A stretch of DNA of 64,000 nt, from NCBI RefSeq assembly GCF_011764425.1, contig NZ_BLPF01000004.1, forward strand, positions 1,376,001-1,440,000. The letters are read 5' to 3'. Source of the DNA: Phytohabitans houttuyneae. Its GTDB lineage: Bacteria > Actinomycetota > Actinomycetes > Mycobacteriales > Micromonosporaceae. The position numbers and the translations under genes are program-made. Positions 1 to 64,000 of the stretch are shown piece after piece (the first letter of the stretch is position 1; every line of letters begins with the position of its first letter). The notes beneath the pieces are model-generated. The model was not told the DNA's origin, did no database searches, and was given only the letters and a program-made list of their open reading frames with translations.

Positions 1-186
1 CTGCTCGCCGACTCGTCCAAGTTCTCCACCTCGGCGATGGTGAAGATCTGCGGGTGGGCGGCGATCGGCACGATCGTCATCGACGACGGCATCACCGAGG
101 AACACCAGCGCATGCTCGAAGCACAGGACGTAGAAGTGATCACGGTGTCCACCAAGGAGGCACCGTCGGTGGCGGCGGCCTCGTGA
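1..186 (+). CDS. DeoR/GlpR-family transcriptional regulator, C-terminal end (partial)
   Basis: Only the last 61 codons are in the window; the gene begins upstream. The visible part starts LLADSSKF and runs through a hydrophobic strand to a final segment ending in VEVITVS. This matches the end of the DeoR sensor domain, where a conserved ADSSKF motif is followed by the last beta strands. DeoR proteins are cytoplasmic repressors that usually sense phosphorylated sugars. Its TGA stop overlaps the GTG start of the next gene (GTGA at 183-186), so the two are translationally coupled and it probably controls the downstream dehydrogenase. The DNA-binding half cannot be seen. Confidence 0.85.
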   Translation: MLADSSKFSTSAMVKICGWAAIGTIVIDDGITEEHQRMLEAQDVEVITVSTKEAPSVAAAS

Positions 187-1241
187 CGGCACGGCACCGG
201 ATCGCGGTCATCGCCGGCGACGGCATCGGCCAGGAGGTCGTACCGGCCGCCGTGCGATGCCTGGACGCGGTGGCCGAGCGGCACGACATCGCGTTCGACT
301 GGCACCACCTCGACTGGGGCTCCGACCACTACCGCGCGCACGGGCGCATGATGCCCGTCGACGGCCTCGACATCCTCGCCGGCCACGACGCCATCTTCCT
401 CGGGGCGGTCGGCGTCCCGGACATCCCCGACGTACACACGCTGTGGGGCCTGCTCATCCCGATCCGCCGCGCGTTCGCCCAGTACATCAACCTCCGCCCG
501 GTCCGCACCCTCCCGGGCGTACCCTCGCCGGTCTTCTCCCGCGACCCCATCGACCTGGTGATCGTGCGGGAAAACAACGAGGGCGAGTACTCCGAGGTCG
601 GCGGCCGCGTCTACCAGGGCTCCGCCGACGAGATCGCCATCCAGGAGTCGGTCTTCACCCGCCGCGGCGTCGAACGCGTCGCCCGCTACGCGGCGGCCCT
701 CGCCGCCGGCCGCCGCGGCCACCTCACCTCGGCCACCAAGAGCAACGGCATCGTGCACACCATGCCCTTCTGGGACGAGGTGGTGCGCGACGTGCTCGCC
801 GACTTTCCCGACGTGACCGCGCGCCAGGAGCTCGTCGACGCGCTGGCCGCCAGCCTGGTGCTGCACCCCGAGCGGTACGACGTGATCGTCGCCTCCAACC
901 TCTTCGGCGACATCCTCTCCGACCTGGCCGGCGCGGTGGCGGGCTCGATAGGCTGCGCGCCGAGCGCCAACCTCAACCCGCCGGGCGAGCACCCGTCGAT
1001 GTTCGAGCCGGTGCACGGCTCCGCTCCGGACATCGCCGGCCAGGGCATAGCCAACCCGATCGGCCAGATCTGGAGCGGCGCCATGATGCTGGACGCGCTC
1101 GGCCACGCCGCCGCGGCCGCCCAGCTCATCACCGCCTTCGAGGCGGCACTCGCTTCCGGCACGCGCACCCGCGACATCGGCGGCACGGCCACAACCGCCG
1201 AGGTGGCCGCCGCCGTGGTCGCCCACCTCGGCCCCAGCTGA
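183..1241 (+). CDS. tartrate/D-malate dehydrogenase-type beta-decarboxylating dehydrogenase
   Basis: NAD-dependent, metal-dependent oxidative decarboxylation of a 2-hydroxy acid (tartrate, D-malate or 3-isopropylmalate class). The 352-residue product opens with the IAVIAGDGIGQEV nucleotide-binding start of the isocitrate/isopropylmalate dehydrogenase family. GLLIPIRRAF followed by YINLRPVRTLPGV resembles tartrate dehydrogenases more than LeuB. Further on are the catalytic ATKSNG segment, the metal-binding NLFGDILSDLAG and the EPVHGSAPDIAG NAD loop. An open frame extends further upstream, but the GTG at 183 puts the GDGIG motif at the family's usual distance and overlaps the DeoR stop. Pairing with a DeoR regulator argues for a catabolic role rather than leucine synthesis. 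The exact substrate cannot be read from sequence. Confidence 0.85.
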   Translation: MTARHRIAVIAGDGIGQEVVPAAVRCLDAVAERHDIAFDWHHLDWGSDHYRAHGRMMPVDGLDILAGHDAIFLGAVGVPDIPDVHTLWGLLIPIRRAFAQYINLRPVRTLPGVPSPVFSRDPIDLVIVRENNEGEYSEVGGRVYQGSADEIAIQESVFTRRGVERVARYAAALAAGRRGHLTSATKSNGIVHTMPFWDEVVRDVLADFPDVTARQELVDALAASLVLHPERYDVIVASNLFGDILSDLAGAVAGSIGCAPSANLNPPGEHPSMFEPVHGSAPDIAGQGIANPIGQIWSGAMMLDALGHAAAAAQLITAFEAALASGTRTRDIGGTATTAEVAAAVVAHLGPS

Positions 1242-1340
1242 CGCCCCGCCGTCCTTCCTCAAGCACACGGGCCCCGGCCCGCGCCACCTGCGGACCGCGC
1301 CGACGCCCCGGCCGTCCTCGCTCAGGCAGACGTTCCCCGG

Positions 1341-1453
1341 CCCGCGTCACCTGCGGACCGCATGCTCCCGCGGGCACCGCTGCGGCCGGCGGCTCGCTCG
1401 GCGCTCGCCGAAACCCCGGCCTCCGCTGCCGGGTCCGCGCGCCAAGCCCACCA
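1341..1453 (+). repeat. 113-bp intergenic repeat, copy 1 (3' element family 2)
   Basis: This stretch downstream of the dehydrogenase closely matches 7651-7763, with the same length and only scattered substitutions plus one small compensated gap. Both copies follow a rightward gene in the same orientation. A shorter relative of its first 25 bases also occurs just before it, near 1271-1300. The rest of the 1242-1534 spacer shows no coding sequence. Confidence 0.7.
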
Positions 1454-1502
1454 GCGACTCATCCGAGCGGGATGCGGCTGCCTCAGAGGCGGTGCGAGGA
1501 AA

Positions 1503-1533
1503 CAAAATCAGGGATGGTGCTGGGATCTTGACG
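1503..1533 (+). repeat. short intergenic repeat shared with 34021-34055
   Basis: The string CAAAATCAGGGA, a short variable spacer and TGCTGGGATCTTGA recur as the reverse complement at 34021-34055. At the second site the first half forms a small hairpin (CAAAATC/GATTTTG); here that stem is imperfect. The element ends one base before the stop of the leftward isomerase gene. Confidence 0.55.
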
Positions 1534-1534
1534 C

Positions 1535-2539
1535 CTAGTCCTGGGTGAAGGCGGTGTCGAAGCGGGCGTGCGGCGGGTCCCACAGCAGCGACCGCACGAA
1601 GGACAAGGCCCTCGGGGCGCCGTCCAGGCGGCTCATGCGGGCGTCCTCCCACTCGATCGAGATCGGGCCCTCGTAGCCGATCGCGGCGAGGGCGCGGAAC
1701 GCGTCCTCGAAAGGGACGTCGCCCTGGCCGGCCGAGACGAAGTCCCAGCCGCGCCGGGGGCTGCCCCACGGGAGGTGCGAGCCCAGGCGGCCGGCGCGGC
1801 CGTCCTTGGCGCGGATTCTCGTGTCCTTGCAGTCGACATGGTAGATGCGGTCGGCGAAGTCGACGATGAAGTTGGCCGGGTCGACGTCCTGCCACATCAT
1901 GTGGCTGGGGTCCCAGTTCAGGCCGAACGCGGCGCGGCGGTCGATCGCCGCAAGTGTGCGCGCGGTCGTCCAGTAGTCGTACGCGATCTCGCTGGGGTGC
2001 ACCTCCAGCGCGAAGCGCACGCCCTCGCTGTCGAAGACGTCCATGATGGGGTTCCACCGGCGGGCGAAGTCGGCGTAGCCGTCGTCGATGACCTCTTCGG
2101 GGACCGGCGGGTACATGGCGACGTACCGCCAGATCTTGGAGCCGGTGAAGCCGGTGACCACGCCGGCGCCCAGCTTGCGGGCCAGGATCGCGGTCTTCTT
2201 GACCTGCTCGGACGCGCGGGCGCGCACACCCTCGGCGTCGCCGTCGCCCCAGGTGCGGGAGCCGGCGATGTTCTGGTGGCGGAAGTCCAGCGGGTCGTCG
2301 CAGACGAGCTGGCCCTGCGCGTGGTTGGACAGCGCCCACACGCCGAGGCCGTGGCGGTCGAGGATCTCCTTGCGGCCGCGCAGGTACGCCTCGTCGGACA
2401 GCGCCCGGTCGACGTCGAGGTGCTGTGACTTGCAGGCGATCTCCAGGCCGTCGAAGCCCCAGCCGGCCGCCAGCTCGCACACCTCCTCGAACGGCAGGTC
2501 GGCCCATTGGGCGGTGAAGAGGGTGACGGGGCGGGTCAT
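1535..2539 (-). CDS. sugar phosphate isomerase/epimerase (xylose-isomerase-like TIM barrel)
   Basis: A 334-residue cytoplasmic enzyme of the AP-endonuclease-2/xylose-isomerase-like TIM-barrel superfamily. Members use a divalent metal for aldose-ketose isomerisation, 3-epimerisation or related reactions on sugars and inositols. Likely metal-site segments are visible in order: FALEVHPSE (Glu), GLNWDPSHMMW (Asp and His), HVDCKDTRI and, near the end, SIEWED (Glu). It is the last gene of a three-gene leftward operon and overlaps the preceding gene by ATGA (2536-2539). The substrate is unknown. The neighbouring decarboxylase-like gene suggests a pentulose or hexulose, possibly phosphorylated. Confidence 0.88.
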   Translation of the reverse strand: MTRPVTLFTAQWADLPFEEVCELAAGWGFDGLEIACKSQHLDVDRALSDEAYLRGRKEILDRHGLGVWALSNHAQGQLVCDDPLDFRHQNIAGSRTWGDGDAEGVRARASEQVKKTAILARKLGAGVVTGFTGSKIWRYVAMYPPVPEEVIDDGYADFARRWNPIMDVFDSEGVRFALEVHPSEIAYDYWTTARTLAAIDRRAAFGLNWDPSHMMWQDVDPANFIVDFADRIYHVDCKDTRIRAKDGRAGRLGSHLPWGSPRRGWDFVSAGQGDVPFEDAFRALAAIGYEGPISIEWEDARMSRLDGAPRALSFVRSLLWDPPHARFDTAFTQD

Positions 2540-3261
2540 GAGACGGGAGTCTCGTGTACGCGGGCTATCGCGTCGCCCAGGATCCGCGGGAGGTCGCCCT
2601 CCGGGATCGTGAACGAGGTCTCGTCGTCGATCGCCAGCGGTGCGCCGAACACCACCACACCGGCGCCGATCCGCGGGCAGCCGACCGCCTGCTCGATGGA
2701 GAGGCCACCGACGGCCTGTACGGGCAGGGTGGTCGCGGCCACGATGCCGGGCAGGTCGGTGAGCGGGGAGAGCTTGAGCTCGCGGTGCATGTTGCGGTGG
2801 TCGTGGCCGATGTGGTGCAGCACCATGCCGACGCCCAGCTCCTCCAGGCGGCGCGCCTCGGCGACGCGGTCGGGTGCGGCCATGTCGTCGCCCATGACCA
2901 GCAGGCCGTACGCCTCGCCGGCCTCGCAGACCCGCTGCACGGTGGCGTCGTGCGCGCGGCCCATCACCACGACGGCGTCCGCGCCGGCCTCGGCGTACAT
3001 GGCCGCCTCGCCGTAGCCGCCGTCCATGATCTTGAGGTCGGCGACGAGCGGGTGGTCGGGGTACTCCTTGCGCAGCGCACGCACCGCCCGCGTGCCCTCG
3101 GCGAGCACGAGCGGCGTGCCGATCTCCAGCCAGTCGGCGCCGGCCTCGACAGCGATGGCGGCCATCCGCAGCGCGTCGTCGAGCGTCTTGAGGTCGAGGG
3201 AGACCTGCACGATCCCATGGGTGAGATCGGAGCGCTTGAGCCCCCGGATGGACGTGGTCAT
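2536..3261 (-). CDS. HUMPS-family enzyme (3-hexulose-6-phosphate synthase / 3-keto-L-gulonate-6-phosphate decarboxylase-like)
   Basis: A 241-residue protein of the orotidine-monophosphate-decarboxylase suprafamily. The diagnostic motif ADLKIMDGG, nearer to the hexulose-phosphate-synthase form ADLKTMDAG than to the ketogulonate form, supplies the catalytic Asp-Lys-Asp. LEIGTPL near residue 45 and a C-terminal QAVGGLS phosphate-binding region also fit. Family members either condense formaldehyde with ribulose 5-phosphate or decarboxylate 3-keto-L-gulonate 6-phosphate. Flanked by two TIM-barrel isomerases and without a 6-phospho-3-hexuloisomerase beside it, a UlaD/UlaE-like sugar-acid route is at least as likely as formaldehyde fixation (inference). 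It starts at ATG 3261 and overlaps its neighbours by 4 bases on both sides. Confidence 0.8.
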   Translation of the reverse strand: MTTSIRGLKRSDLTHGIVQVSLDLKTLDDALRMAAIAVEAGADWLEIGTPLVLAEGTRAVRALRKEYPDHPLVADLKIMDGGYGEAAMYAEAGADAVVVMGRAHDATVQRVCEAGEAYGLLVMGDDMAAPDRVAEARRLEELGVGMVLHHIGHDHRNMHRELKLSPLTDLPGIVAATTLPVQAVGGLSIEQAVGCPRIGAGVVVFGAPLAIDDETSFTIPEGDLPRILGDAIARVHETPVS

Positions 3262-4259
3262 CGGTAAGCCTCCAGAGCCCGCACCCGGACCTCGGTCGAG
3301 CCGCCGAACCAGCGGTCCCGCGCCTCGCGCAGGAACGCGGCCGAGGCGGCCAGCTCGTCCAGGCCGTTGACGCCGTCTTCGATGCTGATCCAGCCGTCGT
3401 ACCCGGCGTCGACGAGGATCGAGAAGATCTTGTCGTAGTCGTTGAGCCCCTGCCCGATCACGCCGTGCTTGAGCGAGGCGTAGTCGGCCGGCGCTGAGCT
3501 TGCCGCGCTCGCTTCGCTCGCTGAGGCCCCCGGGCGGCCGGCGCCATCCGGCCTCGTCGCTGCGCTCCTCGGACCGGATCCCGCCAGCCCCGGCGGCGCG
3601 GGCTCCCGGTAGCGGTCGGACGCCTGCATGGTGATCACGCGGTCGACCACGCTGCGCAGGAAGTCGGGCGGGTCGGCGCCGGCCACCAGCGCGTTGGACG
3701 GGTCGAACTGCACGCCGAAGTGCTCGCGGTCGGGGATCCGGGCGAGCAGCGCGCGGAAGACGTCGGGCGCCTGTGCGAACTCCACGTACGCCCAGCCGGT
3801 CGCCTTGTAGTGGTTTTCGATCGCGAGCCGGATGCCCAGCTCGGCGGCGAGCGGGAGCAGTGAGGTGATCGCCTCGGCGGCCCAGTCGAGGCCCTGCTCC
3901 AGCGCGACCTCCGGATGTGCCTGGCCGCTCAGCACCCGGCACACCGCGCCCGGCCCGCCCAGCCGCGCGGTCGCCCGCATGTGTGAGGCGTGCCGCTCCA
4001 CCTCGCGGGCCCGCTCGTCCCGGTCCGGGTGTGTGAAGTCGGGGGAGGCGCACATCATCGGCATCGCGAAGCCGGCGTCGGTGATCGCCTCGCCGACCCG
4101 GTCCAGGTACGCCCCGCCGCTGTCCCACAGGAAGCCGGTGTGCAGCTCCAGCCCGTCGACGCCGAGCGTGCGCGCCTCCTCGATCCACTCGAAGACCGGC
4201 TTGGTGCGGCGGACCACCATCTCGTGCAGGTCGCCCTTGGGGAAGGCCGCGATCCTCAT
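3258..4259 (-). CDS. sugar phosphate isomerase/epimerase (TIM barrel) carrying an internal repeat insertion
   Basis: First gene of the leftward operon, 333 residues. The TIM-barrel isomerase features are clear: GVDGLELHTGF near the start, LAIENHYK (metal Glu), GVQFDPSNAL (Asp), an RVITMQASDR strand and a final WISIEDG (Glu). Between the QASDRYREP segment (about residue 220) and LKHGVIGQGLNDYD (about residue 265) is a low-complexity Ala/Ser/Pro/Gly stretch. It is encoded by palindromic repeat DNA at about 3493-3603. The insertion keeps the frame and falls in what should be a surface loop, so the enzyme may still fold. Start is ATG 4259, 102 bases from the divergent dehydrogenase gene. Confidence 0.85.
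   Translation of the reverse strand: MRIAAFPKGDLHEMVVRRTKPVFEWIEEARTLGVDGLELHTGFLWDSGGAYLDRVGEAITDAGFAMPMMCASPDFTHPDRDERAREVERHASHMRATARLGGPGAVCRVLSGQAHPEVALEQGLDWAAEAITSLLPLAAELGIRLAIENHYKATGWAYVEFAQAPDVFRALLARIPDREHFGVQFDPSNALVAGADPPDFLRSVVDRVITMQASDRYREPAPPGLAGSGPRSAATRPDGAGRPGASASEASAASSAPADYASLKHGVIGQGLNDYDKIFSILVDAGYDGWISIEDGVNGLDELAASAAFLREARDRWFGGSTEVRVRALEAYR
3493..3603. repeat. palindromic repeat inserted in frame inside a coding gene
   Basis: Two GC-rich elements containing GCTCGCTTCGCTCGC and CGTCGCTGCGCTCCTCGG lie back to back within the isomerase gene. On the gene's strand, but in another frame, they read SEERSDE and LSERSERGK. I recall these as recurrent peptides in actinobacterial proteins that have taken up such repeats. 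The DNA differs in texture from the flanking coding sequence, which codes for conserved TIM-barrel strands on both sides. Confidence 0.6.
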
Positions 4260-4361
4260 GAGGTGAGACCCTAACACCAAAAGATGAGAGGAAGCGTACA
4301 GACTTTGAGTCGATTCTGAACTATTGTTGGGCCGAGTCGAGCATTCTGGAAGGCTGTGCCC
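4260..4361. promoter_or_regulatory. divergent promoter region between two catabolic operons
   Basis: This 102-base spacer is clearly richer in A+T than its surroundings and separates two head-to-head three-gene operons. GACTTTGAGTC (about 4301-4311) is a small inverted repeat that could be an operator. GGAAGG at 4348-4353 is the ribosome site of the rightward operon. No convincing -35/-10 pair can be assigned by eye. Confidence 0.45.
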
Positions 4362-5417
4362 ATGAAGGCGTTGGTCAAGTACGCGGCCGCCGACGGTGCC
4401 TTGGAGGTGCGTGACCTGCCCGAGCCGGTCGCAGGCCCGGGCACCGTGCTGGTCCGGGTGCACACGGTGGGCGTGTGCGGCTCTGACATCCACATGTGGC
4501 ACAACACGCAGAGCAAGAGCTCGGTGGGCGTACTCCCGGTGACGCTCGGACACGAGTCGGCCGGCGTGATCGCGGCCGTGGGCGACGGCGTGACCGGCTG
4601 GGCCGCCGGCGACCGCGTGGTGTGCGAGACCGCCGCCTCGATCTGCGGCGTGTGCGCGCTGTGCCGCTCCGGCCGGTACAACCTGTGCCCCTGGCGCGAG
4701 GGGTACGGGCTGAAGCGGGACGGGGCGATGGCCGAGTACATGGTGGCCGAGCCGCGCGTGCTGCACCGCATTCCGGAGAGCGTGAGCTTCGGCGCGGCGG
4801 CGATGACCGAGCCGTACGCGGTGGCGTACAACGCGGTGGTCGAGCGCGCCGAGATCAACCCCGGCGACCTCGTCGTCATCCAGGGCGCGGGCGCGATCGG
4901 GGTGCTCGCGCTGGAGGTCGCGATCCTGCGCGGCGCCGGCACCACAGTGGTGCTCGGCACCGACATCGACGCGGAGCGGCTCGACAAGGCCAAGGCGCTC
5001 GGCGCCGACCACGTCCTCGACATCACCCGCGAAGACCCTGTCGCGCTGGTCGCCTCGCTGCACGACGGGCTCGGCGCCGACCTCGTGGTGGACGCGACCG
5101 GCGTGAGCGTCGCGCTGGAGCAGGGCATGCGGATGGTCCGCCCGGGCGGCGCGATCGCCAAGGTCGGGTGGGGGCCGCAGCCGCTCGGCTTCACCATCGA
5201 CCCGCTGGTGAAGAAGGCGGCCACGCTGTACGGCTGCTACTCGCACACCTGGCGCACCTGGGAAAACGTGCTCCGCCTCTTCGCCGACGGGCGCCTCCAC
5301 CCCGAGCGGGTGCTCGGCGGGGTGTACCCGATCGAGGAGTGGGAAGAGGCGTTCTCCGCCATGCAGCGTGGCCAGCACGTGAAGTCGGCGCTGCGCATGC
5401 CGTGGGCGGCGCGGTGA
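4362..5417 (+). CDS. zinc-dependent medium-chain alcohol/polyol dehydrogenase
   Basis: NAD(P)-dependent oxidation of a secondary alcohol on a sugar or polyol; relatives include sorbitol, threonine and galactitol dehydrogenases. The 351-residue protein has the catalytic zinc Cys in GVCGSDIHMW and the GHESAGVI His/Glu pair. A four-cysteine structural zinc lobe (ICGVCALCRSGRYNLC) follows, then the Rossmann glycine motif VIQGAGAIGVLA. ATG 4362 is chosen over GTG 4356 because GGAAGG lies 8 bases before it. It is the first gene of a rightward operon with two Gfo/Idh/MocA genes and overlaps the next by GTGA, suggesting successive oxidations of one substrate. Confidence 0.9.
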   Translation: MKALVKYAAADGALEVRDLPEPVAGPGTVLVRVHTVGVCGSDIHMWHNTQSKSSVGVLPVTLGHESAGVIAAVGDGVTGWAAGDRVVCETAASICGVCALCRSGRYNLCPWREGYGLKRDGAMAEYMVAEPRVLHRIPESVSFGAAAMTEPYAVAYNAVVERAEINPGDLVVIQGAGAIGVLALEVAILRGAGTTVVLGTDIDAERLDKAKALGADHVLDITREDPVALVASLHDGLGADLVVDATGVSVALEQGMRMVRPGGAIAKVGWGPQPLGFTIDPLVKKAATLYGCYSHTWRTWENVLRLFADGRLHPERVLGGVYPIEEWEEAFSAMQRGQHVKSALRMPWAAR

Positions 5418-6601
5418 ACCCCCTCCGGCTCGGTATCGTCGGCCTCGGTGCGGTCGCCCAGGCGGTGCACCTGCCGCTGCTGGCCAAGCGACCCGACCTC
5501 TTCACGATCGCGTCGATCTGCGACCTGTCACCCGAGGTGACCGAGGTGCTCGGCAGCCGTGTCGGAGTGCCCCGGTCGCGGCGATTTCACGTACTCGATG
5601 AAATGCTGGACCACGGTGGCCTGGACGCGCTGATGGTGCTCGCCCGCGGGTCGCACACCGCGCAGGTTTTGGCGGGTTTCGAGCGGCGGCTGCCGGTCTT
5701 CTGCGAAAAGCCGCTGGCCTACACCACCGCGGAGGTCGACCGCATCATCGCGGCCGAGCCCCACCTGGGCGTGCCGGCGATCCTGCTGGGCTACATGAAG
5801 CAGTACGACCCGGCGGTGATCGAGGCGGCCCGCATCCTGGCCGACGTCGACGACATCCGCAGCATCGAGGCGTCGGTGCTGCACCCGACCGGCGCCTCCC
5901 AGCTCGCGCTGGCCCGCGTGGTGGGGCCGAGCGCGCCGGTCGCCAACCCGGCCGGCGCCGCCGAAGACGCCGAGCTGTGGCGCGCGGCCGTGGGCGAGGC
6001 GGACGAGGGCACGTGGCGGGCGTACCGCGGTGCGCTTGTCAGCAGCCTCGCGCACGACCTGTCGATCATGCGGAGCTTCGGCGCGCCGCCCGCCACGATC
6101 GAGTACGTGGACATCTGGCGCCAGTCGTCCCGCCACGCCGTCCGCGACGTGGGACGCGACCGCAAGTCGTTCGGCGAGCACCCGCCCTCGATCTCGGCGG
6201 TGGGCACGCTGGCCGGCGGTGGGAGGTTCAGCCTGGCCTGGCACTACCTGCCCGACTTCCCCGCGTACCGCGAGACGGTGCGCGTGGTGCATGGCGCCGG
6301 CACGGTCGAGCTCGTCTTCCCCTCGCCTTACCTGTTGCACGCGCCGACGGAGCTGACCGTGACTACGCTGGACGGCGACGCCGAGCGGCGGGTGGTCCGC
6401 CGCAGCACGACGGAGGCGTTCGAGACGCAGCTGGAGGCGTTCCACGCCATGGTCCGTGAGGGCACACCGCCGCGGTCCGGCCTCGCCGCCGGCCGCGCCG
6501 ACGTCCTGGACTGCCAGCGCATCCTGGCGGCCTTCGCGGGCCGCACCGGCGCCGTCGTGGGCGGCGAGGTCGGCAAGCTGGTAGGGGAGTTGGTTCGGTG
6601 A
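5414..6601 (+). CDS. Gfo/Idh/MocA-family oxidoreductase
   Basis: NAD(P)-dependent dehydrogenase of the glucose-fructose-oxidoreductase/inositol-dehydrogenase/rhizopine-catabolism family, 395 residues. The N-terminal Rossmann fold shows LGIVGLGAVAQAVHLPLL, and VFCEKPLAY gives the conserved EKP lysine. The second domain carries the substrate site and includes the ALVSSLAHDLSIMRSFG helix, where a His-Asp pair is expected. GTG 5414 overlaps the preceding stop, so no separate ribosome site is needed. The companion alcohol dehydrogenase and second Gfo-type gene indicate a polyol, inositol or keto-sugar pathway; the substrate cannot be fixed. Confidence 0.88.
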   Translation: MNPLRLGIVGLGAVAQAVHLPLLAKRPDLFTIASICDLSPEVTEVLGSRVGVPRSRRFHVLDEMLDHGGLDALMVLARGSHTAQVLAGFERRLPVFCEKPLAYTTAEVDRIIAAEPHLGVPAILLGYMKQYDPAVIEAARILADVDDIRSIEASVLHPTGASQLALARVVGPSAPVANPAGAAEDAELWRAAVGEADEGTWRAYRGALVSSLAHDLSIMRSFGAPPATIEYVDIWRQSSRHAVRDVGRDRKSFGEHPPSISAVGTLAGGGRFSLAWHYLPDFPAYRETVRVVHGAGTVELVFPSPYLLHAPTELTVTTLDGDAERRVVRRSTTEAFETQLEAFHAMVREGTPPRSGLAAGRADVLDCQRILAAFAGRTGAVVGGEVGKLVGELVR

Positions 6602-7626
6602 GTGACCGGATTCGAGCGGCGATCATCGGGTACGGGCTGGCCGGGCGCGTCTTCCACGCGCCGCTGATCAGCGCCGACCCGGCCTACGAGCTGGCCGGCA
6701 TCGTGACCGCCAACCCCGACCGCTCCTCCGCCGCCGCCACCCTCTATCCACAGGCGCGGATATTCTCCACAGTGGACGACCTGCTCGCCGCCGACGACAT
6801 CGACCTCGTCGTGGTGGGCGCGCCGACGCCGGACCACGCGGCCGTCGCGACCCGCACGGTCGAGTGCGGCCTCGCCACCGTGGTCGACAAGCCGCTCGCG
6901 GTCAGGAGCCTGGAGGCGGCCGAGCTCATCGAGCTGGCATCGCTGCGGGGCGTGCCGCTCACCGTCTTCCAGAACCGGCGCTGGGACGGCGACTTCCTCA
7001 CCGTGCGCAAGCTGCTGTCGCAGGGCGCGCTCGGCGACGTGTGGCGCTTCGAGTCACGCTTCGAGTGGAACAGCACCCGCCCCCGTCCACAGTGGAAGCA
7101 GGAGACGCCCGGCGTCGACGGCGGCGGCGTGGCGTACGACCTGGGCGCCCACCTCATCGACCAGGCCGTCCAGCTCTTCGGCCCGGTCGCCTCGTACTAC
7201 GGCGAGCTCGACCGCCACCGCCCCGGCGCTGTCAACGACGACGACAGCTTCATCGCGCTCACCCACACCTCCGGCGTACGCTCCCACCTGGCGATGAGCA
7301 GCATGGTCGCCCAGCGCGGCTTCCGCTTCCGGGTGCTGGGCTCGACCGCCGCGTACACGAAGTGGGGCCTGGACCCCCAGGAGCCCCAGCTGGCCGGCGG
7401 AATGTCCCCACTGGACGAGGCCTTCGGCGTGGAGCCCGAAGACGCGTGGGGCAAGCTCGGCCGCGACGCCGACGCCACGCCGCTCCCGACCGAGCGCGGC
7501 GCGTACCGCGAGTTCTACGCCCAGCTCGCGGCCTCGTTGCGCGGCGGGGGCCCGCTGCCGGTCGACCCGCGCGACGCCCTCGTGGCGATCGGTATCATCG
7601 AGTCCCTGCACACCCAGCAGCCCTGA
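6598..7626 (+). CDS. Gfo/Idh/MocA-family oxidoreductase, scyllo-inositol-2-dehydrogenase (IolW/YvaA)-like
   Basis: Last gene of the rightward operon, 342 residues. Its opening IIGYGLAGRVFHAPLI is the distinctive signature of the YvaA/IolW/IolU branch, whose studied members reduce or oxidise scyllo-inositol with NADP. VVDKPLAV replaces the usual EKP motif with DKP, as is common in this branch. The second domain has GGGVAYDLGAHLIDQAVQLFG, supplying the expected Asp-x3-His catalytic pair. The GTG start overlaps the previous stop (GTGA 6598-6601). Inositol or a related cyclitol is a plausible substrate for the operon, but branch membership alone does not prove it. Confidence 0.87.
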   Translation: MSDRIRAAIIGYGLAGRVFHAPLISADPAYELAGIVTANPDRSSAAATLYPQARIFSTVDDLLAADDIDLVVVGAPTPDHAAVATRTVECGLATVVDKPLAVRSLEAAELIELASLRGVPLTVFQNRRWDGDFLTVRKLLSQGALGDVWRFESRFEWNSTRPRPQWKQETPGVDGGGVAYDLGAHLIDQAVQLFGPVASYYGELDRHRPGAVNDDDSFIALTHTSGVRSHLAMSSMVAQRGFRFRVLGSTAAYTKWGLDPQEPQLAGGMSPLDEAFGVEPEDAWGKLGRDADATPLPTERGAYREFYAQLAASLRGGGPLPVDPRDALVAIGIIESLHTQQP

Positions 7627-7650
7627 TCGCCAGAGGAATATTTGCCCGCG

Positions 7651-7763
7651 TCCGCGTCAGCTGTGGACCGCATGCTCCCGCGGGCACCGCTGCGGTCGGC
7701 GGCTCGCTGGCGCTCGCCGAGTGCTCCGACCTCCGCTGCCAGGTCCGCGCGACAAGCCCACCA
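7651..7763 (+). repeat. 113-bp intergenic repeat, copy 2 (3' element family 2)
   Basis: Matches 1341-1453 over its full length, with blocks such as GGACCGCATGCTCCCGCGGG identical. Like copy 1 it follows a rightward gene in the same orientation, starting 25 bases after the stop codon. The whole 7627-8157 spacer (531 bases) between convergent genes shows no protein-like frame; repeats and a hairpin are all I see in it. Confidence 0.7.
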
Positions 7764-7880
7764 CAGAGCCGCCGCCGTCTACCGCGCTGGCCTTGTCCTC
7801 ATCGCGTCCGTCAAGCGGCACCGCAATCGAGATCTTGGTGGGTTGGTGCGCCTCGACATTCGGAGTTTCGTCGTCTGGAG

Positions 7881-7911
7881 TCACCGCCTCACCCTCCGCG
7901 GTCGCCCAGGA
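7881..7911 (+). repeat. partial copy of the 60-bp 3' element (family 1)
   Basis: GCCTCACCCTCCGCGGTCGC and the bases after it match the tail of the complete copy at 43273-43332 and its continuation. Only this end is present. Orientation follows the upstream rightward gene. Confidence 0.45.
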
Positions 7912-7923
7912 GCCCGATCCGGT

Positions 7924-7972
7924 AGATCTTGGCAAGTTAGCGTCGAAATGGCGCGCTAACTCACCAAGATCT
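7924..7972. terminator. 19-bp inverted repeat between convergent genes (bidirectional terminator candidate)
   Basis: Arms 7924-7942 and 7954-7972 are complementary at 17 of 19 positions around an 11-base loop and contain AGATCTTGG and CCAAGATCT. It lies midway between two convergent operons, where a bidirectional terminator would be useful. A related string, AGATCTTGGTGGGTT, also occurs near 7830. There is no clear U-tract. Confidence 0.55.
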
Positions 7973-8080
7973 GGAAGCTCACACCGCCTCCACCTGATCG
8001 GCAGTCACTGACCGCGACGACGGTGCCAAACCGCGGGCGGACTCGCGCACTCCCGCCTCGAAAGATCTGCAGAAGCACGC

Positions 8081-8140
8081 CCGCGGAGGGTGAGGCCGCG
8101 GGAGCAACGGTCCGGACCACGACGGGCGTCGCGGTAGCTC
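8081..8140 (-). repeat. 60-bp 3' element, copy A (family 1)
   Basis: Read on the minus strand it starts GAGCTACCGCGACG and ends CTCACCCTCCGCGG. It is 57/60 identical by eye to each of the copies at 43273-43332 and 44058-44117. All three copies lie 1 to 18 bases after the stop of a gene and in that gene's orientation; here the gene ends at 8158. Confidence 0.8.
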
Positions 8141-8157
8141 GCGTCTGGTTTTGGTCT

Positions 8158-9258
8158 CTAGATCGTGCGGGCGTACGGGTCGTAGTCCTCGGGGATCGGC
8201 TCGGTCCTGGGGGCGCGGCTGCGCACCGCGACCGGGGCACCGCGCTCGATGGACTCGGTGATCGCGGCCATCGTGTCGAGTACGTGGTAGGCGAGCTCGC
8301 CCGACGCCCTGTGCGGCACGCCGGCGCGGGCCGCGCGGGCGATGTCGAGGGTGCCCAGGCCTCGGCCGGCGATCGGGCCCGTGGCCGGGACAAGCGTGGG
8401 TTCGCTGTCGCTCTTGCGGCGGATCGTGAGGTCGCCGTCGAAGTGGTTGGGGTCGGGGATGGTCAGCGTGCCCTCGGTGCCCACGATCTCCACGTGCCCC
8501 ACCCGGCGGTGCGGCGAGTCCCAGCTCAGCACGCTCGTCGACGCGCCGCCCTCGACGAACTCGGCCAGGAACGTCACGTGCGTCGGCACCGCCGCGGTGA
8601 TCTGCTCGCCGGTCCTGGCGCCGGTCAGCAGGGTGCGGACCGGGCGGGCGGTGCGGCCCAGCGCCACCACCGAGCGGAACGAGCCGAGGGACTGGGTGAG
8701 CGCGGTCAGGTAGTACGGGCCCATGTCCCACAGCGGGCCGGCGCCGCGGGACAGCAGCACCTCGAGGTTGGGGTGGTCGTCGACCGGGCCGGGGACCTCA
8801 AAGAGGGTGAGGCCGGTCAGCGGCTGCCCGATGTCGCCGCGGTCGATGATGCGCCGCGCGGTCTGCAGGCCAGCCCCGAGGAACGTGTCCGGCGCGCACC
8901 CGATCCGCCGGCCGGTCGCCGCCGCGGTCTCCAGCAGCTCGCGGCCGCTCGCGCGGTCCAGCGCGAGCGGCTTCTCCGACCACACGTGCTTGCCGGCCCG
9001 CATGGCGGCGAGCGACACCTCGGCGTGGGCGGCCGGGATCGTCAGGTTGACGATGATGTCGACGTCGGGGTGGGCGAGTGCGCGCTCGGGCGGGCCCCAT
9101 TCGGCCACGCCGTACGCCTTGGCCTGCTCGGCCGCCTTGTCCTCGAAAAGGTCGGCGATGATGCGCACCTCGAGGTCGGGAAAGCTGGTGAGGTTGTCGA
9201 GGTACTGGCCGCTGATCCGCCCGGCGCCGATGACGCCGACGCCCGTGGGTCCGCTCAT
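8158..9258 (-). CDS. Gfo/Idh/MocA-family oxidoreductase
   Basis: A 366-residue NAD(P)-dependent dehydrogenase. GVGVIGAGRISGQYLDNL forms the nucleotide-binding turn, and HVWSEKPLALD holds the conserved lysine. GAGPLWDMGPYYLTALTQSLG contains the Asp-x3-Tyr position of the substrate site, where many relatives have Asp-x3-His. It is the second gene of a leftward pair, overlapping the TIM-barrel isomerase by ATGA (9255-9258). Pairing of an inositol-dehydrogenase-like and an isomerase-like protein recurs in sugar and inositol catabolism. The 60-bp 3' element follows its stop. Confidence 0.88.
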   Translation of the reverse strand: MSGPTGVGVIGAGRISGQYLDNLTSFPDLEVRIIADLFEDKAAEQAKAYGVAEWGPPERALAHPDVDIIVNLTIPAAHAEVSLAAMRAGKHVWSEKPLALDRASGRELLETAAATGRRIGCAPDTFLGAGLQTARRIIDRGDIGQPLTGLTLFEVPGPVDDHPNLEVLLSRGAGPLWDMGPYYLTALTQSLGSFRSVVALGRTARPVRTLLTGARTGEQITAAVPTHVTFLAEFVEGGASTSVLSWDSPHRRVGHVEIVGTEGTLTIPDPNHFDGDLTIRRKSDSEPTLVPATGPIAGRGLGTLDIARAARAGVPHRASGELAYHVLDTMAAITESIERGAPVAVRSRAPRTEPIPEDYDPYARTI

Positions 9259-10010
9259 GCCGCGGTCCTCGGGCGCAGGTAGTCGAAGCTGGCCGCGATG
9301 CCCTCGAAGATGTCGCCGGCGTACTCGTCGAACTCGACCGCGCCCGCCTCCACCTGAGGCGTGGTGGCGATGATCTCGTCGATCGGCAGCTTGCCGCGGC
9401 CGGCGGGGAGCTGCTGGGTGTTGTCGCGGCTGATCGGACCGTCCTTGAGGTGCAGGAAGCGCACCCGGTCGCCGAGGCGGTCGAGCAGCGCGAGCACGTC
9501 CTCGCCGCCGACTGCGACCCAGTACACGTCGATCTCCAGCACGACCTCGGGGCGCAGGTCGTCGGCGAGGACCTCCAGCGCGGTACGCCCGTCGAACCGC
9601 CGCTCCAGCTCCCACCAGTGGTTGTGGTACCCCACGCGCAGCCCGTGCTCGGCGGCCGCGTTGAGGCCGGCGGCGATCGTCGCGACGTCCGCGCGGGAGG
9701 TCCAGTGCTCCTCCGGGATGTACGTGTCGATCACGGCGGTGGCGCCCAGCTCGCGTGCGGCGGCGAACACCTCCTCGACGTCCGGCACCTCGCGCCCGGG
9801 CAGCGCGACGAGCGGCGACGTGAAGGTCGGCACGCCGAACCCGTGCTCGCGCACCGCCCGGGCCAGCTCCGGCCCGCGCGCGTAGAGCTTGTGCGAGGCC
9901 TCGACCTGCCGGTAGCCGATCTCGGCCACGCGGGCGAGCGTGCCCGGGAGATCATCGTCGAGGGCATGGCGGACGCTGTAGAGCTGCAGCGAGAGCGATT
10001 GCAGAGCCAT
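9255..10010 (-). CDS. sugar phosphate isomerase/epimerase (TIM barrel)
   Basis: A compact 251-residue xylose-isomerase-like TIM-barrel protein. It starts with SLQLYSVRHALDDDLPGTL, a sequence typical of the inosose-dehydratase/hydroxypyruvate-isomerase-like branch. Metal ligands are expected in VGYHNHWWELE, VLEIDVYW and FLHLKDG, and a Glu in AVEFDEY near the C terminus. It is first in a two-gene leftward operon with a Gfo/Idh/MocA oxidoreductase. The substrate is unknown. Confidence 0.87.
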   Translation of the reverse strand: MALQSLSLQLYSVRHALDDDLPGTLARVAEIGYRQVEASHKLYARGPELARAVREHGFGVPTFTSPLVALPGREVPDVEEVFAAARELGATAVIDTYIPEEHWTSRADVATIAAGLNAAAEHGLRVGYHNHWWELERRFDGRTALEVLADDLRPEVVLEIDVYWVAVGGEDVLALLDRLGDRVRFLHLKDGPISRDNTQQLPAGRGKLPIDEIIATTPQVEAGAVEFDEYAGDIFEGIAASFDYLRPRTAA

Positions 10011-10054
10011 GTTCGGAGGCTAACAGATATGTGTGCTGGCAGCACCATGTCATG

Positions 10055-10552
10055 TTACGAAGCGAGCACCTCGGTGAGCTTGCCCGTCCGCACGTCGTAC
10101 ACGAACCCGCGCACCTTGTCCTTGTGCGGGATGAACGGGTCGGCCTGGATGCGGCGGATCGACTGCCGCACGTCCTCCTCCAGGTCGCCGAACGCCTCCG
10201 CCGACCAGTCCGGCTTGAGCCCGGTCTCGGCTTCGATCGAGGCTTTGAAGCCGTCGTCGGTGAACGTGAGCATCCCGCAGTCGGTGTGGTGGATCAGGAT
10301 GATCTCGGTGGTGCCGAGCAGGCGCTGGCTGATCGCGAGGCTGCGGCGCTCGTCGGCGGTGACCACGCCGCCCGCGTTGCGGATGACGTGCGCGTCGCCC
10401 TCGGTGAGCCCGAGCAGGCCGTACGGGTTGAGACGCGCGTCCATGCACGCCAGCACCGCGACGCCGCGGGCAGGTGGGAGTGGCAGGTCGCCCTTGTCGA
10501 AGGACTGTGCGTAGCGCTCGGCGTTGGCGAGCAGCTCGTCGGTGACCGTCAT
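10055..10552 (-). CDS. beta-class carbonic anhydrase
   Basis: Interconverts CO2 and bicarbonate in the cytoplasm. The 165-residue size and sequence resemble the short mycobacterial Rv1284-type enzymes. Zinc ligands are Cys36 in ACMDARL, His89 and Cys92 in HHTDCGM. The Asp38/Arg40 dyad that controls zinc access is also present. The N terminus MTVTDELLANAERYAQSFD is typical. No strong ribosome site precedes ATG 10552; the region upstream to 10630 is A+T-rich and is shared with the divergent gene. Confidence 0.93.
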   Translation of the reverse strand: MTVTDELLANAERYAQSFDKGDLPLPPARGVAVLACMDARLNPYGLLGLTEGDAHVIRNAGGVVTADERRSLAISQRLLGTTEIILIHHTDCGMLTFTDDGFKASIEAETGLKPDWSAEAFGDLEEDVRQSIRRIQADPFIPHKDKVRGFVYDVRTGKLTEVLAS

Positions 10553-10630
10553 GCAATTACTCTACTGACTCGATAGGAGTAGTGGGTAGATCGATATATA
10601 CATTTAGGTTTATCAATGTTACGGTGAGCC

Positions 10631-11278
10631 ATGGCCACCACCACGCCCTGGCTGCCGGGGTGGCCGGCGGTCCGGCCGCGCCGACGCGCGGCAGGTGCCC
10701 GCGCCATCCCGGCCCCACCCGGCCCACTTCTGGCGCGCGGCGAGCGCGTGCTGTTCGACCGTGGCGGTGTGATCGCCACGGACCGCGCTCTCTACTGCGG
10801 CGCCGCTGTCGACGACGGCCCGGTCGGCGACACGCGCGGCCCGGACCGCGCCCTCGCCACCGTGGCCGGCGCCCCGTTCCCGGACGGCGTTCTGCGGGTG
10901 GGCGGCACGAGCCCGGCCGGCGGTGCGGGGGAGTGGACGCGCCTCGGGTGGGAGCGGATCGCCCGCGCCGACCGCCACGAGCGCGGCCTCGTCCTGACCG
11001 CCTGGGCACCCGGCCTGCCGCCACGCACGATCATCGACGTCGCGCGGGCGACCCGCCTGCTCGCGCTCGCCCGCGAGCGGATCGCCTGGACGACGCTGAT
11101 CGCCACCCGCGTCGAGATCGCCGGCCGCCCGGCCCGGATCGCCGCCCGCCGGGCCCCCGCAACGGACGAGGTCCTGTGGCTCGTCGCGCTCGACCCGGCG
11201 GTCGGCTCGACCGCGGACGTCCGGGCCGAGTTGGAGGAGGCGCTGGCCCGCCTGCGCCGCGAGTTCGCCGGCCGCTAG
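10631..11278 (+). CDS. conserved hypothetical protein, possibly PH-like
   Basis: A 215-residue cytoplasmic protein with no signal peptide or membrane segment. The fold is suggested by short beta-rich stretches: GERVLFDRGGVIATDRALYC, WTRLGWERIARADRH and a C-terminal helix ADVRAELEEALARLRREF. Similar proteins, in which a value is set by whether an assay-like PH domain is present, are common and unannotated in Micromonosporaceae as far as I recall; I cannot assign a function. It is divergent from carbonic anhydrase. The DNA for its last helix is partly duplicated just after its stop (11318-11372). Confidence 0.65.
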   Translation: MATTTPWLPGWPAVRPRRRAAGARAIPAPPGPLLARGERVLFDRGGVIATDRALYCGAAVDDGPVGDTRGPDRALATVAGAPFPDGVLRVGGTSPAGGAGEWTRLGWERIARADRHERGLVLTAWAPGLPPRTIIDVARATRLLALARERIAWTTLIATRVEIAGRPARIAARRAPATDEVLWLVALDPAVGSTADVRAELEEALARLRREFAGR

Positions 11279-11295
11279 GCCAGCGCTCGGGGTCC

Positions 11296-11395
11296 GCGGC
11301 GGGGCGCGCTCACGACCGCGGAGGTCCGGGGCGAGTTGGAGGAGGCGCTGGCTCGCCTGCGCCGCGAGTTCGCGGCGGGGCGCGCTCACGACCGC
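11296..11395. repeat. direct repeat and partial duplication at a convergent gene junction
   Basis: A 24-base sequence beginning GCGGCGGGGCGCGC occurs identically at 11296-11319 and 11372-11395. Between the copies, about 55 bases repeat the last helix-coding part of the upstream gene (compare 11218-11273 with 11320-11372). The second 24-base copy contains the stop codon of the leftward acetyltransferase. Confidence 0.7.
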
Positions 11396-11919
11396 AGTGG
11401 CGACGGGTCGTCCCGCACGCGGCTGTAGAGGTATCCGTCGCACCAGCGGCCGTCCCGGAACTCGCAGGCGCGTACCACGCCCTCCAGCGCGAAGCCCGCC
11501 TTCACCAGCGATTTCTGCTCCGCGATGTTTTCCGGGTGGGTGCCGGCCTGGATCCGCTGGACCGGCGTGTGCGTGAACAGGTAGTCGCACAGCATCGCCT
11601 GCGCCCGCCAGCCGATCCCGCGCCCCCGCCACTCGGGCAGCAGGGCGATGCCGATCTCCCAGTGCTTCGTCGGGCCGCCGAAGTCGCGCAGCGCCCAGCT
11701 CACGAACCCGGCCGCGACCCGCTCCCGCTCCACCTCGACCATGAGCCGGCTGCTCTCCGCGCCGAGGAAGCCGTCGACCGCGAAACGCCGCACCGGCGCC
11801 TGCGGATCCTTGAAGCCCGTCCAGTCCAGACCGATCAGCCCCGGCTCGGTCGCAAACCGCTGGAACATCACCAGGTCTTCCTCGGCCACCGGCCGCAGCC
11901 GTATGGAGACCTCGTCCAT
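11386..11919 (-). CDS. GNAT-family N-acetyltransferase (RimJ/RimL-like)
   Basis: Acetyl-CoA-dependent acyltransferase of 177 residues. IRLRPVAEEDLVMFQRF opens the fold, and WEIGIALLPEWRGRGIGWRAQ contains the acetyl-CoA pyrophosphate loop (RGRGIG). RIQAGTHPENIAEQKSLVKAGF is the C-terminal RimJ/RimL signature in which the Asn binds the cofactor. ATG 11919 (MDEVSIRL) is preferred to the longer upstream frame because RimJ-like proteins begin just before this strand. The acceptor is unknown: protein N-termini, antibiotics or small amines are possible. Confidence 0.85.
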   Translation of the reverse strand: MDEVSIRLRPVAEEDLVMFQRFATEPGLIGLDWTGFKDPQAPVRRFAVDGFLGAESSRLMVEVERERVAAGFVSWALRDFGGPTKHWEIGIALLPEWRGRGIGWRAQAMLCDYLFTHTPVQRIQAGTHPENIAEQKSLVKAGFALEGVVRACEFRDGRWCDGYLYSRVRDDPSPLRS

Positions 11920-11968
11920 CTCCCCATCAGACCGCAATGTCCGGTGCGAGGCCAACCCCGACGGCGCC

Positions 11969-12655
11969 TCAGGTGAGCGTCGCGCGGGCCAGGTCGCCGG
12001 GCTCGGTGCCGGCCTGGGCGACCACCTCGCCGGCCGGGCTCACGACGGACGACCGGCCGGCCGTGGTGTCGAAGCCGCCGCCGGTCGGGCCGGCGAAGCT
12101 GGCCACCGCGACCCACACGCCGTGCGTGGTGGCCGCGCGGTGCGCGCGTTCGGCCAGCACGCCCGCGTCGTCCTCGGCGACGCCCGCCACGTAGGCGTCG
12201 ATGCCGAGCGCGGCCGTGTCCGCCGCGTGCTGCGGCACGCCGGTGTCCTTGCAGATCGCGAGGCCCAGGCGCCACCCGTCGATGTCGATCGCGGCCGGCT
12301 TGTCGCCGCGGACGAACCGGGCGGGCTCCGCGCCGGCCAGGTTGATCTTCCGGTACGCCACCGACACGCCGCGGCCGTCCACCGCCAGCATCGCGATGTG
12401 CGGGCCGTCTACCGGGGCGCCGGCGAGTGCCAGCGTGCCCGACGCGGCGCACGCCTCGACCAGTGGGGCGAGCCGCGGATCGGTGATGTCCACAGTGGAG
12501 GCTTCAAGCTCGTACCCGGTGAGGGACAGCTCGGGAAAGACCACCACGCGCGTGCCCGCGGCCCGGACCACCGCGGCGTGGGTGGCCACGTTCGCGGCGA
12601 CGTCGTGCGAGACGATGTGCGGCTGCGCGACGGTGATGGTCAGCGGCTCTCTCAT
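11969..12655 (-). CDS. carbon-nitrogen hydrolase (nitrilase superfamily)
   Basis: Hydrolyses a non-peptide C-N bond with a Glu-Lys-Cys triad; all three residues are present: Glu42 in FPELSLTGYE, Lys103 in YRKINL and Cys135 in AICKDTG. At 228 residues it is slightly shorter than usual (about 260). The cysteine context (CKD rather than CYD or CWE) makes substrate assignment uncertain; omega-amidase, carbamoylase and deaminated-glutathione amidase branches are candidates. It stands alone, 9 bases upstream of the BTAD gene's 3' end on the same strand. Confidence 0.83.
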   Translation of the reverse strand: MREPLTITVAQPHIVSHDVAANVATHAAVVRAAGTRVVVFPELSLTGYELEASTVDITDPRLAPLVEACAASGTLALAGAPVDGPHIAMLAVDGRGVSVAYRKINLAGAEPARFVRGDKPAAIDIDGWRLGLAICKDTGVPQHAADTAALGIDAYVAGVAEDDAGVLAERAHRAATTHGVWVAVASFAGPTGGGFDTTAGRSSVVSPAGEVVAQAGTEPGDLARATLT

Positions 12656-12664
12656 GCGAGCAGG

Positions 12665-14459
12665 CTAGCCACTCAACATTTCCGCCAGCGCCGGGTTTTC
12701 GATGCCGGCGGCGAGCAGGCGGGCGGAGCCGAGCGCGTTCGGGTCGCCGAGGCGGTGCCGGTGCAGGTGTGCGCGCACGACGAGCTCGCCCAGGTCGCAC
12801 CGGGCGGCAAGCGATGACAGCGAGCCGACGAGGGCCTCGGCGCGTTCGCGTTCGCCGTGCTCGATGGCGGTGGCGGCGGCCGCGTCCAGCACGTAACCGT
12901 GCACCCACTGGTAGCGGTCCGGCACCGCGGAGCAGCGCCGCCGCGCCTCGCCCATCCACTGCGCCGCGCCCGCCCGGTCGCCGCGCGCGGCGTGCAGCCG
13001 GCCGAGCCCGCGTGCGGCCATGCCTTCCCAGCACGGGTCGTCGACCTGCAGGGCGAGCGTCCAGGCCCGTTCCAGCGTGTCGGCCGCGGCGTCGGCGTGG
13101 CCGGCGGCCAGGTCCAGCTCGGCGTGCAGCGCCTGCGGCCAGGGCAGGAACGCCATCCACCGCTGCTCGTGGATCAGCGCCAGCGACAGGTCCAGCGCGG
13201 CGGTCGCCTGGCTGCGTTCACCGCGCAGCACATGGGCGCGGGCGAGCACCGACAGCGACCACGCCTGCTGCCGCTGGTCGCCGGCGCTCGCCGCACGCTC
13301 CGCCGACTCGCCGAGCTGGGCGAGCGCGGTGGGGTAGTCGCCGCGGTCGGAGGCGTTCATCCCCCGTACGCCGAGGATCGCGGCGAGCTCCGCGTCGGTC
13401 TCGGCGAGCGCGGCCGCGCGGGCCAGCCAGGTCTCGCCGGTACGCCGCCGCCCCGCCTGCACCTCCACGAAGCCGAGCTGCCGGTGCGCGGTGACCGCGG
13501 TGGCGCGGTCACCGGCCCGGCCGGCCAGCTGGATGGCCTCTTCCAGGACAACGGCCCCTTCGTTGTCCCGCCCCCGTACCGCGTGCACAAGCGCACCCCG
13601 AGCGCGCACAGCGCCTGCCCTTGCACCGCGGCGTCGCCGGACCGCGCCGCCTCGGTGACCGCGCGACGCAGGCACTGCAACCCCGCGTCCACGGCACCGG
13701 CGGCGATCGCCGCCCGGCCGGCCTCCAGCTGGCTGAGCGCGGCGGCCCGGCCCCTGAGCGGGGAGACCATCGCCGACTCCGGCCCCACGTCGGCGGCCTC
13801 ACGCAGTGCCGCCGACGCCTCCTGTCCCAGCTCCCGGCGCAGCAGGTCCTCACCGACCGCGATCTGCCGCAGTGCCGCGGCCCGGTCGCCGGCCACGGCG
13901 AGGCTGCGTACCAGCAGCTCGTGGTTGCCCTCTTCGAGCGGGTTGCGGGCAACGGCCCGGGCCGCGTACCCGACCGCCTCGTCCGCCGCCCCGCCGGCCA
14001 GCAGTGCGACCGCCGCCTGGCGCAGCCGCGCCTCGACCGCGGCGGAAACCCGGTGCCGCTCGACCAGCAGCCACGACTCGAACTCAAGGCAGGCCGGCAG
14101 GCTCACCCCTTCGAGCAGCTCACCGCCGAGGTCGAGCAGCGGGGACGGGTCGCCGTCCGGATCCGCCAGCAGGTGTACGTCCACCGCGATCCCGCCATCG
14201 AGAGCGGTGGAGACCGGATCTCCCACGAACGCGGCGGTGCCCCCAGCGACCGCCGCAGCTCGGCGAGTGTCCACCGCAGCGCCCCCAGCGGGTCGTCGGC
14301 GTCGGCGAAAAGCAGCTCGGCCAGGTGCCGCCGGCTGGGCGGGCGCTCGGCGAGCAGCAGGTAGCTCAGGAGCGCCCACGCCTTGCGGCCGCGCGGCGAG
14401 CGGGCCGGGCTGCCGTCCACGTCGATGGACGGCGGTCCGAGCAACCTGACGATGTACAC
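12665..14459 (-). pseudogene. BTAD/SARP-like transcriptional activator with TPRs, interrupted by two apparent frameshifts
   Basis: The coding sense runs through three frames. MYIVRLLGPPSIDVDG to ELRRSLG (from 14459) is a winged-helix start. VDVHLLADPDGDPSP to GQALCALG is the BTAD helical domain. VHAVRGRDNEGAVVLEEAI to the stop at 12665 is a TPR-like tail. Adding one G in the G-run read from 14240-14244 and one in the run from 13596-13599 would restore a single frame of about 598 residues. Such proteins activate nearby operons, often for secondary metabolism or stress. There is no NB-ARC ATPase. It begins 7 bases after the methyltransferase stop and is probably co-transcribed with it. Assembly error is as likely as true inactivation. 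Confidence 0.8.
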
Positions 14460-14466
14460 GACCGGA

Positions 14467-15285
14467 TTATCCGCGCACGACGCCGACGGATTCGAGGTAA
14501 TCGGCCGGCGCCGCGACCGTGCCGTCGTTGGCCCGGTTGAAGCGGACGGCCACCTCGGCCAGGTCGATCGCGAACCGCTCCCGGTCCTGCTCCGGCAGCG
14601 TGCCGGCGAGCCGCGTGATCGGGCCGTAGAACTCCCGGAACCACTGCGAGAAGTGCTCGGGGGAGTGGTACCGGAACGTGTAGGTCCGGCCGGTCAGCGC
14701 GGTCCACTCCACCCGGTCGCCGAAGAGGGCGGCCAGGTGCTCGGGCGTACCCCACAGCGTCGGCGGGCGGACGCCGGCCGGCGGCGGTGCCCACTTCGCG
14801 ACGGTCTTGAAGAGGTCGCCGATCATGCCGGTCGGCGTCCAGCAGGCCAGCGCGATCTTGCCGCCCGGCTTGGTGACGCGGACAAGCTCGTCGGCCGCCC
14901 GCTGGTGGTCCGGCGCGAACATCACGCCGACCGTGCTCGCCACCAGGTCGAACGCGCGGTCCGGCACCGGCAGGGCCTCGGCGTCACCCTCCTTGAACAT
15001 CACGTCCAGGTGCTCGGCGGCCGCCCGCTCCCGGCCCTGCTCCAGCAGGTTGGCCGCGTAGTCGACGCCGGTGGCATCGGCGAAGCGGCGGGCGGCGGCC
15101 ATCGCGGCGTTTCCCTGGCCGCAGGCGACGTCGAGCACCTTCTGGCCGGCACGCACGTCGGCCGCCTCCACGAGCAGCTCGGCGATGATCTGCAGGGTGT
15201 TGCCGACCCGCGGGTAGTCGCCGGTCTCCCAGCCCGCCCGCTGGTTCTTCTTGATCGTCTCGAAGTCGATGGTTGTGCTTGTCAC
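14467..15285 (-). CDS. class I SAM-dependent methyltransferase
   Basis: A 272-residue methyltransferase of the UbiE/Methyltransf_11 type. VLDVACGQGNAAMAAARR is motif I (SAM binding), GDAEALPVPDRAFDLVAS is motif II/III, and LVRVTKPGGKIALACW is the post-motif strand. The start is GTG 15285 because AAGGAG lies 7 bases upstream on that strand (15292-15297); the open frame continues further but without homology. Promoter DNA at 15286-15330 contains a direct repeat of GCGTGATCTTTC. The methyl acceptor is unknown. It is followed at once by the BTAD regulator. Confidence 0.9.
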   Translation of the reverse strand: MTSTTIDFETIKKNQRAGWETGDYPRVGNTLQIIAELLVEAADVRAGQKVLDVACGQGNAAMAAARRFADATGVDYAANLLEQGRERAAAEHLDVMFKEGDAEALPVPDRAFDLVASTVGVMFAPDHQRAADELVRVTKPGGKIALACWTPTGMIGDLFKTVAKWAPPPAGVRPPTLWGTPEHLAALFGDRVEWTALTGRTYTFRYHSPEHFSQWFREFYGPITRLAGTLPEQDRERFAIDLAEVAVRFNRANDGTVAAPADYLESVGVVRG

Positions 15286-15371
15286 GGTGTTCTCCTTGCG
15301 TGATCTTTCCACTGCGTGATCTTTCGACTCAAGGAGACCGGCCGACCGTGTGACGGGGCGTGTGACGGCTC

Positions 15372-16199
15372 TTACGGGTATCCGACAGCGCGTGCCGGCG
15401 CCTCGACCGTGAGCACGCGACCGGCGCGCGAGCCGTCCTGCGGCGGCGGCCACGGCGCGGTGGTGACGAAGAGCGTGGTGCCTTCCGGCCCGCCCAGGAT
15501 GCAGGCGAACGCGCCCTGGTCGAATGTGACGGTCCGCAGCACCTCGCCGCCCTCGCGCAGGCGCACGCAGCGCTGGCCGGGCACGTCCGCGTACCAGAGC
15601 GCGCCGTCGGCGTCGAGGCAGATGCCGTCCGGGAAGCCGCCGGGCAGGTCCGCCCACACCCGCCGGTTGGCGAGCCCGCCGCCGTCCAGGATGTCGAACG
15701 CGGTGAGCCGGTTGCCGTACGACTCGGCGACGATCAGCGTGCGGTTGTCCGGCGTGACCGCGATCCCGTTGGCGAACTCGAACCCGTCCGCCACCTCGCG
15801 CACCTGCCCGTCCGGCGTGACGAGCGCGACGATTCCGGGCGCCGGCTCACCGACGCCGAACTCGAACCCGATGTTGCCGACGTAGGCGTTGCCCCGCCCG
15901 TCGACGGCCATGTCGCTCCACGGAAACGGCGACAGGGGAGCAAGGTCCGCGTGGGTCACCCACGAGCCGTCCGGCTCGCGGCGCAGCAGCTTGCCATCCA
16001 GCGACGAGACGACGAGGAACCGCCCGTCCGGCAGCCAGCCCAGACCCATCGGCATTCCCGGTACGGAGACGACGACTTCGCTCTTGCCGTCGAGATCCAC
16101 GCGAACGACCTCGTTGGCGCCCATGTCGGACAGCCACAGCCACCCGTCGTACCAGCGCGGCGACTCGCCCATCGCGAGCCCGGTCAGCAGGGTGTTCAT
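15372..16199 (-). CDS. SMP-30/gluconolactonase/LRE-family protein
   Basis: A six-bladed beta-propeller, 275 residues, that usually hydrolyses sugar lactones with one divalent metal. Recognisable blades include GESPRWYDGWLWLSDM (the metal Glu in GESP), the WSDMAVDGRGNAYVGNIGF strand, FANGIAVTPDNRTLIVAES and FPDGICLDADGALWYAD (metal Asp). There is no signal peptide, so it acts in the cytoplasm. ATG 16199 follows a good GGAGGAA ribosome site. No partner sugar dehydrogenase is adjacent; the amidase upstream is separated by about 70 bases. Confidence 0.9.
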   Translation of the reverse strand: MNTLLTGLAMGESPRWYDGWLWLSDMGANEVVRVDLDGKSEVVVSVPGMPMGLGWLPDGRFLVVSSLDGKLLRREPDGSWVTHADLAPLSPFPWSDMAVDGRGNAYVGNIGFEFGVGEPAPGIVALVTPDGQVREVADGFEFANGIAVTPDNRTLIVAESYGNRLTAFDILDGGGLANRRVWADLPGGFPDGICLDADGALWYADVPGQRCVRLREGGEVLRTVTFDQGAFACILGGPEGTTLFVTTAPWPPPQDGSRAGRVLTVEAPARAVGYP

Positions 16200-16267
16200 C
16201 GGTTCCTCCCGTGTGTTTGGGCCTTCTCTCACCCGGGACGTAGAAGCCGGCTCCCGCTTTTCGACAC

Positions 16268-17683
16268 CTACCGGCCGACGAAATGTGTGGGGACCCGGCC
16301 GTGCCAGGGTGCCGCCTGCTCGAGCTGGGCGGCCACGCGGAGGAGGAGGCCCTCGCGCCCGTAGCCGGCCACGAGCTGCACGCCGATCGGCAGGCCCTCG
16401 CGGCTCTGGCCGATCGGGAGGCTGATCGCCGGGTGGCCGGAGATGTTGAAGGCGGCGGTGAACGGGCCGTACTCGAAGATGCGCCGCAGCCACGAGCGGG
16501 CCGTGTAGTCCGGGTTGTCGTAGTCGAGCGTGCCGTGCGGTGCGGGCAGCTGGGCGAGCGTGGGGGTGACCAGCAGGTCGTACCGGTTGAGGAAGAGGCC
16601 GACCGGGCGGGTGACGCGGTGCTGGGCGTCGATCGCGCGGATGAGGTCGAGCGCGCTCGCCGCCTCGGTCTCGGCGATCACGCGGCGGGACACGGCCTCC
16701 AGCAGCGCGGTGTCGGGGCGGCGGGGTGCGCTCAGCATCGCGCCGCCGGTGCCGTAGACGCCCAGCATCGCGGCCTCGACAAGCGCGTCGGGGTCCACGG
16801 TCGGGCTCGCCTGCGTGACCTCGTGGCCGAGCAGCTCCAGCAGCTTGGCGGCGGTCTCGGCGACGCCGGCGACCTGCGGGTCCACCGGCGTGCCGGACCA
16901 GGCCGCCGTCGTCAGCGCCACCCGCAGCCGGCCCGGGGCGGCGCCCACCTCCTCGGCGAACGGGCGGGGCGGTGGCGGCGCGAAGTACTTGTCGGCGACC
17001 GCGGGTGCGCTGACCGCGTCGAGCAGGTGGGCGGCGTCGCGGACGGTGCGGGTGAGGGCGAACTCGACGATCAGGCCGAAGCCGACCTCGCCCGCCGCCG
17101 GGCCGGAAGGCGTGCGGCCGCGACTGGGCTTGAGGCCGACCAGGCCGCAGCAGGCGGCCGGGATGCGGATGGAGCCGCCGCCGTCGTTGCCGTGTGCCAG
17201 CGGCACCGCGCCGGCCGCCACCAGCGCGGCCGCGCCGCCGCTCGAGCCGCCGACGCCGCGGGCCGGGTCCCAGGGGTTGCGGGTGACGCCGTAGCGCAGG
17301 GACTCGGTGGCGAACGTGAGGCCAAGCTCGGGAGCGGTGGTCTGGCCGAGCGTGACCAGGCCGGCCGCGCGGAAGCGGGACATGAGGTCGTGGTCGACCA
17401 TCGCGGTGGCGCCGCGGATCGCGCGGCTACCCAGCGTGAACGGCACGCCTCGGGCGACCGGCCCGCTGTCCTTGACGAGAAACGGCACGCCGCCCAGCGG
17501 GCCGCCCGGCTCGTGGTCCAGCGCGGGCGCGAAGAGGGGGAGGGTGAGCGCGTTGAGCTCGGCGTTCGCCTCGTCGATGGCCTCACGGGCCACGTCCTCG
17601 ACCTCCGCGGCGGTCACGTCGCCCGAGCGGATCAGCGCGCGGAGGCCGACCGCGTCGAGCGTCGCGTACTCCCGCGGGTTCAC
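16268..17683 (-). CDS. amidase (amidase signature family)
   Basis: Hydrolyses an amide bond with a Ser-cisSer-Lys triad. The catalytic Lys is in GVPFLVKDSG (about residue 80), and the Ser-rich signature GVGGSSGGAAALVAAG with GNDGGGSIRIPA supplies the two serines. Length (471) is normal for AtzF/GatA-like stand-alone amidases. It is not GatA in context, as no gatB or gatC is nearby. GTG 17683 overlaps the stop of the upstream epimerase gene (GTGA), so the two form an operon. The substrate is unknown. Confidence 0.92.
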   Translation of the reverse strand: MNPREYATLDAVGLRALIRSGDVTAAEVEDVAREAIDEANAELNALTLPLFAPALDHEPGGPLGGVPFLVKDSGPVARGVPFTLGSRAIRGATAMVDHDLMSRFRAAGLVTLGQTTAPELGLTFATESLRYGVTRNPWDPARGVGGSSGGAAALVAAGAVPLAHGNDGGGSIRIPAACCGLVGLKPSRGRTPSGPAAGEVGFGLIVEFALTRTVRDAAHLLDAVSAPAVADKYFAPPPPRPFAEEVGAAPGRLRVALTTAAWSGTPVDPQVAGVAETAAKLLELLGHEVTQASPTVDPDALVEAAMLGVYGTGGAMLSAPRRPDTALLEAVSRRVIAETEAASALDLIRAIDAQHRVTRPVGLFLNRYDLLVTPTLAQLPAPHGTLDYDNPDYTARSWLRRIFEYGPFTAAFNISGHPAISLPIGQSREGLPIGVQLVAGYGREGLLLRVAAQLEQAAPWHGRVPTHFVGR

Positions 17684-18669
17684 GGTGCGTAGGCAGCCGC
17701 GAGCTTGTCCATCGCCGCGTCGAAGCGGGGGTCGACCCGACGGCGGGCCGGGTCTTCGTCGTGCCAGGCCACGATCTCGCGGGCGCCCTGGTGGAACGGG
17801 ATCGTCGCGACGAAGCCCGGCACAAGGCCGCGCAGCTTCGCGTTGTCGAACACCATCGAGTGGGCCTTGTCGCCGAGCAGGCCCGCGCCCCAGTCCGGGT
17901 CTTCGGCCGCGATCGCGTCGGAGGGCACGTGCACGATCCGCGGCTCGACGCCCGCCGCGGCGGCCAGCTCGTACGCGATCTGGTCCCAGGTCAGCACGTC
18001 GTCCGAGGTGATGTGTACGGCCTCGCCGACCGCCCGCGGGTGCCCGAGCAGCGGCACGAACCCGCGCGCGAAGTCTTCGTGATGGGTGAGCGTCCACAGT
18101 GAGGTGCCGTCGCCGTGCACGACGACCGGCTTGCCCTGCCGCATCCGCTCGACGATCGTCCAGCCGCCGTCGAAGGGGACGAGCGTGCGGTCGTACGTGT
18201 GCGAGGGGCGCACGATCGTGGCCGGGAAGCCGCTGTCCCGGTACGCCGCGACGAGCAGGTCCTCACACGCGATCTTGTTGCGGGAGTACAGCCAGAATGG
18301 GTTGCGCAGCGGCGTCGACTCCACGACCGGCACCCGCGCGGGCGGGGTCTGGTATGCCGAGGCCGAGCTGATGAAGACGTACTGTCGGGTGCGGCCGGCG
18401 AACGCGGTGAGGTCGGCCCGCACGTGCTCGGGCGTGAACGCCACCCAGTTGACCACCGCGTCGAAGTCGAGGTCGCCGAGCGCGGCCGCCACCGAGGCGG
18501 GGTCGCGCACGTCCGCGCGGAGGACCGTGGCCTCGGGCGGGAGCGGGCGGTGGGTGGTGGTGCCGCGGTTGAGGACGTAGAGGTCGATGCCGCTCGCCAC
18601 GGCCAGACGCGATGACGCGGAGCTGATGATGCCGCTGCCGCCGATGAAGAGCACCCGGAGATCACCCAC
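17680..18669 (-). CDS. NAD-dependent epimerase/dehydratase (extended SDR)
   Basis: A 329-residue Rossmann protein starting VLFIGGSGIISSASSRLA, a slightly unusual glycine motif (GGSGxIS). The SDR active site is present: VFISSASAYQ (Ser) and YSRNKIACE (Tyr-x3-Lys). HEDFARGFVPLLGHP and the C-terminal HQGAREIVAWHDE resemble the chloroplast CSP41/NAD-epimerase-like group. It is first in an operon with an amidase. Whether it acts on a nucleotide sugar or another substrate cannot be told. Start is GTG 18669. Confidence 0.87.
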   Translation of the reverse strand: MGDLRVLFIGGSGIISSASSRLAVASGIDLYVLNRGTTTHRPLPPEATVLRADVRDPASVAAALGDLDFDAVVNWVAFTPEHVRADLTAFAGRTRQYVFISSASAYQTPPARVPVVESTPLRNPFWLYSRNKIACEDLLVAAYRDSGFPATIVRPSHTYDRTLVPFDGGWTIVERMRQGKPVVVHGDGTSLWTLTHHEDFARGFVPLLGHPRAVGEAVHITSDDVLTWDQIAYELAAAAGVEPRIVHVPSDAIAAEDPDWGAGLLGDKAHSMVFDNAKLRGLVPGFVATIPFHQGAREIVAWHDEDPARRRVDPRFDAAMDKLAAAYAP

Positions 18670-18764
18670 GCCGCCACCTTAACGCTGATCCCCATGCCGA
18701 GTGCGAGGAAATATCATGTCCCGGATCTTGATCGCGAACGGTCCACTGTAGAGAGGAACCCCTG

Positions 18765-20159
18765 ATGGGTGTCACCCGCAAGGATGCGTTGCGAATTCTC
18801 GGCGGTACCGGCGTGGCCGCGGCGGCTGCCGCGCTCGCCCCCGGCTCCGCCGCCGCGGCGTCCGGCGTGATCCGCCGTGACGTCTGTGTGATCGGTGGTG
18901 GCGCGAGCGGCGCGTACGCGGCGGTCCGCCTGCGCGACCTCGGCCACAGCGTGGCGGTGGTGGAGCGGGCCGGGCGGCTGGGCGGCCACACCGAGACCTA
19001 CCACGACCCGCTGAGCGGCGGCAGCACCGACATCGGCGTGCTGATCTACCACGACATCCCGCTGGTCCGCGAGTTCTTCGGCCGCTTCGACGTGCCGCTG
19101 GTGCGGTACACGGGCCAGGGCGGGACGGCCAACCACTACGTCGACTTCCGCACCGGTCTCGTGGTGCCGGGGTACACGCCGCCGGCGCCGGCCGCGCTGC
19201 CCGCCTACATCGCGCTGCTGCAGCGGTACCCGTACCTCGACGCGGGCTTCGAGCTGCCCGATCCGGTGCCGGCGGACCTGTTGCTGCCGTTCGGTGAGTT
19301 CGCGGTCAAGCACGGGCTCGAGTCGATACTGCAGCTGCTCAACGGGTACGCGCAGGGCCTGGGCGACATCCTGCGCATCCCGGCGGTCTACGTGCTCAAG
19401 AACGTGAGCCTCAGCGTGATCAACAGTGTGCTCACCGGCTCGCTCCTGATCACCGAGCGGCGCGACAACAGCGAGCTGTACGAGAAGATCACCGCCCACC
19501 TCGGCGCGGACGTGCTCCTCGGCGCGCGCGTAACGCAGGTGCACCGCGGCACGCACGGCATCCAGGTGCGGGTGGCCACGCCGCACGGCCAGCGGGTGAT
19601 CCAGTGCCGCAAGCTGCTGGTCACCGCCCCGCCGCTGCTGTCCACTTTCGACGGTTTCGACCTGGACGCCACCGAACGGGGCATCTTCGGCCGCTTCCGC
19701 CACCACCACTACTGGACCGCGGTGGCCCGCCTGTCGGGCATGCCGCCGGGCGTCTCGCTCGTGAACGTCGGCGCGGACACCCCGTACAACCTCGCGCCCC
19801 TGCCCGGCTGGTACGGCCTCACCGTGACCGGCGTGCCCAACCTGTGGGGCGTCAAGTACGGCAGCGCCGCGCCGGTGAGCGACCGCGCGGTACGGGACGC
19901 GATCGTGGCGGACATCCGGCGGCTGCGCACGGCCGGCTCGTACCCGGTGGAGCTGGCGGGCCTGGAGATCTTCAAGGCGCACAACCCGTTCGAGCTGGTG
20001 GTGGGCGCCGGCGACGTCGCGGGTGGCTTCTACCGCCGGCTGTACGGGCTGCAGGGACGGAACGGCACGTTCTACACGGGTGCCGCGTTCCACACGCACG
20101 ACTCGTCGCTGTTGTGGCGGTTTACCGAGGCGCTGCTGCCCCGCATCGCCAGCCATTGA
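18765..20159 (+). CDS. exported FAD-dependent oxidoreductase (NAD(P)-binding amine-oxidase-like)
   Basis: A 464-residue flavoprotein. TRKDALRILGGTGVAAAAAAL at the N terminus is a twin-arginine-type signal with Arg-Lys in place of Arg-Arg, followed by an Ala-rich cleavage region. The FAD fold is clear: DVCVIGGGASGAYAAVRLRD and the ERAGRLGGHTETY extension. The rest resembles protoporphyrinogen-oxidase/fatty-acid-isomerase-like flavoenzymes rather than classical amine oxidases. The start ATG 18765 has GAGAGGAA in front. It is alone on its strand, divergent from the epimerase operon. The substrate is unknown. Confidence 0.83.
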   Translation: MGVTRKDALRILGGTGVAAAAAALAPGSAAAASGVIRRDVCVIGGGASGAYAAVRLRDLGHSVAVVERAGRLGGHTETYHDPLSGGSTDIGVLIYHDIPLVREFFGRFDVPLVRYTGQGGTANHYVDFRTGLVVPGYTPPAPAALPAYIALLQRYPYLDAGFELPDPVPADLLLPFGEFAVKHGLESILQLLNGYAQGLGDILRIPAVYVLKNVSLSVINSVLTGSLLITERRDNSELYEKITAHLGADVLLGARVTQVHRGTHGIQVRVATPHGQRVIQCRKLLVTAPPLLSTFDGFDLDATERGIFGRFRHHHYWTAVARLSGMPPGVSLVNVGADTPYNLAPLPGWYGLTVTGVPNLWGVKYGSAAPVSDRAVRDAIVADIRRLRTAGSYPVELAGLEIFKAHNPFELVVGAGDVAGGFYRRLYGLQGRNGTFYTGAAFHTHDSSLLWRFTEALLPRIASH

Positions 20160-20176
20160 CGGCTCGCTTTTTCTTT

Positions 20177-20194
20177 TAGTAAGGTTTCCTTCTA
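20177..20194. promoter_or_regulatory. A+T-rich imperfect palindrome upstream of a secreted protein gene
   Basis: TAGTAAGGTTTCCTTCTA is an imperfect inverted repeat in otherwise GC-rich DNA, 53 bases before the start of the small secreted protein. Similar AAGG/CCTT boxes sit before secreted polysaccharide-degrading genes in some actinomycetes, from memory. An operator role is inference. Confidence 0.4.
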
Positions 20195-20246
20195 GTTCTT
20201 GGGCGGCGCGTTCGCTCATTGTCGGCACGGCCCCGTTGGAGCATTC

Positions 20247-20561
20247 ATGAAGATGCGCAAGCTCGGCCCGATGCTCATCGCCACCGTCCTGACCACCGCC
20301 GGCCTGGTCGCCGTCACGCCAGCGGCCGCGCTGGCCGCCCCGACCGACTGCACGATCTCGTTCAACGCCAGCCCGCGCAGCGTGCAGAGCTACTGCGCGA
20401 GCGGCACCGGCGAGCACCGCATCCACATCGTCGTGCGCCACTTCCTGCCCGAGGTCGGCCGCATCCCGGCCGCGGGCGAGTGGGCCCCGGTGGGCGGCAT
20501 CTCGATCACCGGCTACCCGCCGCACACGATCGAAAGTGTCTGGATCGAGACGCGCGGCTGA
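20247..20561 (+). CDS. small secreted protein of unknown function
   Basis: A 104-residue protein. A Sec signal peptide is clear: MKMRKLG, a hydrophobic stretch, and an AALAAP cleavage site near residue 31. The mature part (about 73 residues) begins TDCTISFNASPRS, contains two cysteines likely to form a disulfide, and ends SIESVWIETRG-like beta strands (HTIESVWIETRG). I do not recognise the family; an all-beta extracellular fold is likely. A strong hairpin terminator follows at 20609-20642. Confidence 0.75.
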   Translation: MKMRKLGPMLIATVLTTAGLVAVTPAAALAAPTDCTISFNASPRSVQSYCASGTGEHRIHIVVRHFLPEVGRIPAAGEWAPVGGISITGYPPHTIESVWIETRG

Positions 20562-20608
20562 TCCCGGACCGTCCCCACGGCCCACCGCCGCCACCTCGTT
20601 TCAGGTGG

Positions 20609-20642
20609 ACACCGGCCCGCCCGACGACGCGCGGGCCGGTGT
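20609..20642 (+). terminator. strong hairpin terminator
   Basis: ACACCGGCCCGC (20609-20620) and GCGGGCCGGTGT (20631-20642) form a perfect 12-bp stem around a 10-base loop, 47 bases after the stop of the small secreted protein. There is no U-tract, as is common for actinobacterial terminators. Confidence 0.75.
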
Positions 20643-20707
20643 TCGCACGCAACCGCCGCGACGACCGTCCGGCGCCGCCGGCGGCAGGCTTCGAAAACAC
20701 GAGACTT

Positions 20708-20739
20708 CGGGCTACCGCGACGGGCATCGCGGTAGCCCG
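20708..20739 (-). terminator. perfect 13-bp hairpin sharing its sequence with the 60-bp 3' element
   Basis: CGGGCTACCGCGA (20708-20720) pairs perfectly with 20727-20739 around a 6-base loop. Read on the minus strand it contains GCTACCGCGATGCCCGTCG, almost the first part of the 60-bp element at 8081, 43273 and 44058. Here a full stem replaces the rest of the element. It lies 30 bases after the stop of the leftward secreted protein gene. Confidence 0.7.
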
Positions 20740-20769
20740 CGTCTGGGTTGGGTTTGGATTTGTTGAAGG

Positions 20770-21894
20770 CTAGGCCGGCGAGTTGTGCTGCACGGACTCG
20801 ATGATGCCGGTCAGGCGGTCGTACCGGTAGACGGTGACCGGCGACGTGGCGCCCAGCACGGTCGTGACGAGGCCGCCGAGGCGGGCGGCGTCGTGGTGGG
20901 CGATCCAGCGCCACGCGCGGCCGTCGCGGTAGACGCGGACCGCGCGGTCGAAGCGGTCGTCGTCGGCGACGATCGAGTAGCGCGGGCCGCCCGGCGCTTG
21001 GATGTCGAGGCCGCCGCCGGGGCGGATGGTGAGCGTGACGACGAGGTCGCCGGCGGCGTCGTGGATGCGCGCCGGCGCGCCGGTGGCGAACGTGCTGCGC
21101 CCCTGCCCCTGGATGTCCATTCCGTTTTGGGTGATGCGGCCCTGCTCGTCGAGCAGGAGGTGCGGCACGTGGGCCTTGGGTGCGCCGAATGTGCGGCCCG
21201 GGTAGTACGACAGGTGCCAGTGCGGCGGGTTGTCGGGGTGCAGCAGGTTGTTTGTCTCGAAGCCCATCAGCGCGAAGAAATGCCCGCGCCGGCGCGCGGC
21301 GGCGGCCAGTCCCGAGTCCTGGAGGATCGCCTCGGCGGCCACCATGAAGTTGGTCGCCGCCTTGACCTCGGCGGCCGGCCACTTGACGCGGGCCCAGTAG
21401 CCGGCGGCGCGGTCGGGGTCGTTGTGCTCGATCCGCCAGTACACGCCGCTGGCGGTCTTGCCGCTCGGGTGGCTGAAGACCTGGAGCGTGGCCTGGGCGG
21501 CACCCGCCGAGGAGGCGGTCACCGCCAGCGTGAACGTGATCCGCCACGGGTCGTCCGGATCCACGGCGACCGCGAGCCGCCTGTTTCCGGCGACGACCGC
21601 CGCCACCGGCACGCCCGGCCACCGCACCGAGACCTTGACGCGCGCGCTGCGTGGACCCTTCACAAAGGCGTAGAACTCCGCCCGGCTGGCCACCTGGTGC
21701 TGCGAGCCGGCGACCCGCGTGTAACCCCTCGGCAGCGCGATCTGCGGCGCGCCGGGTGTGCCCGGCGTGGCCCTGACCACCCGGAACGAGGCATACGTCA
21801 TCGGTGCGGCAGCGATGGCCGGCGCCGGTGTGGAGGCGATCACCAGCAGCGCGGCGAAGAACAGGACGCGCAACCCCCGCGGTCTTGACGCCAC
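20770..21894 (-). CDS. secreted protein of unknown function
   Basis: A 374-residue exported protein with a signal peptide (LRVLFFAALLVIAS, cleavage near AIAAAP at about residue 30). The mature part has beta-rich segments, a VYWRIEHNDPDRAAGYWARVKW stretch that suggests a sandwich fold, a His-rich HPDNPPHWHLSYYPG motif that could bind metal, and later DEQGRITQNGMDIQGQGR. I do not recognise the family. It starts at GTG 21894. An upstream DUF998 gene on the same strand is separated by a perfect 16-bp hairpin, so it is probably transcribed separately. Confidence 0.75.
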   Translation of the reverse strand: MASRPRGLRVLFFAALLVIASTPAPAIAAAPMTYASFRVVRATPGTPGAPQIALPRGYTRVAGSQHQVASRAEFYAFVKGPRSARVKVSVRWPGVPVAAVVAGNRRLAVAVDPDDPWRITFTLAVTASSAGAAQATLQVFSHPSGKTASGVYWRIEHNDPDRAAGYWARVKWPAAEVKAATNFMVAAEAILQDSGLAAAARRRGHFFALMGFETNNLLHPDNPPHWHLSYYPGRTFGAPKAHVPHLLLDEQGRITQNGMDIQGQGRSTFATGAPARIHDAAGDLVVTLTIRPGGGLDIQAPGGPRYSIVADDDRFDRAVRVYRDGRAWRWIAHHDAARLGGLVTTVLGATSPVTVYRYDRLTGIIESVQHNSPA

Positions 21895-21923
21895 TCGATG
21901 AATATAGCGGCTCGCGGCACCTG

Positions 21924-21967
21924 CTGGTGTCCACCGTGGACATTTCGCCGGCCACGGTGGACACCAG
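21924..21967 (-). terminator. perfect 16-bp inverted repeat (terminator)
   Basis: CTGGTGTCCACCGTGG (21924-21939) is exactly complementary to 21952-21967 around a 12-base loop. It begins 9 bases after the stop of the DUF998 gene on the minus strand. It could also act as an operator for the downstream secreted-protein gene, which starts 30 bases further on. Confidence 0.7.
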
Positions 21968-21975
21968 CGGGTGGA

Positions 21976-22635
21976 TCAGGGGCGGGTGCGGAGCACGTGT
22001 GCGGTGACGGCGGCGGCCCAGGTCCAGATCACGGCGCCACCGGCCAGCATCCAGCGGTAGTCGTCGACCGCGAACGTTACGCCCGTCAGGGCGAGGTCCG
22101 CGACGACAGCGCCGATCGAGTACGCGGCCCAGCCGCGACGGCCCTCGGCGGCGAACCGGCGGGCGAAGACGAACGCGGCGGCGATCAGCGCGATGGCGGC
22201 CACGGCCGGCGCGATGCCGTGCAGCACGCCGTGCCAGCTGAGCTGCTCGGGCGCGCCGTCGGGGGTGCCGACCGGGAAGCCGTACGCCGGGTCGGCACTG
22301 AAGACGCCACCCCAGACGAGGCCCACGCCGTACGTGCCGATCAGGATCGGGCCCCACGTGCCGGCCCGGGTGCCGCGCAGGGCCCGACGGAGCCCGAACG
22401 CGGAGGCGAACGCCAGCACGCCGCAGGCCACGAAGTTGGTGATCTGGATCCAGCCGAGGTCACCGAGGGCGAGCAGGCTCAGCGGGTGCCGTCTCGGGTC
22501 GAAGCCGTCGCGCGTCAACGCCTGCGCCAGGACCGTGACGACGAAGACGGGCCCGGCGAGCACGCCGGCGGTGAGCAGCGCGTTCGTCCGGCTGGGCGTG
22601 GCTACGGCGGCGGGGGTGGTGGCGATCTGGGTCAT
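21976..22635 (-). CDS. DUF998-family integral membrane protein
   Basis: A 219-residue protein with about six hydrophobic segments, for example TAGVLAGPVFVVTVLAQAL, FVACGVLAFASAFGL and IAPAVAAIALIAAAFVFA. The motif FDPRRHPLSLLALGDLGWIQ is diagnostic of DUF998. The family's function is unknown. It is divergent from the ECF sigma-factor gene across a 147-base spacer, an arrangement that suggests the sigma factor or its promoter region controls it. Start is ATG 22635. Confidence 0.88.
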   Translation of the reverse strand: MTQIATTPAAVATPSRTNALLTAGVLAGPVFVVTVLAQALTRDGFDPRRHPLSLLALGDLGWIQITNFVACGVLAFASAFGLRRALRGTRAGTWGPILIGTYGVGLVWGGVFSADPAYGFPVGTPDGAPEQLSWHGVLHGIAPAVAAIALIAAAFVFARRFAAEGRRGWAAYSIGAVVADLALTGVTFAVDDYRWMLAGGAVIWTWAAAVTAHVLRTRP

Positions 22636-22782
22636 GTCCGGTTCCTCTCTCGCAATGTTCTGTGCCGGGGTAGACCGGCCGCGTCGCCGTAACTCATCGC
22701 GAGATCCATGCTGATTTTGGATAAGTCGTTGTCGGAGGTCTCGGGTAGGTTGGGGCCGAATACGGCCGATGGGGGGTTCACC

Positions 22783-23769
22783 ATGGGTGAGGCCACGAGT
22801 GTGGTGGGCGTCGAGTCGCGCCTGGAGGAGTACCGGACGGAGCTCAACGGCTACTGCTACCGCATGCTCGGCTCGGCGTTCGAGGCCGAGGACGCGGTCC
22901 AGGAGACGATGGTGCGCGCCTGGAAGGCGTATGACCGGTTCGAGGGGCGTTCGGCGCTGCGTTCCTGGCTGTACCGGATTGCCACCAATGTCTGCATGGA
23001 CATGCTCGGCAGCGCCCAGCGCCGCGCCCGCCCGATGGAGCTCGGCCCGTCCGCCAAAACCCGCGAGGTCACCGAGGTCGTGACTTTGCCCGAGCAGGTG
23101 TGGGTGGGCCCCGTGCCGGACAGCCGCGTCGTGCCCGACCGCAGCGACCCCGCCGACGTGGCCGTGGCCCGCGACTCGATCCGCCTGGCGTTCGTCGCCG
23201 CGCTCCAGCACCTGCCGCCCAAGCAGCGCGCGGTGCTGATCCTCCGCGAGGTGCTCGCCTGGTCCGCGCAGGAGACCGGCGAGCTGCTCGGCCTCACCGT
23301 CGCCTCGGTCAACAGCGCGCTCCAGCGGGCCCGGGCGACCATCTCGTCCGTCGACATGACCGGCGACCGGCTCGAGCCGCTCGACAAGGACCAGAGCGAC
23401 CTGCTCTCCCGCTACGTGCAGGCGTTCGAGGCGTATGACATGGCCTCGCTCGCCTCGCTGCTGCACGAGGACGCGACGCTCTCGATGCCGCCGATCCCGC
23501 TCTGGTTCCAGGGCCACGACGAGATCGCCCAGTGGATGCTCGGCCCCGGCGCGCCGTGCCGCGGCTCGCGGCTCATCCCCACCGTGGCCAATGGCCTGCC
23601 CGCGTTCGGGCAGTACCGGCCCAGTGGGCCCAACGGCGAGCACCGGCCGTGGGCGCTCATCGTCCTGGAGATCTCAGGCGGAAAGATCGCCGGGATCAAC
23701 TCGTTCCTGGACGTCGAGCGCGTCTTCCCGCTCTTCGGCCTCCCGGCCAGCCTCGACGAGCTCGACTGA
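22783..23769 (+). CDS. ECF RNA polymerase sigma factor with C-terminal SnoaL-like domain (SigG/TIGR02960-like)
   Basis: A 328-residue extracytoplasmic-function sigma factor. Region 2 (YCYRMLGSAFEAEDAVQETM and RSWLYRIATNVCMDML) binds core polymerase and the -10 element. Region 4 (LPPKQRAVLILREVLAWSAQ with SVNSALQRARATI) binds -35. From about residue 200 an NTF2/SnoaL-like domain follows (YVQAFEAYDMASLASLLHED, FPLFGLPASL). In such ECF groups the tail takes the place of an anti-sigma factor in controlling activity. ATG 22783 follows a G-rich ribosome site. Its 3' end overlaps the convergent STAS gene by 96 bases. Confidence 0.9.
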   Translation: MGEATSVVGVESRLEEYRTELNGYCYRMLGSAFEAEDAVQETMVRAWKAYDRFEGRSALRSWLYRIATNVCMDMLGSAQRRARPMELGPSAKTREVTEVVTLPEQVWVGPVPDSRVVPDRSDPADVAVARDSIRLAFVAALQHLPPKQRAVLILREVLAWSAQETGELLGLTVASVNSALQRARATISSVDMTGDRLEPLDKDQSDLLSRYVQAFEAYDMASLASLLHEDATLSMPPIPLWFQGHDEIAQWMLGPGAPCRGSRLIPTVANGLPAFGQYRPSGPNGEHRPWALIVLEISGGKIAGINSFLDVERVFPLFGLPASLDELD

Positions 23770-24048
23770 CAGCACCGGCAGCACCTCGCTCAGGCCGGTG
23801 AGCAGCAGCAGGTCGCGCAGCCGAGGGTGCACGCCGTAGAGCCGGATGCCGCACCCGAGGCGCCGTGCCATCAGCTGCAGCCGGGCGAGCACGTCGATCG
23901 TGCCCGCGTCGGGGCTGGTTATCTGGCGCACGTCGCAGACGACAACGTCCGCCGGGCTGTCCCGCACGATCGACGCCAGGTGCTCGCAGAGCACCGGTAC
24001 ATCGGCGCGGCAGGCCGACGGGCCCACCACGAACACGGGCGCGCTCAT
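23674..24048 (-). CDS. STAS-domain anti-sigma factor antagonist-like protein
   Basis: A 124-residue STAS protein. The strand-loop-helix DVVVCDVRQITSPDAGTIDVLARLQ corresponds to the phosphorylatable segment of SpoIIAA-like antagonists; the position usually held by Ser lies in the SPDAGT loop. Such proteins bind anti-sigma kinases and release sigma factors. GGAGGT sits 5 bases before ATG 24048. The C-terminal 31 codons lie antisense to the end of the convergent sigma-factor gene, so transcription of either could interfere with the other. It need not act on that sigma factor. Confidence 0.8.
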   Translation of the reverse strand: MSAPVFVVGPSACRADVPVLCEHLASIVRDSPADVVVCDVRQITSPDAGTIDVLARLQLMARRLGCGIRLYGVHPRLRDLLLLTGLSEVLPVLSVELVEAGREAEEREDALDVQERVDPGDLSA

Positions 24049-24206
24049 GACGGACCTCCAGTCGCCGGGATGCGGGTACATACGTTGAGACCGTCCGGCA
24101 CGCGGAAAATCATCGCGCCGAAGAAAACTGGCGCGCGGCGATGAGTTCGGCCGGCCCCGGCCGTCTGACCCCCTGACAGAGCGATCAACGATCAAGGGGA
24201 ACGCCA

Positions 24207-25526
24207 ATGAACCCGCAGGCCCTTCGGCAGCGGTTCGCCGGTCAGGTGCACCTGCCCGGCGAGCCCGGATACGACGAGAACCGCCGCTCCCTCAACCCCG
24301 CCGTCGACGCCCGCCCGGCGGTCATCGTGGAAGCCGCGAACACCACCGACGTGCGTACCGCGCTGGTCACCTCCCGCGCCCTCGACGTGCCGTTCTCGGT
24401 GCAGGCCACCGGCCACGGCACCCACACGGCAAACGACGGCGGCATCCTGGTCCGCACCGGCGGCCTGGCCACCGCGCTTGTCGACCCGGACCGCCGGATC
24501 GCCCGGGTCGGCGCCGGCACGCGGTGGGGCGCCGTGCTCGCCGCCGCCGCCCCGTTCGGCCTGGCCCCGCTGTCAGGTTCGTCGCCGGACGTCGGCGTCA
24601 CCGGGTACACCCTCGGTGGCGGCGTGGGCTGGCTCGGCCGCCGCCACGGCTTCGCCGCCGACAGCGTCGTGCGCGCCGAGGTCGTGACCGCCGACGGCCG
24701 TACCGTGACCGCGAGCGCCGACCGCAACCCCGACCTCTTCTGGGCGCTGCGCGGCGGTGGCGGCAACTTCGGCGTGGTGACCGCGCTGGAGTTCCGGCTC
24801 TACCCGGTCGCGCGGGTGTTCGCCGGCGCCGCGTACTTCGCCGCCGACAACGCCGCCGAGACGCTGGCCTGGTACCGCGACTGGGCCGCCACCGCGCCCG
24901 ACGAGCTGAGCACCGCCGCGCTGCTGCGCCGCATGCCCGATTCACCCGAGGTCCCCGAGGCGGTGCGCGGCCGCCGAGTGGTCATGATCAAGGCGATGTA
25001 CGCCGGTGACGCCGACCAGGCCCGCTGCCTGCTGCGTCCACTGTGGAACGCGGCCGGTCCCGTGCTGCACGACGACATGCGCACCATGCGGTACGCCGAC
25101 GCCGCGATGGGCGGTACCCCGGCCCGCTACCTGGACCTCTTCCCGACCCTGCCCGACCCGGTGCTGCGCGTGCTGGCCGGCGCGCACGAGGACGGCCTCG
25201 CGTCCACCGTGGAGATCCGCCACTGGGGCGGCGCGATGGCGGCCCCCGGTGCAGACGCGGGGCCGGTGGGGCACCGCGACATGCCGTTCTCGGTGATCGT
25301 CGACGCGTCGGTGCCGGCGCTGACCTCGGCCCTGCGCCCGTACGGCAGCGGCGCCTCGTTCCTCAACTTCCTCGCCGACCCGGGGCGCACCGCGAGCGCG
25401 TACACCCCGGCGAACCTGCGGCGCCTGCGCAGCGTGAAGGCCGCCTACGACCCGGACAACGTGTTCCGGACCGGCCACAACATCACCCCAGACGTTCACC
25501 CGGCGGCCCGCCTGGCGGCACGCTGA
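24207..25526 (+). CDS. FAD-linked oxidase (berberine-bridge-enzyme-like)
   Basis: A 439-residue flavoprotein of the FAD_binding_4/BBE class. QATGHGTHTANDGG carries the His that usually forms the covalent 8-alpha bond to FAD. LSGSSPDVGVTGYTLGGGVGWL is the pyrophosphate-binding region, and YDPDNVFRTGHNI is the C-terminal BBE motif. The Cys that makes the second flavin bond in bicovalent members is not seen. No signal peptide. Relatives oxidise sugars, alkaloids or polyketides. It starts at ATG 24207 after a weak AGGGGA site. Confidence 0.9.
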   Translation: MNPQALRQRFAGQVHLPGEPGYDENRRSLNPAVDARPAVIVEAANTTDVRTALVTSRALDVPFSVQATGHGTHTANDGGILVRTGGLATALVDPDRRIARVGAGTRWGAVLAAAAPFGLAPLSGSSPDVGVTGYTLGGGVGWLGRRHGFAADSVVRAEVVTADGRTVTASADRNPDLFWALRGGGGNFGVVTALEFRLYPVARVFAGAAYFAADNAAETLAWYRDWAATAPDELSTAALLRRMPDSPEVPEAVRGRRVVMIKAMYAGDADQARCLLRPLWNAAGPVLHDDMRTMRYADAAMGGTPARYLDLFPTLPDPVLRVLAGAHEDGLASTVEIRHWGGAMAAPGADAGPVGHRDMPFSVIVDASVPALTSALRPYGSGASFLNFLADPGRTASAYTPANLRRLRSVKAAYDPDNVFRTGHNITPDVHPAARLAAR

Positions 25527-25590
25527 CAGCCGTACCGTGGCGGTCGTGGCCCAGGCCGCGGCCGCCCGACGGTGCCCGCTGATCGGGCCC

Positions 25591-25623
25591 TTGAGTGGAC
25601 AGCCGAAATCTAGCTATATAGAG
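25591..25623 (+). promoter_or_regulatory. promoter with palindromic operator before the PadR gene
   Basis: TTGAGT (25591-25596) and CTATAT (25614-25619), 17 bases apart, make a plausible sigma-A promoter. The -10 lies inside the inverted repeat TCTAGCTATATAGAG (25609-25623), a good position for autorepression by the adjacent PadR protein. The expected transcription start is only a few bases before the ATG at 25631. Confidence 0.5.
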
Positions 25624-28600
25624 TTTGGGCATGACGCGTTCCCGGCGCCCTTCGGCGCAGACGGTCGCGGTGCTGCTCGCGCTCGCGGAAGAGCCCTCCG
25701 CCTGGCGCTACGGCTACGAGCTGTGCCAGCAGGTGGGGCTCAAGGCCGGCTCGATGTACCCGATCCTCATCCGCCTTGCCGACCGCGGCCTGCTCGACAC
25801 CACCTGGGAGACCTCCCCGCCGCCCGGCCGCCCGCCCCGCCACCTCTACCGGCTGACCGGGCCTGGCCTCGACCTCGCCGCGGAGCTGGCCGCGGAGACG
25901 CCCGAGCCGCGCGCCCAGCCCCGCACCCTCCGCCTCCGCCCCGAAGGCGCGTGACCGGCGGATCGGCGCTTGAGCATTGTCCCGAAACCCGCGCGACACG
26001 CCGTGCGGAGCGCGGTTTTCGGGACAACGATCATGCTCGACGGGGCCAGCCGGCGGAGGCCGAGCGGCTCGCAATGACGCCACGATGACGGGCCGGTGCG
26101 ACGCTGCCCGCGGTCGCTCGAACGGGCGGCCGTCGGTCCGGAGGGGAGCGTCATGAGAGCACGCGCGAGGGCGGCACTGTGGGTGGTCGCTGGTCTGATC
26201 GCGGCCGGTACCGCGTCGGCGGTCGGTGCGCCGGCGCAGGCGGTGGACGTCTGCGACGTCGACTTCGGCCTGTACATCGCGGGCACGGAAAGCGCCGACT
26301 ACCTTGTCGGCACCAGCGGCCCGGACCTGATCCGCGGCTACGGCGGCGACGACGTCATCGAGGGGGGCGGCGGCAACGACACGATCATCGGCGGGCCCGG
26401 CAACGACCTGCTGATCGGCGGGCCCTGCGACGACACCATCAAGGGCAACGAGGACAACGACCAGCTCGTCGGCTTCGACGGTGACGACGAGATCAACGGC
26501 AACCTCGGCGACGACCTGATTCTCGGCGGGCCCGGCGCCGACACGATCGACGGCGGGCAGGGCAACGACGAGTGCTCGGACGAGCCGTCCACCGACGTCA
26601 GCTACATCATCTACCTGATCAACTACGTGCCGACCTATCCATGCTGAGCCGGGCGGCCGGCGACAGCCGGCCTGCCCCGGTGAGCCGGGGCCGCCCACCC
26701 GACTGCCGTCCGACGACGTCGCGGCGGAGGCCCGCCCGGCGCGCAGGATCGTCGCCGTCGGCACCGGGGCGTCGATCGAGCGCATCGCGCCGGCCCACCG
26801 CGCGAACGCCCGCTGCGCCTCGCCGTGCCGCCCGGCCACGCGCAGCACCTCGACAAGCGCGCGGTGTGCCGGCTCGTCGTACGGGTCGGCCACCAGCAGG
26901 CGCACAAGCGTCGTCGCCGCCTGGTCCAGGTCGCCCGCCCGGCGGCACAGCTCGGCAAGCTCGCGCAGCGCGCGCAGCCACACCGCGCGGGCCTCCTCGC
27001 GCAGGCCGTCCGCCCACGTCTCGTACGGCTCGTCGTCGAACGCGTCGCCGCGGTAGGCCGCGTCCACCTCCGCGAGGATCTCGCGGGCCCGCTCGGCGTG
27101 CCCCTCGCGGGCCAGGCGCAGGCCGTGCGCGGCGTCGCGGAGCAGGTCCTCCACGTCGAGGGTCACCCGCCCGACGTCGAAGCAGACCCCGGCGGGATCG
27201 GCGCGCAGGTAGTGGTCCGCCGGCCGCTGCCGGCTCGGGTCGAGCACGTTGCGGACCGCGGACAGCAGTACCGACAGCCGGTGTGCCGTCCGTGCCGCGT
27301 CGTCGTCCGGCCACAGCAGCTCGCACAGCTCGCCCCGCGGCACCGGCCGACCGCGGCGGGCGATGAGGATCTTGAGTAGCGTGCGGGCCTGCCGCGAACG
27401 CCACGCCGGCAGCGGCACCGGCTGCCCACCGACCACCACGTCGAAGCGTCCCAGCACGCACACCCGGACCGGCGCCGCCTCGACCGGCAGCAGCGGCGCG
27501 CCATCCACGGCCGGCACACCGAGGGCGACCAGGCGTTTCGCCGCCTCCCGCGCCGCCCACCGCTGCGGGCCGTCGGCGCCGGGCAGCCGGCCGAGGAGTA
27601 CCCGCACGCGGTCGGCCGCCGGCTGCGCGCCCGCCCGGCACCAGATCGCCTCCGCCTCGGCGAGCGCCGTGCGTGCCGGCCCCGCCTCGCCACCGACCGC
27701 GGCCGCCAGTTCGAGCGCCTCGGCGAGCACGTCCGCCTGGCGGCACTCCCGCGCCGCCGCGACGGCTCGCGTGGCACACCGTCCCGCCTCGGCCGCGTCG
27801 CCGCACGCCAGCGCCACCCATCCGTGCGCGAGGTGCGCCTGCGCCGCGAAGCCCGGCCCGGTCGCCATCCGGTTGTCCGCCGCCGCGCTGGCCGACGAGG
27901 CCGCCTCGCGCGCCGCGTCCGGCTCGCCGCAGTCGACGAGCACCCGGGCGAGGCCGACCAGCGCGGGCACGAGGATCTGCAGCTCGGCGTGGCCGCGGGC
28001 CAGCTCGGCCGCCTCCTCGAACGCGATCCGCGCCTGCTGCCGCCGCCCGAGCAGGCGGTTGACCTCGCCGAGCCCGTACAGCCCGGGTGCCGTGCGGCTC
28101 AACCCCGCGCGGTGGGAGACCTGGATGGACCGTTCGAAGTGGAGGGTCGCCTCGTCGTACCGCCCCAGCCTGGTCAGCGCCTCGCCGGCGTTGTGCAGGG
28201 CCGTCACCAGTACACCCGGCGGCCCGCCCACCTCGGCGGCGCGCACCGCCCGGGCCGCCACGCGCAGCGCCTGCGGGTACCGGGCGTCGCGCAGCAGGCA
28301 GTCCGCCTGGTTGGCGAGCAGGCGGGCCTGGCGCACCACGTCGCCGGCCCGCTCGGCGGCGGCGAGGGCGCGGGCCAGGTGCTCGTCACGGCGTACGCCC
28401 ACGGCGATGTGCGCGGCCGCCAGATGCGCCGCCGCCCACGCCCGGTCGTCACCGGCCAGCTCCGCGGCGGCCAGCGCCTCGGCGGCGACCGTGGCCGCCC
28501 GCTCGGTCTCGCCGAGCACCACGAGGACGGTCGCGCGGCCGGCCAGCACCTGGACGCCGTCGCCGCACGTACCACCGGCGACGCGGTCGAGGATGTCGAG

Positions 28601-29740
28601 CGCGCCGCGGTAGTCGCCGCGCATGTAGTGCAGCATCGCGGCCCGCCAGGCGAGTGCGGCGGGCCAGCGCCCGTCGCGCTCCGCCTCGGCCACCAGCGGT
28701 GCGAACGCGCGGGTCGCGCCGGCCACGTCACCGGCCATCCGCAGGGCGTCGGCGCGCAGCAGGCGCAGCCGCGGGGTACGGCGGGCGGGCGGCAGCGCGT
28801 CGACAAGCCGGGCCACTTCGGGGCCGCCACCGGCCGCCAGCATCTCGTCGCCGCGCGCCTCGACAAGCGCAGCCGCGCGCTCGTCGTCGCCGTCCGCCGC
28901 GAAGGTCTGCGCCGCCGCAAGGGGGTGGCCGTTGTCCCGGTACCACCGCGCGGCCTCGGCCCGCCGCCCGCGCCGCGCTGTCCCGGCCCGGTGCGCGACG
29001 ACCGCGCGGATCACCGGCACGACCCGGAGCGCGCCGGGGCTGCGGTCCGGCACGACCACCCCGGCGGCCGCCAGTCCGCGCAGCGCGGCGGCCATCGCGC
29101 CGGCACCGTCCTCAGTGGATCGTTCGAGTGCCGCGCACAGCGGCTCGGACAGCGGGCCGAGGTCGGCGACCGTGTCGAGGAAGTGCCCGGCCGGAGCCGG
29201 CAGCTCGGCGAGCACCTGGTCGCGCACCCACGAAGCGCCCGCCGTGCCCGGCTCGGAGAGCGCGGCCAGCAGGTCGTGCCGCCCCGCGCCGGCCCGGTCG
29301 AGAGCTGTGCCGGCGAGGTGCACGAGGGCCGGCCAGCCGGCGGTCAGCTCGTACGCCAGGTAGGCGAGGTCGGCGTCACCCACCCCGTGCTCGTCGCGGA
29401 GCGTGCGGAGCACCTGGTCACGGGAGAGCGCGAGGTCCGCGGGGCCGCGCTCGGTGACCGGGCCGGGGAGCGCGGCCACCGCCTCCGGCGCCAGTGGGCG
29501 GCGAGCGGCCAGCGACACCCGCACGCGGTCGCCGAGGCCGGCCGCCCAGCGGGCCAGCCGCACCTGCTCCGCGGCGCTGAGCCGGCAGACGTCGTCGACG
29601 CCGATGTCGAGAGTGGACACTTCGGAGAACGCGGGCACCACAGCGCACGCGCTCTCCAGCGCCGTCGTCTTGCCGTATCCGGCGGCGGCGACCATGACGA
29701 GACAGCCGGGGGGTGCCACGCAATCACTATCGACGGCCAT
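25610..29740 (-). CDS. large ATPase-TPR-BTAD transcriptional regulator (MalT/AfsR-like); 3' third of the frame probably not genuine
   Basis: The frame is open for 1376 codons, but only about the first 1015 (29740 to about 26690) look like protein. A Walker A motif (AAAGYGKTT) starts at residue 19. A MalT-like ATPase, long TPR helices and then a winged helix (VRVCVLGRFDVVVGG, about residue 750) and BTAD domain follow, ending near GEAQRAFARWAGAM. Beyond about 26690 the frame only mirrors the RTX and PadR genes on the other strand, whose GGxGxD codons contain no antisense stops. The true stop has probably been lost by an indel or substitution near 26620-26700, where the other two frames close at 26619 and 26635. 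It is a likely pathway-specific activator; the target is unknown. Confidence 0.75.
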   Translation of the reverse strand: MAVDSDCVAPPGCLVMVAAAGYGKTTALESACAVVPAFSEVSTLDIGVDDVCRLSAAEQVRLARWAAGLGDRVRVSLAARRPLAPEAVAALPGPVTERGPADLALSRDQVLRTLRDEHGVGDADLAYLAYELTAGWPALVHLAGTALDRAGAGRHDLLAALSEPGTAGASWVRDQVLAELPAPAGHFLDTVADLGPLSEPLCAALERSTEDGAGAMAAALRGLAAAGVVVPDRSPGALRVVPVIRAVVAHRAGTARRGRRAEAARWYRDNGHPLAAAQTFAADGDDERAAALVEARGDEMLAAGGGPEVARLVDALPPARRTPRLRLLRADALRMAGDVAGATRAFAPLVAEAERDGRWPAALAWRAAMLHYMRGDYRGALDILDRVAGGTCGDGVQVLAGRATVLVVLGETERAATVAAEALAAAELAGDDRAWAAAHLAAAHIAVGVRRDEHLARALAAAERAGDVVRQARLLANQADCLLRDARYPQALRVAARAVRAAEVGGPPGVLVTALHNAGEALTRLGRYDEATLHFERSIQVSHRAGLSRTAPGLYGLGEVNRLLGRRQQARIAFEEAAELARGHAELQILVPALVGLARVLVDCGEPDAAREAASSASAAADNRMATGPGFAAQAHLAHGWVALACGDAAEAGRCATRAVAAARECRQADVLAEALELAAAVGGEAGPARTALAEAEAIWCRAGAQPAADRVRVLLGRLPGADGPQRWAAREAAKRLVALGVPAVDGAPLLPVEAAPVRVCVLGRFDVVVGGQPVPLPAWRSRQARTLLKILIARRGRPVPRGELCELLWPDDDAARTAHRLSVLLSAVRNVLDPSRQRPADHYLRADPAGVCFDVGRVTLDVEDLLRDAAHGLRLAREGHAERAREILAEVDAAYRGDAFDDEPYETWADGLREEARAVWLRALRELAELCRRAGDLDQAATTLVRLLVADPYDEPAHRALVEVLRVAGRHGEAQRAFARWAGAMRSIDAPVPTATILRAGRASAATSSDGSRVGGPGSPGQAGCRRPPGSAWIGRHVVDQVDDVADVGGRLVRALVVALPAVDRVGAGPAENQVVAEVAVDLVVTVEADELVVVLVALDGVVAGPADQQVVAGPADDRVVAAAPLDDVVAAVAADQVRAAGADKVVGAFRARDVQAEVDVADVHRLRRRTDRRRGTGRDQTSDHPQCRPRACSHDAPLRTDGRPFERPRAASHRPVIVASLRAARPPPAGPVEHDRCPENRAPHGVSRGFRDNAQAPIRRSRAFGAEAEGAGLGARLGRLRGQLRGEVEARPGQPVEVAGRAAGRRGGLPGGVEQAAVGKADEDRVHRAGLEPHLLAQLVAVAPGGGLFREREQHRDRLRRRAPGTRHAQTLYS
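25631..25954 (+). CDS. PadR-family transcriptional regulator
   Basis: A 107-residue winged-helix regulator. TVAVLLALAEEPSAWRYGYELCQQVGLKAGSMYPILIRLADRGLL is shown here only in part as its two diagnostic pieces, GYELCQQVGLKAGSMYPIL and RPPRHLYRLTGPG. PadR proteins repress phenolic-acid or multidrug-efflux genes and often themselves. It is short because the C-terminal dimerisation helices are reduced. The entire gene lies antisense to the run-on frame of the large BTAD regulator; clear homology makes this strand the real one here. The target gene is unknown. Confidence 0.82.
   Translation: MTRSRRPSAQTVAVLLALAEEPSAWRYGYELCQQVGLKAGSMYPILIRLADRGLLDTTWETSPPPGRPPRHLYRLTGPGLDLAAELAAETPEPRAQPRTLRLRPEGA
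25970..26040. repeat. long inverted repeat between PadR and RTX genes
   Basis: TGTCCCGAAACCCGCG (25978-25993) pairs with 26011-26026 with one mismatch, and TTGAGCA (about 25970-25976) pairs with TGCTCGA (26034-26040) further out. The stem would exceed 20 bp with a small bulge. It lies just after the PadR stop and may be a terminator. The rest of the 25955-26152 spacer shows nothing else. Confidence 0.6.
26153..26647 (+). CDS. secreted RTX-type calcium-binding repeat protein
   Basis: A 164-residue exported protein. After a signal peptide (cleavage near PAQAVD at about residue 30) it is almost entirely nonapeptide repeats of the type GGxGxDxxx, about nine of them, including GGDDVIEGG, GNDTIIGGP and GNDLLIGGP. 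These form a parallel beta roll that folds on binding calcium outside the cell. A final Cys pairs with one after the repeats (ECSDEP) or at VCDVD. There is no enzyme domain, so a small structural or cell-surface role is possible. A GGAGGGGA ribosome site precedes ATG 26153. It lies antisense to the run-on of the BTAD regulator. Confidence 0.8.
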   Translation: MRARARAALWVVAGLIAAGTASAVGAPAQAVDVCDVDFGLYIAGTESADYLVGTSGPDLIRGYGGDDVIEGGGGNDTIIGGPGNDLLIGGPCDDTIKGNEDNDQLVGFDGDDEINGNLGDDLILGGPGADTIDGGQGNDECSDEPSTDVSYIIYLINYVPTYPC

Positions 29741-29804
29741 GCACCGGTCGGCCGTGGGGCTGTCGCGTAGCCGACGCGACGTATCTGAGCCGTACCCCCG
29801 CTTC

Positions 29805-29844
29805 TCGCGCGCTCCCCGGACCCCGTGCCCCGGGGAACGCGCGA
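29805..29844. repeat. 15-bp near-perfect inverted repeat between divergent genes
   Basis: TCGCGCGCTCCCCGG (29805-29819) pairs with 29830-29844 at 14 of 15 positions around a 10-base loop. It lies about 65 bases before the BTAD regulator start and 98 before the AlkZ-like gene, so it may be an operator for either. The rest of the 29741-29941 spacer shows nothing I can assign. Confidence 0.5.
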
Positions 29845-29941
29845 ACCCCCGACCCGTAGAGGCTCCCGACCACCCCTCAGCACCGGGTCAGCATGGCGTC
29901 ATCGTTTGCTCCCGCGCCCGGCGGCCGGCGATGATGCGCCC

Positions 29942-31009
29942 ATGGACACGGGGGAGATCGCCATGCTGCGGCTCGTCGCGCAGCGTGTGGCCGGGCCGGG
30001 CCACACCGGCGCCTCGGCCGCCGTGCGCTGGCTGGCCGCCGCGCAGGCGCAGGACCACGGCGGCGCGATCACCTCGGTCGCCCTCCGCACCGCCGGCGGC
30101 ACGCGCGCCGGCGTGGAGGCGGCCTTCGACCGGGGCGAGGTGGTCAAGTCGTGGCCGCTGCGCGGCACACTCCACCTTGTCGCGGCCGAGGACCTGCCGT
30201 GGATCCTCACCCTCGGGGCGCCGCGTGTGATCGCCAAGACCGCCGCCCGCCGCGCCGGGCTCGCACTCGACGACAAGACGATGGGGTACGCGAGAGAGCT
30301 CACACAGGCGTCGTTGCGTGGGCGCCGCTCGGTGCGCCGGGACGAGCTGCTCGCCGTGTGGGAGGCGGCCGGCATCTCCACCGCCGGCCAGCGGGGCTAC
30401 CACATCCTGCGCCACCTCGCGATGACCGGCCTGGTGTGCTTCGGGCCGGTGGGCGGCGGCGAGCAGCTTGTCGTGCTCGTCGACGACTGGGTGCCCCGGC
30501 CGCGCCGGCTCGACCGGGAGGAGGCGCTCGGCGAGCTGGCCCTGCGGTACTTCCGCGGGCACGGGCCGGCCACCGTCAAGGACTACGCCCGCTGGGCCGG
30601 CCTCACCGTCGCCGACGTCAAGGCGGGTCTCGCGCTCGCCCGTCCCGAGCTTGCCGCGACCCGGGCCGGCGATGTCGAGTACCTCATGGATCCCGCCACC
30701 CCCGACCTGCTCGCCGCCCACCGCGCGGAGGCCCGGGCGGTGCACCTCCTGCCCGGCTTCGACGAGTACATGCTCGGCTACGCCGACCGTTCAGCCGCCC
30801 TCCCCGCCGCGTACGCCGACCGCATCGTGCCCGGTGGCAACGGCGTCTTCCAGCCCACGGTCGTCAGCGGCGGCCAGGTCGTCGGCACCTGGCGCGCGGC
30901 GGGAAAGGCGGGGCGGCGGGAGGTGGCGGTGACCCCGTTCACGGCGTTCACGGCGGCGGTGGCGTCGGCCATCCCCAAGCGGTACGCGGACGGTCCCTTC
31001 CCGCGGTGA
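29942..31009 (+). CDS. winged-helix DNA-binding protein, AlkZ-like DNA glycosylase family (HTH_42)
   Basis: A 355-residue protein built of tandem winged helices, the HTH_42/YcaQ-AlkZ superfamily. AlkZ-type glycosylases unhook bulky or crosslinked alkylated bases and use a Gln-x-Gln motif; AAAQAQDHGGA near residue 35 supplies it. SWPLRGTLHLVAAEDLPWIL, RGYHILRHLAMTGLVCFG and LLPGFDEYMLGYADRS are typical conserved segments. Streptomycetes hold several such AZL proteins, some tied to resistance against DNA-alkylating natural products. No obvious biosynthetic cluster adjoins it, so a general repair role is equally likely. ATG 29942 is chosen as the first Met consistent with the family start. Confidence 0.8.
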   Translation: MDTGEIAMLRLVAQRVAGPGHTGASAAVRWLAAAQAQDHGGAITSVALRTAGGTRAGVEAAFDRGEVVKSWPLRGTLHLVAAEDLPWILTLGAPRVIAKTAARRAGLALDDKTMGYARELTQASLRGRRSVRRDELLAVWEAAGISTAGQRGYHILRHLAMTGLVCFGPVGGGEQLVVLVDDWVPRPRRLDREEALGELALRYFRGHGPATVKDYARWAGLTVADVKAGLALARPELAATRAGDVEYLMDPATPDLLAAHRAEARAVHLLPGFDEYMLGYADRSAALPAAYADRIVPGGNGVFQPTVVSGGQVVGTWRAAGKAGRREVAVTPFTAFTAAVASAIPKRYADGPFPR

Positions 31010-31021
31010 TATCCTGAGCCG

Positions 31022-31060
31022 GTGAACGCGTTCTCAGCCCAGGTGATGATGCCCCGCTAG
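31022..31060 (+). CDS. candidate leader peptide with tandem Met codons (12 aa)
   Basis: GTG AAC GCG ... GTG ATG ATG CCC CGC TAG encodes VNAFSAQVMMPR and ends within a 14-base perfect palindrome (CCCCGCTAGCGGGG, 31052-31065). It lies 92 bases before a methionyl-tRNA synthetase gene, with a terminator-like hairpin between. Two adjacent Met codons near the end of a short frame are what ribosome-mediated attenuation needs: ribosomes stalling for lack of Met-tRNA would change the downstream folding. The ribosome site (GAGCC) is weak. Translation is unproven. Confidence 0.4.
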   Translation: MNAFSAQVMMPR

Positions 31061-31085
31061 CGGGGAGACTCCGAGCTGGACGCAC

Positions 31086-31112
31086 GAGGCCCCCGAGTCG
31101 GGGCCTCTCTTC
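31086..31112 (+). terminator. attenuator-like hairpin upstream of metG
   Basis: GAGGCCCC (31086-31093) and GGGGCCTC (31100-31107) form a perfect 8-bp stem with a 6-base loop, followed by TCTTC. The upstream GACTC (31067-31071) is complementary to GAGTC in the loop region and could take part in an alternative structure. Together with the Met-codon frame this suggests conditional termination before the synthetase. Confidence 0.5.
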
Positions 31113-31151
31113 ATGTGCGCGGGGCCCCGGTCCTCTTCCCAGGAGGTTCCG

Positions 31152-32639
31152 ATGACCGCTCCGACCTACTACGTGACGACCACGATCCCGTACGTGAACG
31201 CCCGGCCGCACCTCGGCTTCGCCCTGGAGCTGGTGCAGGCCGACGTGCTCGCGCGGCACCGGCGCCAGCGCGGCGACGCGGTCCGCTTCCTGTCCGGCAC
31301 CGACGACAACTCGCTCAAGAACGTGCTCGCCGCCGCGGCGGAGGGAGTGTCCACACAGGAGCTGGTGGACCGCAACGCGGGCGCGTTCGAGGCGCTGCGC
31401 GATCCGCTGGGCCTGTCGTTCGACGACTTCATCCGGACCAGCCGCGACCCCCGACACCGCCCCGGCGTGGAGCGGCTGTGGCGGGCCTGCGCCGAGGCCG
31501 GCGACCTGTACCGCAAGCACTACGAGGGCCTGTACTGCGTGGGGTGCGAGCAGTACTACACGCCGGCCGAACTCGACGGCGGCCGCTGTCCCGAGCACGG
31601 CACCGAGCCGCAGCGGGTGGCCGAGGAAAACTGGTTCTTCCGCCTGTCCCGCTACCAGGACAGCCTCCTCGCGCTCATCCGCGACGGGCGGCTGCGCATC
31701 GAACCGGCCGCGCGGCGCAACGAGGTGCTCGCCTTCGTCGAGGCGGGGCTGGAGGACTTCAGCATCTCCCGCTCGCACACCCGCGCCCGCGGCTGGGGCA
31801 TCCCGGTGCCCGGCGACGAAAGCCAGGTCATCTACGTGTGGTGGGACGCGCTGGGCAACTACGTCACGTCGCTCGACTACGGCGGCGCGGGCGAGGACTA
31901 CGAGCGCTGGTGGGCGCGCGGCGACCGGCGGGTGCACCTGGTCGGCAAGGGAGTGTTGCGCTTCCACGCCGTGTACTGGCCGGCGATGCTGCTGTCGGCC
32001 GGCGAGCCGCTGCCCACGGACGTGCTGGTGCACGACTACCTGACCGCCGAGGGCAAGAAGATCAGTAAGTCCTCCGGCGCGGTCGTGGATCCGGTCGCCC
32101 TGGTGGAGGGCTACGGCGCGGACGCGGTCCGCTGGTGGCTGCTGCGCGAGGTCCCGAGGGTCGGCGACGCGGACTTCACGGTGGCGCGGCTGACCGCCCG
32201 CTACGAACGGGACCTCGCCAACGACCTCGGCAACCTGGTCAACAGGGTCGTGAGCATGGTCCACCGTTATCGCGGCGGTGCCCCTGGCCGGTACCACCTG
32301 AATGAGGCCGACCCCCTGGTGGCCGCGTGGCGCGCGGCCCCCGGGCGAGTGGACGCGGCGCTGGCGGATTTTGACTTTCGGCTGGCGGCGGCGGGGGTGT
32401 GGCGCGTGGTGGAGGAGGCCAACCGCTACGTCGAGGAGACCCGGCCGTGGCAGCTCGCGCGCACGGACGGCGAGGCGCTGGACCAGGCCCTCGGCGTGCT
32501 GCTGGCCGCGTGCCAGGCGGTCGGCGAGCTGCTCGCGCCGTTTCTGCCGGACGCGGCCGCGCGGATCACCGCCCAGTGCACCCCCGTCGACGGCCGCCTG
32601 CCCGAGCCACGACATTTGTTTCCGCGGCTGTCCTCTTGA
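31152..32639 (+). CDS. metG: methionyl-tRNA synthetase (divergent short form)
   Basis: Charges tRNA-Met with methionine in the cytoplasm. The 495-residue protein has the class I signatures HLGF (HIGH, residue 21) and KISKS (KMSKS, about residue 300), a CVGCEQYY...CPEH zinc knuckle and the anticodon-binding helical domain (RYERDLANDLGNLVNRVVSM). Where ordinary MetRS has GTDEHG, this one has SGTDDNSLKNV; the departure marks a divergent branch, and no C-terminal dimerisation extension is present. It may be a second, back-up or inhibitor-resistant synthetase (inference). AGGAGG lies 5 bases before ATG 31152. Control by the leader described upstream is plausible. Confidence 0.9.
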   Translation: MTAPTYYVTTTIPYVNARPHLGFALELVQADVLARHRRQRGDAVRFLSGTDDNSLKNVLAAAAEGVSTQELVDRNAGAFEALRDPLGLSFDDFIRTSRDPRHRPGVERLWRACAEAGDLYRKHYEGLYCVGCEQYYTPAELDGGRCPEHGTEPQRVAEENWFFRLSRYQDSLLALIRDGRLRIEPAARRNEVLAFVEAGLEDFSISRSHTRARGWGIPVPGDESQVIYVWWDALGNYVTSLDYGGAGEDYERWWARGDRRVHLVGKGVLRFHAVYWPAMLLSAGEPLPTDVLVHDYLTAEGKKISKSSGAVVDPVALVEGYGADAVRWWLLREVPRVGDADFTVARLTARYERDLANDLGNLVNRVVSMVHRYRGGAPGRYHLNEADPLVAAWRAAPGRVDAALADFDFRLAAAGVWRVVEEANRYVEETRPWQLARTDGEALDQALGVLLAACQAVGELLAPFLPDAAARITAQCTPVDGRLPEPRHLFPRLSS

Positions 32640-32689
32640 GGCGGCCCCGTTCGTCGTAGGGCAAGGGAGCAAGCGACGAAGGAGGAACC

Positions 32690-33028
32690 ATGCGGTACAT
32701 GATGCTGGTGACGGCCGACGAGTCGGTGGAGCTGGGCGAGGAGGCCGGCAACGCGGTCACCGAGGCGGCGATGAAGTGGGTCGCGGAGATGGACGGGCGC
32801 GGGGTGCGCGTGCAGGGCAACCGCCTCCGCCCGACCGGCGACGCCACGACGGTGCGCGTGCGCGACGGCGAGGTGCGCCTGGTCGACGGGCCTTTCGCCG
32901 AGACCGCGGAGCAGGTCGCGGGGTACGACATCATCGAGTGTGCCGACCTCGACGAGGCGATCGAGGTGGCGTCGAAGCACCCCGTGGCGAGGTACGGGGC
33001 GATCGAGGTGCGGCCGTTCTGGGACTGA
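32690..33028 (+). CDS. YCII/DGPF-domain protein
   Basis: A 112-residue ferredoxin-like-fold protein of the YCII family. MRYMMLVTADESVELGEE at the start and the central VDGPFAETAEQVAGYDIIE give the DGPFAE signature. Members are often encoded beside ECF sigma factors in actinobacteria; none is adjacent here. The function is uncertain, with small enzymatic roles suggested for some relatives. AAGGAGGAA immediately precedes ATG 32690. It follows metG by 50 bases and may share its transcript. Confidence 0.9.
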   Translation: MRYMMLVTADESVELGEEAGNAVTEAAMKWVAEMDGRGVRVQGNRLRPTGDATTVRVRDGEVRLVDGPFAETAEQVAGYDIIECADLDEAIEVASKHPVARYGAIEVRPFWD

Positions 33029-33040
33029 CGCCGGGACGGC

Positions 33041-33922
33041 TCAGGTGGCGCGGCGGTAACCGTACGTCTCGTGCTTCTTCGTGAAGCCCAGCGACTCGTA
33101 CAGCCGCCGCGCCGCCTCGTTGTCCGCGTTGTGGTTGACCGTCACCGTCGCGATGCCGGCGCCCGCCATCCTGGCCATCGCCTCCACCATCACCGCGCGG
33201 GCGAGGCCGCGGCGCTGGAACGCCGAGTGCGTGCCCACCGGCTCGAAGTGGCCGATCCGGTTGCGACCGTCCACCCAGTACACGGTGAAGGCCGCGATCC
33301 GCCCGTCCGGCGCCACCGCCACGATCTCGCGCGCCGGGTCGTAGCCGGGGCGGGCCATCACCTCGTCGCGGTAGAGCGCGCCGGTCCAGTCTTCGCCGAA
33401 GGACGCGTTGCGCGCCTCGGCCAGCCCGTCCGCGTCCTCGACCGTCGCCGAGCGCACCGTGAAGCCAGGCGCCGCGGCCTCGGGGAGGGCCCCACCGAGC
33501 GGCCGCTCCCGCACGTCGTCCCAGACCCGGAAACGCGCGAAGCCGAGCCGCTCCAGGAGCGCGATGCGCGCGGTGTCGCAGTCGAAGACATCCGTGCCCA
33601 CGTACGCCCGCGCGCTCACCCCGGCGGTCGTCTCCGCCGCGACGCGCAGCATCTGCTCCTCGGCCGCCGAGCCGCGCAGCGCCGGCGCCGCGAACACATC
33701 GAACGCCTCGCCGAACCGCCCGCTGATGCCCAGCCCCACGATGCCCGGCCCGTCTTCCCACACCTGGACCAGCTCACCGACGGGGCGGCGGCCGCGCAGA
33801 TTCTCGTATATACGGTGGGGCAGCTCGCCGATGTGGTCATATCCGCACCGCCCGACCTCAGCGATCCACGCGGCGACGGTCTCCTGCAGCGGTAGCAGGT
33901 CGGCATCACGGTATGGGCGCAT
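33041..33922 (-). CDS. GNAT acetyltransferase, tandem-domain
   Basis: About 293 residues with two GNAT folds. The C-terminal one is complete: FTVRSATVEDADGLAEARN, EPVGTHSAFQRRGLARAVMV (acetyl-CoA loop) and HNADNEAARRLYESLGFTKK. The N-terminal one is degenerate but similar in layout, beginning MRPYRDADLLPLQETV. ATG 33922 (MRPYRD) fits the family start better than the longer upstream frame. This two-domain architecture is seen in mycothiol-synthase-like proteins, but the sequence is not close enough to call MshD. The acceptor is unknown. Confidence 0.83.
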   Translation of the reverse strand: MRPYRDADLLPLQETVAAWIAEVGRCGYDHIGELPHRIYENLRGRRPVGELVQVWEDGPGIVGLGISGRFGEAFDVFAAPALRGSAAEEQMLRVAAETTAGVSARAYVGTDVFDCDTARIALLERLGFARFRVWDDVRERPLGGALPEAAAPGFTVRSATVEDADGLAEARNASFGEDWTGALYRDEVMARPGYDPAREIVAVAPDGRIAAFTVYWVDGRNRIGHFEPVGTHSAFQRRGLARAVMVEAMARMAGAGIATVTVNHNADNEAARRLYESLGFTKKHETYGYRRAT

Positions 33923-34020
33923 CCGCACGCTTCGGAGCCTAAATACCACCGGCCCGCCGGTCATGCCGTTTTCCGGCCGCGCCGCTCGCGCGCTTCCGCG
34001 CTCCGCGCTCCGCGCCCGCC

Positions 34021-34055
34021 ACTCAAGATCCCAGCAAAATCCCTGATTTTGTCGT
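34021..34055 (-). repeat. short intergenic repeat shared with 1503-1533
   Basis: Reverse-complement copy of the element near 1503. Here CAAAATC and GATTTTG (about 34035-34052) form a 7-bp stem. It lies 27 bases after the stop of the leftward small membrane protein. The surrounding 33965-34020 is a run of GCGC-rich low-complexity DNA. Confidence 0.55.
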
Positions 34056-34081
34056 CAACTCGCGCGCGGCGGCAGTGCTCA

Positions 34082-34351
34082 TCATTCGAAGAGGGAGTAG
34101 TGGCGGTTGGGGTCGGCGCGGTGGCGGATGCGGATGCGGCGGACGACGACCGCGATGTCGATCACAGCGACCACCGCGAGCGCGGCGGTGATGATCGCCA
34201 GCACCGGCTGGCCGGCCAGTGCCAGCAGCACGGTGAAGACGATCATGATGACGGCGCCGGCAGTGGCGAGAAGAAGTCGCAGGTTGAGGGCGCTGTACGC
34301 GTGTCCGACCGTCCCCCGCCGGCCGCGGGGCTGCCCGGGTTGTGTGGCCAT
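34082..34351 (-). CDS. small two-helix membrane protein (DUF6343-like)
   Basis: An 89-residue protein. After a basic start (MATQPGQPRGRRGTVGHAYSALNLRLLL) are two adjacent membrane segments, LATAGAVIMIVFTVLLALAG and VLAIITAALAVVAVIDIAVV, and a basic tail (RRIRIRHRADPNRHYSLFE). The SALNLRLLL segment before the first helix is typical of DUF6343-type actinobacterial proteins. The role is unknown. An upstream extension of the frame into A+T-rich DNA is ignored because it lacks this character. Confidence 0.72.
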   Translation of the reverse strand: MATQPGQPRGRRGTVGHAYSALNLRLLLATAGAVIMIVFTVLLALAGQPVLAIITAALAVVAVIDIAVVVRRIRIRHRADPNRHYSLFE

Positions 34352-34643
34352 GTTTTCCCGATACCCGATCCTATGGGTTCCACACTTGATAAATGATTTT
34401 GCACGGCCGCTACCTGCGATTACGTAGAAGATCGGAGTGAGGGATTGACAGGGGTAAGGTGCTCGCCGAGAATCTTGAGGGACTGCAGCGCCGCTGTCCA
34501 AATTGCCGATTTGAGTTTGGCCTGCGTCGTCCATTTCTCGTCGCCTGAAACCTTCTCCGAAGGGCGGGGACGCCGTGCGTGGTGGCCTATTGTGCTTGCC
34601 TTATCCTGCACTGTTACCGACGACAAGAGCGCAGGTCGCGGAC

Positions 34644-35657
34644 GTGACACGCGATCTGTCGTATTCGGGGGTAATTGAAGCGCTCTTCGATCCCGGTCTA
34701 TGGGATGGCGAGTGGTCGGACATTGTGGCCACCGAAGGTGACGACCCCGAGTTTGTTGAGCATGACCGTTATTTCCGGGTCACCCGTGCGAAACATAGAC
34801 CAGCCTTCGCGTTTGTGCGAGGTCTCCTTCAAACGCATTCTTGGGTACACGAAAACGGCCTGGCCATGGGCCTTTCGATCGTTGATCCGGTGGAGTGGCA
34901 GGAGATGTTCGCGGGGCTGGACGCCCTGCTGAGGTACGCGGCAGGCGACCGCCTCAAAGAAGGCGTGCCGGTCGTCCTGCGCCCCGCTCCGCGCCACACC
35001 GCGACCGACTACGACCCCGAGCGGCGGTGGCTGATCGGCCACCAGTTCTTCTTCGCGCTGCTGCAGGGCGTGGTGGTCGGGCTCAACTGCTACCTGGAGG
35101 CCAGCGCGTCCGGCGACGGCGACCCGGACGGCGAGGCGGCCGCCGACGCCGACGCGGCGGTGCGGGTGGCGGCGGCGTTCATGCGCAGCTCGGCGGCGGC
35201 GATCAAGTTCACCTCCGACTTCGGCCCCCTCGACTACGACACGCTCGTCCGCCCGGCGATGAGCCCGCCCAGCGTGCGTGAGGGCTTCAGCGGGTTGCAG
35301 ACGCGCGACCACGCCCACCTGATCAGCCTCTTCGCGCGGATGCGGGCGAGCGCGGCGGCGCACGGCGAAGGGCCGGCGAGCGAGGCGTTCGAGCAGTTCG
35401 TCGACGCGACCGTCACGGCGTACGAAGCCCACAAGTTCATCTGCGCCCGCTTCGGCGGCGACGTCCTGCCCAGCCTGCGGATGGCCGCCGCCTCCCGCGG
35501 CCGTACCACCCAGGCCGGCCTCACCGCACTGCGCCAGCTGATGCGGGCCCGCCTGTTCGCGCTGACCCCCGAGGGCACGCCGGCCCGCGCGGCCGTACCC
35601 ACGTCGGTCCTCGGGTCCGAGCGTCCCGCCTCGATCGATCGGAGCCAACGTCGATGA
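34644..35657 (+). CDS. protein of unknown function, translationally coupled to an aromatic monooxygenase
   Basis: About 337 residues, almost all alpha-helical, with no signal peptide or membrane segment. Recognisable runs are GVIEALFDPGLWDGEWSDIV, RRWLIGHQFFFALLQGVVVG and DHAHLISLFARMRA; several His and a Cys could bind a cofactor. I do not recognise the family. A helical haem-dioxygenase-like fold (PrnB/IDO type) is one untested idea. GTG 34644 is preferred to GTG 34575. Its stop overlaps the start of the monooxygenase gene (ATGA 35654-35657), so the two products are probably needed together. The 34352-34643 region before it is A+T-richer and holds the promoter, but no clear element. Confidence 0.7.
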   Translation: MTRDLSYSGVIEALFDPGLWDGEWSDIVATEGDDPEFVEHDRYFRVTRAKHRPAFAFVRGLLQTHSWVHENGLAMGLSIVDPVEWQEMFAGLDALLRYAAGDRLKEGVPVVLRPAPRHTATDYDPERRWLIGHQFFFALLQGVVVGLNCYLEASASGDGDPDGEAAADADAAVRVAAAFMRSSAAAIKFTSDFGPLDYDTLVRPAMSPPSVREGFSGLQTRDHAHLISLFARMRASAAAHGEGPASEAFEQFVDATVTAYEAHKFICARFGGDVLPSLRMAAASRGRTTQAGLTALRQLMRARLFALTPEGTPARAAVPTSVLGSERPASIDRSQRR

Positions 35658-36837
35658 CAACCACCCAGGTCGGCATCGTCGGCGCGGGACCCGCCGGGAT
35701 GCTCGTCGCCACTCTGCTGCGCCGGGCCGGCGTCGACTGCGTGGTCGTCGAGCAGCGCGACCGGGCGTACGTGGAGCAGCGTTCCCGCGGCGGCACCGTC
35801 GAGCACCGCGTGGTAGACCTGCTGCGCCGCCACGACCTCGCCGGCGGGCTGCTGAGCACCGGACAGGTGGAAAACAAGATCGAGTTCCGCATGGGCGGGC
35901 GGCGCTACCCCCTGCGGTACGACCCGATCGCGCAGGGGCGCAGCCACTACATCTACCCGCAGCAGTTTCTCGTGCGCGACCTCGTCGAGGCGTACCTGGC
36001 CGACGGCGGCGACCTCCGCTTCGAGACCCCGCCCGCGTGATCACCGGCATCGAGGGCAGCCACCCGCGGATCGAGGTGGAGAGCCCGGCCGGCGGCACCG
36101 AGGTCATCGAGTGCGAGGTGGTCGTCGGCGCCGACGGCGAGTACGGCGTCGCCCGCCGCACCGTGCCCGCCGGCGCGCTGCACACCTACGAGCACCAGTA
36201 CGAGTACGCCTGGCTGGCCGTCCTCGCGCAGGCGCCGCCCTCCAGCGACTGCGTCATCAACGCCATCCACGAGTCGGGCTCGTGCGTGCACGTGCGCCGT
36301 ACCCCCGAGGTGAGCCGCTTCTACCTGCAGTGCGAGCGCGACGACACGACGGAAGACTGGCCGGAGGAGCGCATCTGGAAGGAGATCCGGCTGCGCCTCG
36401 CGCTGGACGAGCCGTGGACCCTCCACGAAGGACCGATCCTCTCCACCGGCATGGTGCGCATGCGGAGCCTCGTCTGCGCGCCGATGCGGCACGGTTCGCT
36501 CTTCCTGGCCGGCGACGCGGCACACGTGGTGCCTCCGGTCGGCGGCAAGGGCTTCAACGTGGCGCTGGCCGACGCGGAGGAGCTCGCGCTCGCGCTGATG
36601 GACCGCTTCATCCGCCACGACCACGAGCGCCTCGACGGCTACTCCGAGACGCGGCTGGCGCGCATCTGGCGCATCCAGGAGTTTGTGCACTGGATGATGG
36701 ACCTGGTCAACACGCCTGGCCTGGGCACGCCGACCGCGCCCTTCCTGCACCGGGTGCAGATGGCCCGGCTGGAGCGGATCATCGCCTCGCCGTCGTACGG
36801 CACGGCCTTCCTGGAGGACTACATCGGCTACTGGTGA
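35654..36837 (+). pseudogene. 4-hydroxybenzoate 3-monooxygenase-like flavoprotein with one apparent frameshift
   Basis: The coding sense starts GIVGAGPAGMLVATLLRRAG (FAD-binding GxGxxG) and reaches a stop at 36038-36040 after LRFETPPA. It continues in another frame from ITGIEGSHPRIEV to LEDYIGYW at 36837. Adding one G at about 36036 joins both parts into a product of about 394 residues, the normal PobA length. GDAAHVVPPVGGKGFNVALAD and MRSLVCAPMRHGSLFLAGD match PobA closely. By alignment from memory, the substrate-contacting Arg214, Arg220, Tyr222 and Tyr201 are kept and Ser212 is Val. If functional it would hydroxylate 4-hydroxybenzoate or a close relative to the catechol. The coupled upstream unknown gene is unusual for PobA. 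Confidence 0.82.
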
Positions 36838-36885
36838 GCCGCCCGTCGCGGTGGTTTGCCGGATCGACCCTGGCAAACCGCACGG

Positions 36886-37833
36886 TCAGCGCAGCACGTT
36901 CGTCGCGCGCCACTCGTCGCCGGTCGACAGCACCACCTCGTCGCCGGCCGCCACCGTGCGGGGTGTCGCGAGTGGACTGAACGCCTCCGTCGTCCACACC
37001 GAGTGCCCACCGCAGAGCAGCTCCTGCGTCCAGATCACGCCGCTGAGCCGGCCGGGCGTGGCGACCGTGAGCCGCACCTCGGGCGGAAAGCCGGTGAAGG
37101 CCGGCCCCGTGTAGTCGAACGTCGCGAAGTCGTGGCTCCCGGTCAGCACCCGCACGTCTTTGCGCGGGAAGCGGAGCGAACCCATCGTGGTGGGGGAGCG
37201 CCACTGTGGACGCACCGCGCTCTCCGGCCGGCTCGCCGACCGCGCGACGCCCTGCTTGGCGGCGTCGACCAGCGGCTGGAAGTCAAGCCCGTACGCCCCG
37301 CGCAGGCTGCCGGCTGCCTCGTCGAGGTCGGCCAGCTCGGTGGGCAGGTCCCAGTCGAGGCGGTCGCACCCCACCGCGCGGTAGCGCACGGCCTCGGGCA
37401 GCACTGTGGCGTCGTCGGCGCAGAACCGGTCACGGACCTCGTACACCATACGGGCGCGGTCCTCGTCGACCAGCGGGTTGTTGACGTGGATGAACGCGAG
37501 CAGCAGGTCGAAGCGGCGGCTCAGGTCGACGCCGGACAGCTCAAGCTGGGACAGGTCGCCCTCGACCACCGTCATCCGGTCGGTCAACCCGTTGTGCGCG
37601 GCCAGCGCCCGCGCCATCTCCACGTGGTGGCGGTCGACCGCCACCACCTCGCCCGCACCCGCGGACAGGGCCACAAAGGACAGCAGCCCACTGCCGGTGC
37701 CGGCGTCGAGCACCCGGGCGCCGGGCCGCACCGCGGCGGCCACCGCCCGCTGCACGGCGTGGCCGCGGTCGAGGCTGAGCAGCAGTCGCATGTGGAGGTC
37801 GACGGTGAACGGAATGTCGCCGGGCTTGGCCAC
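36886..37833 (-). CDS. SAM-dependent methyltransferase, PRMT-like
   Basis: A 315-residue class I methyltransferase. IPFTVDLHMRLLLSLDRG precedes motif I VLDAGTGSGLLSFVALSAGA; VAVDRHHVEMARALAAHNG is motif II. The architecture resembles protein-arginine methyltransferases: a Rossmann domain followed by a beta-barrel (VRVLTGSHDFATFDYTGPAF). The paired acidic double-E loop is not obvious, so small molecules are also possible acceptors. GGAGG lies 4 bases before GTG 37833. It is divergent from the glycosyltransferase gene by only 57 bases, suggesting shared control. Confidence 0.82.
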   Translation of the reverse strand: MAKPGDIPFTVDLHMRLLLSLDRGHAVQRAVAAAVRPGARVLDAGTGSGLLSFVALSAGAGEVVAVDRHHVEMARALAAHNGLTDRMTVVEGDLSQLELSGVDLSRRFDLLLAFIHVNNPLVDEDRARMVYEVRDRFCADDATVLPEAVRYRAVGCDRLDWDLPTELADLDEAAGSLRGAYGLDFQPLVDAAKQGVARSASRPESAVRPQWRSPTTMGSLRFPRKDVRVLTGSHDFATFDYTGPAFTGFPPEVRLTVATPGRLSGVIWTQELLCGGHSVWTTEAFSPLATPRTVAAGDEVVLSTGDEWRATNVLR

Positions 37834-37890
37834 GGATCCTCCATGATGGACGAACGAGGGTTCGCGTCGGTCAATGCTACCGTTGGCCCG

Positions 37891-39063
37891 GTGCGCGTGC
37901 TCTTCGCGGTCTCCCCGGGCATCGGCCACCTCTTCCCGACCGTCCCACTCGCCTGGGCACTCCGCGCTGCCGGCCACGACGTGCTGGTCGCCACCGCGGC
38001 CGAGAGCGTCGAGGCGGCGGCGCACGCCGGGCTCGCGACCGTCGACACCGCACCGGCCGGCGCCATCGCGGCGATCTTCGGCGCGGCCACCGGCCCACCC
38101 GACGAGCGCGCCCGCCGGATGAGCGAGCGCGGGCGGCGCATCGCCGAGGCCGGGCACGAGGTGCACGAGCTGCTGCTGCGCACGTTCGGCCAGGTCTCCG
38201 CGGTGACGGCCGCCGCGACCGTCGAAGCGGCCCGGCGGTGGCGGCCCGACCTCGTGGTCCACTCCCGGCTCCAGGGCGCCGGCCTGGCGGCCGCCCGCGC
38301 GCTGGGCGTGCCCGCCGTCGAGCACGGCTTCAGCCTCCAGAGCGAGCCCGACCTCGCGGCCCGCTTCCTGCCCCACCTCGCCGAGGCGTACGAGCGGGCC
38401 GGCACGCCACTCGCCCTCCCAGCCCGCCGCGCGGTCATCCACGTCGCCCCGCCGGAGATGATGCTGGGCCCGCGGGGCGAGGCCTGGTCTATGCGGTACG
38501 TGCCCTACAACGCCGGCGGCGGGCTCCCGGAGTGGCTGTGGCGGCCGCCCGAGCGCCCGCGCGTGCTGATCACGATGGGCACGGTGGTGCCGCGCCTGCA
38601 GGGCGTGGGCGGCCTCGCCCGGATGCTTGCCGCCGCCCCCGACGTCGACGCCGACTTCGTGCTCGCGCTGGGCGGCGATGCCGACCTGGCCCCGCTCGGC
38701 AAGCTCCCGCCCAACGTGCGCCCGGTCGGCTGGGTCCCCCTCCACCACCTGCTGCCCGGCACCGCCGCGGTGGTCCACCACGGCGGCTCGGGCACGACGA
38801 TGGCCGCGCTGGCCGCCGGCGTGCCCCAGCTGATCCTGCCGCACGGCGCCGACCAGTTCATCAACGCGAGCGCCGCCGCCGACCTGGGCCTGGGCACCTG
38901 GTGCCCGCCGGCCGAGGTCGACGCCGGCACGGTCTCGAAGCTGCTGGCCGACGCCACGACCGCGGCGTCCGCGCGTGCGGCGGCCGCCCGGATGGCCGAG
39001 CTGCCGACCCCGGCCGACCTGGTCACCCGCCTGGCCGCCCTCGCGCGGGCGAGCGACGCCTGA
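37891..39063 (+). CDS. UGT/MGT-family glycosyltransferase (GT1)
   Basis: A 390-residue nucleotide-sugar-dependent glycosyltransferase with the GT-B fold. VRVLFAVSPGIGHLFPTVPLAWALRAAGH is the N-terminal signature, shown as GIGHLFPTVPLAWAL. The C-terminal donor site reads GWVPLHHLLPGTAAVVHHGG then GSGTTMAALAAGVPQLILP. These belong to the macrolide/aglycone glycosyltransferases, which attach sugars to natural products or xenobiotics. No deoxysugar genes are nearby, so it could use common UDP-glucose, perhaps for detoxification. Start is GTG 37891, at which the first beta strand begins. Confidence 0.9.
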   Translation: MRVLFAVSPGIGHLFPTVPLAWALRAAGHDVLVATAAESVEAAAHAGLATVDTAPAGAIAAIFGAATGPPDERARRMSERGRRIAEAGHEVHELLLRTFGQVSAVTAAATVEAARRWRPDLVVHSRLQGAGLAAARALGVPAVEHGFSLQSEPDLAARFLPHLAEAYERAGTPLALPARRAVIHVAPPEMMLGPRGEAWSMRYVPYNAGGGLPEWLWRPPERPRVLITMGTVVPRLQGVGGLARMLAAAPDVDADFVLALGGDADLAPLGKLPPNVRPVGWVPLHHLLPGTAAVVHHGGSGTTMAALAAGVPQLILPHGADQFINASAAADLGLGTWCPPAEVDAGTVSKLLADATTAASARAAAARMAELPTPADLVTRLAALARASDA

Positions 39064-39066
39064 CGA

Positions 39067-39717
39067 TCAGCGGATGACCGCCTCCACCTCCACCTCGACG
39101 AGCCAGCCCGCCACCGGCAGGCTGGCCACCTCGATCGTGGTGCGGGACGGCCTGGCGCGGTTGGGGACGTGCGGCGGCGCCGGCGGCGCGGTGCCTAGCG
39201 GCACCGGCACCACGGCGCCGCTGACGAGGTCGATGTTGGCGAAAAACTGGCGGTACGCGCGGTTCCACCCCGCATAGTCGGCCGACGGTGAGCCCGGCGC
39301 GTTGTCCAGGAAGACGCGCATCGAGATGACGTCGCCGACGTCGAGCTTTACCGAGGCCAGGTTTTCGGCGATGCGGGCCAGCGCGTTCCAGCTCTGCGCC
39401 TCGGTGATCGTGACGCCGGCCGGCAGCGCGGCGCCGGGAAACTGGGCCGGGTCGATGTACGCCTCCGGCGTCCCGGCCGGCGCACCGGTGTTGCGGGCTG
39501 CCGGGCCGGTGCCGCTGCTGCGGTAGAGCGCGACGAGGCCGCCGACGCTCACACCGTTCGCGATGAGGGGGTTGCTCTGCCCGGCGGGCAGGTTGGGCTC
39601 GACCTCGGTCGGCCGCAGCCGGGAGCGGCCGCCGTGTGCGGACGCGGGGGCGGCCACCGTGGCGGAGACCGCGGCGGTGGGAAGGGTGACGGCCAGGAGC
39701 CGGCGGGACATGCGCAT
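39067..39717 (-). CDS. exported RidA/YjgF-family protein
   Basis: About 216 residues, longer than cytoplasmic RidA (about 130) because it has a signal peptide (RRLLAVTLPTAAVSATVAAP, cleavage near ASAHG) and an N-terminal extension. The RidA fold begins at NPLIANGVSVGGLVALYRSSG and ends in SLPVAGWLVEVEVEAV. Conserved helices are TEAQSWNALARIAENLASV and the GWNRAYRQFF segment. RidA proteins hydrolyse reactive imines released by amino-acid and amine oxidases. The upstream gene is a Tat-exported amine oxidase, so the pair is likely to work together outside the cytoplasm. The catalytic Arg of true RidA is not evident, suggesting an Rid1-7-type member. Start is ATG 39717. Confidence 0.82.
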   Translation of the reverse strand: MRMSRRLLAVTLPTAAVSATVAAPASAHGGRSRLRPTEVEPNLPAGQSNPLIANGVSVGGLVALYRSSGTGPAARNTGAPAGTPEAYIDPAQFPGAALPAGVTITEAQSWNALARIAENLASVKLDVGDVISMRVFLDNAPGSPSADYAGWNRAYRQFFANIDLVSGAVVPVPLGTAPPAPPHVPNRARPSRTTIEVASLPVAGWLVEVEVEAVIR

Positions 39718-39727
39718 GGTTGACCCC

Positions 39728-41326
39728 TTAGCTGGACAGGACGCGGGTGTGCAGGTCGGTGACGACCTTGCGGGCGGACTCGAAGGCGCCTGCCTGCCAG
39801 GCGATGTAGTAGCTGAGGTGGTCTCCGGCGAAGTAGACGTTGCCGTCCGGCTCCAGCAGCCGTCCATAGTGGCCGCTCGTGCGGGAGGGCCACGAGACCC
39901 AGCCGCCCTCGCTGTACCGCGTGCGCCGCCACGCCACCGAGAACGCCGTCTCCAGCTCGGTGCGGTACTTCTCGCCGTGGATCTTCACGCCCTGCTCGAT
40001 CGCGCGGGCCTGGCGCTCGGCAGGCGTGAGCGCGCTGTACGCGTCCGCGTTGCCGCCGAAGTTGTAGTAGCCGACCACGATGCCCTTGGCGCCGTGGTAG
40101 CCGTACGACGGATACCAGATCGTCGAGAGGTCCAGGTTGGTGTTGGTGATGCCGGAGTAGATCTTGTCGTCCTCCTCCCACCACCGCCGGCCGTACTGAA
40201 GCCCGATCTTGCCGGTGCTCACCGGCTGCGCGTAGGCGAGCGCGTCCTTGACCGCCGGCGTGAGGTTGGACGGGATCTTCACGAGCACCTGCGGCGGGAT
40301 CGTGCAGACGCAGAAGTCCGCCGACGCGACGCTCAGCCGCCCGCCGGGTCCGGTGTAGACGACCTCCACCCCCGAGCCCTTGTCGGTGATCGAGCGCACC
40401 TCCGCCCCGTACGTGATGCGCTCGCCGCCGACCGCGTCCTCCAGCGCGTACGCGATGCGGTCCATGCCACCCACCGGCTGAAACATCAGCATGGCCTGGT
40501 CCCAGCCGAACTCGAACGAAAAGTACTGGCCCACCCCGCTGGCCAGCACGTCGGAGAGGGCGTACGGGGGCAGGTTGGGCGTGCCGGCCTCGGTGCCGGC
40601 GCCCGGGTCGACGAGGTAGCCGCGCCGCGTGCTGCCGGTGTACTTCCAGCCGTCCGCCCGCCCGCCGATCGACCCGAAGTTACGCAGGAACGCGAGCAGC
40701 CGTTCCTTGTCGTCGCTCGTGAGCTGGCCGTCCAGCGCGCCCTGGTCGGTGGCCTTGGCGAGCAGTTCCGAGACGTACCCGTAGACGTCGGCCTTCGCGG
40801 TGCGGTGGCGGATCGGGGTGGCGGACAGCGCGCCCACGCCCTCGTTGTAGTAGTAGCCGTCCGCGTTCTGGTTGCCGAACATCTCGATCGGCACACCCAG
40901 CTCGCGGCAGTAGTCGAGCGTGACCATGTGCTGGGCGATGCGGGCCGGCCCCGCGTTCAGGTACTGGCCCTTGGCGTAGCGGGCGCGCTGGGTGTGGCCG
41001 TCGAGGTCGGTTTCGACGGTGCCTCCGCGCACCGTCCAGTTCCGGCCGCCGGGCCGCTTGCGCGCCTCCAGGATGCGTACCTTGTAGCCGGCCTTGCGCA
41101 GCTCGTACGCCGTGGCCAGGCCGGCGATGCCGGCGCCGAGGATCAGGACCGACCGGTGCGCGCGGCCCGTGAGCGTGAAGTCGGACTCGCGTGGCGCGCG
41201 GAAGGGCGGCGACGCGTGCGCGGGCGCCAGGCCGAGCGCGCCCATCGTGCTGTAGAGGACACCCGCTCCGCCGGTCACTCCGACGGCTTGGAGAAACTGT
41301 CTGCGGGTCTGTGGAATGGCCACCAT
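39728..41326 (-). CDS. Tat-exported flavin monoamine oxidase / L-amino-acid oxidase
   Basis: A 532-residue FAD-dependent amine oxidase that turns amines or amino acids into imines and hydrogen peroxide. TRRQFLQAVG at residue 7 is a canonical twin-arginine signal, with cleavage near AHASPP. RSVLILGAGIAGLATAYELR with LEARKRPGGRNWTVRGG binds FAD. The C-terminal FAD motif is GNVYFAGDHLSYYIAWQAGAFESA. GAGGAGAC precedes ATG 41326. The RidA gene follows 10 bases later and is co-transcribed, which fits imine removal. The substrate is unknown; the size and GGMDRIAYALEDAVGGE segment are like L-amino-acid oxidases. Confidence 0.9.
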   Translation of the reverse strand: MVAIPQTRRQFLQAVGVTGGAGVLYSTMGALGLAPAHASPPFRAPRESDFTLTGRAHRSVLILGAGIAGLATAYELRKAGYKVRILEARKRPGGRNWTVRGGTVETDLDGHTQRARYAKGQYLNAGPARIAQHMVTLDYCRELGVPIEMFGNQNADGYYYNEGVGALSATPIRHRTAKADVYGYVSELLAKATDQGALDGQLTSDDKERLLAFLRNFGSIGGRADGWKYTGSTRRGYLVDPGAGTEAGTPNLPPYALSDVLASGVGQYFSFEFGWDQAMLMFQPVGGMDRIAYALEDAVGGERITYGAEVRSITDKGSGVEVVYTGPGGRLSVASADFCVCTIPPQVLVKIPSNLTPAVKDALAYAQPVSTGKIGLQYGRRWWEEDDKIYSGITNTNLDLSTIWYPSYGYHGAKGIVVGYYNFGGNADAYSALTPAERQARAIEQGVKIHGEKYRTELETAFSVAWRRTRYSEGGWVSWPSRTSGHYGRLLEPDGNVYFAGDHLSYYIAWQAGAFESARKVVTDLHTRVLSS

Positions 41327-41467
41327 GTCTCCTCTCGATCGGAGGCCCATCGACGGGCCTCATGATCAACGAGGAAACATTCGCAACGATCTGTTTCAAG
41401 AGCGTTAGTACGTCGTAACGACTGCCTGCCTTGTCCGGTCCTGTCGTGGCAGGACCGGACCTTGTCG

Positions 41468-41733
41468 TTACCTGCGTTGTGGCGCGCGGTCCAGGAGTGG
41501 GTCGACGTCCGCACGGGGAAGCATGTACGGAGCGGTCAACGTGTCCACCCCGGTGCCACGGGCGCTGTTTGGCCGGTAGGTCACCGTGGCGGCTCTGGGG
41601 AGACCGTCTCGACGACGCCGGCTCGCCACGTGCCACCGCGGTAGACCCACACACGGTCCGCAGGACTGTAACTGTCCGTAGGGGCCACGGCTTTCGGATC
41701 GCGCTTGGTTGGATCGATGGTTGGGGCGGGCAT
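41468..41733 (-). pseudogene. small SH3/Tudor-like actinobacterial protein with one apparent frameshift
   Basis: ATG 41733 begins MPAPTIDPTKRDP, then DRVWVYRGGTWRAGVVETVSP, before an early TGA near 41590. In the next frame the sequence continues ATVTYRPNSARGTGVDTLTA then APYMLPRADVDPLLDRAP to a TAA at 41468. One added C in the run read from 41597-41600 fuses both into about 89 residues. Proteins with this VWVYR...GTGVDT pattern are, as I recall, common conserved hypotheticals in Micromonosporaceae. GGGAG precedes the start. The function is unknown. The rest of 41327-41974 shows no other coding sequence. Confidence 0.65.
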
Positions 41734-41974
41734 GATCTACTCCCAGCAGGTGGTTTTGGCTTCGTGATGGCGATTGGGACAGAGGGGTGTGCCCCGCGAA
41801 CCGGTGGCGGCCCGCGCTTCCGTCACAAAACGTGAACGACCTTGCACTAGTAGCACAGAGTTATCATGCCTATTGGCCCTTGCAGACGCAAGGGCCGATG
41901 CACGTGCAGATGATCTGATCGAACCCTGGTGGCCGGGCCCCAAGCCCGTACCCAGGCCGATGAGAAAGACGTCG

Positions 41975-42214
41975 ATGAGCCAGATTGTCAACGGCACACC
42001 TGCCGGCCAACTGCCGACTGTCGTGTGGCGCAAGAGCGGCCGCAGCAACCCCAGTGGAAACTGCGTTGAGGTGGCCGAGCTCCCCGGCGGGGCCGGGATC
42101 GCGATCCGCAACTCGCGCGATCCGGAGGGGCCCGCGTTGATCTACACCATGGAGGAGGTCGCCGCGTTCATCCTCGGCGCGAGAGATGGGGACTTCGACC
42201 ACCTCCTGACCTGA
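41975..42214 (+). CDS. DUF397-domain protein
   Basis: A 79-residue protein dominated by the DUF397 domain: VVWRKSGRSNPSGNCVEVAE and IAIRNSRDPEGPALIYT, then EEVAAFILGARDGDFDHLL. DUF397 proteins are partners of XRE regulators carrying DUF5753 in many streptomycetes (the WhiJ-type pairs) and may act as small antagonists. ATG 41975 is preferred to ATG 41960 because GAGAAAG is well placed. The XRE gene follows 155 bases later on the same strand. Confidence 0.88.
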   Translation: MSQIVNGTPAGQLPTVVWRKSGRSNPSGNCVEVAELPGGAGIAIRNSRDPEGPALIYTMEEVAAFILGARDGDFDHLLT

Positions 42215-42369
42215 GGGGAGTCGGGTGGTCCACTGACCGTAGGGGGTGGCCGCGGCCACGGCCAGCCCCTTGGGCAAGACTCGCCAATGATGAACGAAAC
42301 GGGGATCCTCGTCGCCAGACGGTCATGGCATGCTTACCCCCGGCAGCGAGTGAGTCGCGGGAGGGCAGC

Positions 42370-43254
42370 GTGACGACAGGGCCGGAGGCCGGGGCCGGCG
42401 GGCCGACCGTGCTGCGGATCCTGCTCGGTTCACAGCTGCGGAAGCTCCGCGAGGCCAACGGCGTGACCCGCGAAGCCGCCGGGTGGGAGATCCGGGCATC
42501 CGAGTCCAAGATCAGCCGGATGGAGCTCGGCCGGGTCGGGTTCAAGGAGCGGGACGTGGCCGACCTCCTCACGCTTTACGGCGTAAACGACAAGACCGAG
42601 CGCGATGCCCTTCTGGCCCTCGCACGCCAGGCAAACGCGCAGGGTTGGTGGCAGCGCTTCAGCGACGTGCTGCCCAACTGGTTCCAGGCCTACCTCGGGC
42701 TGGAGTCCAGCGCCGCGATGATCCGGACCTACGAGGTGCAGTTCGTGCCCGGCCTGCTGCAGAGCCGCGAGTACGCGAGGGCCGTCGTGATGATCGGCCA
42801 CGGCGCCGCCGGCCTCGACGAGATCGACCGCCGCGTCGACGTGCGCATGGCCCGCCAGCAGCTGCTCACCCGCCCCGGCGCGCCCCACCTGTGGGCCGTG
42901 CTGGACGAGGCCGTGCTACGCCGCCCGATCGGCGGCCGCACCGTCATGCGCACCCAGATCTCCGCGCTGATCGACGCCACCAAGCTGTCCAACGTGACCA
43001 TCCAGGTGGTCCCCTTCAGCGCCGGCGGCCACGCGGCGGCCGGCGGCGCCTTCTCGATCCTGCGCTTCCCCGACGCCGAGCTGCCCGACGTGGTCTACAT
43101 GGAGCAGCTCACCAGCTCGCTCTACCTGGACAAGCGCGACGACGTCGACCAGTACGCGGCGGCCATGGAGCGCCTCTGCGTCGAGGCCGAGCCGCCTGAC
43201 CGCAGCATCGCGCTGCTCGAGCGCATCCTCCACGAGTACGACCGCGACGTGTAG
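42370..43254 (+). CDS. XRE-family regulator with DUF5753 domain (WhiJ-like)
   Basis: A 294-residue regulator. The helix-turn-helix spans LRKLREANGVTREAAGWEIRASESKISRME, shown as LREANGVTREAAGWEIRASE. DUF5753 follows from about residue 95 (QRFSDVLPNWFQAYLGLESS, FVPGLLQSREYARAV, DQYAAAMERL). Such proteins control sporulation or secondary metabolism with their DUF397 partner, which is the gene just upstream. GGAGGG precedes GTG 42370. The 60-bp 3' element starts 18 bases after its stop. Confidence 0.93.
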   Translation: MTTGPEAGAGGPTVLRILLGSQLRKLREANGVTREAAGWEIRASESKISRMELGRVGFKERDVADLLTLYGVNDKTERDALLALARQANAQGWWQRFSDVLPNWFQAYLGLESSAAMIRTYEVQFVPGLLQSREYARAVVMIGHGAAGLDEIDRRVDVRMARQQLLTRPGAPHLWAVLDEAVLRRPIGGRTVMRTQISALIDATKLSNVTIQVVPFSAGGHAAAGGAFSILRFPDAELPDVVYMEQLTSSLYLDKRDDVDQYAAAMERLCVEAEPPDRSIALLERILHEYDRDV

Positions 43255-43272
43255 CCCATCCCTCTTAGATGT

Positions 43273-43332
43273 GAGCTACCGCGACGTCCGCGGTGGTCCG
43301 GACCGTTGCTCCCGCGGCCTCACCCTCCGCGG
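43273..43332 (+). repeat. 60-bp 3' element, copy B (family 1)
   Basis: Reads GAGCTACCGCGACG to CTCACCCTCCGCGG on the plus strand, in the same sense as the XRE gene 18 bases before it. It matches copy A (8081-8140, minus) at 57 of 60 positions. It marks the left edge of an 864-base non-coding stretch; copy C in opposite orientation marks the right edge. Confidence 0.8.
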
Positions 43333-43781
43333 TCGCCCAGCTCACCCCAAAAGCTTTGATAGCGCGGCTCGCCGCGCAATCCGCAGATCGTGGTACGGAT
43401 CCGCCTCCACAGGGGCAAATGCCTACCACGCTCACCGCAGCCCCACCCAACGCCGAATGGTCACCCACGGTGACGAATCCCGGCGACTGCGAAGGCTCGG
43501 CGAACGACCCGCCTCGCCGGCGTTCGTGTGCCGAGCGGGCGCGGCATGCCCAACCCGACCGGGCACCGTGCCCGCGCCTGGGCAAGCTGCGCAGGGATCC
43601 TTGATCATTCGGCCGAGGCCGGAGCCCAGGGTGCTCTCGGGGCCGCATGATTACCCGACCTCGGCGGCGAGTGTGCAGCACTGTGGACGGACGCCTATGG
43701 GCACCCCTGTGGTTGCCGGCGAGCTCCGGCACTCGCCGCCAACCGGTCGCCGCCGCTGCGCCCGCGCTGCGAGCCGGACCC

Positions 43782-44030
43782 GTGCGGGTGCTGAGCGGAC
43801 CGGGTGGCCGAGGCCCCGCGCTAGGAGCCCGACACCGTGGCGAGCTGAGTGGTCCCGGGGCCGCGCGGAGCCCGAGCGCGTGCGCGAGTTGAGTGGCCGG
43901 GTGGCCGGGCCTGCGCTACGAGCGGGGCCGTGCGCGAGCCGAGCAGGCCGGGGCTGCGCGGCGAGATCGACCGCGGGCGCGAGCCGAGCGGCCGGGTGGC
44001 CGGGGCCGCGAGACGGGCCCGGCCCCGGTC
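43782..44030 (+). repeat. five degenerate tandem repeats of about 43-55 bp
   Basis: Units start near 43782, 43837, 43880, 43930 and 43975. Each has a form close to GTGCGCGAGCCGAG, then a GGCCGGGTGGCCGGGG-like block. They lie in the non-coding stretch 43333-44057 between convergent genes. The rest of that stretch shows no convincing gene; open frames there have unrelated, low-complexity translations. Confidence 0.6.
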
Positions 44031-44057
44031 CTGGCCGCGGCGGGGTGAGCTCGCGCA

Positions 44058-44117
44058 CCGCGGAGGGTGAGGCTGCGGGAGCAACGGTCCGGACCACGAC
44101 GGGCATCGCGGCAGCTC
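44058..44117 (-). repeat. 60-bp 3' element, copy C (family 1)
   Basis: 57 of 60 positions match copy A. On the minus strand it starts 1 base after the stop of the GH39-type gene, so it is again in the orientation of the gene before it. Confidence 0.8.
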
Positions 44118-44118
44118 T

Positions 44119-45942
44119 CTAAATGGGCACAAGTTCGACGCAGGAGATCGACGGCATCGGCAGGTCGAAGGCGACGGCGGCCGTGCGGTCCTTGACCTTC
44201 AGCACGCGCGACGGCTCGGCCGTCTCCACGCGGTCGGCCTCGCGGAGGGCGGCCCACTGCCGCTCGTCCGGCCAGTCGCGGCCCTCGCTGATCGTGCGCC
44301 ACAGGGCCGCGATGTTCGAGTGGCGGGCGTCGACCCGCCAGTGCGTCATCCGGTACGCGGCCGCTGGCAGGCCGGTCACGTCGATCGTGACGGCCCGGTC
44401 AAGCTCCGGATCGCCGTCGGCCTTGGTGTGGTCGAGGGTCGCGTTCCAGAGCAGCACCGTGACCACGCCGTCGCCCGACCTTGCCGCCCACGCCTCCACC
44501 AGGCCACCCGCGCCGTCGCCGGAGAGGGCGACCGGCAGCTCCGTGTCGCCGAGGCGCTGGGCTAGCGCGAGCGCCCAGTACTTCGGCTTGGCCAGGTTGC
44601 CGACCGTGAGCAGCCCGAACCCGCCGTGTGTCAGCCGCGGCGGCCGGCCCAGCTCCTCGAAGTGGTCGGAGGCTACCCACGGGGCGAGCGCGTCCACCCG
44701 CCCGGCCGCCGAGCGCATGCCGCGGAGGAGGAAGGTCGCCGCGAAGACGGTGTCGTTCACCTCGCTGCCGTGCGTGGCGGTCACGCCCCACTCCGTCCAC
44801 AGTAGAGGGCGGTCGCCGGCGAGCGGGCGGAGGTCTAGCGGCGGGCTGCCGTACGTGTGGGTGGAGACGAAGTCGACCGGCGACTCGCGGGCCAGCTGGT
44901 CCTCGATCCACCCGACCGCGGCCGAGGCCGGGCCGCCCACGTGCAGCCCCGGGTCGACGGCCTTCACGGCGCGGGCGCTCTCGTCGTACAGCCGCCAGAA
45001 CTCGGCCGGCGTGCCGGACCAGAAGACCGACAGGTTGGCCTCGTTCCACACCTCGAACCACCAGTTGTCGCGCACCTCGTCCAAGCCGTACCGCTCGACG
45101 AGATGGGCGGTCAGCTCACGCACCAGCCACGACCACTGGTCCCAGTCGCGCGGTGGCGAGATGATCGCCTGGTACGCGAAGACGGTCCGCGACGGGTCGC
45201 TGGCCAGGTCGCGCGGCATGAACGACAGCTCGACCACCGGCCGCATGCCCAGCTCCAGTACGGCGTCGTAGACCCGGTCCACGCCGCTGAAGTCCAGCCG
45301 CGGCCGCCCGTCGACGAGCCGGTACACGCCGAGGTCGTCGCAGAGGATGGCGTGAGCGCGTACCTGCTGGACGCCCAACTCGTCGCGGACCCGGCGCAGC
45401 GCCTCGCGCAGCTCCGCGCCGATCGGCCGGCCGCCGCTCGTGTCCGCGCAGAGCAGGTGGCTCAGGTGCTCCGAGCCGACCATCGCCCGCCACGGCCGGT
45501 GCAGCGGCCCGGCGTCCCCGTCGGCGGTCACCTCGACCCGCACCGCCGCGTCCCCGCCGGTGTGCGCGGCAGCGGAGGCGGGCACGCTGAGCGGACCCAT
45601 CGAGGTCACCGTGCCGAGCGGCGCGACCGCGTACCAGTACTCGCGGAACGGCTCGCCGGTGGTGTCCGCGTACGGGCCGTGCGGCACCGCGAGCACGTCA
45701 CCGCCGCCGTGGTCCACCGGCTCGTACGGGCCGGTTGAGGCGGTGGCGCGGTGCACCGCGTACCCGATCGCGCCCGGCACCGGCTCCCATGCGAGCGTCA
45801 CGTGGCCGCGCCCACCGGTGGCGACGAGCCCCGCCGGCGCGGGCAGGTCCGCCGGCACGATCTCGCCCGGTGCCCGGTCCTGCGCGCCACCCGCCCCCAT
45901 CAGCTGCGCCCACCGCTCCCGGGCGACATCTTCGACCGTCAT
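44119..45942 (-). CDS. GH39-type glycoside hydrolase (beta-xylosidase-like) with N-terminal fibronectin III domain
   Basis: A 607-residue retaining glycosidase of clan GH-A. After a short start, a fibronectin-III-like domain (LPAPAGLVATGGRGHVTLAW to PLGTVTS, about residues 33-115) leads into the barrel. VWNEANLSVFW carries the acid/base Glu (after the conserved Asn), and LLWTEWGVTATHG carries the nucleophile Glu. No signal peptide, so it acts in the cytoplasm on imported oligosaccharides. It is the last gene of the LacI-ABC operon but separated by a 121-base spacer with a nested hairpin. AGGAGG precedes ATG 45942. Xylosidase activity is the family default; the GH144-like partner would suggest glucosides instead. 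Confidence 0.85.
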   Translation of the reverse strand: MTVEDVARERWAQLMGAGGAQDRAPGEIVPADLPAPAGLVATGGRGHVTLAWEPVPGAIGYAVHRATASTGPYEPVDHGGGDVLAVPHGPYADTTGEPFREYWYAVAPLGTVTSMGPLSVPASAAAHTGGDAAVRVEVTADGDAGPLHRPWRAMVGSEHLSHLLCADTSGGRPIGAELREALRRVRDELGVQQVRAHAILCDDLGVYRLVDGRPRLDFSGVDRVYDAVLELGMRPVVELSFMPRDLASDPSRTVFAYQAIISPPRDWDQWSWLVRELTAHLVERYGLDEVRDNWWFEVWNEANLSVFWSGTPAEFWRLYDESARAVKAVDPGLHVGGPASAAVGWIEDQLARESPVDFVSTHTYGSPPLDLRPLAGDRPLLWTEWGVTATHGSEVNDTVFAATFLLRGMRSAAGRVDALAPWVASDHFEELGRPPRLTHGGFGLLTVGNLAKPKYWALALAQRLGDTELPVALSGDGAGGLVEAWAARSGDGVVTVLLWNATLDHTKADGDPELDRAVTIDVTGLPAAAYRMTHWRVDARHSNIAALWRTISEGRDWPDERQWAALREADRVETAEPSRVLKVKDRTAAVAFDLPMPSISCVELVPI

Positions 45943-45978
45943 GCTGCCTCCTGGTTCGCTCGCTCGTGCGGCGCTGAA

Positions 45979-46047
45979 GGCGGCGTCTTCCTCCGCCGGC
46001 CCGAAACCCCGACTTCGTCGGCGGGCCGGCTCCGTCCAGACGCCGCC
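45979..46047 (-). terminator. nested double hairpin inside the saccharide operon
   Basis: Outer arms 45979-45988 and 46038-46047 are perfectly complementary over 10 bp (GGCGGCGTCT). Inner arms 45995-46003 and 46022-46030 over 9 bp (GCCGGCCCG). It lies between the COG5368-type gene and GH39, where it could reduce read-through or protect the upstream mRNA's 3' end. Confidence 0.6.
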
Positions 46048-46063
46048 GCGCCAACTCGCTCGC

Positions 46064-47569
46064 TCACTGGGGCCTCACGTTGAAGGTTTCCATGGCCATC
46101 AGCGGGCGCAGCGCGCGCTCGATCTGCGGCGTCACGAACGCGCGGTGGATCGAGCCGTTCCCCAGCTCGTTGCCGATCGCGCCGAGGATCATCGCCTGGT
46201 CGAGCGCCAGGTACCGCTTCGCGACCGTGCCGCTGCGCACCGCGACCGCGTCGTAGAAGCCGCCCGGGCCGTACGCGCCGAGGTTGGCCCGCATCTTCGC
46301 CAGGTTGTCGAGCACCGCGCGCTTGGCGTACGGCAGCGCGAGGAACGCCGCGTGCGGGGTCACCACGCCGTCACCGTAGGTCGGTGCCGGTCCGGCGGGG
46401 CGGCAGTCGCCGAAGCCGCCGTCGTAGTTGGACGACTCCACGTCGGACGGGTAGCCGCCAGGGTCCATGCCCATCGCGTCAACGCCCCACACCCGGTAGC
46501 CGCCGAACGGGTCGGAGGCGGGGGAGAAGCCCCAGTAGCCGTACTTCGCGTCGCGCAGGCCGTGCTCGATCTGCCCCGCCACGGTGGCCGGGTGGTTGCG
46601 ACCCCAGCTGCGCGGCCCCCACTTCGCCTCGGGCACGAACAGGTCCGGCATCAGGGCCTCGAACATGTCCCCGCCCCAGCTCGGCACGAACTGGATGCCC
46701 CGGTACGTGTACGAGCCCTCGAAGACCGGAACGCCGAGGTGCGTGGTCTGGAAGCCGGTGGGCTGCTGCTCCAGCCAGTCCCAGTCGCACGTGGCCGGGA
46801 ACGTGCGCTGCGTGGCGAAGTAGTGCGCGGGCGGGATCTGCCCGAACGCGATGCCGAGGTAGCTGGCGATCCGCGGCTCGGTCACCGCGATGTCGTAGTG
46901 GTTGCACGTGTACCAGACGTCGGGCCCCCGGTCGCGGTAGTTGCCGACCACTGAACATTCGGTCGGCGGGGTGTCCCAGAAGCCGCCGCGGATGAGCCCC
47001 GCCGGGAAGTCCTCGCCGCGCGCGTCCGGGTTGTAGTAGAAGCCGAAGTCCATCGGCGCGAGCAGGCGGCCGGCGAGCGCCCGGTGCTCGGGAAAGGCGT
47101 TGCGCGCCACCACGAGCGCCGCCGCCAGCCAGCCGTTGTCCACGCTGGACAGAAATGGCGTGCGCGGGGTGCCGTCCTCCGGCCACGTGGTGATGACCGT
47201 GCCGGTGCGCGGGTCGTACCAGTTGTAGAACATGCCGGAGTCGTCGTGCCGGTCCAGCCGCGACAGCCCGCGCAGCGCGGCGCCGACCACGGTGGAGGCC
47301 TCCCGGCGCGAGATCACGCCGACGTCCCGGGCGGCGACGGCCGACCACATCAGGCCACCGATGTTCGTCGGCGACGTGTACGCCGAGCGGCTTCCCGGAG
47401 CCAGGTCGCCGCCGATGTTGTCGGCCGGCAGGCCGGTGGCCGGTTCCACCATGGCGACCATCGAGCGCCAGGTGTCCTTCGCATAGGTGTGCAACACGTT
47501 CGGTGCGGCGGCCGCGGGAGCGGCGGGTAGGAGGAGAAGAGCCAGGACAACGGCGAGAAGTCGTCGCAT
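46064..47569 (-). CDS. secreted glycoside hydrolase, COG5368/glycoamylase-like (GH144-type)
   Basis: A 501-residue exported enzyme: signal peptide MRRLLAVVLALLLLPAAPAA with cleavage near AAAAP. The (alpha/alpha)6 barrel of COG5368 is recognisable: FLSSVDNGWLAAALVVAR, MDFGFYYNPDARGED, WGGDMFEALMPDLFVPE and YGDGVVTPHAAFLALPYA. In the GH144 family such proteins cut beta-1,2-glucan; others of this fold remain uncharacterised. It would supply oligosaccharides for the downstream-encoded transporter. It starts 8 bases after the permease stop (ATG 47569), so it belongs to the ABC operon. Confidence 0.83.
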   Translation of the reverse strand: MRRLLAVVLALLLLPAAPAAAAPNVLHTYAKDTWRSMVAMVEPATGLPADNIGGDLAPGSRSAYTSPTNIGGLMWSAVAARDVGVISRREASTVVGAALRGLSRLDRHDDSGMFYNWYDPRTGTVITTWPEDGTPRTPFLSSVDNGWLAAALVVARNAFPEHRALAGRLLAPMDFGFYYNPDARGEDFPAGLIRGGFWDTPPTECSVVGNYRDRGPDVWYTCNHYDIAVTEPRIASYLGIAFGQIPPAHYFATQRTFPATCDWDWLEQQPTGFQTTHLGVPVFEGSYTYRGIQFVPSWGGDMFEALMPDLFVPEAKWGPRSWGRNHPATVAGQIEHGLRDAKYGYWGFSPASDPFGGYRVWGVDAMGMDPGGYPSDVESSNYDGGFGDCRPAGPAPTYGDGVVTPHAAFLALPYAKRAVLDNLAKMRANLGAYGPGGFYDAVAVRSGTVAKRYLALDQAMILGAIGNELGNGSIHRAFVTPQIERALRPLMAMETFNVRPQ

Positions 47570-47577
47570 GGAAAGCC

Positions 47578-48405
47578 TCACTTGAGTCCGGTCGTCGCGA
47601 TGCCCCGCAGGAAGTGCCGCTGGAGCAGGACGAACACGATGACCACGGGCAGCAGGACGGCGACCGCACCGGCGAGCACGAGCCCGAAGTCGATGCGGTT
47701 CTGGCCCACGCTGTAGAGCGCGAGCGCGACGGGGAGCGTGTACTTGTCCTCGGTGGTGGCCACGACAAGCGGCCACAGGAAGTTGTTCCAGGAGGCGAGG
47801 AACGTGAGGATCGTGAGCGTGGCCAGCGCCGGGCCGCACAGTGGCAGCACGATCCGCGCGAAGATGCGCAGCTCGCCGGCACCGTCCACTCTGGCCGCCT
47901 CGATCAGCTCGTCCGGAATGGACAGCAGGTACTGCCGCATCAGGAAGACGCCGAACGGGGTGGCCAGGAAGGGCAGGATCAGGCCGCCGTACGAGTTGAC
48001 CAGCCCGAGGTTGCTGACCATCACGAACTGCGGCACGAACGTCACCATGCTCGGCACCATCAGCGTGCCGAGCACGACGACGAAGAGCGCCCGCTTGCCG
48101 GGGAAGCGCAGCTTGGCCAGCGCGTAACCGAGCAGCGAGCAGAAGACGAGGTTGCCGAGGGTGGTCAGCACCGCGACGATCGCCGAGTTGGCGAACGCCT
48201 GCGGAAAGTCCAGCCTGGACAGCAGCTCGCGGTAGTTGTCGAGGGTGAAGACCTCCGGCCACCAGGTGGCCGGGATGCGGCGGATCTCCGACTCCGGCTT
48301 CACCGACGACAGCGCCGCCCACAGGAACGGGCCGACGACCACCAGGATCCCCGCGCCGAGGATTGTGTACAGCGCGGCGCGCGCGACCAGATCTTTGCGT
48401 CGCAT
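47578..48405 (-). CDS. carbohydrate ABC transporter permease (MalG-type)
   Basis: A 275-residue inner-membrane permease with six predicted helices. The binding-protein-dependent transport signature that contacts the ATPase is ELIEAARVDGAGELRIFARI (EAA motif). SSVKPESEIRRIPATWWP near the N terminus is typical of MalG-type subunits. No ATPase gene is in the operon, so a shared MsiK-type ATPase elsewhere is expected, as in streptomycetes. It starts 1 base after the MalF-type gene. Confidence 0.93.
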   Translation of the reverse strand: MRRKDLVARAALYTILGAGILVVVGPFLWAALSSVKPESEIRRIPATWWPEVFTLDNYRELLSRLDFPQAFANSAIVAVLTTLGNLVFCSLLGYALAKLRFPGKRALFVVVLGTLMVPSMVTFVPQFVMVSNLGLVNSYGGLILPFLATPFGVFLMRQYLLSIPDELIEAARVDGAGELRIFARIVLPLCGPALATLTILTFLASWNNFLWPLVVATTEDKYTLPVALALYSVGQNRIDFGLVLAGAVAVLLPVVIVFVLLQRHFLRGIATTGLK

Positions 48406-48406
48406 G

Positions 48407-49351
48407 TCAGTCCCTCGATCCCAGGAGCCGGAACTGGAGCACGGACAGGCCCACGATGGCGGCGAAGAGCACGTAGCTGACCGCCGCGGCGTAGCCGTAG
48501 TTGCCGAAGCCGAACTGGTTGTAGATGTGGTACGAGACGGACAGCGTCGAGTCGAGCGGCCCACCCCGCGTCATCACCAGCGGCTCCTCGAAGAGCTGCA
48601 GGTAGCCGATGCTGGTGACCACGCCGCCGAACAGCAGCGTGGGACGCAGCAGCGGCACGGTGATGTGGCGAAACTGCGCCCACCGCCCGGCACCGTCCAG
48701 CTTGGACGACTCGTACAGCTCGGCGGGGATCGCCTGCAGCCCGGCCAGGAAAATCACCATGAGAAAGCCGAAGTTGCGCCAGACCGCCATCGCGATGATC
48801 GACGGCAGCGCGAGGTCGGGGTCGCCGAGCCAGTTGGGCCCCTCGACGCCGACCAGGCGTAGCGCGTTGTTGACCAGGCCGGCCTCCGGGTCGAGCAGGA
48901 AGCGCCAGACCACGGCGAGCGCCACGATGCTGGTCACCACCGGCAGGTAGAAACCGACCCTGAAGACCGTGCGGAAGCGGACCAGGCCGGAGTTGAGCGC
49001 ACTGGCCGCGGCCAGCCCGACCGCCATCGTGAGCGGCACACCGACGACCACGAAGACCGCCGTGTTCAGCGCGGCCCGGCGAAACTGCGCGTCCTCCAGC
49101 AGGCGGGTGTAGTTGTCAACGCCGACGAACTCCACCGCGAACGGCGTCCGCAGGTCGGTCGAGCGCAGGTCGGTCACGCTCATCACCAGCGACGCCACCA
49201 CCGGTACCGCCATGAAGAGCAGAAAGAGCAGCGTGAACGGGGTGGCGAAGGCCCAGCCGGCCAGCCCCTGGCGGATCCGGTAGGGGCGGCCGGCACCGGC
49301 AGCGGCATCCGCCCTGGCCGGTGCCGGTGCCGGTGCTGTCGCGGTGGCCAC
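48407..49351 (-). CDS. carbohydrate ABC transporter permease (MalF-type)
   Basis: A 314-residue membrane protein, six helices. GWAFATPFTLLFLLFMAVPV is the first helix; ELYESSKLDGAGRWAQFRHI is the EAA loop. An Ala-Pro repeat at the N terminus (from GGTGCC repeats at about 49320-49340) is low complexity and may vary between strains. It starts at GTG 49351, 2 bases after the binding-protein gene, in a tight operon. Confidence 0.93.
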   Translation of the reverse strand: MATATAPAPAPARADAAAGAGRPYRIRQGLAGWAFATPFTLLFLLFMAVPVVASLVMSVTDLRSTDLRTPFAVEFVGVDNYTRLLEDAQFRRAALNTAVFVVVGVPLTMAVGLAAASALNSGLVRFRTVFRVGFYLPVVTSIVALAVVWRFLLDPEAGLVNNALRLVGVEGPNWLGDPDLALPSIIAMAVWRNFGFLMVIFLAGLQAIPAELYESSKLDGAGRWAQFRHITVPLLRPTLLFGGVVTSIGYLQLFEEPLVMTRGGPLDSTLSVSYHIYNQFGFGNYGYAAAVSYVLFAAIVGLSVLQFRLLGSRD

Positions 49352-49353
49352 GG

Positions 49354-50622
49354 TCAGGCTCCGGTGCCGATGCCGCTGGCCTTCTGCTGCATCGCCTTGG
49401 CGGCCTGCGCCGGATCCTCACCCGCTTTGGCGACCTTCTCCACCTCGCCGTCGATCACCGCGGCCACCTGCTCCCAGGTGGGAATCGCCGGCGGTGACTT
49501 GGCGTCCTTGAGCTGCTCACCGAAGGTGGACAGGAACGGGTCGCCGGCGAGGCTCTGGTCGTTCCAGGCGCTCTGCACCGCGGGCAGGTCGGAGACCGCC
49601 TGGTACCACTTGATCTGCACCTCGGGCCGGCTCAGCCAGGAGACGAACTTCCAGGCCGCGTCACGGTTCTTGGCGTCCTTGAAGACGGCGAGGTTGCTGC
49701 CGCCGACGAACGAGGTGGCGGACTGCTTGCGCGGCATCGCGGTCACCGCGAACTTGTCCTTGAACCCGGCCCCGCCCTGCTCGTTGAGCAGTCCGATGTG
49801 CCACGGCCCGGAGATGAACGCGGCCAGCGAGCCGTTGATGAAGCTCTGCTCCAGCGCGCCCTGCAGCGACAGGTCCGTCGGCGGCGAGAGCTTGTCGGTG
49901 AAGAAGGACTGGTAGTACGCCAGCGCCTCGGTCATCTGTGGACTGTCCAGTGTGAACCTGTCCCCGTCGGCGAGCGTGGCGCCGTTGGACCAGGCGAACG
50001 GCATGAGGCTCTGCCAGCTCCCGGTGCCGCCGGGCTGCAGGTTCATGCCCCATTTCGCGCCGCCCTTGTCCCGCATGGCCGTGGCGAAGGACTTCAGCTC
50101 GTCCCAGGTGGTCGGCGCGGTCACGCCGGCCTTGGCGGCAAGGTCCTTGCGGTAGTAGATGAGCCGGGTCTCGACGTACCAGGGCACGCCGTACGACGTG
50201 TCGTCGACGACCGTGGTGTCCCAGGCGCCGGGGAAGAACGCGCCCTTGTCGGCGGCGCCCTCCGGCGTCGGGTCGAGCGCGCCGGTCTTGGCGAACTCGC
50301 CCATCCACGTCGAGCCGAGCATCGACACGTCCGGCGTCTGCTTGCCGGCGATCGCGCTGGCGATCTTCTGGTGCGCGGCGTCCCACGGTACGGCCGTCAC
50401 GTTGACCTTCGCGTCCGGGTTTTCCGCCATGAAGTCCTGGGCGAACGCGCCGAGCTTCTCGCCCTCGGTGCCCATCGCCCATACCGTGATCTCGCCGGTC
50501 GCCTTGCCCTCGGCCACCGGCGCGGCGGCGTCCTCGCCGCCGCCGGAGTCGCGGCCGCAGGCGCCGACCAGCAGCGCGGCGACCAGCACCGCGGCGGTGC
50601 CCAACCGCCGATGCGTTGTCAT
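49354..50622 (-). CDS. extracellular sugar-binding lipoprotein of an ABC transporter
   Basis: A 422-residue family 1 (MalE-type) binding protein. The lipobox LVGAC gives Cys22 as the lipidated residue; the signal is short. ITVWAMGTEGEKLGAFAQDF starts the mature fold, with DVSMLGSTWMGEFAKTGAL and WHIGLLNEQGG later. It delivers an oligosaccharide to the two downstream permeases. It begins 6 bases after the LacI gene, so the repressor is the first gene of the operon. The sugar is unknown. Confidence 0.93.
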   Translation of the reverse strand: MTTHRRLGTAAVLVAALLVGACGRDSGGGEDAAAPVAEGKATGEITVWAMGTEGEKLGAFAQDFMAENPDAKVNVTAVPWDAAHQKIASAIAGKQTPDVSMLGSTWMGEFAKTGALDPTPEGAADKGAFFPGAWDTTVVDDTSYGVPWYVETRLIYYRKDLAAKAGVTAPTTWDELKSFATAMRDKGGAKWGMNLQPGGTGSWQSLMPFAWSNGATLADGDRFTLDSPQMTEALAYYQSFFTDKLSPPTDLSLQGALEQSFINGSLAAFISGPWHIGLLNEQGGAGFKDKFAVTAMPRKQSATSFVGGSNLAVFKDAKNRDAAWKFVSWLSRPEVQIKWYQAVSDLPAVQSAWNDQSLAGDPFLSTFGEQLKDAKSPPAIPTWEQVAAVIDGEVEKVAKAGEDPAQAAKAMQQKASGIGTGA

Positions 50623-50628
50623 CTTTCA

Positions 50629-51669
50629 CTACCTCCCGGGGGTGGGGTGGGTACCGCAGCTGCGGCGGACCGTGAGCTGCGTGGGAAGGACCTGGCTGCG
50701 CACCGCGAGGCGCGAGCGCGGCCGGTCCGAGGCTCGCTCGGTGATGCGGTCGTGCAGCCAGCGCGCCGCGGTGGCACCCAGCTCCCGCATCGGTTGGCGG
50801 ACGGTGGTCAGCCCGGCGAACCGGGCCGCCATCACGTCGTCCCAGCCGGTGACCGCGAGGTCGTCCGGCACGTTCAGGCCGGCGTCGGTCGCCGCCGTGT
50901 GCACGCCGAGGGCCACCTCGTCGTTGGCGCAGACCACGGCCTGCGGCGGGGTGCGCCGCCGCAGCAGTGCCTCGGCCGCGGTACGGCCGGCCTCGATGTC
51001 GAAAGAGCAGCGCACGGGGGCCGGCACGGCCACGCCCGCGGCACGCAGCCCGGCGGCGAAGCCGGCGTACCGGCCGGCGACGTCGGGGGAGTCGTCCGGG
51101 TCGCCGACGAAGGCGAACCGCCGGTGGCCGTGTGCGAGCAGGTGCTCGGCCAGCTCGCGCGCGCTGCGCTCGTTGTCGGTGCGGATGGTGTCCACTGTGG
51201 AGACGGGGTCGCGGGCGACCAGCACGAGCGGCGGCCCGCTCGCGGCGATGCGCTCCACGACGTCGTCGCCGACGGTACGGCCCATGACGACCATGCCGTC
51301 GACCCGGTTGGCGAGCTCCAGCACCTGCGCCGCCGCGTCCCGCCGGCCGTGCGTGGCCAGGATCAGCACGCTGCGGCCGAGGTCTGCGGCGACCTCCTCG
51401 TAGCCGAGGACGACCTCGGCGTAGTACGGGCCGACGAGGTCGGGGAACACGATGCCGTTGGCCGCGTGCTGCCCCTCCGCGAGGGAACGCCCCAGGCGGC
51501 TCGGCGTGAACCCGAGCTCCTCGACGGCGGCGAGCACGCGGGCGCGGGTCTCGGGCGTGACGAGATTGGAGTCCCGCATCGTCCGCGACACGGTCGCGAT
51601 GGAGACACCGGCCCGCTGCGCCACCTCGTAAATGGTGACCCCGGTGCGCCGCTTTGAAAGCGCTTTCAT
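50629..51669 (-). CDS. LacI-family transcriptional repressor
   Basis: A 346-residue repressor. The helix-turn-helix is VTIYEVAQRAGVSIATVSRT, followed by the hinge (LGFTPSRLGRSLAEG) and a periplasmic-binding-like sensor domain. It heads the ABC-glycosidase operon. Its ATG lies inside a perfect 14-base palindrome (51655-51668), so it can repress its own operon by binding at its start codon. The inducer is probably the imported oligosaccharide or a breakdown product. Confidence 0.93.
   Translation of the reverse strand: MKALSKRRTGVTIYEVAQRAGVSIATVSRTMRDSNLVTPETRARVLAAVEELGFTPSRLGRSLAEGQHAANGIVFPDLVGPYYAEVVLGYEEVAADLGRSVLILATHGRRDAAAQVLELANRVDGMVVMGRTVGDDVVERIAASGPPLVLVARDPVSTVDTIRTDNERSARELAEHLLAHGHRRFAFVGDPDDSPDVAGRYAGFAAGLRAAGVAVPAPVRCSFDIEAGRTAAEALLRRRTPPQAVVCANDEVALGVHTAATDAGLNVPDDLAVTGWDDVMAARFAGLTTVRQPMRELGATAARWLHDRITERASDRPRSRLAVRSQVLPTQLTVRRSCGTHPTPGR
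51655..51668. promoter_or_regulatory. LacI-type operator overlapping the repressor's start codon
   Basis: TGAAAGCGCTTTCA is a perfect 14-base palindrome with the central CG step of LacI/GalR operators (core AAGCGCTT). The T and G of the ATG at 51667-51669 on the minus strand are part of it. A related core recurs at 62271-62278 before the second ABC operon. Confidence 0.75.
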
Positions 51670-51712
51670 CGCCACGCGTCGGCCAGTACCCCGGGTCAAC
51701 GGGTGTCAAACC

Positions 51713-52645
51713 TCAGCCGAGAAGATTTATCCGGTCCAGCCTCGGCGCCCAGCCGTCCGGGTTGCTGAAGGTCAGGTTGTTCCGGCCGCCGACGAGCGAG
51801 ATCGTGAACGTCCGCGACGCGACGACGTCCCAGCCGCCGCTCGACGGGAACGACAGCTTGAAATGCGTCTCGGTGTTGATCGAGAGGATCGCGAACCGGT
51901 CCTCGCCGCTGACGTAGTCGACGGTCAGCGCGTACCGGTTGGTGGCGGGCACGTCCACCTCGGTGAACGAGACGAGCCCCGCCCGCCGGTCCGGCCCGCT
52001 GCCGATGTTGCGGACGATCCGGCCACCGGAGGCCGCGCGCAGCGACAGCACCTCGGCGCCGCCGATCAGCGCGGCGTCCTCCGCTTCGTAGGAGCGGGTG
52101 AACGGCCCGGGTGCCGCCGGCGCCTTCTTCGCCCGGGACGGGGTCGGCGACGGGGCGGCCGCCCCGATCTCCTGGTCCCCGCTCGGCGGCGGCTCCTGTG
52201 GCGGCGCGGTCGGCAACGCCAGCCCTTGCCCGCCAGCCGGCGGCCTGCCGCCGTCGGGGGAAAGCATGGCCACCGCCGCGACCGCGAGCGCCAGCAGCCC
52301 GACCGCCGCCAGCCCGAGCCACGCCCGCTGGCGTGCCTGGCCGGGCGCGACCAGCTCGCCGAAGCGGAGCCGTCCCGCGTGGACGTACCGTCCGACCCCC
52401 GCCACCACGTCCACGCCGGCGCTGGCGGCCCGCCTGCGTGGACGTGGCGGTGGCACCGGTGCGGACACCGGCGCGTCGAGGTCGACCGCCGGCGCCTCGT
52501 AAGCCGCGGGCGACTCCGGCGCCGCGTGCGCCGGACCCGCGCGCCGTCTCCGCGCCGGTGCCGTCCCCTGACCGGCCCCGATACGAGCGGGCGGCAGCCA
52601 TCCACCGACCCGCAGCCGGTCCATACCCTCGCGATCCGCAGTCAT
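51713..52645 (-). CDS. membrane-anchored protein with extracellular CBM35/CBM6-like domain
   Basis: A 310-residue protein. An N-terminal cytoplasmic Arg/Pro-rich region (about 110 residues) is followed by one membrane helix (LGLAAVGLLALAVAAVAML, about residues 118-138), a Pro-rich linker, and a carbohydrate-binding module from YEAEDAALIGGAEVLS to the end (RLDRINLLG). The YEAED opening and DRI ending are typical of CBM35/CBM6. It may hold polysaccharide near the cell surface beside the ABC operon. ATG 52645 follows GAGGTGCGGAT. It is on the same strand as lacI, 43 bases upstream of it. Confidence 0.8.
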   Translation of the reverse strand: MTADREGMDRLRVGGWLPPARIGAGQGTAPARRRRAGPAHAAPESPAAYEAPAVDLDAPVSAPVPPPRPRRRAASAGVDVVAGVGRYVHAGRLRFGELVAPGQARQRAWLGLAAVGLLALAVAAVAMLSPDGGRPPAGGQGLALPTAPPQEPPPSGDQEIGAAAPSPTPSRAKKAPAAPGPFTRSYEAEDAALIGGAEVLSLRAASGGRIVRNIGSGPDRRAGLVSFTEVDVPATNRYALTVDYVSGEDRFAILSINTETHFKLSFPSSGGWDVVASRTFTISLVGGRNNLTFSNPDGWAPRLDRINLLG

Positions 52646-52710
52646 ATCCGCACCTCGCCTGGTCCCCAAAGGTCAGATACGGTGCGCGGCGATTATCGGA
52701 TCAAATCGCG

Positions 52711-53970
52711 TCAGGTATAAATTCCCGGCGGCGGATCCCAGCCGGACAGGACGTTGGCGCCGATCTCGATGTGCTTCCAGTCCACCGGGTCGTGGAGTGC
52801 CAGCGTGCGGGCATCCCGCCAGTACCTGTCGAACCCGGTGCCGGTGCGCGTCGCGCTGGTCCCCATCAGGGCAAACGCATCGGTCGACGCGGCCAGCGCC
52901 GCCTTGGTGGCGGCCGACTTCGCCGCGAAGATCGGCACGGCCAGCTCGGTCCGGCTGATCTCACCCCGCTCGAACGCGTCCAGCAGGTCACCCGCCGACA
53001 TCGTCAGCGCGTACGCCGCCGCGAGGCCCGCGGCCAGCTCGCCCGCCAGCCGCCGCACGACCGGGTCCTCGGCGGCACTGTCCACACCGGCCGGCGGCCA
53101 CGGCCGGGCCCGCGACGCGACGAAAGGTGCGGCCGCGCTCAGCGCGCCGATCCCGATCCCGACGAGTACCGCGGCGAACCCGGCCTGGTAGCGCAGTGAG
53201 TTCTGCGGCAGTGGGGCGCGGCCGGGCAGGCTCGCCCGCAGCGCCGGATCGGTGCGAACTTGGCGGAACGTCACCGTCCCCGAGTCGGTGGCGCGCTGGC
53301 CGAGCATGTCCCAGTCGCGGTGGACCGTGACCCCGGCGGCGTCGCGCGGCACGAGGTTGAGCTGGAGCCCGAGAAGGAAGTCCTCCGCCACGCCCTCAGC
53401 CGCCGGGTTGAACGCCCACACCGCGATCAGGTCCGCCTCGGCCGCGCCGGTCGTGTAGATCTTCTCGCCGTCCACAGTGAACCCGCCGTCGGGGTGGGGC
53501 GTGGCGATCGTGCGCCACGGGTCGTCCACCTTGCGGCCCGACTCCGCGACCGCCAGGCCGAGGATCGCACCGTCGCGGATCCGCGCGGACAGCAGCGGCC
53601 GCAGCTCGTCCGGACAGTAGACGAATATCTCCCGGGTCAGCTCGTCGTGCACCTTGAAGATCTGCGCGACCGACGAGTCGGCGGCGGCGATCCGCACCTG
53701 TGCCTCCAGCGACGCGCGATGGGAAGCGCCGAGCCCGCCCCAGTCCTCCGGGAGTCCACTCTGGAGGATGCCGCTGCGCTTGAGCGCGGCCACCGACTCC
53801 GAGGGGTACCGCCCGGCGGCATCAGCCGCGGCGGCGGCCGGCGCGACGTCGGCGTCGAGGACCTCCTGCAGCGCGGCCAGCGCCGCGAGCTCGTCTGGCC
53901 GGAAGTGCGCGCCCGTGGGCGCGGGGATCGCCGCGCCGAGCAGGCCGCGGAGCGTCTTGGCGGTGGTCAC
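52711..53970 (-). CDS. acyl-CoA dehydrogenase-family flavoprotein (SfnB/DszC-like monooxygenase)
   Basis: A 419-residue ACAD-fold protein. GILQSGLPEDWGGLGASHRA opens the N-terminal domain; DGGFTVDGEKIYTTGAAEAD is the middle beta domain; DRDWDMLGQRATDSGTVTF-like (VHRDWDMLGQRATDSGTVTF) and the C-terminal helices SSATRTGTGFDRYWRDARTL follow. The final HDPVDWKHIEIG resembles SfnB and DszC sulphur-assimilation monooxygenases more than beta-oxidation enzymes, and the catalytic Glu of true ACADs is not evident. FMNH2-dependent desulphurisation is plausible but unproven. The start is taken as GTG 53970. Confidence 0.82.
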   Translation of the reverse strand: MTTAKTLRGLLGAAIPAPTGAHFRPDELAALAALQEVLDADVAPAAAAADAAGRYPSESVAALKRSGILQSGLPEDWGGLGASHRASLEAQVRIAAADSSVAQIFKVHDELTREIFVYCPDELRPLLSARIRDGAILGLAVAESGRKVDDPWRTIATPHPDGGFTVDGEKIYTTGAAEADLIAVWAFNPAAEGVAEDFLLGLQLNLVPRDAAGVTVHRDWDMLGQRATDSGTVTFRQVRTDPALRASLPGRAPLPQNSLRYQAGFAAVLVGIGIGALSAAAPFVASRARPWPPAGVDSAAEDPVVRRLAGELAAGLAAAYALTMSAGDLLDAFERGEISRTELAVPIFAAKSAATKAALAASTDAFALMGTSATRTGTGFDRYWRDARTLALHDPVDWKHIEIGANVLSGWDPPPGIYT

Positions 53971-54116
53971 GCCGCCCAACCCTACCCGTGTTGATCGCGG
54001 CGGTTTCGAAGCTTCGACAACCCCCAAGGGTTTCGCGTTTTTTGAATCTATTGACTTGGAAATTGGGGAGGATCACTCTTCCGACCAGACACGGGGTTTC
54101 ATCCGGGGAGGAAATG

Positions 54117-56396
54117 ATGCGGAAGAGACCTTATCTTCGCGCGCCCATATTTGTTGGGCTGGTCGTCCTTACCACCGTCGCGGCTCCGGTCGTGACCCCG
54201 TTCGCCGCGGCGGACGTGTCCACATTGGCCGTACCGTTCGCGGTACAGAGCCTCGACGGTTCCGGCAACAACGTGGCCAACCCCACGTGGGGGCAGGCCA
54301 ACCAGCCGTACTCGCGGGTCGCCGCCGCCCGGTACGCGGACGGGCGCAGCCAGCCCGTGAGCGGCCCGAACTCCCGTTACATCAGCAACCGCGTATTCAA
54401 CGACGTGGCCCAGAATGTGTTCTCCGAACGCCAGGTAACGGCCTGGGGATGGACCTGGGGTCAGATTCTCGACCACACCTTCGGGCTCCGTCTGGGACGG
54501 GCGCCCGGCGATCCGGCAGGGGAGACGGCAAACATTCCCTTCAATGCCAACGACCCGCTGGAAGAGTTTGAGAACACGCTCGGATTCATTCCGTTCGTAC
54601 GCTCCGATCCGGCTCCCGGCACCGGCGTGACAAACCCCCGCCAGCAGGTGAACACCAACCCGTCGTACATCAACGGCTTCCCGATCTACGGCGGCACCAG
54701 CGCGCGGCTGGACTGGCTGCGCGAAGGCTCGAACGACGGAAACCCCGCCAACAACAACGCCCGCCTGCTGATGCAGGGCAACTACCTGCCGCGCGCGAAC
54801 GCACGGGGCAGCGCGTCGACCGCACCGCCGATGGAGGTCGACGGGATCCTGCGGGCAAACCCGGCCAGCGCGATGGTCGCCGGCGACGTACGCGCCAACG
54901 AGAACCTGTTCCTGACCGCGACGCACACGCTCCTGGCCCGCGAGCACAACCGGATCGTCGGCCTGCTGCCGGCGTCGCTGTCCGAAGAGGACAGGTTCCA
55001 GATCGCGCGGCGGGTGGTGATGGCCGAGCAGCAGTACATCACGTACACCGAGTGGCTGCCCGCGATGGGCATCAGCCTGCCCGCGTACTCCGGGTACAAC
55101 CCGGGCATCAACACGGCGCTGTCCAACGAGTTCGCCACCGTCGGCTACCGCGTGCACAGCCAGATCCACGGCGAGATGGAGATCGCGACGGACGCGAGCC
55201 GGTACACGGCCGCCCAGCTCGCCGCGTTCGAGGCGCAGGGCATCGAGATCGTCCGGGAGGGCGACGAGGTCGAGCTGGTCATCCCGCTCAACCGCGGCTT
55301 CTTCAACCCCGCCCTTGTCCCGTCGATCGGGCTCGGCCCGCTGCTGCAGGCGATCGGTGGCGAGCCCCAGTACAAGAACGAGGAGATGATCGACAACCAG
55401 CTGCGCAGCGTGCTCTTCCAGATTCCGGTCTCCGGCAACCCGGAGTGCCTGGACGGCGAAGGGCTGCCGGAGTGCTTCGACGCGGTACTCGACCTCGGCG
55501 CGATCGACGTCGAGCGGGGCCGGGACCACGGCATGCCGACCTACAACCAGCTGCGCCAGGCGTACGGCCTGCCGGCCCGCACCTCGTTCACCCAGATCAC
55601 CGGCGAGGCGAGTGCCGCCTTCCCGCCCGGTACCGGCGTCGACAACCCGGCCAGCCTCGGTTTCCCGCAGCTGTTCGACGTCTTCAACGCCGAGGTCGAC
55701 CAGGCCGACGAGGACGCGGTGGAGGGCACGCCGGTGCGGTTCAACCGGGCCAGCCCGCTCGCCGCGCGGCTGCAGGGCATCTACGGCAGCGTGGACAGTG
55801 TGGACGCTTTCGTGGGCGCGCTGGCCGAGCCGCACGTGGCGGGCACTGAGTTCGGCGAGCTGCAGCGGGCCATCTGGACCCGCGAGTTCCAGCGGCTGCG
55901 CGACGGCGACCGCTTCTTCTACGCCAACGACCCCGCTCTGCAGTACATCCAGAGCACCTACGGCATCGACTACCGCCGCAACCTCGGCGACCTCATCGCG
56001 CTCAACAGCGACATCCCTCGCGCCGAGCTGCCGAAGAACGTGTTCTTCGCCGAGGGCGACGTGCCGCCGGCCGCATGCCGGGTCACGTACCGGCAGGAGA
56101 GTCAGTGGAGCACCGGTTTCCAGGTCACCATGTCCATCACCAACGCCGGCTCCACGCCGGTACCGGACGGGTGGACGCTGCGCTTCGTCTTCCCGAACGG
56201 GCAGCAGATCACCCAGCTCTGGAACGGACTCGTCGCTCAGGACGGGGCGCGCGTGCCGGTCACGAACGCCGGCTGGAACGGCACCCTCGGCCCCGGCCAG
56301 ACACTCGGCGGTGTCGGGTTCAACGCGACCTGGAGCGGAGTCAACAACCGGCCGGCGGCGTTCTCCCTGAACACCACGGCCTGCACGACCGGGTGA
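54117..56396 (+). CDS. secreted animal-type haem peroxidase fused to a C-terminal CBM2
   Basis: 759 residues: signal peptide (cleavage near FAAAD, residue 32), peroxidase domain (about 60-640) and cellulose-binding CBM2 (about 654-757). Peroxidase residues known from myeloperoxidase are present: Asp119-His120 in WGQILDH (haem-linking Asp and distal His), Arg259 and Glu262 in GDVRANENL (catalytic Arg and second haem-linking Glu), REHNRIVG, and proximal His347 in YRVHSQI. IDVERGRDHGMPTYNQLR is the family signature. CBM2 shows GWTLRFVFPNGQQ, QLWNG, AGWNG and a Cys pair. GGAGG is 5 bases before ATG 54117. It would bind cellulose and oxidise substrates with hydrogen peroxide (inference). Confidence 0.92.
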   Translation: MRKRPYLRAPIFVGLVVLTTVAAPVVTPFAAADVSTLAVPFAVQSLDGSGNNVANPTWGQANQPYSRVAAARYADGRSQPVSGPNSRYISNRVFNDVAQNVFSERQVTAWGWTWGQILDHTFGLRLGRAPGDPAGETANIPFNANDPLEEFENTLGFIPFVRSDPAPGTGVTNPRQQVNTNPSYINGFPIYGGTSARLDWLREGSNDGNPANNNARLLMQGNYLPRANARGSASTAPPMEVDGILRANPASAMVAGDVRANENLFLTATHTLLAREHNRIVGLLPASLSEEDRFQIARRVVMAEQQYITYTEWLPAMGISLPAYSGYNPGINTALSNEFATVGYRVHSQIHGEMEIATDASRYTAAQLAAFEAQGIEIVREGDEVELVIPLNRGFFNPALVPSIGLGPLLQAIGGEPQYKNEEMIDNQLRSVLFQIPVSGNPECLDGEGLPECFDAVLDLGAIDVERGRDHGMPTYNQLRQAYGLPARTSFTQITGEASAAFPPGTGVDNPASLGFPQLFDVFNAEVDQADEDAVEGTPVRFNRASPLAARLQGIYGSVDSVDAFVGALAEPHVAGTEFGELQRAIWTREFQRLRDGDRFFYANDPALQYIQSTYGIDYRRNLGDLIALNSDIPRAELPKNVFFAEGDVPPAACRVTYRQESQWSTGFQVTMSITNAGSTPVPDGWTLRFVFPNGQQITQLWNGLVAQDGARVPVTNAGWNGTLGPGQTLGGVGFNATWSGVNNRPAAFSLNTTACTTG

Positions 56397-56852
56397 TCAG
56401 ATCAGCTGGCCGCGGCGGCGGTGCTCGACGGCCCGGATCAGCGCCCTGCTGACCTGACCGAACTCCTGCCCGTCACCTGTCTCGAAAAGCAATGTGGGCC
56501 GACTCCCGTAGTCGGCCCACATCTGGTAGCTCGCCGGCCAGCGCCGGCAGCTGAACATCATGACCCCTAACGCTGCGGCCGCCGCGAGCGCGGCGATGAC
56601 CCAGGCGAGCGGTGTGCTGAACACCAGCGCCACGGGTGCCGCGACCCCCATCACGGCGAGGCCCAGGTAAAGGGAGCTGCGGGCCGGGGAGGGCAGGGGC
56701 CCGCGGGCCCGCTCGAGGTGGTGCAGCTCGGCGATCATGAACCGGCTGCCGTGCACGACCAGCCACTTGTCGGTGACGGCGACGCCACGCTGGTGGTAGT
56801 AGGCGGTGAACCCGGGTGACCTGCCCGGACGGCTGAGGTGATCGACGCTCAT
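56397..56852 (-). CDS. DUF6232-like membrane protein
   Basis: A 151-residue protein. A beta-rich front half (FTAYYHQRGVAVTDKWLVVH, RFMIAELHHLERARGP) is followed by two membrane helices (LYLGLAVMGVAAPVALVFST and LAWVIAALAAAAALGVMMF) and a cytoplasmic tail (TLLFETGDGQEFGQVSRALI). This order of features fits the DUF6232 family of actinobacteria, of unknown function. It is convergent with the peroxidase gene, with its stop overlapping the end by one base. Start ATG 56852. Confidence 0.8.
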   Translation of the reverse strand: MSVDHLSRPGRSPGFTAYYHQRGVAVTDKWLVVHGSRFMIAELHHLERARGPLPSPARSSLYLGLAVMGVAAPVALVFSTPLAWVIAALAAAAALGVMMFSCRRWPASYQMWADYGSRPTLLFETGDGQEFGQVSRALIRAVEHRRRGQLI

Positions 56853-56928
56853 GCTCTCACTATCAGGCGCCAGGAGTCGGATGGCAATAGAGCAATCTGC
56901 CACATGGCAGATTACACCCGCGCGAGAG

Positions 56929-59900
56929 CTACAAGCTGTCCATTGCGCGGTATATGCGCTGTTCCGAGATGGGATAAGCGGTGCCCAGCGCCTGCGCGAA
57001 GAGGTTGATCCGCAGCTCCTCGATCATCCAGCGGATCTCGTGGAGCGCGTCGCTCGGCGGCACCTCCCGCCGCAGCTGGGCGTACTCCCGCTGGATCTCC
57101 TCGATCACGCGGACCTGCTGCAGGTCGCGCTGGGGATTCTGCGGCAGCCGCTCCAGCCGGCGCTCGATCGCGGTCAGGTAGCGGACCAGATCGCCCATCC
57201 GCCGCTGGCCGGTCGCGGTGACGAAGCCGCGGTACACCAGCGCGGAGAGCTGGGCCCGCACATCGGCGAGCGAGGGCATGAGGTCGAGGCGCGTGGTCGT
57301 CTTGAGGCGCTGCTCCACCTGGTACGCGGCGGCGAGCACCCGCCGCACCTGGCCGAGCACCGTGACGAGCCCGTCCACGTACCCGCCGCGGACCGCGTCG
57401 CGGAGCTTCGCGAAGCCGTCCTCGTCCCACGCCGGGCCGCCGGCACCCGCCATCAGCTGGTCGACGACCGCGCCGGCCGCGTCGTCGAGCAGGTCGGCCA
57501 CGCCCTGGTGCGGGTTGCGGCTGAGCGCCAGCTTGTCCTCGTTGGACAGCCGGCCCTGCATGACCTTCGCGGGGGAGGGCAGGCCGATGAGCAGCAGGCG
57601 GCGGGTGCCGGACCACATCGCGTACCGCTGCTCAGCCTCCGTCTCGAAGACGCCGACGCCGACCGCGTCGCCCTCGTCGACGAGCGCGGGGTACGCCGTG
57701 ACCGCGTAACCGGCGCGCTCCTGCTGGACGGCGCGGGGCAGCGTGCCGACGTCCCACGCGCGCAGGCCGCGCCGGGTGATGCCGGGCGCCGCCGCGGTGA
57801 CGGTCTCGCGCACCGTCTCCCGCAGCCGGTCCTGGAGCGCGGTGAGGTCCTTGCCCTCGGCGAGCATCGCCCCGCTCTCGTCCTCCACCCGAAACGTCAT
57901 CCGCAGATGGTCGGGCACCTTCGAGATGTCCCACGCCTCGCGCGGCACCGGGGTACCGGTCATCCGCCGCAGCTCCCGCTCCAGCGCCTCCAGCAGCGGC
58001 CCGTCCGCGGCCATCCGGGAAAGCGCCGCGCGGGCGTAGTCGGGAACCGGTACGAAGTTGCGCCGCATCGGCTTGGGCAGCGAGCGGATCAGCGCCACGA
58101 CAAGCTCTTCGCGCAGGCCCGGCACCTGGCGGTCGAAGCCCTCCGGGCGCAGCCGGGACAGCAGTGGGAGTGGAATGTGGACGGTGACGCCGTCGGCACC
58201 GGTGCCCGGCTCGAACTGGTACGTCAGCTTGAGCGCGAGCTCGCCCTGCCGCCACTCGTCGGGGTAGTCGGTCGCCTGCACGGTGCCGGCCCGCTCGTTG
58301 ATGAGCATGGCCTTTTCGAACGTGAGAAGGTCGGGCTGGAGCTGCCGGGTCTTCTTCCACCAGCTGTCGAAGTGCCGCGCGGACACCACGTCGGCGGGCA
58401 GGCGCTGGTCGTAGAAGGCGAACAGCGTCTCGTCGTCGACAAGGATGTCCCGCCGGCGGGCCCGGTGCTCCAGCTCCTCGACCTCGTCGAGCAGCGCGCG
58501 GTTTTCCCGGAAGAACGCGTGGTGGGTCTCCCAGTCGCCCTCCACCAGCGCGTGCCGGATGAACAGCTCGCGGGCCAGCGGCGGGTCGATGCGGCCGAAG
58601 TTCACCTTGCGGCCGGTGACCAGCGGCACGCCGTACAGCGTGACCCGCTCGACAGCCATCACCGCGCCCTGTTTCTTCTCCCAGTGCGGCTCGCTGTAGC
58701 TGCGCTTGACGAGGTGGCCGGCGAGCCGCTCCACCCACTCCGGCTCGACCTTGGCGACGATGCGCGCCCACAGCCGCGAGGTCTCCACAAGCTCGGCGGC
58801 CATCACCCACTGCGGCTGCTTCTTGAAGAGGGCCGAGCCGGGGAAGATGCCGAACTTGGCGCCGCGCGCGCCCAGGTACTCGTGGCGCTGGGTGTTTTTC
58901 AAGCCGACGTGCGAGAGCAGTCCACTGAGGAGTGACAGGTGGACCCGCTGCCCGTCGGCCGGGGGCGCCTTGGGCGGTTTGACCGCCTGGCGCAGCTGCC
59001 CGTACAGGTCCTGCCACTCGCGCACCCGCAGGTAGTTGAGGAACTCGTTGCGGCACAAGCGGCGGAACTGGCTGGACGACAGCGCCTTCTGCTGCTCCTC
59101 GACGTACTTCCACAGGTTGAGGTACGCCAGGAAGTCCGACTCCTTGTCGACGAAGCGGGCGTGCTTTTCGTCGGCGGCCTGCTGGTGGTCGGTCGGCCGC
59201 TCGCGTGGGTCCTGGATGGACAGTGCGGCGGTGATGACCAGCACCTCGTGCACGCAGCCGTTGCGCTCGGCCTCCAGCACCATGCGGCCGAGCCGCGGGT
59301 CGACCGGCAGCTGGGCGAGGCGGCGGCCGAGCTTGGTGAGCCGCTCCCCGTCGAGCGCGCCGAGCTCGTGGAGCAGGTCGACGCCGTCCTTGATGTTGCG
59401 GCGGTCCGGCGGCTCCACGAAGGGGAACGCCGCCATGTCGCCCAGCCCCAGCGCGCGCATCTGCAGGATGACCGAGGCGAGGTTGGTGCGCAGGATCTCC
59501 GGGTCGGTGAACTCGGGGCGGCTCAGGAAGTCGTCCTCCGAGTACAGCCGGATGCAGATGCCGTCGGAGGTGCGGCCGGAGCGGCCCTTGCGCTGGTTGG
59601 CGGAGGCCTGGGAGACGGGCTCGATCGGCAGGCGCTGCACCTTGAGCCGGTGGCTGTACCGGGAGATGCGCGCGGTGCCCGGGTCCACCACGTACTTGAT
59701 GCCGGGCACGGTGAGCGAGGTCTCCGCGACGTTGGTGGCGAGCACGACGCGGCGGCCGGTGTGCGACTGGAAGACGCGGTGCTGCTCGGCGTGGGAGAGG
59801 CGCGCGTAGAGGGGGAGGATCTCGGTGTGCCGCAGGTCGTGCTTGCGCAGGGCGTCGGTGGTCTCGCGGATCTCCCGCTCGCCGGAGAGGAAGACGAGGA

Positions 59901-60600
59901 TGTCGCCCGGACCCTCGGCGACGAGCTCGTCGACCGCGTCGAGGATGGCCTGGATCGGGTCCTGCTCGTCCTCCGGCGGGCGGTAGCGGACCTCGACGGG
60001 GTACGTGCGGCCGGAGACCTCCACGATCGGGGCGTCGCCGAAGTGCTTCGAGAAGCGCTCCGGATCGATCGTGGCGGAGGTGATGATCACCTTCAGGTCG
60101 GGCCGCCGGGGCAGCAGCCGTTTGAGGTACCCGAGGATGAAGTCGATGTTGAGGCTGCGCTCGTGCGCCTCGTCGATGATCAGGGTGTCGTACTGCCGCA
60201 GCATCCGGTCGTGCTGGATCTCGGCGAGCAGGATGCCGTCCGTCATCAGCTTGACCAGTGTGCCGTCGCTCACCTTGTCCGAGAAGCGCACCTTGTATCC
60301 GACGGTGCTGCCCAGCGGCGTGTCCAGCTCCTCGGCGATCCGGTCCGCCACCGTCCGCGCCGCGATCCGCCGCGGCTGGGTGTGGCCGATCAACCCCTCG
60401 ACACCCCGCCCCAGCTCAAGACAGATCTTGGGCAGCTGGGTGGTCTTGCCGGAGCCGGTCTCGCCGGCCACGATCACGACCTGGTGGTCGCGGATGGCCG
60501 CGAGGATCTCGTCTTTCTTCTGGCTGACCGGGAGTGCCTCGGGGTAGCTGATCTCCGGCACGCTCTCTCGGCGAGCGGCCAGCCGCAGGTCCCGATCCAT
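56929..60600 (-). CDS. hrpA: ATP-dependent RNA helicase HrpA
   Basis: A 1223-residue DEAH-box helicase of the HrpA type. Walker A is GETGSGKTTQ (about residue 46), Walker B/DEAH is LIIDEAHERSLN, motif III is ITSATIDPERFSKHFG, and motif VI is QRKGRSGRTSDG. The oligonucleotide-binding HrpA C-terminal domains fill the second half (DUF3418). Bacterial HrpA removes stalled or collided ribosomes and unwinds structured mRNAs. It is monocistronic, with the start at ATG 60600 just before MDRDLRLAARRESVPEISYP. Confidence 0.95.
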   Translation of the reverse strand: MDRDLRLAARRESVPEISYPEALPVSQKKDEILAAIRDHQVVIVAGETGSGKTTQLPKICLELGRGVEGLIGHTQPRRIAARTVADRIAEELDTPLGSTVGYKVRFSDKVSDGTLVKLMTDGILLAEIQHDRMLRQYDTLIIDEAHERSLNIDFILGYLKRLLPRRPDLKVIITSATIDPERFSKHFGDAPIVEVSGRTYPVEVRYRPPEDEQDPIQAILDAVDELVAEGPGDILVFLSGEREIRETTDALRKHDLRHTEILPLYARLSHAEQHRVFQSHTGRRVVLATNVAETSLTVPGIKYVVDPGTARISRYSHRLKVQRLPIEPVSQASANQRKGRSGRTSDGICIRLYSEDDFLSRPEFTDPEILRTNLASVILQMRALGLGDMAAFPFVEPPDRRNIKDGVDLLHELGALDGERLTKLGRRLAQLPVDPRLGRMVLEAERNGCVHEVLVITAALSIQDPRERPTDHQQAADEKHARFVDKESDFLAYLNLWKYVEEQQKALSSSQFRRLCRNEFLNYLRVREWQDLYGQLRQAVKPPKAPPADGQRVHLSLLSGLLSHVGLKNTQRHEYLGARGAKFGIFPGSALFKKQPQWVMAAELVETSRLWARIVAKVEPEWVERLAGHLVKRSYSEPHWEKKQGAVMAVERVTLYGVPLVTGRKVNFGRIDPPLARELFIRHALVEGDWETHHAFFRENRALLDEVEELEHRARRRDILVDDETLFAFYDQRLPADVVSARHFDSWWKKTRQLQPDLLTFEKAMLINERAGTVQATDYPDEWRQGELALKLTYQFEPGTGADGVTVHIPLPLLSRLRPEGFDRQVPGLREELVVALIRSLPKPMRRNFVPVPDYARAALSRMAADGPLLEALERELRRMTGTPVPREAWDISKVPDHLRMTFRVEDESGAMLAEGKDLTALQDRLRETVRETVTAAAPGITRRGLRAWDVGTLPRAVQQERAGYAVTAYPALVDEGDAVGVGVFETEAEQRYAMWSGTRRLLLIGLPSPAKVMQGRLSNEDKLALSRNPHQGVADLLDDAAGAVVDQLMAGAGGPAWDEDGFAKLRDAVRGGYVDGLVTVLGQVRRVLAAAYQVEQRLKTTTRLDLMPSLADVRAQLSALVYRGFVTATGQRRMGDLVRYLTAIERRLERLPQNPQRDLQQVRVIEEIQREYAQLRREVPPSDALHEIRWMIEELRINLFAQALGTAYPISEQRIYRAMDSL

Positions 60601-60697
60601 GTCCCGACAAGTTTATCCCGCCTGGCCAGCGCATTTTCCTGGCGCGGCACGGGGCGGGTGCGGGCCGCCTGGGGAATGCGGTCCGCACCCGGCGCGG

Positions 60698-61117
60698 TCA
60701 GCTGATGTTGAAGAGGGGGCCGGTGATGGTGAGGCCGAGCTCGTCGCCGGCGAACGAGAACAGCGCGAAGAGCATGAGCGCCGCGCCGCCCAGTGCGATG
60801 TCCTTCTGGAACTGGATCATTTCAACCTGCCGCCCCTGCGGGTCGGACTCCTTCCAGAACGGGTGCATGAGCAGCGCGGTGGGAATCAGGAAGATGACCA
60901 GCAGCAGGGCGCCGAGGTCCGCCCAGATGCCGAGCAGGACCATCAGCCCGCCGGCGCCGATGATCAGGCCGCTGACCAACGTCGCGGCGAACGCCTGTGG
61001 CACGCCCTTGCTGGACGCGTAGCCGGCCATCGCCTTGGTCTGGGTCAGGTGGCCGACCGCCGACCCGATAAAGAGCGCCGAGAAGAGGATGCGACCAATG
61101 AGAACCAGTATGTCCAT
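60698..61117 (-). CDS. DoxX-family membrane protein
   Basis: A 139-residue protein with four membrane helices. VLIGRILFSALFIGSAVGHLT opens it, the typical DoxX first helix; GVPQAFAATLVSGLIIGAGG and ALLLVIFLIPTALLMHPFW follow; the WKESDPQGRQVEMIQFQKDI segment is a diagnostic DoxX loop. Members are linked to redox or thiol stress. The ATG at 61117 has GGAGGT 5 bases upstream; longer frames lack this. Operator-like inverted repeats lie before it (61156-61190). Confidence 0.9.
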   Translation of the reverse strand: MDILVLIGRILFSALFIGSAVGHLTQTKAMAGYASSKGVPQAFAATLVSGLIIGAGGLMVLLGIWADLGALLLVIFLIPTALLMHPFWKESDPQGRQVEMIQFQKDIALGGAALMLFALFSFAGDELGLTITGPLFNIS

Positions 61118-61155
61118 GCCTACCTCCATCAACGGAGACGACTGCGACGAATACT

Positions 61156-61190
61156 CTTGACCGATCAAGTATCCGCTCGTCAAGTACTTG
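61156..61190. promoter_or_regulatory. two inverted repeats upstream of doxX (operator candidates)
   Basis: CTTGACCGATCAAG (61156-61169) and the perfect palindrome CAAGTACTTG (61181-61190), sharing the half-site TCAAG(TA), lie 39-73 bases before the doxX start. The arrangement suits a MarR- or HxlR-type redox regulator. The rest of 61118-61402 has no gene beyond a possible short peptide. Confidence 0.5.
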
Positions 61191-61339
61191 GTTCAAGTGA
61201 TGGCCGTCGTTGGATCGGTGTCCTGACCTGGTGGCCTCTTAGAGACATGTCGCGTTTGCGCACGCGCACAGCTAGTGACCTGGGCGGCGACGGGTTGCAG
61301 ACTTTCGGACTGGCGCCCCCACAAAGGAGCAGCGGCCCT

Positions 61340-61393
61340 GTGCCGAAGGCAAAGCGGGTGGTCCTCGCGGTTACCGCCGCGGGGGCTCCCTAG
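61340..61393 (+). CDS. possible 17-residue peptide (low confidence)
   Basis: AAAGGAG (61323-61329) precedes GTG 61340, which opens VPKAKRVVLAVTAAGAP and stops at TAG 61391. The basic start and hydrophobic run look like the front of a signal peptide, so this may be the remnant of a lost secreted-protein gene or a real short peptide. It is reported only because of the good ribosome site. Confidence 0.2.
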   Translation: MPKAKRVVLAVTAAGAP

Positions 61394-61402
61394 CCGGCTC
61401 CC

Positions 61403-62143
61403 TTACCGGTCGGCTCGCGCGAGCACCAGGTACGCCATCCCGAGCAGGCCGCGGTAGACGCAGACGTACTCGCGGAGTCGGGCGTCGAGCTCGCAGCGGA
61501 CCTCGGTCGCGCGTGCGCCGTCCGGGTGGTGCAGCAGCCACTCCTGCCGGCCGGCCAGCGCGGTGGACTCGAAGTCGTCCCATTCCCGCTGGTCAGCAGT
61601 GCTCAGGTGGAGGACCCGCCAACCGCGGGCGCGCACCCGCTCGACAAGCTCGGGCAGTGGCGTGATCTCCTCGCCGAGCAGCTCGGTCGCCTCGATCGTG
61701 GTCGGGCGCTCCCAGAACGCCTCGCCGAAAAGCAGGCGGCCGCCCGGCCGGACCAGTCGCGTGAGCCCGTCGAGGGCGGCGACTGTGCCGCCGAAGCCCT
61801 GCGCGGCACCCACGCACATGACCCGGTCGGCGGGGTCCTGCCAGGTCGCCGCCCCCTGCCGCGCGAACGTCACCCGCGCGTCGAGCCCGCGCTCCTTGGC
61901 CAGGGTGCGGGCGCGGTCGACGGACGGGCCGTCGGTGTCGACGCCGGTGCCGGTGGTGTGCGCCCCGCCGGCGTCCACCGCGCGGAGCAGCAGCTCGCCC
62001 CAGCCGCATCCGAGATCCAGCACGTGCGCGCCGTCCGGGACGGCGAACCGCTCGACGAGGAGGGCGCCGTGCGCCTCCGCGAGCGGGGTGTTCCACCGCA
62101 TGCGGGCGTAGCGGACAGTGGCGAGATCATCGGTGACCGACAC
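61403..62143 (-). CDS. class I SAM-dependent methyltransferase
   Basis: A 246-residue methyltransferase. Motif I is VLDLGCGWGELLLRAVDAGG; GVDTDGPSVDRARTLAKERG is motif II; VGAAQGFGGTVAALDGLTRL with VRPGGRLLFGEAFWERPT shows the cyclopropane/UbiE-like region. The C-terminal helix ends YRGLLGMAYLVLARADR. The acceptor is unknown. It starts at GTG 62143 (VSVTDDLATV) in the shared region with the divergent ABC operon. Confidence 0.87.
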   Translation of the reverse strand: MSVTDDLATVRYARMRWNTPLAEAHGALLVERFAVPDGAHVLDLGCGWGELLLRAVDAGGAHTTGTGVDTDGPSVDRARTLAKERGLDARVTFARQGAATWQDPADRVMCVGAAQGFGGTVAALDGLTRLVRPGGRLLFGEAFWERPTTIEATELLGEEITPLPELVERVRARGWRVLHLSTADQREWDDFESTALAGRQEWLLHHPDGARATEVRCELDARLREYVCVYRGLLGMAYLVLARADR

Positions 62144-62232
62144 CTCGTTCAGTCTGCCAGGCTGGGCACCAGCGCGCTTTTAGTTGGGACTCCAGTCCAA
62201 CATCACGCCGTTGTAACGTTTTAGGAGCCCCA

Positions 62233-62261
62233 TTGACGTCGATGTAACGCGACCATAACCT
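62233..62261 (+). promoter_or_regulatory. sigma-A-type promoter of the second ABC operon
   Basis: TTGACG (62233-62238), 17 bases, then TAACCT (62256-62261). Spacing is ideal. The operator at 62266-62283 begins just after the -10, in position to block initiation. GGAGG lies before ATG 62318. Confidence 0.7.
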
Positions 62262-62265
62262 GGGC

Positions 62266-62283
62266 CAGGCAAGCGCTTACCTG
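62266..62283. promoter_or_regulatory. LacI-type operator before the second ABC operon
   Basis: CAGGCAAGCGCTTACCTG is an 18-base inverted repeat with a single mismatched pair. Its core AAGCGCTT is that of the operator at 51655-51668. Either the same LacI protein or a related one encoded outside the window could bind. Confidence 0.65.
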
Positions 62284-62317
62284 TGGGCGCACCTCACTCG
62301 GGCCTCGGAGGTCTCAC

Positions 62318-63586
62318 ATGGGCGTAATGAAACGGTTCACCACCGTTCTCGCCGCCGCGTCGCTTGTTTTCGCCGGCGCGGCTTGCGGCGGTGGCGACGA
62401 GGCGGAGTCGGGGCCGGTCACCCTGCGTTACTCGTGGTGGGGTAACGCCGACCGGGCCGCGCTGGTCCAAAAGGCGATCGACCTCTTCCAGACGAAAAAC
62501 CCCAACATCAAGGTGACCCCGAGCTTCCAGGAGTTCGAGGCGTACTGGCAGAAGATGGCCACCGATACGGCCGGCGGCAACGCGCCGGACGTGCTCCAGA
62601 TGGACTTCGCCTACCTGCGGGAGTACGCGGAACGCGGCGTGCTCTACGACCTCAAGAAGCAGGAGGGCAAAAACCTCGACACCGGCGACCTGCTCGAAGG
62701 GCTCAAGGGCGCAGGCGAGGTCGACGACGGGCTCTTCGCCGTGCCGGTCGCGGGCAACACGTGGGGCTACGTCTACAGCCCGGCCGCGTACGCCAAGGCC
62801 GGCGTGCCGGAGCCGAAGCTCGGCTGGACGTGGAACGACTACCGCACCGCGATGGAAAAGATCACGAAGAGCTCCGGCGGCAAGATGTACGGCGGCGGCA
62901 ACTACATCGGCACGTACTACAACCTCGAGGTGCAGCTGCGCCAGGAGGGCAAGCTGCTCTACACCGAGGACGGCAAGCTCGGCTTCGACAAGCCGCGGCT
63001 GGCGAAGTTCTTCAACGAGGGCAAGCAGCTCGCCGACGCCAAGATCGTGCTGCCGGTCGAGAAGGGCGTGCAGATCAAGCCGAAGTTCGCGCTCGAGCTC
63101 GACCTGATCGCCGGCGACCTGGGCTGGGACAACTTCATGGCGCGGTACGCCGCCGCCACCAAGACCGAGCTCAAGCTCGGCCCGGTGCCCAGCGACAACC
63201 CGGCGCAGCTGGGGCAGTACCTCAAGCCCTCGATGCTGATGAGCGTCTCCGCGAAGTCGGACCACCCCGAGGAGAGCGCGAAGCTCATCGACTTCTTCAT
63301 CAACGACCCCGAGGCGGGCGCGATCCTCGGCGCCAACCGCGGCATCCCGGCCACCAACGCCCAGCGTTCGGCGGTCAAGCTGGAGGGTCCGTTCGCGGCC
63401 GTCGCGGCGTACGAGGAGAGCATCAAGGGGCAGCTGGAGAAGGCGCCGCCCGCGCCGCCGAAGGGTGCCGGCACGATCGAGCAGGCGTTCATCCGGGTCT
63501 CCGAAGAGCTCCAGTACGGCCGGATCAGCGTGGATCAGGCGGTGGACCAGTTCTTCACCGAGGCCGCCGAGACACTCGAGTCGTAG
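62318..63586 (+). CDS. extracellular sugar-binding lipoprotein of an ABC transporter
   Basis: A 422-residue MalE-type binding protein. The signal peptide MKRFTTVLAAASLVFAGAAC ends in a lipobox with Cys23. LRYSWWGNADRAALVQKAID and DVLQMDFAYLREYAERGVL are typical of the CUT1 cluster. GWTWNDYRTAMEKI and NRGIPATNAQRSAV follow. It is first in a rightward operon with permeases and has its own promoter and operator. The sugar is unknown but differs from that of the 49 kb system, as the two share little beyond the family fold. Confidence 0.93.
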   Translation: MGVMKRFTTVLAAASLVFAGAACGGGDEAESGPVTLRYSWWGNADRAALVQKAIDLFQTKNPNIKVTPSFQEFEAYWQKMATDTAGGNAPDVLQMDFAYLREYAERGVLYDLKKQEGKNLDTGDLLEGLKGAGEVDDGLFAVPVAGNTWGYVYSPAAYAKAGVPEPKLGWTWNDYRTAMEKITKSSGGKMYGGGNYIGTYYNLEVQLRQEGKLLYTEDGKLGFDKPRLAKFFNEGKQLADAKIVLPVEKGVQIKPKFALELDLIAGDLGWDNFMARYAAATKTELKLGPVPSDNPAQLGQYLKPSMLMSVSAKSDHPEESAKLIDFFINDPEAGAILGANRGIPATNAQRSAVKLEGPFAAVAAYEESIKGQLEKAPPAPPKGAGTIEQAFIRVSEELQYGRISVDQAVDQFFTEAAETLES

Positions 63587-63590
63587 CGGG

Positions 63591-64000
63591 ATGGCAACAA
63601 CGGCACCAACGCGCCGCAAGGTAGCCACAGGACAACCGGCGGGCCCGCGCACACGGGCCCGCCGGCCTGGCGACGGCCTCGCCGGCTACCTCTTCCTGTC
63701 GCCGTGGATCCTCGGCGTCCTGCTGCTGACCCTCGGCCCGATGATCACCTCGCTCTACCTCTCCTTCACCGACTACAGCCTCTTCACCTCGCCCGAGTGG
63801 GTCGGCCTCGACAACTACAAGCGGATGTTCGAGGACGCGCGGTGGCGGGGTTCGGTGCAGGTGACCGCCATCTACGTCGCGGTCGCCGTGCCGGTGAAGC
63901 TGGCCGCCGCGCTCGCCGTCGCGCTGCTGCTCAACAACAAGCGCAAGGGGCAGGGCTTCTACCGGGCGGCGTTCTACGGCCCGTCGCTGATCGGCGCGAG
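63591..64000 (+). CDS. carbohydrate ABC transporter permease (MalF-type), 5' part only
   Basis: The frame starts at ATG 63591, 4 bases after the binding-protein stop, and runs off the end of the window. A basic, disordered start is followed by GYLFLSPWILGVLLLTLGPM (first helix), SLYLSFTDYSLFTSPEWVGL and DNYKRMFEDARWRG, the usual MalF N-terminal layout. Second and third helices are partly present. It works with the binding protein just upstream. Confidence 0.93.
   Translation, partial: MATTAPTRRKVATGQPAGPRTRARRPGDGLAGYLFLSPWILGVLLLTLGPMITSLYLSFTDYSLFTSPEWVGLDNYKRMFEDARWRGSVQVTAIYVAVAVPVKLAAALAVALLLNNKRKGQGFYRAAFYGPSLIGA

Follow-up and report, generated by a model that had tools for sequence, protein, structure and literature searches.

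The window, by which we mean the whole 64-kb stretch of Phytohabitans houttuyneae DNA analyzed here, contains a gene that joins a heme peroxidase domain to a C-terminal CBM2 (Table 1). The upstream neighbor is divergent and acyl-CoA-dehydrogenase-like, and the downstream neighbor, a DUF6232 gene ending at 56397, is convergent. An alternative start at the ATG at 54114 is possible. The N terminus, judged by eye, has a basic start, then a hydrophobic stretch and an Ala-rich end near residue 32, and the 759-amino-acid protein is likely secreted, as the sequence-only reading of this DNA had proposed.

Table 1. Features of the peroxidase-CBM2 locus (positions are those of the window)
Feature	Position	Strand	Basis or remark
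Upstream conserved stretch: ACCCCCAAGGGT (54020-54031), ATCTATTGACTT (54046-54057)	54020..54057	+	Identical in 4/4 genus sequences aligned
RBS-like GGGGAGG	54105..54111	+	Five bases before the ATG at 54117
Peroxidase-CBM2 gene	54117..56396	+	Single open frame, 759 amino acids plus stop; alone by layout
Putative Sec-type signal peptide, about residues 1-32	54117..54212	+	Judged by eye
Heme peroxidase domain, about residues 44-645	54246..56051	+	Pfam, PDB sequence comparison
Distal motif Gln116-x-x-Asp119-His120, then Thr121	54462..54479	+	Alignment; Thr121 is at the calcium-Asp position of animal peroxidases
Arg259 ... Glu262, catalytic Arg and second potential heme-ester residue	54891..54902	+	Alignment
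Proximal motif Tyr344-Arg-Val-His347, dioxygenase-type spacing	55146..55157	+	Alignment, two aligners
Asp464 at the proximal-Asn position (CyanoPOX Asn376)	55506..55508	+	Alignment; CyanoPOX residue from PMC11776367
Interdomain linker, about 8 residues	56052..56075	+	Alignment
CBM2 domain, residues 654-756, surface Trp664, Trp702, Trp720	56076..56384	+	Pfam, alignment, model

The Pfam family An_peroxidase (PF03098) matched with an E value of 7.9e-98 and 328.7 bits, against a cutoff of 25, in two stretches of which the best spans residues 44 to 498; passing this gathering score places the protein in the peroxidase-cyclooxygenase superfamily. CBM_2 (PF00553) matched residues 654 to 756 with an E value of 3.3e-26, far above its cutoff. 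Among PDB sequences, the peroxidase part matched the bacterial CyanoPOX (8s6c; E value, 4.3e-63) and also peroxinectin A and myeloperoxidase/lactoperoxidase (MPO/LPO), and the CBM2 part matched the Cellulomonas fimi cellulose-binding domain (CBD) 1exg (E value, 1.1e-23). The fusion described in the sequence-only reading is therefore real. Across the 10 pairs formed by five Phytohabitans genes, dN/dS was 0.115 to 0.186 in the peroxidase part and 0.148 to 0.338 in the CBM2 part, low values that argue against a chance fusion and for purifying selection on both domains.

The predicted structure of the full-length protein had a pLDDT of 36.4 and gave no usable model of the peroxidase domain. The isolated CBM2 was predicted with a pLDDT of 88.6, and its best Foldseek match was a C. 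fimi cellulose-binding domain (TM, 0.89), so that in the model the module is formed with the CBM2 fold. It is flanked by the pair Cys654 and Cys756, and we take Trp664, Trp702, and Trp720 to be its three surface aromatics, after their role in the C. fimi CBD. All three Trp are kept in 11 of the 19 fused CBM2s compared and the first two in 4 more, two of which have Tyr in third place, as do 39 of 65 CBM2s from other proteins; 3 of the 19 lack all three Trp, and 1 more lacks the first. Each of the first two Trp is kept in 64 of the 65 CBM2s that belong to other proteins of the fetched loci. These tallies make cellulose anchoring likely for the protein in the window and for its genus, though not throughout the fusions. 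Between the NVF[F/L]-like end of the peroxidase and the first Cys of the CBM2 lie 8 to 11 residues in the 18 fusions that could be read, a spacing at which the two domains should sit close together. One longer relative (L012; G010:C506, positions 2 to 3019, plus strand) combines a peroxidase, a CBM2 that has lost all three surface Trp, and a Pro/Ser-rich linker; its C-terminal part has, by eye, a zinc-protease-like HEVGHVLGYGH motif.

The two halves of the active site

By alignment, the distal side is of the peroxidase type and its residues are complete. Gln116, His120, and Arg259 are kept in all 44 near-complete rows of the clade to which the protein belongs, Asp119 in 41 of them, and Glu262 in 40. 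Arg259 and Glu262 form the R-x-x-E, with the second ester Glu, of the MPO/LPO families, and Asp119, His120, Arg259, Glu262, and His347 all fall at exactly the residue numbers given in the sequence-only reading. The distal motif of MPO/LPO-type families is G-Q-x-x-D-H-D (PMC4420034), in place of which the protein reads GQILDHT. Position 121 is Thr in 38 clade rows, Ser in 2, Asp in 2, and Asn in 2, and the calcium-binding Asp is thus gone in 42 of the 44. Covalently bound heme had been called plausible on the strength of the two ester-linking residues. Both are present, but their presence is not enough: the corresponding Asp and Glu also occur in CyanoPOX, whose heme was noncovalent in the crystal (PMC11776367), so covalent heme in the window's protein is possible and not implied.

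The proximal side is built differently. The proximal motif is [F/Y]-R-x-Gly-His in the 16 rows of bacterial peroxidases used for comparison (4 long, 11 short, and 1 CyanoPOX-like); in the clade, the proximal helix reads [Y/F]-R-x-His and is one residue shorter, which places Tyr344 three residues before the proximal His (His-3), as is the catalytic Tyr of alpha-dioxygenases and cyclooxygenases (COX). Position 344 is Tyr in 38 of the 44 clade rows and Phe in 6. The Asn to which the proximal His is hydrogen bonded in MPO/LPO is present in 15 of the 16 bacterial peroxidase rows; here it is replaced by Asp464, and two aligners agree on Asp at this position in 44 of 44 clade rows. The equivalent residue is also Asp in seven of seven alpha-dioxygenase-like rows, one of which matches rice alpha-dioxygenase with an E value of 4.3e-112, and is Gln and Asn in the two COX-like rows. 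A separate hhalign run paired Tyr344 and Asp464 with the same alpha-dioxygenase-like residues, with a one-residue gap just before the Tyr. PDB chain 4kvl, a rice alpha-dioxygenase, has Phe for Tyr at the position equivalent to Tyr344.

The Tyr of alpha-dioxygenases becomes a radical and puts oxygen into a fatty acid (PMC8720084), and Tyr385 of COX, in which the His is His388, acts likewise (PMC13049297); the His-3 residue of CyanoPOX is Arg291, which bridges a heme propionate (PMC11776367). The active site of the window's protein appears to be a hybrid, with a peroxidase distal half and a dioxygenase-like proximal half. The likeness to myeloperoxidase claimed in the sequence-only reading accordingly holds on the distal side and fails on the proximal side, where the Tyr-x-x-His and the Asp are those of alpha-dioxygenases. 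That reading makes no mention of Tyr344, Asp464, or Thr121. Membership of the MPO/LPO families proper was ruled out, as the proximal Asn and the calcium Asp both fail.

Tyr and Phe have replaced each other at position 344 at least five times on the tree. In five of the six Phe344 rows, Asp119 or Glu262 is lost as well (in one case only through a change of Glu to Asp), against 1 of 38 Tyr344 rows. The raw counts, from rows that are not independent, gave a Fisher P value of 3.2e-5; on the tree the coupling was not significant, with four independent pairs of which two to three were in favor, none was opposite, and one to two showed no difference. The loss of an ester residue in Phe344 rows is a hint that Tyr344 and the heme esters belong together, the pairs being too few for a test.

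Place in the superfamily and likeness to known enzymes

The alignment and tree comprised 69 of 79 nonredundant matches, ten partial or weakly matched rows having been removed by hand; five of the removed rows (L014, L104, L114, L115, and L116) belong to the clade, and each shows Y-R-x-H-S. The clade was monophyletic at 100/99 and joined the long peroxicins and the CyanoPOX-like row at 98/83, and the alpha-dioxygenase- and COX-like rows paired at 99/97 apart from it, in a tree for which the tool warned of long branches, including some at the decisive joins. The clade thus lies on the bacterial-peroxidase side and does not group with the alpha-dioxygenases and cyclooxygenases. In the alpha-dioxygenase OsaDOX, His311 and Arg559 hold the fatty acid carboxylate (PMC8720084). 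His311 aligns to Thr309, and Arg559 aligns to Arg593 (hhalign) or Leu594 (MAFFT); position 593 is Arg in 9 of 44 clade rows and position 594 in 0 of 44, and the carboxylate-holding pair is not conserved in the clade. Membership of the alpha-dioxygenases was ruled out by these substrate residues and by the tree, and the enzyme, as judged from its sequence, probably does not act as a plant-type dioxygenase.

The nearest solved relative is CyanoPOX (PDB 8S6C), a bacterial lactoperoxidase (profile E value, 7e-86) with the same distal Asp, His, Arg, and Glu. It differs in having Arg291 at His-3, Asn376 on the proximal side, a PEP-CTERM tail, and no CBM2 match, where the window's protein has Tyr344, Asp464, and a CBM2. 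CyanoPOX is an active peroxidase on iodide and aromatic compounds, with its highest catalytic efficiency on iodide (PMC11776367). Myeloperoxidase and lactoperoxidase share the fold family, the distal catalytic residues, and both ester-forming acids; relative to them, the window's protein has Thr121 for the calcium Asp, Asp464 for the proximal Asn, Tyr344 for the Arg at His-3, and one residue fewer before the proximal His. Rice alpha-dioxygenase (PDB 4kvj) and its bacterial relatives share the Tyr-x-x-His spacing and likewise have Asp in place of the proximal Asn (7/7 rows), but those seven rows lack equivalents of Asp119, Arg259, and Glu262, and the clade does not conserve the carboxylate-binding His311/Arg559. 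With the cyclooxygenases, Tyr-x-x-His is held in common (2/2 COX-like rows), but at 464 those two rows show Gln or Asn instead of Asp, and the profile alignment is weak there (hhalign E value, 4.8e-11).

The nearest precedent for the overall design is found in the fungal Hybrid B heme peroxidases, which have an N-terminal heme peroxidase and a C-terminal carbohydrate-binding domain (PMC5571214), so a carbohydrate-anchored heme peroxidase is not new as an idea. Hybrid B enzymes differ in belonging to another superfamily, the peroxidase-catalase superfamily, in being stated to occur only in Fungi so far, and in carrying CBM21, CBM34, or WSC; their CBMs mostly do not conserve the binding aromatics (PMC5571214), whereas the CBM2 in the window keeps three Trp. 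The peroxidockerins (Family 6 of the peroxidase-cyclooxygenase superfamily) are also bacterial animal-type peroxidases fused to another domain, which is a Dockerin part and not a CBM2; LspPOX is named as studied at the protein level (PMC4420034), and neither "cellulose" nor "carbohydrate" appears as a word in the text of that paper. No report of an animal-type peroxidase joined to a CBM2 was found among the open-licence PMC papers listed, which agrees with the sequence-only reading, where no characterized example was known. A bacterial enzyme of the peroxidase-cyclooxygenase superfamily that combines a CBM2 with a mixed active site is real, conserved, and, in those papers, undescribed.

Distribution and genomic setting

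Genomes were searched with profiles within the Actinomycetota. The peroxidase domain (E value, ≤1e-30) was matched in 34 of 300 Micromonosporaceae genomes and in 8 of 396 genomes spread over the phylum, with the window's own genome counted in both. Five of six Phytohabitans genomes carry the gene, and the sixth (G005) gave only CBM2 matches; the nearest named matches are from Phytohabitans flavus and P. suffuscus, at 90% identity each. The pairing is not a one-off, as 19 of the 44 clade rows are distinct CBM2 fusions, recognized with the CBM2 profile on the open frames of fetched loci. By the origin of their loci, they come from 15 of the 300 family genomes, from one genome of another family in the same class (G559), and from one member of the Streptosporangiaceae. 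The remaining 25 rows either stop at the end of the peroxidase domain or continue into a tail that has no CBM2 match. L114 to L116 run off contig ends, where their C termini are not visible, and two fragments from G277 were left out. The CBM2 label changes at least three times among the 44 rows on the 69-row tree, which indicates more than one gain or loss of the fusion. The tailed members without CBM2 include L013, L083, L094, L095, L097, L106, L107, and L111; where such tails have 30 residues or more, 13 of 16 carry at least +3 net charge over their final 25 residues, and these basic tails are perhaps another way of holding to a surface. A search of viral contigs gave no relative of the peroxidase, and plasmids gave 23 records, at 20 to 30% identity among the matches listed, and thus no close relative.

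The flanks of the relatives were compared with the genes of the window. Only in members of the genus (L036, L037, L038, and L124) are window genes found again next to the peroxidase; outside it there are only scattered weak neighbor matches of 24 to 37% identity. The upstream genes (LacI, solute-binding protein, permease, and PF10091), which the sequence-only reading took as a glycosidase/ABC operon that fits a plant-biomass lifestyle, are a weak sign of such a lifestyle, as the hydrolase matches PF10091 and DUF3131 and the gene order is shared only within the genus. The neighboring genes give no clue to function and say little on the plant wall. At 46064 to 48564 on the minus strand, a 752-amino-acid frame with PF10091/DUF3131 overlaps a 328-amino-acid frame; the hydrolase may truly start later, with a second permease before it. 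A 318-amino-acid protein (51713 to 52669, minus strand) has a likely membrane segment and, toward its C terminus, a YEAEDA... part that is CBM35-like by eye, with no Pfam match; it is shared in the genus at 48 to 67% identity and is less conserved than most neighbors. A 264-amino-acid frame at 60599 to 61393 on the plus strand has no Pfam or NCBIfam match.

The conserved stretch upstream of the gene is a possible regulatory site. P. suffuscus has both elements as well, and the divergent dehydrogenase was not matched in the locus fetched from this species; ACCCCCAAGGGT also scores as terminator-like. A CebR-like operator, sought in the window with up to 2 mismatches, gave 0 matches, with 0.73 expected by chance.

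The host genome (11.3 Mb) is rich in cellulose-targeting genes. It has 89 CBM_2 matches, a heavy use of cellulose-binding modules, and nine LPMO_10 matches, of which four are in the same open frame as a CBM2, together with three GMC_oxred_C matches; none of the LPMO_10 or GMC_oxred_C matches falls inside the 64-kb window. Three other PF03098 genes in the genome are of the short peroxicin type.

Possible functions of the fusion protein

We favor, at roughly an even chance, a secreted, H2O2-dependent heme peroxidase that is held on cellulose by its CBM2 and oxidizes small donors at the fiber surface. Compound I would be formed with H2O2 at the distal Gln116/His120/Arg259 site, and one-electron oxidation of small donors, such as phenolics, aromatics, and perhaps halides, would follow at the fiber surface, where the CBM2 would keep the enzyme. 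On the proximal side, Asp464 probably supports His347 and should thereby raise the electron density of the iron ligand. By alignment, Tyr344 would occupy the site of the protein radical in cyclooxygenases and alpha-dioxygenases. Peroxidase activity could be altered or reduced by the changes on this side. We prefer this reading because of the domain matches, the kept distal residues, the kinship with CyanoPOX, the tree, the Trp residues and model of the CBM2, the purifying selection, and the 89 CBM_2 and nine LPMO_10 matches of the genome. Against it stand the lack of a usable model of the heme domain, neighbors shared only in the genus, the few fused CBM2s that have lost surface Trp, and the 25 of 44 clade rows without a CBM2.

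The same protein might instead serve as a peroxide sink that removes H2O2 beside cellulose-bound LPMOs and protects them or the cell, using any donor, with lignin and phenolics not its target. The LPMO_10 genes fused in frame to a CBM2 would fit such shared cellulose targeting, and a table of pyranose oxidases includes two Phytohabitans species (PMC9916811), a possible source of H2O2 in the genus. However, no LPMO_10 or GMC_oxred_C match lies in the window, and peroxidases require a donor, whereas catalases do not; we consider this role unlikely.

Quite unlikely is a lipid or polymer oxygenase of the cyclooxygenase or alpha-dioxygenase kind, in which a Tyr344 radical would take a hydrogen from the substrate and O2 would add. 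The match of Tyr at His-3 and of Asp464 to alpha-dioxygenase-like rows by two aligners is consistent with it, as is the loss of an ester residue in nearly all Phe344 rows, but the natural Phe rows with their repeated Tyr/Phe changes, the unconserved His311/Arg559 equivalents, a tree that keeps the clade outside the dioxygenases, and a Tyr/ester coupling that is not significant by independent pairs all speak against it. We hold it very unlikely that the enzyme is an antimicrobial halide or thiocyanate peroxidase defending colonized plant fiber against competitors, a role to which the conserved Gln116 would point, in that the Gln of the motif seems to aid halide binding (PMC4420034), together with the preference of CyanoPOX for iodide by catalytic efficiency (PMC11776367). 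Least probable of all is Mn(II) oxidation or superoxide production in which the Mn(III) formed would act away from the enzyme, as proposed for some bacterial animal-type peroxidases, since although animal heme peroxidases are listed among Mn(II)-oxidizing enzymes, with superoxide-based work cited, MopA was without activity in the wild type or double mutants (PMC11930936), and the tree sets the clade apart from the four long-peroxicin rows.

A bolder form of the cellulose-anchored enzyme, for which we see only a slim chance, would be a tethered radical enzyme in which a peroxidase distal pocket with ester-linked heme drives a radical at Tyr344, beside a proximal His-Asp pair, and hydrogen is taken directly from a wall polymer or lipid at the fiber surface. 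If this were true, cyclooxygenase-like chemistry would have arisen independently among the peroxidases of the superfamily and been put to oxidative attack on biomass. Little is understood of how bacteria attack the plant cell wall by oxidation, and many of their animal-type peroxidases lack an assigned role. A cellulose-anchored peroxidase offers a concrete target for study, and the natural Tyr/Phe variants of this peroxidase-side clade provide a means to probe the proximal Tyr and the His-Asp pair.
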